Part shown: positions 1 to 32,681 of the stretch, one piece after another
Numbering within the stretch: the first letter of the stretch is position 1
How the letters are laid out: each line of letters begins with the position of its first letter
Assembly: GCA_905479165.1 (NCBI GenBank)
Contig: CAJQLK010000108.1
Coordinates: 1 to 32,681, forward strand
DNA: 32,681 bases
Reading direction: 5' to 3'
Source of the DNA: an uncultured Flavobacteriales bacterium
Lineage (GTDB): Bacteria; Bacteroidota; Bacteroidia; Flavobacteriales; BACL11
Notes under the pieces: model-generated
What the model was told of the DNA's origin: nothing
Databases searched by the model: none
Seen by the model: the letters and a program-made list of their open reading frames with translations, nothing else
Translations under genes and position numbers: made by a program

Positions 1-2
1 GG

Positions 3-2375
3 GGTATGTTTCGCTCAACAAATGGAGGGCAAAGTTGGGTGATGACTACTGACCCTAATCAACTGCATAATGTTACTTGTGTGAGTCAAGATAAAAGAGC
101 AGGAAAAGAAAATATTTGGTATTTTGGTAGTGGAGAGCTTACAGGAAGTTCAGCTAGTGGAGGTGAGGCTTATTATGGAGGTAATGGTATTTATAAATCA
201 GTTGATGGTGGGTTAAGTTGGGATTCTTTATCCGTAACAGCTACTAATACTAATAGTTTTGATTCTAATTTTGACTTTATCTGGAACATAGAAACAGATC
301 CATCAAATGATAGTTTAGATGTGGTATATGCAGCTACTTATGGTACTATCTATAGAAGTGAAAATGGAGGAGCTACTTGGGTAAAAGAACTTGGTGGAGG
401 TAGTACTTATTATAATAATATTGAGGTTACATCTAGTGGAGCAGTTTATGCTACACTTTCTTCTGATGGATTGGATAAAGGTATTTGGCATTCACTAGAT
501 GGACAGAACTGGACAAATATTACAGATTCTCTTTTTCCTCCTATTTATGGTAGAATTGCAATTGGTGTAAATCCTAGCAATGAGAATGAAGTTTACTTCC
601 TTGCTGCTGAAACTGATAATCACGGACAACATACTGATGTTTTTTTTAATGGTGAAACTTGGACATCTCTTTGGAAGTATGATTCTTCAGATAGTTCTTG
701 GGTTAATCTTTCATCAAATATTCCTGCTAATCAGTCAACTTCTTTTGATAATTTTAATGCTCAAAGGGGTTACGATTTGCTAGTTAAGATTCATCCGACT
801 GATCCTAATACAGTTTACATTGGAGGTACTAACCTTTGGCGCTCTACTGATGGATTTACAACACCTAATAATACTATGATAATTGGAGGGTATTTTATAG
901 GCTCATTAGAGGGAGACGGGAATTGGGGTGTATATCCTAATCATCATCCTGATCAGCACGATTTACTTTTCTTACCTTCTGATGCTAATGTGATATTATC
1001 TGCTACTGATGGAGGAGTGTTTAAATCCATTGATACTTTTGCTGATACAGTGGAGTGGACTTCATTAAATAACGGATATTACACATCTCAGCTTTATGGT
1101 GTTAGTATCAGTAGGAATGCAAATTCTGATGTAATGCATGGAGGTTTTCAGGATAACGGAAACTTTGTGACTTTTAATGCTAGCGTACAAGCCATCTGGA
1201 ATATGCCTTTTAATGGTGATGGTTGCTTTGGAGGTATTGCTGATAATGAGGAAGATTTTTACCTTACAATACAAAGAGGAGTGATGTACAAAATGAAGTT
1301 AGATAACAATGGTGAGCGATTGGCTTTCAACCGTATGGACCCTTTATCAGTTGATAGTAATGACTATATGTTTATCAATCCTTTAGTAATGGATAAGAAC
1401 TCTGATATTTTATATATGGCTGCTGGAAATAAACTTTGGAGAAATAATGATATAGTAAATATTCCTTATAACAATTCACATACAAAAAATGATTTTGGGT
1501 GGGAGATGTTCTCAGATACTATACCTAATCCTACTATGATAATTACTACTATTGAAACATCAGTTAATCCTGCAAATGTGGTGTATTTAGGTACTAAGTA
1601 CAAAAAGATATTCCGAATTGATAATGCACATGCTGGAGATCCTGCAATGGTTGAGCTTCCTTATCCATTAACAGGTTCTAATTCATATGTGTATGATATA
1701 GCAGTAAATCCAGATAATGCTGATGAAGTGATGATAGTGTATTCTAACTATTCAGTTTATTCACTTTTTCATAGCATGGATGGAGGACAAAGCTGGAATA
1801 AAATTGCTGGAAACTTGGAGCAAAACCCAAGTGGAAGTGGAAATGGTCCTTCTTGCCGTACAGCAAAGATTATTCCTTTAGGCAATAGTACTTTGTATTT
1901 AGTTGGTACTTCAGTTGGACTTTTTGGTACAGCAAATCTAGATGATGTTAATACCGTTTGGGAGCAAGTGGGAGCTACTGAAATTGGAGCTGTAGTTGTT
2001 GAATTCTTAGAATACAGAGCGAATGATGGACTGTTAGTTGTAGCTACTCATGGAAATGGAATTTATCAAACTAACGTTTCTTCAATTGGGGATGTATTAT
2101 CAACTGATAATATTATAGCTGATATTAATTTAAAAGTATTTCCTAACCCTGTAGCTGATAGATTATCCTTAGCAATTACTTTAGATAAAATTGCAGATGC
2201 AAAAGTTATAATTTATGATGAATTAGGTAGAAAAGTAGGACAGGAGCACAATCAGAAATTATACTTTGGAACTAATACTATACAGTTAAATATTAATGAT
2301 TATAAATCTGGCATTTATTTTGTAAGTTTGACTATTGACAATAAGTCTATTACAAAACAAATAATAATAAAATAA
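3..2375 (+). CDS. Secreted Asp-box/BNR-repeat (sortilin/VPS10-like beta-propeller) protein with T9SS type A C-terminal sorting domain; 5' end truncated by window
   Basis: Repeated SxDGGxxW-type motifs (FRSTNGGQSW, YKSVDGGLSW, YRSENGGATW, FHSMDGGQSW); C-terminus LKVFPNPVADRLSL...VIIYDELGRKV...SGIYFVSLTIDNKSITKQIIIK. The frame is open upstream of the listed ATG (Gly codon at 3-5) and there is no signal peptide, so the true start lies outside the window. Confidence 0.85.
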   Translation, partial: GMFRSTNGGQSWVMTTDPNQLHNVTCVSQDKRAGKENIWYFGSGELTGSSASGGEAYYGGNGIYKSVDGGLSWDSLSVTATNTNSFDSNFDFIWNIETDPSNDSLDVVYAATYGTIYRSENGGATWVKELGGGSTYYNNIEVTSSGAVYATLSSDGLDKGIWHSLDGQNWTNITDSLFPPIYGRIAIGVNPSNENEVYFLAAETDNHGQHTDVFFNGETWTSLWKYDSSDSSWVNLSSNIPANQSTSFDNFNAQRGYDLLVKIHPTDPNTVYIGGTNLWRSTDGFTTPNNTMIIGGYFIGSLEGDGNWGVYPNHHPDQHDLLFLPSDANVILSATDGGVFKSIDTFADTVEWTSLNNGYYTSQLYGVSISRNANSDVMHGGFQDNGNFVTFNASVQAIWNMPFNGDGCFGGIADNEEDFYLTIQRGVMYKMKLDNNGERLAFNRMDPLSVDSNDYMFINPLVMDKNSDILYMAAGNKLWRNNDIVNIPYNNSHTKNDFGWEMFSDTIPNPTMIITTIETSVNPANVVYLGTKYKKIFRIDNAHAGDPAMVELPYPLTGSNSYVYDIAVNPDNADEVMIVYSNYSVYSLFHSMDGGQSWNKIAGNLEQNPSGSGNGPSCRTAKIIPLGNSTLYLVGTSVGLFGTANLDDVNTVWEQVGATEIGAVVVEFLEYRANDGLLVVATHGNGIYQTNVSSIGDVLSTDNIIADINLKVFPNPVADRLSLAITLDKIADAKVIIYDELGRKVGQEHNQKLYFGTNTIQLNINDYKSGIYFVSLTIDNKSITKQIIIK

Positions 2376-2382
2376 TAATAAT

Positions 2383-2493
2383 ATGAAGAAACTAATCATT
2401 TTACTTTTACTAGGAACTTTCCTTTTTTCTTCTTGTGGTACTACTAATAAAAAATGTGATGGAGGAAAAAAGATAAAAACACAAATGTGGTAA
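2383..2493 (+). CDS. Small (36 aa) predicted lipoprotein
   Basis: ATG at 2383, TAA at 2491-2493: MKKLIILLLLGTFLFSSCGTTNKKCDGGKKIKTQMW. Lipobox-like FSSC after a hydrophobic signal; stop overlaps the next ATG (TAATG). Not in the supplied ORF track. Confidence 0.6.
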   Translation: MKKLIILLLLGTFLFSSCGTTNKKCDGGKKIKTQMW

Positions 2494-3110
2494 TGAAAAA
2501 GATATTTGTAATATTTATAATGTTGCCATTATACACTTTGGCACAAAAAACATATGTACCTGATGATGCTTTTGAACAAGCACTTATTAATCTTGATTTA
2601 GATGATATTTTTGATGATAGTGTTTATACTTCAGCAATTGATACAGTACAAATATTATATTTATCTAATGCAGGAATTACTGACTTAAAAGGAATTGAAA
2701 ACTTTACTGCACTTACTGATTTATTCTGTCATGACAATCAGCTTGTTGGTCTAGATTTAAGTAATAACCCAAACCTATTTGAGTTAAATTGCAGAAACAA
2801 TCTACTTACTAGCTTAGATGTTCGTAATGGAAATAACTTAGGCTTATGGTATTTCACAGCTACATTTAATGCTGATTTATATTGTATAGATGTAGATGAA
2901 GTAGCTAATGCTAATGCCAATTGGGAAAAAAACAGTGGTTGTGCTTTTAGTACAGATTGTTTTCCTTCTACTATACAAAATTATACTTCAAATAAGAAAA
3001 TAATTAAGGTTTTGGATGTACTTGGTAGAAGTGTAACTACAAAACCAAATATGACTGTGTTTTATATCTATGATGATGGATCAGTAGAGAAACGGATTAT
3101 TGTTGAATGA
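2493..3110 (+). CDS. Secreted LRR-like protein with short conserved C-terminal tail (T9SS-like)
   Basis: Signal peptide MKKIFVIFIMLPLYTLAQ; LRR-like LTDLFCHDNQLVGLDLSNNPNLFELNCRNNLLTSLDV; tail IIKVLDVLGRS...VFYIYDDGSVEKRIIVE. The ORF track starts at GTG 2487; ATG 2493 is more likely. Confidence 0.75.
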   Translation: MKKIFVIFIMLPLYTLAQKTYVPDDAFEQALINLDLDDIFDDSVYTSAIDTVQILYLSNAGITDLKGIENFTALTDLFCHDNQLVGLDLSNNPNLFELNCRNNLLTSLDVRNGNNLGLWYFTATFNADLYCIDVDEVANANANWEKNSGCAFSTDCFPSTIQNYTSNKKIIKVLDVLGRSVTTKPNMTVFYIYDDGSVEKRIIVE

Positions 3111-5377
3111 AAAAACTTATCTTTTTTTTAGCATTTCTTCCTGTTGTTTCAATTTCACAAAATATTGACCATTGGGAAACATTAGTATTTGATAATGATA
3201 TATGGAAATATTTGGAAGGTTCATATGAACCCGATACAAACTGGAGAAAATTAGCTTTTAATGATGCTGGATGGTCGCAGGGTCAGGGGGGATTAGGTTA
3301 TGGAGATGGAGATGATAACACTATTATCAATTCCGTAACATCACTTTATTTGCGTAAAACATTTACAATTATTGATACCTCTGAAATTGAAGCTGTAATT
3401 TTGCATGTTGATTATGATGATGCTTTTGTTGCTTATTTAAACAATGTTGAAATTGCAAGAGCAAATATTGGAATTATAGGCGATCATCCTTCTTTTAATC
3501 AAGGATCATCTTCACTGCATGAAGCACAAATGTATCAAGGAGGTAATCCTGATCAATTTGTAATAAATACACAATTATTAAGTAGTGTTTTAATTCAAGG
3601 CAATAATATGCTATCTTTACAAGTACATAATGATAATATTTCTTCCTCTGATTTAACAGGCCGTACTTTTCTTTCATTAGGAATAAGCACGACAACTAAT
3701 AATTATTCTCCAACACCATCATGGTTCCAGCCACCCCTTATATTCACTACTTCAAATTTACCAATTGTAGTAATTAATACTAATGGGCAAACTATTGTTG
3801 ATGACCCAAGGATTGTTTGTGATATGGGAATTATTGATAATGGATTTGGAAATATTAATTCTGTAAATGATGCATTTAATGATTATAACGGAAAGATTAG
3901 TATTGAATACAGAGGAAGTTCTTCTCAAACATTTCCAAAAAAACCATATGCATTTGAAACACAAGACTCTGTTGGAAACAATAATAATGTTTCCCTCTTA
4001 AGTATGCCTGTAGAAAATGATTGGATATTATATGCCCCATATTCAGATAAATCATTAATGCGTAATTTTTTAACTTTTGATTTAGGACGAAAAATGGGCA
4101 ATTATTCCCCAAGAACCGTTTATTGTGAACTAGTTGTTAATGGGGATTATAAAGGCATATATATATTGATGGAAAAGATAAAAAGAGATAGTGATAGAGT
4201 AGATATTGCAAAATTAGATTCTAATGATGTGGCTGGAGATAGTTTGACAGGAGGTTATATAATAAAAGTAGATAAGTATACAGGAACTGGAGGACTCGAT
4301 TGGCAATCAGATTTTCCTAATATTGGAGGAGACCCATTATATATCCAATATCATTATCCAAAAGCAAGTGAATTACAGCCTCAGCAGATGGACTATATCG
4401 AGCATTTTATGGATAGTTTTGAATATGCTTTAGCTGGCCCAAATTTTACTGATAGCTTAATAGGATATTCTAAATATATTGATGTAAATTCTTTTGTTGA
4501 TTTATATATAATAAATGAACTCTCAAAGAATATTGATGGATACAGATTAAGCACCTATATGTACAAAGATAGGGATGATAATGGTGGTAAATTAACTATG
4601 GGTCCTTTTTGGGATTATAATTTAGCTTTTGGAAATGTTGATTATTGCGATGGAGTGATTACATCTGGGTGGGAAGTAAATACTGGCTGTGGATATAATA
4701 ATCCTTTTTGGTTCGAAAGACTGTTAGATGATACTATTTATCAAAACAAGTTAAAATGCAGATGGGAATATTTACGTGAAAGGAGTTTTCATAAAGATTC
4801 AATTTTTATTTTTATTGATAGTATAGCGTTTTATTTAAATGATGCTCAACAAAGAAATTTTCAGCAGTGGACAATTTTAGGAAACTATGTGTGGCCTAAT
4901 TTTTATGTAGGAAATACGTATCAGGACGAGCTACAGTTCTTTAAAAATTGGATTGGAGATAGGCTAATATGGATCGATAATAATATTGGTGGTAATTGTT
5001 ATGAAGTTTTAGGGTGTACAGATTTATTAGCGTGTAATTATGATCCATTAGCAAACACTAATGATCTTAGTTGTAATTATAATTCGTTCTCATATGACAC
5101 CCTTGTATCTAATATTAGTGTAAACTGGAATGGTTTGGTATTAACTACTTCTGGAGATTACTCTTATTCTTTAATTAATTCAGTTGGGTGTGATAGTATT
5201 GCAAATCTGAGCTTTATATTTAATCCTGTGTCTGCAATAAGTGACTTTAATAATGATCAAAAAACGTTAATAAAAGTTGTTGATGTGTTAGGAAGAACTA
5301 ATTCTTCTTATAAAGAAACTACTCTATTCTACATATATGATGATGGAACAGTAGAGAAAGAAATTATTATTGAATAA
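3107..5377 (+). CDS. Secreted CotH-like (atypical kinase fold) protein with Cys-containing GCTD...ACNYDP...C motif and short conserved C-terminal tail
   Basis: Signal peptide; EYRGSSSQTFPKKPYAFE, YILMEKIKRD, GGYIIKVDK, GPFWDYNLAFGN are CotH-family motifs; tail LIKVVDVLGRT...LFYIYDDGTVEKEIIIE. Start overlaps the previous stop (ATGA). Confidence 0.8.
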   Translation: MKKLIFFLAFLPVVSISQNIDHWETLVFDNDIWKYLEGSYEPDTNWRKLAFNDAGWSQGQGGLGYGDGDDNTIINSVTSLYLRKTFTIIDTSEIEAVILHVDYDDAFVAYLNNVEIARANIGIIGDHPSFNQGSSSLHEAQMYQGGNPDQFVINTQLLSSVLIQGNNMLSLQVHNDNISSSDLTGRTFLSLGISTTTNNYSPTPSWFQPPLIFTTSNLPIVVINTNGQTIVDDPRIVCDMGIIDNGFGNINSVNDAFNDYNGKISIEYRGSSSQTFPKKPYAFETQDSVGNNNNVSLLSMPVENDWILYAPYSDKSLMRNFLTFDLGRKMGNYSPRTVYCELVVNGDYKGIYILMEKIKRDSDRVDIAKLDSNDVAGDSLTGGYIIKVDKYTGTGGLDWQSDFPNIGGDPLYIQYHYPKASELQPQQMDYIEHFMDSFEYALAGPNFTDSLIGYSKYIDVNSFVDLYIINELSKNIDGYRLSTYMYKDRDDNGGKLTMGPFWDYNLAFGNVDYCDGVITSGWEVNTGCGYNNPFWFERLLDDTIYQNKLKCRWEYLRERSFHKDSIFIFIDSIAFYLNDAQQRNFQQWTILGNYVWPNFYVGNTYQDELQFFKNWIGDRLIWIDNNIGGNCYEVLGCTDLLACNYDPLANTNDLSCNYNSFSYDTLVSNISVNWNGLVLTTSGDYSYSLINSVGCDSIANLSFIFNPVSAISDFNNDQKTLIKVVDVLGRTNSSYKETTLFYIYDDGTVEKEIIIE

Positions 5378-5378
5378 A

Positions 5379-6092
5379 TTAGAAGGTATAAGATACACTA
5401 TTTATCAGTTGATAATCTGATTCAGGAAGGTTTTCAGCAGGAACACTATCATAATTATAAGTAGCAGCTAAGCTTAATAAAAACTGAGAACTTAAGTGAA
5501 TTCTAAAATCTAAATTAGTTTTCCATCTGAAATCACCAGCAGTTTCAATATTTGGTTGGTAGTTATTTGTTGTGCTAATTGAAATATTTTTATTCAATTT
5601 AAGCATAAAATCTAAATTTCCGCTAAGTCTATTTTGAAGTTTGTACTCTCCTTCAATATGAATTTCTTTTTCCCTTAAAGCTGAAAGTCCTAAAGCTAAC
5701 TTTTTACTTTCAATATCATACAACCTATATGATAAACCTAACCCAGACGTAAATCTATTCTTAACTAATCTGCTAATGTCATAAAAATGTTGAAATGTAA
5801 AGTTAGCATCTATTTTCTTTTTTCTAAAAGCATATTTAAAATCTTGAGTTCCTTTATTTAATAGTTCCTTTTCTCCAGTTTTACTTATAAATGCTATATT
5901 ATTATTTATGATAAAGTGTGAAGCATTTTTATTGTAATTAAGAAGAAAAATATTATTGAACTGTAAAGTGCTTTCAATGTTTTTAGTGAAATTTAGTCCT
6001 AAATCAAAATTACCACTCCAGCCTTCAATTTTAGTAGGAGTAGATGCGTAAACTATTGAAGATATGAAGATAAAAACAAGTATTCTAAACAT
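5379..6092 (-). CDS. DUF481-like putative outer-membrane beta-barrel protein
   Basis: N-terminal signal [16 protein letters not shown]; alternating beta-strand pattern ending in aromatic SVSYTF; overall resemblance to DUF481 (YdiY-like). Confidence 0.6.
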
Positions 6093-8700
6093 TCTGAATA
6101 GAAGAAATTTGTTTTTCTAAAACCTCAATTTTTTGTAAAGCATCTGCTTGTTTTTTCTTTTCGTTTGTTACAACTTGCTCAGGCGCACCTTTTACAAAGT
6201 TTTCATTGTTTAACTTTCCATTTACAGACTTTAAAAAACCATTAGTGTAATCTAGTTCCCTTTGTAATTTTTCTAGCTCTGCTTCCAAATCAACATTTCC
6301 ATAAAGTGGAATAAAATATTCATTTGAATTTACTCTGAAAGAAAAAGAACCCTCAATTTCTTTTTCAGTGTATTCTATTTTTTCGATATTCCCTAATTTA
6401 CAGATGATAGGGTCCATGTTTTTGCAATGAGATTCATTTAGTTTTACAAACAAAGAAATTTGTTCTTTATTAGGAATTTGTTTTTGTTTTTTAAAGTTAC
6501 GAATAGAAGAAATCACTTCAGAAACAATGTCAAAATCATCAAGGATAATTTCATCAACTTTGTCTGATTTTGGCCAATCTGAAACAATAATATCATTTTC
6601 TCTATCATCAATTAAATGCCAAATTTCTTCTGATAAAAACGGCATAAATGGATGTAATAGTTTTAATAATTTCTCTAAGTTTTCTATAGTCTTTTGATGA
6701 GTAATACTATCAATTGGAGTTTCGTAAGCTGGTTTTACCATTTCTAAATACCAAGAACAAAAGTCATTCCAAACTAATTTGTATGTACTCATTAATGCTT
6801 CCGAAATTCTGTATTTGCTGTACGACTCATCAATTTCAGTTATTGATTTACTAATCTTATTTTCAAACCAATTTACAGCCTGTATTGCACTCTCTGGTTG
6901 ATCAATATCTGCAACTTCCCATCCTTTAATCAAACGGAGAGCATTCCATATTTTATTAGAGAAATTACGCCCTTGTTCACACAATCCTTCATCAAAAGGC
7001 AGATCGTTTCCTGCTGGTGCGCATAGTAACATTCCAACTCTAACTCCATCAGCTCCATATATTTTTATTAATTCAATAGGGTCAGGTGAATTACCTAATG
7101 TCTTACTCATTTTTCTACCTTGCTCATCTCTAACTAGTCCTGTAAGATAAACTTTTTTGAAAGGTAATTCTTGCCTGTATTCATAACCAGCCATTATCAT
7201 TCTTGCAACCCAGAAGAAAATAATATCTGGCCCTGTAATTAATTCATTTGTTGGGTAGTAATAGTTTATTTCTTCATTTTCAGGATTACGGATTCCATCA
7301 AAAACAGAAATTGGCCATAACCAAGAAGAAAACCAAGTATCTAGCACATCTTCATCTTGCCTTAAATCTGCAAGAGTTACATCAGATTTTTCTTTTTGTG
7401 CTAAGATTAAGGCTTCCTCTTTACTTTCAGCCACAACATATTTATTACCTTCATAAAAATAAGCAGGAATTTGTTGTCCCCACCAAAGCTGACGCGATAC
7501 ACACCAATCTTTGATGTTTTCCATCCAATGACGATAGGTGTTCTTGAATTTTGGAGGATAAAATTGTATATCATCATTCATTACATGCTCCAAAGCAGGT
7601 TTTGAAAATTCCTCCATTTTACAGAACCATTGCATAGAAAGTTTTGGCTCAATTACAACATCTGTTCTTTCTGAAAAACCAACTTTATTTTGATACTCTT
7701 GTGTTTTTACTAAATATCCTTTTGCTTTTAAATCAGCTGCAATTTCTTCTCTTACAACAAACCTATCTTTACCAATATATAATTCAGCTTCTTCACTTAA
7801 AGTTCCATCATCATTTAGTATATCAATTGATTCAAGTCCATGCTTATCTCCCAATTTATAATCGTTAATATCGTGTGCAGGAGTGATTTTAAGAGCTCCT
7901 GTGCCAAATTCCATATCAACATACTCATCAAATATGATAGGTACTACTCTATTCACTAAAGGCACAATTGTTTTTTTACCTTTTAGGTGAGAGTAGCGTT
8001 CATCATTTGGATTTACACAAATAGCTGAATCTCCTAAAATAGTTTCTGGCCTTGTAGTTGCAATAGTTAGTTTTTCATTACTTCCTTCAATATCGTATTG
8101 TATATGATATAATTTTGAATTTACTTCCTTATGCATTACCTCTTCATCTGAAAGTGCTGTTTGTGCAGAAGGGTCCCAATTTACCATTCTAACACCTCTG
8201 TAAATTAATCCTTTATTGTAAAGATCTACAAATACTTTTATTACAGATTCACTCATGTCATCATCCATAGTGAATTTTGTTCTATCCCAATCGCAAGAAG
8301 CTCCAAGTTTTTTTAGTTGTTCTAAAATGATACCGCCATGTTTATCTTTCCATTTAAATGCATGTGATAAAAACTCTTGTCTAGTTAAATCATTTTTTTC
8401 TATACCTACTGATGCTAATTGTTCTACTACTTTAGCTTCTGTAGCAATTGACGCATGATCGGTTCCAGGAACCCAACAAGTATTAAATCCTTGCATTCTA
8501 GCTCTTCTAATCATTACATCTTGTAGCGTATTGTTTAGCATGTGTCCCATGTGTAGGACTCCAGTTACATTAGGTGGAGGTATTACAATGGTATATGCTT
8601 CTCTTTCGTCAGGCGTAGAATTAAAATACCCTTTTTCCATCCAGTGTGCGTACCATTTATCTTCAGTAGTTGATGGGTTGTATGATTTTGGAATACTCAT
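6085..8700 (-). CDS. valS: Valyl-tRNA synthetase
   Basis: [21 protein letters not shown] (HIGH), [14 protein letters not shown] (KMSKS), C-terminal coiled coil [41 protein letters not shown] typical of ValRS; 871 aa. Confidence 0.97.
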
Positions 8701-8723
8701 TATATCTTATTGTTTATAATTTC

Positions 8724-8732
8724 GCAAATTTA
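8724..8732 (-). promoter_or_regulatory. Candidate Bacteroidetes -7 element for valS (TAAATTTGC on the minus strand)
   Basis: Exact TAnnTTTGY match, 23 nt upstream of the valS start; no convincing -33 TTTG seen. Confidence 0.4.
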
Positions 8733-8770
8733 CAAATTCTATTGTTCTAATGAATTCTTAAATAATCTTA

Positions 8771-8802
8771 TTTGTAAAAAGGAAATATTTTGTTAAATTT
8801 GC
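8771..8802 (+). promoter_or_regulatory. Candidate Bacteroidetes sigma-ABfr-type promoter for the DUF1573 gene
   Basis: TTTG (8771-8774), 19-nt spacer, TAAATTTGC (8794-8802), an exact match to TTTG-N19-21-TAnnTTTGY; ATG follows at 8845. Confidence 0.65.
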
Positions 8803-8844
8803 CGTTCATTATTTGAAAATAAACTTAAAAAATAAAAACTAAAA

Positions 8845-9309
8845 ATGAAAAAAGTAATTTTATCATTAGCATTATTTGTAGGATTTACAACTGCTAATGC
8901 TCAAACAAAAGAAGATCCAAAAACTCAAACTGCAGAAACTGCTGCTAAATCTACAATTGATTTTGTATCAAAAGTTATTGATTATGGTACAATAGATTAC
9001 AATGCTGATGGAGAGAGAAAGTTTGTATTTACAAATAATGGTACTGAGCCATTAATTATTAAAAATGCTAAAGGAAGTTGCGGTTGTACTGTTCCAACGT
9101 GGCCAAGAGAGCCTATTGCTCCAGGTAAAACTGCTGAAATCGGTGTAAAATATGCAACTAATAGAGTTGGAGCATTTACCAAAACAATTACTTTAACAAC
9201 TAATGCTAGTAAAAAGCCAGTTATTCTAACTGTTAAGGGTAAGGTTAACGCAGGTGAGAAACCAACTGATGTTCCTGAGAAAAAGAAAGGAGGAGCTCCA
9301 TTGGAGTAA
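8845..9309 (+). CDS. DUF1573 domain secreted protein
   Basis: Signal peptide MKKVILSLALFVGFTTANAQ; IDYGTIDYNADGERKFVFTNNGTEPLIIKNAKGSCGCTVPTWPREPIAPGKTAEIGVKYAT...GAFTKTITLTTNA is the DUF1573 signature. Confidence 0.92.
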   Translation: MKKVILSLALFVGFTTANAQTKEDPKTQTAETAAKSTIDFVSKVIDYGTIDYNADGERKFVFTNNGTEPLIIKNAKGSCGCTVPTWPREPIAPGKTAEIGVKYATNRVGAFTKTITLTTNASKKPVILTVKGKVNAGEKPTDVPEKKKGGAPLE

Positions 9310-9341
9310 AGATAATAAAATTAAAAAATATTACTACATTT

Positions 9342-9369
9342 CACCCCCAATTTAGGGGGTGTTTTTTTT
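9342..9369 (+). terminator. Rho-independent terminator downstream of the DUF1573 gene
   Basis: CACCCCC-AATTTA-GGGGGTG stem-loop (7-bp stem, 6-nt loop) followed by TTTTTTTT. Confidence 0.85.
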
Positions 9370-9384
9370 ATAAAATTTATAACT

Positions 9385-10581
9385 ATGCCAAAAATCTCGA
9401 ATAAGGGAGTTTCAATGCCAGAATCACCAATTAGAAAATTGGTTCCCTTTGCTGAAAAAGCAAAAAAAGCAGGCAAAAAAGTTTATCATCTTAATATTGG
9501 ACAACCAGATATTAAAACACCAGATGTTGCTCTAAAAGCAATTCATGATTTTTCTGATAAAGTTGTAAAATACTCTCATTCAGCTGGTTTTGAGACCTAC
9601 CGTAAAGGGTTAGCATCTTACTATAATAATTTAGGGATTGGAATTAATCAAAATGATATTATTGTAACAACTGGAGGATCGGAAGCCCTTTTATTTACAT
9701 TAAATACATGCTTGGATGCTGGTGATGAGATTATAATCCCTGAACCATTTTATGCTAATTATAATGGATTTTCAACTTCAGCAGGTGTAACTGTAAAGCC
9801 AATTGCTACTAAAATTGAAAATGGTTTTGCACTTCCTAAAATTGAAGAATTTGAGAAGTTAATTACTGCTAAGACAAGGGCAATCCTTATTTGTAACCCG
9901 TGCAACCCTACAGGATATTTATATTCAAAAAAAGAGTTAGAAACTCTTAAAAATATCGTTTTAAAACATGACTTGTTCCTTATTGCAGATGAAGTGTATA
10001 GAGAATTTACTTATGATGGAAATGTAAATCATTCAGTATTAAATATTGAAGGGTTAGAAAATAACTCTATTGTAATTGATTCTACATCAAAAAGATATAG
10101 CATGTGTGGTATTAGAGTTGGTTGTGTTGTATCTAAGAACAAAGAATTCATAGCTACAGCTATGAAGTTTGCGCAAGCAAGGTTATCTCCTCCAACATTC
10201 GGGCAAATTGCAGGAGAGGCAGCCTTACAAACAGATAATTCTTATTTTAAAGAAGTAAGTAAAGAATATGTTTTTAGAAGAGATGTACTGATTGAAGGTT
10301 TAAATAATATTGAAGGGGTAATTTGTCCAAAACCAAAAGGAGCATTCTATGCAATTGCACAGCTTCCTGTTGATGACGCTGATAAATTTGCACAGTGGTT
10401 ATTAGAAGATTTTGATTTAAATGGAGAAACAATTATGGTTGCCCCAGCTGCTGGTTTTTATTCTACTCCAAATACGGGAATTGATCAAGTAAGGATAGCT
10501 TATGTTCTAAATGTTAGTGCGTTACAATCTGCAATTAATATTTTGGAAGCTGCTCTTAAGGTTTATCCTGGAAGAATGTAA
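9385..10581 (+). CDS. PLP-dependent class I/II aminotransferase (aspartate aminotransferase-like)
   Basis: YHLNIGQPDIKTP, TTGGSEALLF, NPCNPTGYLYS, ADEVYREFTYDG, DSTSKRYSMCGIRVGC (PLP lysine in SKRYSM). Confidence 0.93.
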   Translation: MPKISNKGVSMPESPIRKLVPFAEKAKKAGKKVYHLNIGQPDIKTPDVALKAIHDFSDKVVKYSHSAGFETYRKGLASYYNNLGIGINQNDIIVTTGGSEALLFTLNTCLDAGDEIIIPEPFYANYNGFSTSAGVTVKPIATKIENGFALPKIEEFEKLITAKTRAILICNPCNPTGYLYSKKELETLKNIVLKHDLFLIADEVYREFTYDGNVNHSVLNIEGLENNSIVIDSTSKRYSMCGIRVGCVVSKNKEFIATAMKFAQARLSPPTFGQIAGEAALQTDNSYFKEVSKEYVFRRDVLIEGLNNIEGVICPKPKGAFYAIAQLPVDDADKFAQWLLEDFDLNGETIMVAPAAGFYSTPNTGIDQVRIAYVLNVSALQSAINILEAALKVYPGRM

Positions 10582-10584
10582 ATT

Positions 10585-10923
10585 TTAACCACCAACTCTT
10601 TTATAATTATAGCCTTCTTTTTCAAGTATCTCCATTACCTTATCTCTTACACGTCCTTGTATGATAATTTCACCATTCTTAGCACTTCCTCCTACACCAC
10701 ATTTTGTTTTAAGCATTTTGCCAAGGCATTTTAAATCATCAGTAGTGCCAATAAAATCTTTAATTATAACTACAACATTGCCTGCTCTATGTTTGTCAAT
10801 ACAGACTTTTAGATTTTGTTGATTATTAGCAATAGTTTCCATCTTATTATCCTCATATTCATATTCAAAATCTGGATTAGTTGAGTACATTACTCCTCTT
10901 TTATTTTTCTTATTTTTCCCCAT
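10585..10923 (-). CDS. SUI1/YciH-like translation initiation factor family protein
   Basis: LKVCIDKHRAGNVVVIIKDFIGTTDDLKCLGKMLKTKCGVGGSAKNGEIIIQGRVRDKVMEILEKEGYNYKRVGG is the SUI1 domain signature. Confidence 0.9.
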   Translation of the reverse strand: MGKNKKNKRGVMYSTNPDFEYEYEDNKMETIANNQQNLKVCIDKHRAGNVVVIIKDFIGTTDDLKCLGKMLKTKCGVGGSAKNGEIIIQGRVRDKVMEILEKEGYNYKRVGG

Positions 10924-11779
10924 TTGGCATAAATATTTTTAAAGTTTTAGGCTTTACTTTGATTGTTATTAGATTCTTGCATTCAAGTGGCTCTCCATCT
11001 AAATGTATAATATTATTTTTACTATTGATGAGCATTTCGTTGGATTGAATGATCTCAACATATTGAGAAAGATGTACTTTTCCTTTTGATACTTGATACA
11101 AAATAAAAGGAATTTTCCATTTTGGTAACTCCTTGACAATTACAAAATCAATTAATCCATCAGAAACATTTGCTTTTGGAGCAATGCAACAATCATTTCC
11201 ATATTGACTTGCATTTGCAAAAGCAATCAAATTAGCCTTTACTTTCTTACTCTTTCCATTATAATTTAATTGATATTCTTTAGCTTTATACTTAAAAACC
11301 TCATTCTTAATAAGCTTTAAATAGCTTATAAAACCTCTTTCTTTTAAATCAGAAAACAAATGGGCAATATGAGCATCAAAACCAATTCCTGAAACATTAA
11401 CAAAAGGAATATTATTAGCCGTACAAGAATCAATTACTGATATTTTACAAGAATTTAATTGTAAAATAGCTTTTGTAATATCTTTTTTCATTCCAAAATG
11501 AAATGCAAATCCATTACCAGACCCACACGGAATTACTCCTAATGCAGTTTTGCTACCAATAATTGCTTTTGCACATTCATTTACTGTTCCATCTCCACCA
11601 ACGGCAATTACAACATCAATTTTTTCATCAATAGCTATTTGACTTAGTCTTGTCGCATCTCCAATAGTGCTAGTGAATACTATATCATATTCAAAATTAG
11701 TATATTTTTCAAACACCGATTCTATTCCCCTCTGCTTTCCTGAGCCAGATATTGGGTTGATAATAAATCTAATCTTCAT
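10910..11779 (-). CDS. Diacylglycerol kinase-like / YegS-BmrU family lipid kinase
   Basis: FIINPISGSGK, VVIAVGGDGTVNECAKAIIG, LGVIPCGSGNGFAFHFGM, HLDGEPLE. Confidence 0.9.
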   Translation of the reverse strand: MKIRFIINPISGSGKQRGIESVFEKYTNFEYDIVFTSTIGDATRLSQIAIDEKIDVVIAVGGDGTVNECAKAIIGSKTALGVIPCGSGNGFAFHFGMKKDITKAILQLNSCKISVIDSCTANNIPFVNVSGIGFDAHIAHLFSDLKERGFISYLKLIKNEVFKYKAKEYQLNYNGKSKKVKANLIAFANASQYGNDCCIAPKANVSDGLIDFVIVKELPKWKIPFILYQVSKGKVHLSQYVEIIQSNEMLINSKNNIIHLDGEPLECKNLITIKVKPKTLKIFMPNGEK

Positions 11780-13595
11780 GATTCAATTTATTGTTTATCA
11801 TTCTTTCATTGTAGGTTTGTTTGATAGATTTTAAGAGTAAAATATTATTCTTGTTATTTTCAATTTCTTTACTCAAATTTTTGTCAGAGTAACTTATATA
11901 TTTCTCCTCCTTATTTATAATTATTGCAGATGGTGTAATGAATCTATATTGATTGTTAAGTTTACTGATCGCCCAATTATGGTTACTAAACATTGATTTG
12001 CCAAAACAAAAATACTTGTTATTATAATTGATTAATTCTAATAAAGTTGGCATGATATCAATTTGCTGAACAATATTATTATTTAGTCCAATAATAGAAC
12101 TATCTCCTGAGAAAATAATTAGTGGAATTTCTATTCTTGCAGTTTTGTGTTTATATTTTTCTGAAAACCGAACACTTGATGTATGATCAGCAGTGATAAT
12201 AAAAATCGTATTTTTATACCAATCTTTTTCTTTTGAATTTTTAAAGAACCGTGATAAAGAAAAGTCAGTATATTTTACAGTTTCTCTAATTCCAATATGC
12301 TTAAAATCATGTTTGTAATCAGACGGCAGTGTGTAAGGCGGATGAGAACTTAAAGTAAATAGTGTGCTAAAAAATGGTTCTTTTTTTTGATTTAAACCCT
12401 CATAGAAATACTGCATAAAAGGCTCATCATAGATACCCCAAATCCCATCAAAATCAAAATTATTATCATACTCTTCTAATCCAAAATAATCTGAAAATCC
12501 TGCTTTCTTGCTAAAACTGTGAAAACCCATCGTTCCTCGATTTCCTCCATGGTAGAATGAAGTATTATAGCCTTCTTTATTTAAAAGTGAGGCTAAGCTT
12601 TCAAACTTGTTTTGAGCATATTGTGAGGTAATAAAAGGGTTGTTCATTAAAGTAGGAATAGATGCAGTAATTGCTGGAAGAGCTTCAATAGACTTAAATC
12701 CATTTGCATAAGCATTATTAAAAACCAAACCATATTGCATTAAACTATCTAAAAATGGTGTGTATCCATTTCCATTATTATAAAATCCAACAAATTCTTT
12801 AGAATAACTTTCCAAAATCAGAATCACAATATTCTTTTTGTTTAATGCTTCTACATTTACGCTATGTATAGGAGAATAGATTTTATTTAGTTTTTCATTA
12901 TTAAAATAATTATATGCTTTTAATCCTTTATTTTTAAATGAGTGCAGTATACTAAAAGGTGTATTTAAGATAAGTGATGCATTCTGTGAGCCACTTAATT
13001 CTCCTGCATTAATTGATTTTATTGGTTTTAATTGCAATCCACCTCTTGCTCCAATAATAAAAATAGCAGCGCCAATTAAAATAGAGGAAACTACATTCAG
13101 TGTTGATTTAATATCAAATCTAATTTTAAAACTTGGAATATATTTTATTTTAAATAACAACAATACTTGAACAAAAGAAAAAAGAGTAATTAACCAATAG
13201 TCTTTTAAGTATTGAGGAATAATATTCTTTGCATCACTTCCTAGATGTATTAGCTGAAAGAAATCTGTTGTTGTTCTTTTTTGAGTAAATTTAAAATACT
13301 CAATATCCATATTATTAATTAAAATAAAAGGAATATTAACTAGCAAGAAAATCCAATTTGTTACTTTTTGATAATATTTATTTCCTTTATAATTATGTGG
13401 CAATAGGAAAAGCAAGAAAATAGGGATGTTAATATAAACTAATGCTGAAATATCAAAGCGTAAACCCTCAATAAATTCTAAAATGGTAGCTCTAGTAAAA
13501 CTATCAATATTATTAAAGTAAAAGAAAAATCTACTAGCTGTATACATTGCTAAAAGAATAGATATTCTTTTCAAATATGTTTGCAAATATTTCAT
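11769..13595 (-). CDS. LTA synthase-like sulfatase-fold membrane protein (putative phosphoglycerol transferase)
   Basis: N-terminal transmembrane helices (FDISALVYINIPIFLLFLLP), then NIVILILESYSKEFVGFYN, SIEALPAITASIPTLM, FYHGGNRGTMGFHSFSKKAGFSDYFG, IFIITADHTS. Confidence 0.88.
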   Translation of the reverse strand: MKYLQTYLKRISILLAMYTASRFFFYFNNIDSFTRATILEFIEGLRFDISALVYINIPIFLLFLLPHNYKGNKYYQKVTNWIFLLVNIPFILINNMDIEYFKFTQKRTTTDFFQLIHLGSDAKNIIPQYLKDYWLITLFSFVQVLLLFKIKYIPSFKIRFDIKSTLNVVSSILIGAAIFIIGARGGLQLKPIKSINAGELSGSQNASLILNTPFSILHSFKNKGLKAYNYFNNEKLNKIYSPIHSVNVEALNKKNIVILILESYSKEFVGFYNNGNGYTPFLDSLMQYGLVFNNAYANGFKSIEALPAITASIPTLMNNPFITSQYAQNKFESLASLLNKEGYNTSFYHGGNRGTMGFHSFSKKAGFSDYFGLEEYDNNFDFDGIWGIYDEPFMQYFYEGLNQKKEPFFSTLFTLSSHPPYTLPSDYKHDFKHIGIRETVKYTDFSLSRFFKNSKEKDWYKNTIFIITADHTSSVRFSEKYKHKTARIEIPLIIFSGDSSIIGLNNNIVQQIDIMPTLLELINYNNKYFCFGKSMFSNHNWAISKLNNQYRFITPSAIIINKEEKYISYSDKNLSKEIENNKNNILLLKSIKQTYNERMINNKLNHED

Positions 13596-13709
13596 CTAAC
13601 TACAATCACAATTATTATCGTTACAATTATCTTTCTTTATAAATTTAGTTACTAAATAATACAATGCATAACCTACAATAATTAAGACAATTATTTCTTG
13701 CCAATTCAT
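13596..13709 (-). CDS. 37-aa FeoB-associated Cys-rich membrane protein-like peptide
   Basis: Minus-strand ATG (13707-13709) to TAG (13596-13598): MNWQEIIVLIIVGYALYYLVTKFIKKDNCNDNNCDCS. One TM helix plus C-terminal C-N5-CxC cluster; stop directly abuts the start of the LtaS-like gene. Below the ORF-track size cut-off. Confidence 0.7.
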   Translation of the reverse strand: MNWQEIIVLIIVGYALYYLVTKFIKKDNCNDNNCDCS

Positions 13710-13773
13710 CTATTAAATTTTTAACAAAGTAAAGAAAATATTGAGTAGTTTTGGCACTAAATTAAAATGAAAG

Positions 13774-15750
13774 ATGCAGTTTAACAGAAAATCCATTTCA
13801 GACAAAGAATTAGTTGATTTATATAAGTCAATAATAAAACCAAGATTAGTAGAGGAGAAGATGATGATTCTCTTAAGGCAAGGTAAAATTTCTAAATGGT
13901 TTTCAGGTATTGGACAAGAGGCAATTTCTGTCGGAGTAACATCTGCACTAGATTTAGATGAATACATCTTGCCAATGCACAGAAATCTAGGTGTTTTTAC
14001 GGCAAAAAACATTCCTTTACAAAGATTATTTTCTCAATTCCAAGGAAAAGCTAATGGATTTACTAAAGGTAGAGATCGGTCTTTTCATTTTGGAACAAAA
14101 GAGCATCATGTAGTAGGGATGATTTCTCATTTAGGACCTCAGCTAGGTGTAGCAGATGGAATTGCATTAGCTAATAAATTAAAAGATAATAAAAAAACAA
14201 CAGCTGTTTTTACTGGAGATGGAGGAGCAAGTGAGGGTGATTTTCATGAGGCTTTAAATGTTGCAGCAGTATGGGATTTGCCAGTAATTTTTGTGATTGA
14301 AAATAATGGTTATGGACTTTCAACACCTAGTTCAGAGCAGTTTAGGTGTAAGCAATTTGCAGACAAGGGAATTGGATATGGAATTGATGCTTATACTATT
14401 GATGGAAATAATATTCTTGAAGTTTACTCAGCAGTAAAAGATTTAAAAAAACAGATTACTAAAAATTCAAAACCTATTATTTTAGAATGTATGACTTTCA
14501 GAATGAGAGGTCATGAAGAGGCATCTGGAACTAAATATATACCTAAAATATTGATGGAGAAATGGGGAAAATTAGATCCTGTTGAAAATTATGAAGCATT
14601 TTTGCGTAAAGAAAAAGTAATTTCACAATCAGATATTGAGAGATTCAAGAAGGATATTAAATCAGAAATAAATAATGCTTGGAAATTATCTGATGAAGAG
14701 TCAAAAATAACATCAACAGCTGAAAAAGAACTTATAGATATTTATCAAAATTATACTCCAGAGGTCATCAATCCTTCAAATATTAAAACTGAAAAAAGAT
14801 TTATTGATGCAGTTTCTGATGGCTTGAGGCAATCAATGCAAAAACATGATAACTTAATAATTATGGGACAAGACATTGCAGATTATGGGGGTGTTTTTAA
14901 AATTACTGATGGCTTTATGAATGAGTTTGGAAAAGAAAGAGTCCGTAATACTCCAATCTGTGAATCTGCAATTGTTAGTGCTGCTTTAGGATTGTCAATT
15001 AATGGCTACAAATCCGTAATTGAAATGCAATTTGCTGATTTTGTTACTTCTGGATTCAATCCTATTATAAATAACCTTGCAAAAACTCATTACAGATGGG
15101 GGGAAAATGTTGATGTTGTAGTTCGTATGCCTACAGGTGCTGGTGTAGGTGCGGGACCATTTCATTCTCAATCTAATGAGGCATGGTTTACTCACACACC
15201 AGGTTTAAAAGTAGTTTATCCTGCTTTTCCTGAAGATGCAAAAGGACTTTTAAATGCATCAATAAACGATCCTAATCCAGTAATGTTTTTTGAACATAAA
15301 GCACTTTACAGAAGCTTAAGTGAAAAAGTTGCTAATGATTATTTTACTAATGAAATTGGTAAGGCAAACCTTTTAAAAGAAGGAGACAATGTAAGTATTA
15401 TTACTTACGGAATTGGGGTTCATTGGGCTTTAGATGTCCTTAAAAATAATCCAGATATTTCTGCCGATTTAGTAGATTTAAGAACACTTATTCCTTTGGA
15501 TAAAGAAATGGTGTTAAATTCTGTAAGAAAGACAGGAAAAGCAATTGTTTTGCATGAGGACTGTATGATTGGTGGATTTGGTGCTGATTTAGCTTCTATA
15601 ATTTCTGATGAATGTTTCGAGTTTTTAGATGCTCCTGTAAAGCGTTCAGCATCAATGGATACACCCGTTCCTTTTGCAATTGATTTAGAAGATACATTCT
15701 TAGCTAAGAAATATTTTGAATCACAATTAAAACAACTTTTAGCCTACTAG
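13774..15750 (+). CDS. Fused alpha+beta thiamine-pyrophosphate 2-oxoacid (branched-chain type) dehydrogenase E1
   Basis: Alpha half: MHRNLGVFTAKNIP, GDGGASEGDFHEALNVAAVWDLPVIFVIENNGYGLSTP (TPP motif), FRMRGHEEASG; beta half: NLIIMGQDIADYGGVFKIT, FADFVTSGFNPIINNLAKTHYRWG, PVMFFEHKALYR, DLRTLIPLD, LHEDCMIGGFGADLA. Confidence 0.93.
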   Translation: MQFNRKSISDKELVDLYKSIIKPRLVEEKMMILLRQGKISKWFSGIGQEAISVGVTSALDLDEYILPMHRNLGVFTAKNIPLQRLFSQFQGKANGFTKGRDRSFHFGTKEHHVVGMISHLGPQLGVADGIALANKLKDNKKTTAVFTGDGGASEGDFHEALNVAAVWDLPVIFVIENNGYGLSTPSSEQFRCKQFADKGIGYGIDAYTIDGNNILEVYSAVKDLKKQITKNSKPIILECMTFRMRGHEEASGTKYIPKILMEKWGKLDPVENYEAFLRKEKVISQSDIERFKKDIKSEINNAWKLSDEESKITSTAEKELIDIYQNYTPEVINPSNIKTEKRFIDAVSDGLRQSMQKHDNLIIMGQDIADYGGVFKITDGFMNEFGKERVRNTPICESAIVSAALGLSINGYKSVIEMQFADFVTSGFNPIINNLAKTHYRWGENVDVVVRMPTGAGVGAGPFHSQSNEAWFTHTPGLKVVYPAFPEDAKGLLNASINDPNPVMFFEHKALYRSLSEKVANDYFTNEIGKANLLKEGDNVSIITYGIGVHWALDVLKNNPDISADLVDLRTLIPLDKEMVLNSVRKTGKAIVLHEDCMIGGFGADLASIISDECFEFLDAPVKRSASMDTPVPFAIDLEDTFLAKKYFESQLKQLLAY

Positions 15751-15784
15751 AACCTTAGCTTTTTCACTAATCTATTACATATCT

Positions 15785-15796
15785 AAAAAAAAAAAA
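15785..15796 (+). repeat. Homopolymeric A12 tract upstream of the polysaccharide export operon
   Basis: 12 consecutive A in the intergenic region 15751-15839, just upstream of a candidate -7 element. Confidence 0.95.
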
Positions 15797-15805
15797 CGTT
15801 ATTTG

Positions 15806-15813
15806 TATCTTTA
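15806..15813 (+). promoter_or_regulatory. Candidate -7 element (TATCTTTA) for the polysaccharide operon
   Basis: Near match to TAnnTTTG, 26 nt upstream of the ATG at 15840; no clear -33 element. Confidence 0.35.
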
Positions 15814-15839
15814 AAAAATCAGAAATAAAAGCTAATTTA

Positions 15840-16610
15840 ATGACAAACTATTCAATTGTAAGTAAAAATTATGCAATTTATATTCTTCTATTTATTTTTA
15901 CTTTTTCCTCATGTATTACTAATCGTGATCTGGAGTATATTAGATCATCAAAAGAAATAAAAAATGCAAAAGTAAATAAGCAGGATTACAATTTGCAAAT
16001 GGGAGATTTGATATCAATTCAAATTAGTACTACTACAGAGCAGCAGCATGATTTTTTTAATAAAGAAAATTTAGCAAATTCTCAATTAATGGTGCAAAAC
16101 CCTTATCTCTTTGGCTATATTATTAAAGAGGATGGAAATCTTGATTTACCTTCATTTGGTAAGGTTAGGGCAGAAGGATTTACATTACAAGAGTTAGAGA
16201 ATGTAATAAAAAAAATTGCAGAATCTTACTTTGAAAGTCCAATAGTAAAGTTAAATATTATCAACTTTGAGATCAGTATACTTGGAGAGGTAAATAATCC
16301 GGGAACATTTAAGATTATTGATCCTGAAGTAAATATACTTTACGCTTTAAGTTTATCTGGTGATATGACTCAATTTGGAAACAGAAGAAAAGTTAAAGTT
16401 ATCAGAAACGAAAATGAATTGAACAGAGTTTTTTATGTTGATTTAACTAAAAAGGGAGTATTGAATAATGCTGATTTTATGCTACAACCTCATGACATTA
16501 TTTATGTTTCACCACTTAGAAAAAAATTCTATGCCTTTAATAATATAAGTAATATAGTATCAATGTCATTATCAGCAGTTACATTGTTTCTATTAATCAA
16601 TAATAATTAA
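15840..16610 (+). CDS. Wza-like polysaccharide biosynthesis/export outer-membrane lipoprotein
   Basis: Lipobox-like FTFSSC; YNLQMGDLISIQISTTTEQ, GYIIKEDGNLDLPSFGKVRAEGFTLQELENVIKKIAESYFESPIVKLNIINFEISILGEVNNPGTFKI (Poly_export/SLBB), LQPHDIIYVSP. Confidence 0.93.
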   Translation: MTNYSIVSKNYAIYILLFIFTFSSCITNRDLEYIRSSKEIKNAKVNKQDYNLQMGDLISIQISTTTEQQHDFFNKENLANSQLMVQNPYLFGYIIKEDGNLDLPSFGKVRAEGFTLQELENVIKKIAESYFESPIVKLNIINFEISILGEVNNPGTFKIIDPEVNILYALSLSGDMTQFGNRRKVKVIRNENELNRVFYVDLTKKGVLNNADFMLQPHDIIYVSPLRKKFYAFNNISNIVSMSLSAVTLFLLINNN

Positions 16611-16614
16611 GAAA

Positions 16615-18957
16615 ATGGCAAATCAATTAGATGAAATAATAGATTTTAGATACTTATTTTTTAAAATAATTAAGAATTGGCCACTTTTTGTGATCTCTTT
16701 ATTGCTTACTTTTTCTCTCGCTTTTGCTTACATTAGATACTCTCCTGAGATTTATAAAGTAGAAACTTCTTTCCTTATTAAAGAAGACAATACAATGCCA
16801 ACTGCTTCTGATTTGTTGTACAATAACATGTCGTCAGATAATGTAAGTTTAGAAAACAAAGAGTTGATGTTAAAATCATACCCTTTGATTCATAAAACTT
16901 TAAAAGATTTAAGATTTGATATTGGATATTATATTGTTGGAAATGTTAAAGTTTCGGAAACATTTCATGCTCCAATACTTTTAAATTGTAGTTCTACAGA
17001 AAAAGTTTCTGGAAAATCATTTGAGATAGAAATCCTTAATGAAAATAGTTTTCTGATGACAGATGAAGAAACTAGTGAAGTAAGGACTTGTAATTTTGAT
17101 GAAGAATTTATTTTTCATGATTCTGAAATGAGTGTAAGTATTAATACTAATTTTCAATTTAGTACTGAAATGAAACTCCCTAAGACAGTTATTAAATTTT
17201 ATAGTTTAAAATATCTTACTCAATCTTATCAAAAGAAGATAATTATATCACAAAAAGATAAAGAATCTACAGTTTTAAATATTTCTATTTTATCTGAAGA
17301 TCAGTTAAAGGGAGTTACCTTCTTAAATCATCTAACTTATAACTACATACAAAAGGAAATTGAAGAAAAGAATATAGCGTCAAATAATACTGTGAAATTT
17401 ATAAATGAGCAGCTTATTGAAATGAGCGATTCGTTAACTCTTATTGAACAGCGAATTCAGGAATTTAAAAATGATAATAAAGTAATTGATTTAAGTTTAA
17501 AGTCTCAAAGTATATATACAACTATTGTAACACTAGAAACTGAATTAGCAAAGAGTAAAACTATAAACAACTATTATGACTACTTATCAGAGTACTTACT
17601 AAAAGAATCTAATTTGGAAGGAATTAGTGTTCCCACCTCTTTTGGTGTTAATGATCTTTCATTAAACTCTCTAATAAAAAACTTAGTTGAAATTCAGATT
17701 AAAAAGAACATATTAATTGATGGTGGGCAAGTAAATAATCCTTCAATTTCACAATACAAAAGACAAACAAAACAGCTAGTTTTAAATTTAAAAGAAGCTA
17801 TAATAACTTCAAAAAGTGCAAATAATTTATTAATCACTGATTATAAAGCTAGAATAAGCAAGCTGGAAAGTTCTTTGGGAAATATTCCTCAAATTGAAAG
17901 GGAACTTTTTAGTATAGAGAGATTACGGTCAATCAGTGAGAATATTTATATTTTCTTATTAAAGAAAAGGGCAGAAGCTAAAATTACTTCGTCATCAAAT
18001 GTTTCAGATAGTAAGGTGCTTGAACCTGCAATATATTTTAATAAAAAACCAGTTAGTCCAGATAGAAATATTAGTTTCTTGATAGCATTATTAATTGGTC
18101 TTATATTGCCAATTATGTTCATGTTCATTTCTGAGTTAATAAAAGACAATATTATTACGCGAACTGATTTAGAGAGTTCTACTACAATTCCTATTTTAGG
18201 TATGATTGGGGGTAATGATAGTTCACATAATTTACTCTCTAAGCAAAATCCAAAATCTCCTGTTTTTGAGGGATTCAGAGCTTTACGTTCTAATTTAAAT
18301 TTCTTTAACACTAATTCTGAAAAGAAGGTTTATCTAGTGACCTCATCAATTAGTGGAGAGGGGAAGACATATATTGCTTCAAACTTAGCTATTGTTTATG
18401 CGAAATCGGGTAGAAAAACATTAGTAGTTGGAGCCGATTTAAGAAGGCCACGACTTTATAATGATTTTTCTTTGAAGAATAATTTAGGAATGACTAATCA
18501 TATATTTGGTGATAAGTCATTAAATGAGGTGATTATAAAATCAGATGTTGAAAATTTAGATATTTTAATTTCAGGCCCTGTACCAGCTAATCCTTCTGAT
18601 GCTTTACTTAATGAAAAATTCGAGAAAATGTTAACTTCCTTAAAAGAACAATATGATATTGTTATATTGGATACACCGCCATTAGGATTGGTAGCGGATG
18701 CCTTAACTTTAATGCAATATTCTGATATCAATTTGTATGTGGTAAGGCAGAGTTATTCTCAAAAAGGGATTTTATCATATGTAAATGATTTGTTTATTAA
18801 AAATAGAGTAGGAGATATACAAATTGTATTTAATGATGTTAAAGAAGGTAGTGGTGCCTATGGATATGGATATGGATATGGATATGGATATGGCTACGGC
18901 TACGGATATGGCTATACTAATAATTCAGAGTATTTTGCTGATAGCGAAAAGAAATAA
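16615..18957 (+). CDS. Wzc-like chain-length determinant / bacterial tyrosine kinase (BY-kinase)
   Basis: N-terminal Wzz-type TM segment, second TM near ISFLIALLIGLILPIMFMFI; Walker A SSISGEGKTYIASNLA, Walker A' VVGADLRRPRL, Walker B DIVILDTPPLG; C-terminal (YG)n tyrosine cluster. Confidence 0.95.
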   Translation: MANQLDEIIDFRYLFFKIIKNWPLFVISLLLTFSLAFAYIRYSPEIYKVETSFLIKEDNTMPTASDLLYNNMSSDNVSLENKELMLKSYPLIHKTLKDLRFDIGYYIVGNVKVSETFHAPILLNCSSTEKVSGKSFEIEILNENSFLMTDEETSEVRTCNFDEEFIFHDSEMSVSINTNFQFSTEMKLPKTVIKFYSLKYLTQSYQKKIIISQKDKESTVLNISILSEDQLKGVTFLNHLTYNYIQKEIEEKNIASNNTVKFINEQLIEMSDSLTLIEQRIQEFKNDNKVIDLSLKSQSIYTTIVTLETELAKSKTINNYYDYLSEYLLKESNLEGISVPTSFGVNDLSLNSLIKNLVEIQIKKNILIDGGQVNNPSISQYKRQTKQLVLNLKEAIITSKSANNLLITDYKARISKLESSLGNIPQIERELFSIERLRSISENIYIFLLKKRAEAKITSSSNVSDSKVLEPAIYFNKKPVSPDRNISFLIALLIGLILPIMFMFISELIKDNIITRTDLESSTTIPILGMIGGNDSSHNLLSKQNPKSPVFEGFRALRSNLNFFNTNSEKKVYLVTSSISGEGKTYIASNLAIVYAKSGRKTLVVGADLRRPRLYNDFSLKNNLGMTNHIFGDKSLNEVIIKSDVENLDILISGPVPANPSDALLNEKFEKMLTSLKEQYDIVILDTPPLGLVADALTLMQYSDINLYVVRQSYSQKGILSYVNDLFIKNRVGDIQIVFNDVKEGSGAYGYGYGYGYGYGYGYGYGYTNNSEYFADSEKK
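18859..18915 (+). repeat. Hexanucleotide repeat (TATGGA/TACGGC variants) encoding (Tyr-Gly)9-Tyr at the Wzc C-terminus
   Basis: Direct reading: TAT GGA x5, TAT GGC TAC GGC TAC GGA TAT GGC TAT; 19 codons, 10 Tyr. Confidence 0.95.
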
Positions 18958-18959
18958 CA

Positions 18960-19835
18960 ATGAAAAGTCAATATATTAATCCAAAAGTGATTGCAGAAAT
19001 TGGTTGCAACCATAAAGGAAATATGGATATAGCAAAAAAGTTGTTGAAAATAGCTTCAGTAAGTGGAGTTGAAGTCGCTAAATTTCAAAAAAGAAATAAT
19101 ATAGAACTATTGACAAAAGAGCAATATAATACTCCTCACCCTAACCCTATAAATTCCTATGGAGATACTTATGGAACTCATAGAGAGTTTTTGGAATTTA
19201 ATGTAGATCAGCATAGAGAATTGAAAGAATATGCTGAAAGTTTAGGTCTTATTTACTCTTCTTCTGTTTGGGATACTACATCTGCAAAAGAGATAAGCAA
19301 ATTAAAGCCTGAATTAATAAAAGTTCCTTCAGCATGCAACAATCATTTCGATATGTTAAAGGTTTTAAGAGATGATTATAAAGGAGAAGTCCATATTTCA
19401 TTTGGAATGACAACTAAAGATGAGGAAGAACAAATCGTATCGTTTTTTGAAGATACAAATCAAGGTAATAGATTAGTTCTTTATTCTTGTACTTCTGGGT
19501 ATCCTGTTCCTTTTGAGGATGTTTGTATGTTAGAAATCGTCAGAATTAAAGAGAAGTTTAAAGATAGAGTTAAAGCCATTGGTTTTTCTGGACATCATTT
19601 AGGAATTGCAGTTGATGTTGCAGCATATGCGCTTGGAGCTGAATGGGTTGAAAGACATTTTACTTTAGATAGAACTTGGAAAGGAACGGATCATTCAGCA
19701 TCCTTAGAACCTACAGGACTTAAAAAGTTAGCTAGAGATTTAAAAGCTACACATAAAGCGCTAACTTACAAACGATCAGACATTTTAGAGATTGAACAAG
19801 TTCAAAGAGATAAATTAAAATATAGAAAAAAATAA
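18960..19835 (+). CDS. NeuB-family nonulosonate (sialic acid/KDN-type) synthase lacking a C-terminal SAF domain
   Basis: VIAEIGCNHKGNMDIAKKLLKIASVSGVEVAKFQKR, IKVPSACNNHFDML, ISFGMTTKDEEE, YSCTSGYPVPFEDV, IGFSGHHLGIAVDVAAYALGAEWVERHFTLDRTWKGTDHSASLEP; ends about 30 aa after the barrel. Confidence 0.9.
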   Translation: MKSQYINPKVIAEIGCNHKGNMDIAKKLLKIASVSGVEVAKFQKRNNIELLTKEQYNTPHPNPINSYGDTYGTHREFLEFNVDQHRELKEYAESLGLIYSSSVWDTTSAKEISKLKPELIKVPSACNNHFDMLKVLRDDYKGEVHISFGMTTKDEEEQIVSFFEDTNQGNRLVLYSCTSGYPVPFEDVCMLEIVRIKEKFKDRVKAIGFSGHHLGIAVDVAAYALGAEWVERHFTLDRTWKGTDHSASLEPTGLKKLARDLKATHKALTYKRSDILEIEQVQRDKLKYRKK

Positions 19836-20974
19836 TGAGTGTAATTGCATTTATTCCAGCAAGAGGAGGTAGTAAATCTATTCCAGAAAAAAACATAAAG
19901 TCTTTCTGTGGTAAGCCTCTCATATTCTGGAATTTACAAGAATTACAAAACTCAAATGCAGACAATATTGTTGTTGCAACAGATTCTGAAAAAATTAAGA
20001 ATATTGTAAACTCATTTAACTTTTCAAAAGTAAGTGTTTATGATAGGAGCAATGAGAACTCTCAAGATATTTCTTCTACTGAATCTGTAATGTTAGAATA
20101 TATAAATAGTATAAGTCTATCAGACACTGACACTTTTATGTTAGTGCAAACTACTTCTCCATTTACTCAGAAAAATCATTTTAATGAAGGTTTAGAATTA
20201 TTTGAAAAACATGATGCTGTTCTGAGTTGTTGTGAGTCAAAAAGATTTTCTTGGAGAGATGGAAAATCCATGAATTACGATATTTACAACAGACCAAGAA
20301 GACAAGATTTTGAAGGTACTTTAATTGAAAATGGAGCTTTTTATATTTCTTCAGTTTCAGATATTAAAAAGACAAAAAACAGAATTTCAGGAGATATTGC
20401 TACTTATAAAATGCCAGAATTTACTTATATTGAAATTGATGAGCCAGAAGATTGGATTGTTGCTGAATCATTAATGAAAAAGTTTATTCTGAAAGATAAA
20501 AATCCAGATTTTTCAAAGATTAAAATCTTCTTATCTGATGTAGATGGAGTTTTGACAAATGCGGGAATGTACTATACTGAGAATGGAGATGAGTTTAAAA
20601 AGTTCTGTACTTATGATGGAATGGGGTTTCAGCTATTACAAAAAACAGGTGTTAAAGTCGGAATACTTACAACAGAAGATAGAGAGTTAAATAGAAGAAG
20701 AGCAAAGAAACTAGGTTTGGATTTTGATTTTCATGGTGCAAAGGATAAATTACAAATTGTTAAGGATTTATGTGAAAAGGAAAATATTTCCCTAGATGAA
20801 ATTGCATATATTGGTGATGATGTGAATTGTTTTGAACTCCTGTCAAATGCAGGAGTTTCTGCTTGCCCTATGAATGCAGTTTCTAAAATTAAATCTATTC
20901 CAAATATTATTCAACTAAAAAGGAATGGAGGTGATGGTGTTGTTAGAGAGTTTGTGGAAATAATACTTTCATAA
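19835..20974 (+). CDS. N-acylneuraminate/nonulosonate cytidylyltransferase fused to a KdsC-like HAD phosphatase
   Basis: N-half: IPARGGSKSIPEKNIKSFCGKPLIFW, VQTTSPFTQKNHF; C-half: KIFLSDVDGVLTNAGMYYTENGDEFKKFCTYDGMGFQLLQKTGVKVGILTTE...IAYIGDDVNCFELL. Confidence 0.92.
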   Translation: MSVIAFIPARGGSKSIPEKNIKSFCGKPLIFWNLQELQNSNADNIVVATDSEKIKNIVNSFNFSKVSVYDRSNENSQDISSTESVMLEYINSISLSDTDTFMLVQTTSPFTQKNHFNEGLELFEKHDAVLSCCESKRFSWRDGKSMNYDIYNRPRRQDFEGTLIENGAFYISSVSDIKKTKNRISGDIATYKMPEFTYIEIDEPEDWIVAESLMKKFILKDKNPDFSKIKIFLSDVDGVLTNAGMYYTENGDEFKKFCTYDGMGFQLLQKTGVKVGILTTEDRELNRRRAKKLGLDFDFHGAKDKLQIVKDLCEKENISLDEIAYIGDDVNCFELLSNAGVSACPMNAVSKIKSIPNIIQLKRNGGDGVVREFVEIILS

Positions 20975-20975
20975 A

Positions 20976-21749
20976 ATGAAATTTTGGAGGGATATAAAGG
21001 ATTTTATACTTTCTTATTATTATCCCAAAAATCAATATTTTTTAGTTTCTTTTCCTAAAACTGGTCGTACTTGGCTTAATTATATGCTAAAACAAATGGT
21101 TAAGCAAAGTAATCATCCACTAAAAAATAATGAAAATTTTATATGTAACGAACATGATAGTTCTGAGATAATTATTGAAAATGGAACAAGAAACAACCCT
21201 CATGATGTTTTTAAATTTACTTCAAGAAATAGATACAGGAGAGGAAAGGTTTTATTTTTGGTAAGAGATCCTAGAGATGTTGTTGTTTCTCATTTTCATC
21301 AGGTAACAAAAAGAGCAAAAAACCCTTTTGTTTTTAACTCAATCTCGGACTTTGTTAAAGATGATATTTTAGGTTTTAAACGAATTATACAATATTATAA
21401 CCTGTGGTTTTTTCAAAAAGATATTCCTAAAGACTTTTTGTTAATTAAATATGAAGATTTACTAAATCAAGGAGTGGATACTTTGTCTGAAATTAATAAG
21501 TTTTTTAATATTAATATTACCAAAGATAAAATTGAGAAAATTTATTCTGAATCTTCTGCAAATAAGATGAGAAAGAAAGAAAAAGAAAACAAGCTAGAAG
21601 GTTTTACGGATTTTGGAAAAGATAGAGACAAGTTAAAGGTAAGAAATGCAAAAAGTGGTGGTTTTATAAACGAACTTTCAGAAGATGATATTTTGTTTTG
21701 TAATAAGGAAATGAAGTTGTTAAATATTTATTATAAATACAAGACATGA
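20976..21749 (+). CDS. PAPS-dependent sulfotransferase (Sulfotransfer_1 type), copy 1
   Basis: 5'-PSB loop FLVSFPKTGRTWLNYML; 3'-PB motif VLFLVRDPRDVVVSHFHQ; DFLLIKYEDLL. Confidence 0.88.
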   Translation: MKFWRDIKDFILSYYYPKNQYFLVSFPKTGRTWLNYMLKQMVKQSNHPLKNNENFICNEHDSSEIIIENGTRNNPHDVFKFTSRNRYRRGKVLFLVRDPRDVVVSHFHQVTKRAKNPFVFNSISDFVKDDILGFKRIIQYYNLWFFQKDIPKDFLLIKYEDLLNQGVDTLSEINKFFNINITKDKIEKIYSESSANKMRKKEKENKLEGFTDFGKDRDKLKVRNAKSGGFINELSEDDILFCNKEMKLLNIYYKYKT

Positions 21750-22828
21750 TAAATTTATTCATTTCATTTTACTACTTTATAAAACTCTTTTTCAAGAAGC
21801 AAGGAATAGATGTTGTTTTCTATTATCCAAAACACTTTAATAGAGGAGAAGACAATCAGAATCTATTCTTAAAACCACTATTTGAAAGTTGCAAAAAACA
21901 TAATATTTCCTATTTAGTTTTTGAGGAACCTGACATAAAATCTGATAAGAAAAGACATAAAAAAAGCATTCCGTTCGACTTTCCTTTTTATTTAATTGTT
22001 CTACTTAGGAAATTTGGTTTTAGAGATAAGTCCTCTGCAAATATCTTATTATTTCTTTTCCTCAGAAACCTAAAATTTAAGAATGTAATTGTTCTTTCTC
22101 AATCTCTTATTGAATTTTTCAGAGGGTTAGATAAGGAAGCAAAAATATTTGATTTACAGCACGGAATTATCTTTTCAGATAAGAAGAGTTATATTTCAGA
22201 TGGTAAGGCAAATTCGAATATTTCGGATGATAATGTTCAGTTATTACTCTTTGGGAATGGATTTAAAGAAATTCTAGATTTATCAGATAATACAAATTAT
22301 TATAAGAAAAGTTCTCATGTAATTGGAGTTGAAATATCAAAATATTTTCGACATTTTAACCCAAATAGAATGGTTTTAATTACGTTACAAATCACAGAAG
22401 ATCATACTGAGAAGCAAAACAAAAAAATGTTAGATGAAATTATTAAAATTGTTGATTCTAATAAAGATTTATGTTTCTATATTAGGAATCATCCTAGGTT
22501 TAATAACTGTATTGATATTAGTGAATTAGAAAGGAAAACAAATAAAGCTCCAGAAAGTTTAATGGAGTGTTTTGCACTTTGTTCAATTCATATTACCGAA
22601 TATTCTACAACTATTTTTGAGTGTGCAAAATTTGGTATTCCAACAATTTTTATTAGTTCATTAAAGGAAGATTTTAATATGTTTGAAACAGATTTTAAGT
22701 ATCCTTTTGACATTGAAATTGTAGATGTTATAAAGGATTATAGTAATTACTCTGATGAAGTAATTAGTTGGAGAAAAAAATACTATTCTGATTATGATGA
22801 AGATAAATTTATTTCATTATTAAAATGA
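21746..22828 (+). CDS. Putative GT-B fold glycosyltransferase/polysaccharide biosynthesis protein of uncertain family
   Basis: DLQHGIIFSDKKSYISDGK, YIRNHPRFNN, CSIHITEYSTTIFECAKFGIPTIFISS resemble nucleotide-sugar/CMP-binding GT-B motifs. Confidence 0.5.
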   Translation: MINLFISFYYFIKLFFKKQGIDVVFYYPKHFNRGEDNQNLFLKPLFESCKKHNISYLVFEEPDIKSDKKRHKKSIPFDFPFYLIVLLRKFGFRDKSSANILLFLFLRNLKFKNVIVLSQSLIEFFRGLDKEAKIFDLQHGIIFSDKKSYISDGKANSNISDDNVQLLLFGNGFKEILDLSDNTNYYKKSSHVIGVEISKYFRHFNPNRMVLITLQITEDHTEKQNKKMLDEIIKIVDSNKDLCFYIRNHPRFNNCIDISELERKTNKAPESLMECFALCSIHITEYSTTIFECAKFGIPTIFISSLKEDFNMFETDFKYPFDIEIVDVIKDYSNYSDEVISWRKKYYSDYDEDKFISLLK

Positions 22829-23859
22829 GAAAAAAGATATTTTTAGGAGCTTATGTAAATGTAATTAATGCGCAAAACATTAATTGCAAATCTATTGCAT
22901 TTCATCTGGATAAAAATAAGTACTCAGTAAAAACTCTTGTTTTAGGAAATAAAAATATTGAGATATTAGATAATGTAAGTTTTATTAAAGTCTCAACTTT
23001 AGGATATAAAATTTCAAATTTATTTGCATTTATTAAAGGTGTGCTATGGGCTGATGTTTGTTATTTTCCAAAACATCAATCAACACCAAAACTTGCTTTA
23101 AAACTTGCTAATCTACTAGATAGGAAAACTTTCACTACTATTGAAGGAAACATGTGTGATACAAGCAAAAAAAGTATGATTGAGAATTTTGGAACTTTAG
23201 AAAATATGAAAAGCCACTTTTCTATGATTCCTAATGTTTTTGGAATTACACCACACTTAATTCTGTCATCTAATTGTGGTGTTTTAATAAATAAGAACCC
23301 CCTTTTTCTTGGTGTAGACAAGAATAATTTTAAGAATAAAGGTGTTAAGAGTAAAGTTAAGAATTTGGTTTTTATTGGTAGTCTTATAAAAAGAAAAAAC
23401 CTTAACGATATTTTAGATTTGGCAAAACACTTTAAGAATATTACATTTAATATAATTGGAGATGGTCCCCTAAAAGATGAATTGGAAAATAAATCAACAA
23501 CTAATGTTATTTTTTTTGGAAAATTAAATTCTTATGAGATTTCAAATCATTTACAGAATATGGACTTGCATATTTTATTGTCTAGGTCTGAAGGTTTTCC
23601 GAAAGTAATCTTAGAGACTGCATCATCAGCTATTCCATCAATATTGTATGATGATTATGGTGCAGATAGTTGGATAAACCATTCAGAAAATGGTTTTGTT
23701 GTTTCTACTTTTACAGCAGTAAAAAGTATAATTGATAATTTAATTGAAAATCCTGATTTGTTGATTAGAAATTCAGAAAATGTTTTAGAACTTGCTGAAA
23801 AATTTGATTGGAAAATAATTATTAAATGTTGGGAAAAAGTAATTGATAATTTAAAATGA
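22825..23859 (+). CDS. Glycosyltransferase family 4-like protein
   Basis: LVFIGSLIKRKNLNDILDLAKHF, NIIGDGPLKDELE, LHILLSRSEGFPKVILETASSAIPSILYDDYGA. Confidence 0.85.
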   Translation: MRKKIFLGAYVNVINAQNINCKSIAFHLDKNKYSVKTLVLGNKNIEILDNVSFIKVSTLGYKISNLFAFIKGVLWADVCYFPKHQSTPKLALKLANLLDRKTFTTIEGNMCDTSKKSMIENFGTLENMKSHFSMIPNVFGITPHLILSSNCGVLINKNPLFLGVDKNNFKNKGVKSKVKNLVFIGSLIKRKNLNDILDLAKHFKNITFNIIGDGPLKDELENKSTTNVIFFGKLNSYEISNHLQNMDLHILLSRSEGFPKVILETASSAIPSILYDDYGADSWINHSENGFVVSTFTAVKSIIDNLIENPDLLIRNSENVLELAEKFDWKIIIKCWEKVIDNLK

Positions 23860-24680
23860 TAGAATATTTAAAAGATAAATATTATTGGTTTAAAACGTAT
23901 AATAAACTAAATCTTTTCCTAAAAGATAAGGAAGAATCTATTCTTTTATTTGGTTATCCGAAAAGTGGGAATACATGGTTTAGGTTATTAATTTACAATT
24001 ACTTAAACCTTCAGGGTGATCAAAATTTAGGGTCGACTATTTCTTTTGATGAGTTAAATAGCCAGCAAAATAATGTAATGGACAGAGGTTCTGTTTTTTT
24101 ACCAGAAAATAGTTTTCCACTTTTTTATAGGACTCATAAGATTTATAATAGACCTTATAGCTTATTTAATAATAAAATTTTCATTCACAGAAATCCGTTA
24201 GACACATTAATTTCAGCTTATTATTTTTATAAAAAAAGAGATATTCCATTCTCTGGTGATCCTGTAAATTTAAGAGAAAAGCTGATGGATATAGATTTTT
24301 ATGTTTCTTATAAAATTAATTTCTGGATAAAGTATTTCAGAATTTCAGTAAAGAAGGCGGATATTGTTATGAACTATTCTGATATGAAAAATGATACAAG
24401 AAAAGAATTAACAAAATTAGTTCAGTTTTTAAATTGGGATTTGGATGAAGGTCTTATTAAAAAATCAGTGGAATTCTCATCATTTAATAAAGTAAAAAAA
24501 ATGGGAAAGGAGCAATCTCAACAATATGGAAATGGTCCTAAGGATGGAAGTTTTAAAGGTGAATTTACTAGAAATGGAGAGGAGGGACAGTTTAATAATA
24601 AACTTAAAAAAGAAACTATTGAACTGGTCTTGCATAAATTCCCAGAATTTAAAAATCTATACCCAAATTTAATTGAATAA
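23856..24680 (+). CDS. PAPS-dependent sulfotransferase, copy 2
   Basis: ILLFGYPKSGNTWFRLLIYNYL; IFIHRNPLDTLISAYYFYKKR; C-terminal GSFKGEFTRNGEEGQFNNKL. Confidence 0.88.
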   Translation: MIEYLKDKYYWFKTYNKLNLFLKDKEESILLFGYPKSGNTWFRLLIYNYLNLQGDQNLGSTISFDELNSQQNNVMDRGSVFLPENSFPLFYRTHKIYNRPYSLFNNKIFIHRNPLDTLISAYYFYKKRDIPFSGDPVNLREKLMDIDFYVSYKINFWIKYFRISVKKADIVMNYSDMKNDTRKELTKLVQFLNWDLDEGLIKKSVEFSSFNKVKKMGKEQSQQYGNGPKDGSFKGEFTRNGEEGQFNNKLKKETIELVLHKFPEFKNLYPNLIE

Positions 24681-25806
24681 TAAAGAAACATATTTGGTGA
24701 TTACTCCATTCTTTCCTTCAGAAGATGCTTTTGTTGGAAGTTATGTTTATGACCAAATTAATGAGATTTGTAAACAATCTGAATTTCATATTGAAATTGT
24801 TAAATTGGTTTCTTTTTTCTCTACCGAGAAAGATTATATTTTTAAAGGTTTTAGAGTGTCAGTTTTTAAAGTTATTGATATTCCTTTTTTTATTTTCCCA
24901 GCTATATTTAATAGCTTAAATAAAATCAGACTTAAAAGTTTTTTAAAGAGACAAAAAATAAATAGTGTTAAGTTTTCACATTCTCATGTTTCTTATCCTG
25001 CATCTTATTTAGCAGAAGATCTAGATTGTAAAAAAATTGTTCAACATCATGGATTAGATGTTTTACAATTGTTAATTGGAAGAAGTCGTTTTGCTAGAAA
25101 AATACAAAAGAATTTCCTTATTAAAAACAGTCTTAATCATTTAAACAAAGCAGATTTGAATATTGGTGTTTCACAATTAGTTTTAGATAAATTGAATGAG
25201 TTTAAGGGTTATTACCCAAAAAACGAATTAGTTCTGTATAATGGGGTAGATACTTCAAAATTTTTCCCTTTAAAAAATGATTGTAATAAAATATTCACAA
25301 TTGGATGTGTTGCGAACTTTTGGGAGATAAAAGATCATATAACTTTAATAAAGTCAGTTAAAAAAATAGTTGAAAAAGGCAAAGAAATTAAACTCAGATT
25401 AATTGGGTCAGGCCCTACTTTAAGTTTTTGTGAGGAGTTTGTGAAAAACAATAATCTTTCTAAAAATATTATCTTTGAAAAAGAGATAGAACACGAAAAA
25501 CTAAATCAGTTTTTTAACGAAATTGATTTATTTGTATTGCCTTCCTATTATGAAGCACTTGGGTGTGTTTATTTAGAAAGTTGGGCAACAAACACTCCTT
25601 TTATTGGCGTTAAAAATCAAGGCATAGCTGAGCTTGTCCCTGATTCTGAAAGGATGTTAGTTTCAGAAAAAAATCCTAATGAGTTAGCAGTAAAAATAAA
25701 TTTTTTCATTAATAATGATTTTAAATTAACTACTGTAGAAGAATTTTCTTTAGAAACTACAATTTCTAACTTCCTTCTTAATAAAATATTCAGAGCTAAT
25801 GATTAG
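24673..25806 (+). CDS. Glycosyltransferase family 4-like protein, apparent TTG start
   Basis: YLVITPFFPSEDAFVGSYVYDQINEI, HGLDVLQLL, ELVLYNGVDTSKFFP, LFVLPSYYEALGCVYLESWATNTPFIGVKNQGIAELV. Confidence 0.88.
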   Translation: MNNKETYLVITPFFPSEDAFVGSYVYDQINEICKQSEFHIEIVKLVSFFSTEKDYIFKGFRVSVFKVIDIPFFIFPAIFNSLNKIRLKSFLKRQKINSVKFSHSHVSYPASYLAEDLDCKKIVQHHGLDVLQLLIGRSRFARKIQKNFLIKNSLNHLNKADLNIGVSQLVLDKLNEFKGYYPKNELVLYNGVDTSKFFPLKNDCNKIFTIGCVANFWEIKDHITLIKSVKKIVEKGKEIKLRLIGSGPTLSFCEEFVKNNNLSKNIIFEKEIEHEKLNQFFNEIDLFVLPSYYEALGCVYLESWATNTPFIGVKNQGIAELVPDSERMLVSEKNPNELAVKINFFINNDFKLTTVEEFSLETTISNFLLNKIFRAND

Positions 25807-26467
25807 ATATATATTGAGAAATTACCGTAATTTAAAATATGCTAATTCGCAAAAACATAAGGTAGGAAAGGAGGGTAGTTTGCTACATGCATTTCACCAA
25901 ACTAAAACTGTTTTTATACATATTCCTAAAACAGCTGGAATTTCGCTTTTAAAAGCTATATATGGTAAAGTATCTTTAGAAAGTCATAGAACCTATGAAT
26001 TTAATAATTTGATATTAGGTATTACAAAAAATCAATATTTCAGCTTTTCATTTGTTAGAAATCCTTTTGACAGGCTTTATTCTACATATAATTTCCTTCA
26101 GAAAGGTGGAATAAATAAGCTTGATGTAACTTCATTTCAAAACCATCTTGCTAAACATACTGATTTTGAAGATTTTGTATTAAACGGATTAAATAAAAAA
26201 ACTATTTTTCAAGTTACTCATCTATTGCCTCAATCTTATTTTATTTGTAATAAAAAAGGTGAGGTGTTGGTTAGCTTTGTAGGTAGATTTGAGAATTTAA
26301 TAGCTGATGTTAATCATTTATCAGAAAAACTTGGAAAGGAAATTAACTTAGAACATCTAAATAAAAATAAAAAAAGAAGTTATAAGGAAGTCTATTCCCA
26401 AGAAATGATTGAAGTTGTCAATAAGGTTTATGAAGATGATTTAAGAATATTTAATTATGAATTCTAG
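25799..26467 (+). CDS. Sulfotransferase family 2-type protein, copy 3
   Basis: TVFIHIPKTAGISLLKAIYG; YFSFSFVRNPFDRLYSTYNFLQ; LLPQSYFI...VSFVGRFENL. Confidence 0.87.
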   Translation: MIRYILRNYRNLKYANSQKHKVGKEGSLLHAFHQTKTVFIHIPKTAGISLLKAIYGKVSLESHRTYEFNNLILGITKNQYFSFSFVRNPFDRLYSTYNFLQKGGINKLDVTSFQNHLAKHTDFEDFVLNGLNKKTIFQVTHLLPQSYFICNKKGEVLVSFVGRFENLIADVNHLSEKLGKEINLEHLNKNKKRSYKEVYSQEMIEVVNKVYEDDLRIFNYEF

Positions 26468-27919
26468 ATGTTAAAACTGATTATTAGACAAGCTAATTGG
26501 GGAATATTGGGTTCAATATTTGCTGTTGCTATTGGTTTTTTTGTTAAGATTTATGTAATTGACATTGTTGGTATTTCTAATTGGGGAAAATATGTTTCAG
26601 CACATACCTTTTCAACATTTATGGATGTCTTTCTGACTTTTGGAATTCCTGTAGTAATTGTAAAATTCTTTCCTGATTTATGGAAAGTAAATAAGGAATA
26701 TGCACTTCAATTTTTATCAAAAATCCTTAAACTTTCATTTGTATTAAGTTTCGTTCTAATTATAGCTCTATATTTTGTTTCTCCTCTTTTAGATAGATTT
26801 GTATATACTAATATTGATGGGTTTTCATTAGTACTTTTTCTAATTGCTTTACATACTCCAATTTCAATATTTACTGGAATAATTACTGCATTATATAGAT
26901 CAGTTTTAAAAATAAAGGAAATAATAATATATAGTACAGTTATAACTGTTCCAATTCGTGCAATATTAACTTTTATAATTTTTCAATACACAAACAATAT
27001 TTTGTATTTTATTGGAATTGAACTTTTTACAACTTCTTTGTCATTATTACTTTTGTTCAGAAGATTCAATAAGGACGAATTTAAACTATTTAATCATTCA
27101 GTAAGTCCTGACTTTTTTTGGGACAATAAGATGGTTTCCTATGGTAAAAAAATGTATGCTAATGCAATAGTTCACTTCTTTTCTGCACAGTCTTTACGAA
27201 TAGTTTTAAGTATTGCTCTCCCTCCTTTAAAACTAGGTGTTTATAGTATATTATTATCAATTACTGGTGTTGCCATGTTTTTAATAAAAAATCTTAATCA
27301 GGTATTCGCCCCAGCAATTGCAAAATTGTATAAGGAAAAGAAAATAGATGAGCTAGATAAATTGTTTAAAAAAACAACTTTTATTGTAAATTTAATAACT
27401 CTTCCTTTTATGATTATTATTATAATTTTTACAGATGAGATATTAGGGCTTTATGATAAATCAGGAGATTTAATAGCATACAAACCATATTTATTTTGTC
27501 TAATGATAGCAAGAATGATATCTTTATTTGCAGGAAGTTCAGGAGCATTTATGATAATGGCAGGATTGGAACAGAAGGAACTTAAATTGCAAACAATTAA
27601 GGCAGTATTAATAACTATTTTAGCAATAATTTTAGTTAATAAATTTGAATTGATTGCAATTGTATCATTATTTATAGGATTTATGTTATTCATTAATATT
27701 TCACAACTCATTTACATAAAACGTAATATTAAGATATCTCCATTTAGCTCAGATTTATTAAAATTAATCCTTTTAACAATTCCATTGCTTTATTTTTCTA
27801 TCATAAATAATTATAATTTTAGTATTTTAGAAATTACACTAACACCTTTTCTAATATATTTGTTATTCTTTGTATTATTTATTAAACAAATAAAGGATAT
27901 AGTAAAGATTGTAAGATGA
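26468..27919 (+). CDS. Polysaccharide flippase (Wzx/MATE-like, oligosaccharide_synt)
   Basis: About 12 hydrophobic segments; NWGILGSIFAVAIGFFVKIYVIDIVGISNWGKYVSAHTFSTFMDVFLTFGIPVVIVKFFPD is typical of Wzx N-termini. Confidence 0.9.
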   Translation: MLKLIIRQANWGILGSIFAVAIGFFVKIYVIDIVGISNWGKYVSAHTFSTFMDVFLTFGIPVVIVKFFPDLWKVNKEYALQFLSKILKLSFVLSFVLIIALYFVSPLLDRFVYTNIDGFSLVLFLIALHTPISIFTGIITALYRSVLKIKEIIIYSTVITVPIRAILTFIIFQYTNNILYFIGIELFTTSLSLLLLFRRFNKDEFKLFNHSVSPDFFWDNKMVSYGKKMYANAIVHFFSAQSLRIVLSIALPPLKLGVYSILLSITGVAMFLIKNLNQVFAPAIAKLYKEKKIDELDKLFKKTTFIVNLITLPFMIIIIIFTDEILGLYDKSGDLIAYKPYLFCLMIARMISLFAGSSGAFMIMAGLEQKELKLQTIKAVLITILAIILVNKFELIAIVSLFIGFMLFINISQLIYIKRNIKISPFSSDLLKLILLTIPLLYFSIINNYNFSILEITLTPFLIYLLFFVLFIKQIKDIVKIVR

Positions 27920-29055
27920 TAAAGTGGCTATTTAAATATGGGGCGGTAATATTTCTGTTTAATACAGTACTTTTATCAATAGAGAGCACATTCTATTTGG
28001 GCAACCAAATATTCCTAGCTATAATGGGAATATTTACTATTTTTTTATTAATAAATCCAATTCTGATAAAGATAGTGATTTTTCATAAAGCTTTTTCATT
28101 TCTATTGGTTATTAACATTTTAAACTTACTGTATTTTATATTTTTTCATTCAGTTTTTGATATTGAAGCCATACAATATTTACTTGCTAGGGCAATGCAG
28201 TTTTCAATTATCTCTATTTCAATATATTTTCATTTTGATTATTATAAAACACAATTTTTAAATCATATTGCTATTATAGTTTTATTTATTGTAATTTTAA
28301 GTTTATTATTTTATCCTAATGTTTTCTCTGGCAGATACGAGGGCATTATCTGGAATTCAAATATGTTAGCATCATTTATTGTTATTGCTTTCTCAATATT
28401 ATTTCTAAAAAATAAAGATAAAAGTTTAAGAGATTATATACCCTTATTTCTTTTATTAGTTATTGCTTTGGCTACAGGATCAAGAGGTGCATTAGTTGGT
28501 CTTGCAATTTGCATCGGATTAAAATATGGCTTTAGCTTAAGAAATATTATATATTCTATAATAGCTTTTTCAATCTACTTTATCGTTTCAAGTATTAATC
28601 TAGACACAAGTATAAATAGATTTGCAGAACAAAGTATTTTTAACGATAGGATTGAACAAGCTTTTTTTGCAATTGAGAATATTAATAAAAGTTTATTTTC
28701 AGGATATGGATTAAATGAATACTCTGGCCTACCAAAAGATATAAGTTTACCAAAAAGATTTAAAGGACAAATAATGACATCACATAATGGTTATCTTTCT
28801 ATTTTGTTACAATATGGAGTTTTGTTTGGAGGATTTATACTAGCGTTAATATTTGTTAAAGCATCTCAGCTAATTTCATTCTTTAGGTTTAGTAATGATT
28901 CAGAGAAAATATTTATCTTTATTATAATCTATACGTTTGTATCTTCAATTTATGAAACATTAATTACGGGTATTAATGAATTTCATACTATCCTTTTTTG
29001 GTTCTCTTTAGCTTTCCTTTCTTATTCAAAGTTTAAAAAAGATTATGAAAATTAA
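27916..29055 (+). CDS. O-antigen polymerase/ligase-like protein (Wzy)
   Basis: Polytopic membrane protein; WNSNMLASFIVIAFSILFL, ALATGSRGALVGLAICIGLKYG, MTSHNGYLSILLQYGVLFGGFIL (Wzy_C-type loops). Confidence 0.87.
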   Translation: MIKWLFKYGAVIFLFNTVLLSIESTFYLGNQIFLAIMGIFTIFLLINPILIKIVIFHKAFSFLLVINILNLLYFIFFHSVFDIEAIQYLLARAMQFSIISISIYFHFDYYKTQFLNHIAIIVLFIVILSLLFYPNVFSGRYEGIIWNSNMLASFIVIAFSILFLKNKDKSLRDYIPLFLLLVIALATGSRGALVGLAICIGLKYGFSLRNIIYSIIAFSIYFIVSSINLDTSINRFAEQSIFNDRIEQAFFAIENINKSLFSGYGLNEYSGLPKDISLPKRFKGQIMTSHNGYLSILLQYGVLFGGFILALIFVKASQLISFFRFSNDSEKIFIFIIIYTFVSSIYETLITGINEFHTILFWFSLAFLSYSKFKKDYEN

Positions 29056-30046
29056 AGTATTTAATAATAAAGAAGATATCCTAATTTTAAAAGAGGATTG
29101 GGAAGCACTTTTTGATAAAGGAAATTATTCTTTTTTTCAATCTTTTACCTATTGCTATAATTCAATTTTAAAGTACTCAAAACCATTTATTATTTGTTAC
29201 TATGAAGATAGAAAGTTAGTTGAAATATGGCCTCTAGAGTTGAAAAAAAATAAACTTTTATTTATTAATGATACTCATGCGGATTTCTGTGATATTATTT
29301 CTGAAACAGCTTCATTAACAGTTGTAGATTTTCTTAAGGAGAATAAGCTGGCAAGTAAACTAAGATTAAAAAACCTAGAAAAAGAAAGTATTGCTATTAA
29401 GAAGACAGAAAGTATAAAAGTGAAAGATGTTTTATTTAGTCTAAATTATTCATTACTTAAGCTTGAAAAATCTGATAATTTTCCTTCTAATTTTAATCAC
29501 TTTATCTACAGACAAAAAAGGCGGTTAAAACGAATTCTTAGCAAGTATCAATACAATACTATGTTTTATGAGATTGAAAGTTCAAACTTTCCTATTGAGA
29601 AGATAAAAAAACTTAGAATACAAATGATTGAATTAGAAATTAGAAATCATAAGTTTCTAGATGATGATTTAATTTCACTTACTGAAAATCTTTATAACGC
29701 AGGAGTTTTAGTTGTTTATGAAATTTTAGTAGAAAATAATACAACAGCAATTTCATTAATCTTTAAAAAAGATTATTATTATTCTTTTTGGATAGATTTA
29801 TTTAACGACCAACAGATGATGAATTTAGTAAGTAATACTGCTTTTATTAAAAAAAATACTGAAAAAAATTCTGCTACATTCAATTTTGGAAGAGGGGTTT
29901 ATAGGTATAAAATTCAGAATTTTGGACCTAAAGTGATTCCGTTATTTGAATTAAATACCTACAGTACAGAAGTTGAAAAACACTTGTCTTTATATTTAAA
30001 ATCAGCTAAACGAGTTTTAAAGAAACTTTATAAAAAATTTAGATGA
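29045..30046 (+). CDS. FemAB/GNAT-like (BioF2/CelD-type) acyltransferase
   Basis: WEALFDKGNYSFFQSFTYCYN, IYRQKRRLKRILSKY, AISLIFKKDYYYSFWIDLFNDQ, ATFNFGRGVYRYK. Confidence 0.65.
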   Translation: MKIKVFNNKEDILILKEDWEALFDKGNYSFFQSFTYCYNSILKYSKPFIICYYEDRKLVEIWPLELKKNKLLFINDTHADFCDIISETASLTVVDFLKENKLASKLRLKNLEKESIAIKKTESIKVKDVLFSLNYSLLKLEKSDNFPSNFNHFIYRQKRRLKRILSKYQYNTMFYEIESSNFPIEKIKKLRIQMIELEIRNHKFLDDDLISLTENLYNAGVLVVYEILVENNTTAISLIFKKDYYYSFWIDLFNDQQMMNLVSNTAFIKKNTEKNSATFNFGRGVYRYKIQNFGPKVIPLFELNTYSTEVEKHLSLYLKSAKRVLKKLYKKFR

Positions 30047-31098
30047 AAATATTCTGTTATTTTGTTGAGCCAGCATCTTATACGCTAGATTTAGCAAAGA
30101 ATGTTTATGATAAAAATAAAATTGATTATTGTTTTATCAAATCTAGATCTTTAGTTAAATCTGATTCAAAATCTAATAAAGAAATGCTAAGTGAGAAGTC
30201 TATTTTTGATAAGATTAGGTTTATTGTAAAGATATTTAAAGAAAATAATATGATTATTATAAATGGCTATAATAACTATCCTTTTATACTAACCTTTATT
30301 TTAAATGTTTTTTCTTGTAATAAGAGGTTAATTGCAACAGAATCAGATACTCAATTACAAATTCCTGTTAATCCAATAAAAAGATTTATCAAGTGTATTT
30401 ATTTATCAATTATCTTTAGAAACAAATATATTTTAGGTTTTTCTGGAGGGAACGACTCACATAAAGACCTTTTTAGGCACTATGGAATGGAGGATAAAAG
30501 GATATTTTTAATGCCAATGATGGTCGATAACTCTAAATTTTATCAAAAAAATAAAGTTCTTCCAGAAGTTTTCTATTTTCTTTATGTTGGAAGACTTCTT
30601 AATCATAAAAATGTTGAAGAACTTATTAAAGTATTTAAATCAAGATTTAACACTTTAAATGCTGAGCTCAGGATAGTCGGAGAAGGAAAGGAAGGAGGAT
30701 ATTTGAGAGATAAGTATCAATCAGAAAAAGTAAAGTTTGTAGGAAAAAAATTTACAAAAGATCTTATTGAAGAATTTCAGAAAGCATCATGTTTAGTATG
30801 TCCTTCAAAATTTGAGCCATGGGGATTGGTTGTAAATGAAGCATTATCAGCAGGATTACCTGTAATTGCAACTAAAGAGGTTGGAGCTTCATTTGACTTA
30901 ATAAATGGAAAAGAAACAGGCTATGTAGCAGCCAATATGACTGAGTTTGGAGATTATATGGTAGCGCTTTTTAATAATCCTAAAAAGCTAAAGGTGTTCT
31001 CTAAAAATGGATCTGATTTGATGCAAAATAAATGGAATTATGATTTTTATAATTATTGCTTAAATAAATCAATAGATAAAGTTAAAAAATGGCACTAA
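30043..31098 (+). CDS. Glycosyltransferase family 4-like protein
   Basis: FLYVGRLLNHKNVEELIKVFK, LRIVGEGKEGGYLRDKY, CLVCPSKFEPWGLVVNEALSAGLPVIATKEVGASFDLI. Confidence 0.9.
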   Translation: MKIFCYFVEPASYTLDLAKNVYDKNKIDYCFIKSRSLVKSDSKSNKEMLSEKSIFDKIRFIVKIFKENNMIIINGYNNYPFILTFILNVFSCNKRLIATESDTQLQIPVNPIKRFIKCIYLSIIFRNKYILGFSGGNDSHKDLFRHYGMEDKRIFLMPMMVDNSKFYQKNKVLPEVFYFLYVGRLLNHKNVEELIKVFKSRFNTLNAELRIVGEGKEGGYLRDKYQSEKVKFVGKKFTKDLIEEFQKASCLVCPSKFEPWGLVVNEALSAGLPVIATKEVGASFDLINGKETGYVAANMTEFGDYMVALFNNPKKLKVFSKNGSDLMQNKWNYDFYNYCLNKSIDKVKKWH

Positions 31099-31823
31099 GT
31101 ACAAGAATAAGAATTTTATTAGTCAATTTTGCTTCACTTTTTTATTTCAAGAAAAGGAGTAAGGTTATTTTTTATCATGATATTCATTCTGATAAAAAGT
31201 ATACTGAAATGTCAACTCCAATTGAGGTCTTTAAAAATCACATACAAATTATCTTAGAAAATGGGTATGAGATTGTCGCTGAAATCACTAAGCCTATTGG
31301 ACAAATAGAAATTTGTTTTGATGACGCATTTCTAGGATTATTTGAAAATATCGAAATGATAAAAAAACTAAGAATTCCAATACAATTATTTGTAATTTCT
31401 TCATATTTAAGTAAAAAGAATCATATTAACAAAGAACAGTTAATTGAATTAAATTATAATTCTCTTTTTACAATATCTTCGCATACTAGGTCACATAAAA
31501 TATTAACTGATATTTCTGATGATGAGATTATAGTAGAGTTGAAAGATTCTAAATCTGAATTAGAAGAAATTTTAGGTTGTGAAGTATCTGCAATTTGTTT
31601 TCCTGAGGGTAAATTTAATAATAGAGTTGTTCAAATAGCTAATTCCTTAAATTATAAAAAAATGTACTCATGTATACCTGGATTTTATTACAATGAAGTT
31701 TTCCATATGGTAAAAGGAAGAAGTTTAGTGCAGTTTGCAAATAAAACTGAGTTTGATTCAATTTTAAAAGGTGGGGATCACTTACTATCATTTTGGTATA
31801 AATATAAATATTATAAAAAATGA
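31089..31823 (+). CDS. Polysaccharide deacetylase (CE4/NodB-like)
   Basis: VIFYHDIHSD, IEICFDDAFLGLFEN, FTISSHTRSHKILTDISDDEIIVELKDSKSELEEILG, ICFPEGKFNNRV. Confidence 0.8.
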   Translation: MALSTRIRILLVNFASLFYFKKRSKVIFYHDIHSDKKYTEMSTPIEVFKNHIQIILENGYEIVAEITKPIGQIEICFDDAFLGLFENIEMIKKLRIPIQLFVISSYLSKKNHINKEQLIELNYNSLFTISSHTRSHKILTDISDDEIIVELKDSKSELEEILGCEVSAICFPEGKFNNRVVQIANSLNYKKMYSCIPGFYYNEVFHMVKGRSLVQFANKTEFDSILKGGDHLLSFWYKYKYYKK

Positions 31824-32681
31824 GAATATGTTTAGTTTCCTCTTCATTTTACCCTGCAACTTTTTATGGAGGTCCTATATCAGCTACATGGGATTTATCT
31901 AAGAAACTAGCTGAAAATGATGTAGAAATGTATGTTTCAACAACTAACGCAAACGGATTAAGTAGATTAGAAGTTGAAAATAATAGATATTTGAGAAAAC
32001 AAGATAATTTATTTGTAAAATATTATCATGAAGAGTTGATCAATAAGTTTTCACTTTCTTTTTTATTTGGTATTTTTAATGATATTAAAAAATCAGATGT
32101 AGTTTATATTCAATACCTTTTTCATTACACATCAATAATCTCATTAATTATTAGTGTATTTCAAAGTAAAAAAATAATTATTTGCCCAAGAGGAAGTTTA
32201 GGAGAATGGGGGTTACAATTTAAAAGGAAAAATTTGAAGAAATTATGGCTATTTATATTTGTGAACCCATTTATAAAAGATGTAATTTTTCAAGCATCAT
32301 CATATATTGAAAAGAAAGATATTCTAAGAAAATATCCTAATGTAAAGGTTGAAATTATAAATGATGGAGTCGATTTCAATACCTTTCAAAATGCTGAAAA
32401 GAAATCAAGAATAGAAATAGTAAAAAAGTATACTAAAATAGATTTTGATGAAGTTTCAAACATCTTCTTTTCTATGGGCAGACTACATAAAATTAAACGG
32501 TTTGATATTTTAATAAATGCATTTGAAATCTATTTAAAAAAAGATAAAGATGCTAAACTGATTATTGCAGGAGGAGACGATGGAATGAAAGTTAAACTAA
32601 AACAACAAATATTAGAATTAAAACTTAATAACTCAGTTTTTGTAATAGGAGAAGTTGACTTTAAGCACAAAAAAATACTCT
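31820..32681 (+). CDS. Glycosyltransferase family 4-like protein, truncated by window end
   Basis: Open frame from ATG 31820 to the window end: MRICLVSSSFYPATFYGGPISATWDLSKKLAEND...IICPRGSLGEWGL...IINDGVDFNTFQ...NIFFSMGRLHKIKRFDILINAFEIYLKKDKDAKLIIAGGDDG. Missing from the ORF track because it runs off the window. Confidence 0.88.
   Translation, partial: MRICLVSSSFYPATFYGGPISATWDLSKKLAENDVEMYVSTTNANGLSRLEVENNRYLRKQDNLFVKYYHEELINKFSLSFLFGIFNDIKKSDVVYIQYLFHYTSIISLIISVFQSKKIIICPRGSLGEWGLQFKRKNLKKLWLFIFVNPFIKDVIFQASSYIEKKDILRKYPNVKVEIINDGVDFNTFQNAEKKSRIEIVKKYTKIDFDEVSNIFFSMGRLHKIKRFDILINAFEIYLKKDKDAKLIIAGGDDGMKVKLKQQILELKLNNSVFVIGEVDFKHKKIL

Follow-up and report, generated by a model that had tools for sequence, protein, structure and literature searches.

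We propose that the stretch of DNA analyzed here (the window: contig C108, 32,681 nucleotides, of an uncultured Flavobacteriales MAG of 1.47 Mb in 108 contigs) very probably contains most of a Wzx/Wzy surface-polysaccharide locus, whose product would be a nonulosonate polymer, the nonulosonate being probably KDN, sulfated by three dedicated PAPS-dependent enzymes (ST1, ST2 and ST3). An earlier note on the same DNA had predicted a sulfated capsule or exopolysaccharide, and this reading is supported at the level of the genome by the assignment of the three proteins to genuine PAPS sulfotransferase families, by the Wza/Wzc/Wzx/Wzy operon in which they lie, by a PAPS gene set in the same genome and by conservation across the family.

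Operon organization and conservation

ORF calls and Pfam searches delineate one co-directional, overlapping polysaccharide operon that runs from position 15840 to the contig end (Table 1) and unites Wzx, Wzy, Wzc and Wza in a single locus; an initiating phosphoglycosyltransferase was not recognized among the window ORFs scanned. The single overlapping operon of the earlier note is borne out by the overlaps of successive genes between ST1 and ST3 (4, 4, 4, 8 and 8 bp), with wzx beginning on the base right after ST3. Its description of sulfotransferases interleaved with glycosyltransferases holds for two of the three spacers, but not securely for the first, a 360-aa ORF that in NCBIfam bears a faint resemblance to a BFO_1060-type glycosyltransferase (29.5 bits, the cut-off being 200). 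Beyond the truncated glycosyltransferase at the contig end, the locus continues in relatives (L051) with a carbamoyltransferase, a GT2 glycosyltransferase and a glutamine amidotransferase.

Table 1. Predicted genes of the polysaccharide operon, with the matches or context on which each assignment is based.
Feature	Position	Strand	Length	Basis
Wza-type outer-membrane polysaccharide export protein	15840..16610	+		PF02563 E 8e-14; SLBB domains
Wzc-type chain-length / export kinase	16615..18957	+		PF02706, PF13807, PF13614
NeuB-type nonulosonate (probably KDN-9-phosphate) synthase	18960..19835	+	291 aa	PF03102 E 5e-65
CMP-nonulosonate synthetase fused to KDN-9-phosphate phosphatase-like HAD domain	19835..20974	+		PF02348; NF058599 KDN-9-PPhBT 171 bits
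ST1, Sulfotransfer_1	20976..21749	+	257 aa	PF00685 E 7.5e-23
ORF, possible glycosyltransferase	21746..22828	+	360 aa	No Pfam match; weak NF046086; kept in block (synteny)
Group 1 glycosyltransferase	22825..23859	+		PF00534 E 1e-21
ST2, Sulfotransfer_1	23856..24680	+	274 aa	PF00685 E 4e-19
Group 1 glycosyltransferase, TTG start	24673..25806	+		PF00534 E 1.5e-24
ST3, Sulfotransfer_2	25799..26467	+	222 aa	PF03567 E 2.5e-17
Wzx-type flippase	26468..27919	+		PF13440, PF01943
Wzy-type polymerase	27916..29055	+		PF04932 E 4e-12
Conserved block ORF	29045..30046	+		No Pfam match; synteny
Group 1 glycosyltransferase	30043..31098	+		PF00534 E 9e-28; present in 25/52 family genomes
Polysaccharide deacetylase-like	31089..31823	+		PF01522 E 9e-17
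Group 1 glycosyltransferase, truncated by contig end	31820..32680	+		PF00534

The nonulosonate that the earlier note expected in the product is consistent with the NeuB and NeuA genes present, and we would now refine it to most likely KDN. The NeuB-type protein matches NeuB (PF03102) as its sole Pfam domain and falls under the cut-offs for Neu5Ac and Pse synthases; the NeuA-HAD fusion reaches 171.3 bits against the KDN-9-phosphatase equivalog NF058599 (cut-off 180), other phosphatase models scoring far lower. No NeuC was recognized in the window. KDN is hence proposed because NeuA is fused to a KDN-9-phosphatase-like domain and no NeuC lies near.

DNA read around the locus in relatives reveals a block whose gene order is common to several genera, mostly at 35-95% identity, of an uncultured family with small genomes (0.8-2.1 Mb) that is represented here by uncultured genomes only. 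Because this order recurs in about 20 genomes, a chance arrangement of the predicted locus is excluded. The wza- and wzc-type genes remain attached to the block in relatives, and it is this retention of export genes at the head of the operon that makes it unlikely that the product is a sulfated O-antigen or LPS side chain instead of a capsule or exopolysaccharide, even though the Wzx/Wzy logic is shared by both and the polymerase matches a Pfam model that bears the name O-antigen ligase/Wzy_C.

Relatives differ in the modification slots but share a steady backbone of genes. ST1, ST2 or both are missing from the backbone block of some genomes, and all three sulfotransferases from that of a few; the ST1 slot is taken in several relatives by a 463-471-aa protein without Pfam match, and the ST3 slot in others by a protein of about 200 aa together with an HPr-kinase-like protein of about 366 aa. 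A GT11-like gene is sometimes inserted in the block, and one branch has a second nonulosonate set. Of 392 genomes sampled from the order, 36 encode an ST3 orthologue; most of these belong to the window's own family, and the named records among them (uncultured Flavobacteriales) are presumably marine, judging from their isolate names. The window's ST3 shares 96% identity with that of genome G078 and only 56% with that of G028, although the other block genes share 73-94% identity with G028, and its dS in the latter comparison is 1.10, against 0.10-0.57 for those genes; we therefore consider it probable that ST3 was exchanged by recombination. In Shewanella, Cellvibrio, Aquimarina and others, relatives of ST3 adjoin cys and glycosyltransferase genes.

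The earlier note regarded sulfated polysaccharides as relatively rare in bacteria outside a few groups. For the underlying genes this must be qualified, as PF00685 is found in 158 of the 392 genomes of the order, and sulfotransferases are near-universal in the family (51/52 genomes, versus 107/340 from other families of the order, in raw counts that ignore kinship).

The three predicted sulfotransferases and their probable acceptor

The PAPS-binding motifs and coordinates that had been given for the three genes are right, and an HMM check places all three proteins above the curated Pfam cut-offs (22 bits for both families), with scores of 81.7 bits for ST1 and 69.4 bits for ST2 against PF00685, and of 64.3 bits for ST3 against PF03567. 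The motifs are FPKTGRTW and VRDPRDVVVS in ST1, YPKSGNTW and HRNPLDTLISAY in ST2, and IPKTAGISL and VRNPFDRLYST in ST3. Their description as dissimilar genes, unlikely to be recent duplicates, likewise stands: ST1 and ST2 share 25% identity and ST3 aligns with either over short segments only, and we reject duplication as their relationship.

Sequence searches against the PDB return SULT-type relatives for ST1 and SULT matches, down to 6e-14, for ST2; the same search returned no match for ST3. The AF2 model of ST3 (pLDDT 92.7) has as its closest PDB entry the heparan-sulfate 6-O-sulfotransferase 5t03 (probability 1.00, with a modest best E-value of 5e-3 and a modest TMq of 0.49), and each of its 29 best PDB matches is a sulfotransferase, with both carbohydrate and cytosolic types among them. 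ST3 thus models as a PAPS sulfotransferase fold nearest to heparan-sulfate 6-O-sulfotransferase.

These comparisons bear on the acceptor. The PF00685 family acts on a broad range of acceptors, lipids, proteins and small molecules are all sulfated by enzymes of these folds, and the solved structures closest to ST1 and ST2 are those of cytosolic SULTs acting on small molecules, so that the three enzymes might modify a sulfolipid, a glycoprotein or a small molecule and be merely co-located with the operon. We judge this improbable, given that the sulfotransferase genes overlap glycosyltransferase genes and hold fixed positions in the block across genera, and that ST3 is structurally closest to a heparan-sulfate enzyme. 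Under the preferred reading, that of a sulfated polymer, we would expect a product with ester sulfate and a division of labour among ST1, ST2 and ST3.

Supply and probable use of PAPS

In agreement with the earlier note, a Pfam scan recognized no cysC, cysD or cysN among the window ORFs that it covered. That note had called for an APS kinase to be sought elsewhere in the genome and had held that its reading would fall if a PAPS pathway were missing; genome searches found cysC on another contig, together with cysD, cysN and cysQ. Contig C81 carries cysD-cysC with cysQ nearby, and C24 the remainder of cysD and cysN, the contig break falling inside cysD. In better-assembled relatives the cys genes form a single locus (locus B), with the order cysN-cysD-cysC, then a divergent deoC-like gene, cysQ, wzx, two to three sulfotransferases, wzy, an epimerase, two more sulfotransferases, glycosyltransferases, gmhA and a gmhB-like gene; C81 and C107 hold parts of it in the window's own genome, which encodes at least 8 PF00685 proteins and one PF03567 protein. 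By gene content, the PAPS synthesis and recycling set is complete in this genome outside the window, and the genome has two predicted sulfotransferase-rich polysaccharide loci, that of the window and locus B.

Sulfate activation in this family does not appear to be followed by reduction. APS kinase is found in 43 of 52 family genomes, including all 15 of high quality. PF01507 covers both CysD and CysH, which we told apart by size, score and position beside cysC; the strong matches in the family, of about 302 aa and beside cysC, are CysD, and the few extra matches are weak. CysH was not recognized: in none of the 15 high-quality genomes did a second, CysH-like PF01507 protein reach a normal score, and sulfite reductase (PF01077) was found in none of these 15 and in one of all 52. 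The same searches on 14 control genomes gave a PF01077 match in 11 and a PF01507 match in all 14. The MAG of the window is 82.65% complete, which makes the absence of a single gene there weak evidence, and the argument from absence rests on its relatives. As APS kinase is present while CysH and sulfite reductase were not found, PAPS in this family looks dedicated to sulfation, and reduced sulfur would be drawn from organic compounds. It could be objected that PAPS also feeds assimilatory reduction, the relevant genes having been missed through incompleteness or divergence, many of the genomes being partial and one relative (G261) indeed encoding sulfite reductase together with a PF01507 protein of its own kind; with neither CysH nor sulfite reductase recognized in any high-quality genome and matches so frequent among the controls, we give this little credence.

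APS kinase without either CysD or Sat is found in eight genomes from five genera (G047, G093, G207, G123, G177, G137, G142 and G237), and in all eight cysC is adjoined by a nucleotidyltransferase of the HUP type of about 158 aa (HUP158), NMNAT-like, with the motifs GRFQPYHQGH and ISATKIR. Its sole match is PF01467, and it belongs neither to PF01747 (Sat) nor to CysD/PF01507; the nine cysD-bearing loci that we read do not contain it. A class-wide search returned no HUP158, but its listed sample included none of the known carriers, so that this result carries no weight. On haloarchaeal plasmids (Haladaptatus, Natrinema and Halocatena) the same domain forms the C-terminal part of a fusion with APS kinase, with a sulfotransferase alongside, and in IMG/VR viral contigs it is fused or adjacent to APS kinase (70-76% identity). 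Since HUP158 stands beside cysC where CysD and Sat are missing, and is fused to APS kinase elsewhere, its context suggests that it may be an ATP sulfurylase of a third type; adenylylation of NMN is the rival function. The structure model is of low confidence (pLDDT 53). A role as a heptose nucleotidyltransferase of locus B, where gmhA and gmhB-like genes occur, was considered and dropped, as no heptose model matched and the gene tracks cysC and the absence of CysD. We found no description of a fusion of APS kinase with an NMNAT-like domain in the partly accessible literature, which is weak evidence of novelty. The broader proposition, that a streamlined marine family devotes its sulfate metabolism wholly to sulfated surface glycans and that five genera within it rely for APS on a compact NMNAT-like enzyme, a third independent ATP sulfurylase, is one that we hold in even balance.

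Predicted sulfation pathway and known systems

We posit that CysDN would convert sulfate to APS and CysC would convert APS to PAPS, from which ST1-3 would transfer the sulfuryl group, in the cytoplasm, to hydroxyl groups on the lipid-linked repeat unit or on its precursors; the unit would then be flipped by Wzx and polymerized by Wzy, and Wzc/Wza would export the polymer, with CysQ removing PAP. Sulfation would hence precede flipping, and the donor genes lie in locus B, the genome's other predicted locus for a sulfated polysaccharide. Alignments indicate that ST1 and ST2 orthologues keep both PAPS-binding motifs (5'-PSB and 3'-PB), with YRTH and YPKSGNTW invariant among those of ST2, and that candidate catalytic His residues are conserved among sulfotransferase orthologues; those of ST1 occur in 12 other genomes. 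Comparison of the window with two congeners gives dN/dS values of 0.12-0.31 for ST1-3 (0.13 and 0.31 for ST1), which point to purifying selection. That the three homologues are inactive as sulfotransferases and serve another role is a very remote prospect in view of these conserved PAPS contacts, histidines and selection.

If this proposal is true, sulfated polysaccharide would be a core trait of a whole uncultured ocean family. Sulfated glycans are seen mainly as algal products and are hard to degrade, and a bacterial source would be added to the marine pool. The swapping of modification slots on a constant backbone would provide a natural series for assigning sulfotransferase specificity, and activation without reduction predicts a need for reduced organic sulfur.

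Several components of the proposed pathway have known counterparts. The KDN pathway of Bacteroides thetaiotaomicron comprises a KDN-9-P synthase, a phosphatase and a CMP-KDN synthetase; the window resembles it in its NeuB-type synthase, KDN-9-phosphatase-like domain and CMP transferase, with no NeuC nearby, and differs in that the phosphatase is fused to the cytidylyltransferase and scores just below the NF058599 cut-off. Sulfated exopolysaccharide of the synechan type is known from cyanobacteria (PMC13125312). It resembles our prediction as the product of a bacterial gene cluster with sulfotransferases, but comes from another phylum and another gene set. The predicted use of PAPS as a sulfation donor, made by ATP sulfurylase and APS kinase, is shared with Marine Group IIb archaea (PMC6864105) and Entamoeba (PMC13213808), organisms unrelated to the window's family; the former study classes these genes under assimilation.

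The closest parallels are found in Cobetia marina KMM 1449 and Vibrio sp. KMM 8419, which have capsule clusters for a CPS that was shown chemically to be sulfated (PMC11766843, PMC11641403), the Vibrio paper terming PAPS genes and sulfotransferases a hallmark (PMC11641403). Those clusters likewise combine polysaccharide genes, sulfotransferases and a cysNDC PAPS module (plus cysQ in Cobetia), but in one region, whereas here the PAPS genes reside in the sister locus B of the same genome. Theirs rely on ABC-transporter export and yield a rhamnose-containing CPS, in contrast to the predicted Wzx/Wzy system, nonulosonate and three sulfotransferases of the window, whose gene order is conserved across a family in which sulfate reduction genes were not found. 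The literature, to which access was partial, yielded no account of this locus or of a whole family of marine flavobacteria that activates sulfate without reducing it; such silence is weak evidence for novelty. Loci for sulfated capsules with PAPS genes are hence a kind already known; what is new here is a predicted Wzx/Wzy, nonulosonate locus with several sulfotransferases, conserved across a family that appears not to reduce sulfate.

Variable modification genes of the polysaccharide operon

The third predicted sulfotransferase of the operon (ST3, 25799-26467) shares 56% identity with its counterpart in a congener (G028; stretch L051:9563-10234), and the wzx next to it is 94% identical between the same two genomes; judged from these sequences, a single sulfotransferase allele has probably been swapped within the operon. 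In relatives, other proteins occupy these slots (L148:1875-3272, L148:6563-8267, L164:5325-7025): in place of ST1 stands a ~465-aa protein without a Pfam match, in place of ST3 a ~200-aa protein together with one that resembles HPr kinase, and these perhaps provide an alternative decoration, conceivably phosphate. The last glycosyltransferase is followed in relatives by a carbamoyltransferase (L051:1335-3059), at a position corresponding to just beyond the window's contig end, and the polymer may also be carbamoylated. One branch (L056:1260-5641, L058) carries a further NeuB/NeuA-like pair, accompanied by a UDP-GlcNAc 2-epimerase and an acetyltransferase, which suggests an N-acylated nonulosonate there, besides or instead of KDN.

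A second predicted sulfation locus

A second, predicted sulfated-polysaccharide locus is linked to cysN-cysD-cysC and cysQ, and adds four or five sulfotransferases plus gmhA/gmhB-like genes.

A nucleotidyltransferase beside cysC

Eight genomes of the family, from five genera, have APS kinase and lack both CysD and Sat; in every one of them (8/8) cysC is adjoined by a ~158-aa NMNAT-like nucleotidyltransferase, a candidate third type of ATP sulfurylase. Within the family, G202 alone carries a Sat-type ATP sulfurylase (PF01747; contig C9:49694-50329). G261 (contigs C69, C78) alone encodes sulfite reductase together with a PF01507 protein other than CysD, representing either a remnant pathway or contamination.

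The same nucleotidyltransferase domain also occurs fused to APS kinase on haloarchaeal plasmids, where the fusion adjoins a sulfotransferase gene, and on viral contigs, where a DUF2061 protein follows it.

Predicted sulfation-related features by stretch (L) or contig (C)
Feature	Location	Context
~158-aa nucleotidyltransferase	L162:5825-6301	beside cysC
~158-aa nucleotidyltransferase	L161:12348-12821	beside cysC
~158-aa nucleotidyltransferase	L159:17983-18459	beside cysC
~158-aa nucleotidyltransferase	L166:9621-10097	beside cysC
~158-aa nucleotidyltransferase	L167:5786-6262	beside cysC
~158-aa nucleotidyltransferase	L168:7938-8414	beside cysC
~158-aa nucleotidyltransferase	L169:7531-7992	beside cysC
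~158-aa nucleotidyltransferase	L170:6929-7396	beside cysC
APS kinase fusion	L177:7488-8345	haloarchaeal plasmid
APS kinase fusion	L178:7275-8345	haloarchaeal plasmid
APS kinase fusion	L179:7506-8360	haloarchaeal plasmid
APS kinase fusion	L185:1871-2947	viral contig
APS kinase fusion	L186:2392-3468	viral contig
Second locus	C24 (L013), C81 (L012), C107 (L014)	window's own genome
Second locus	L156+L157; L158	complete copies
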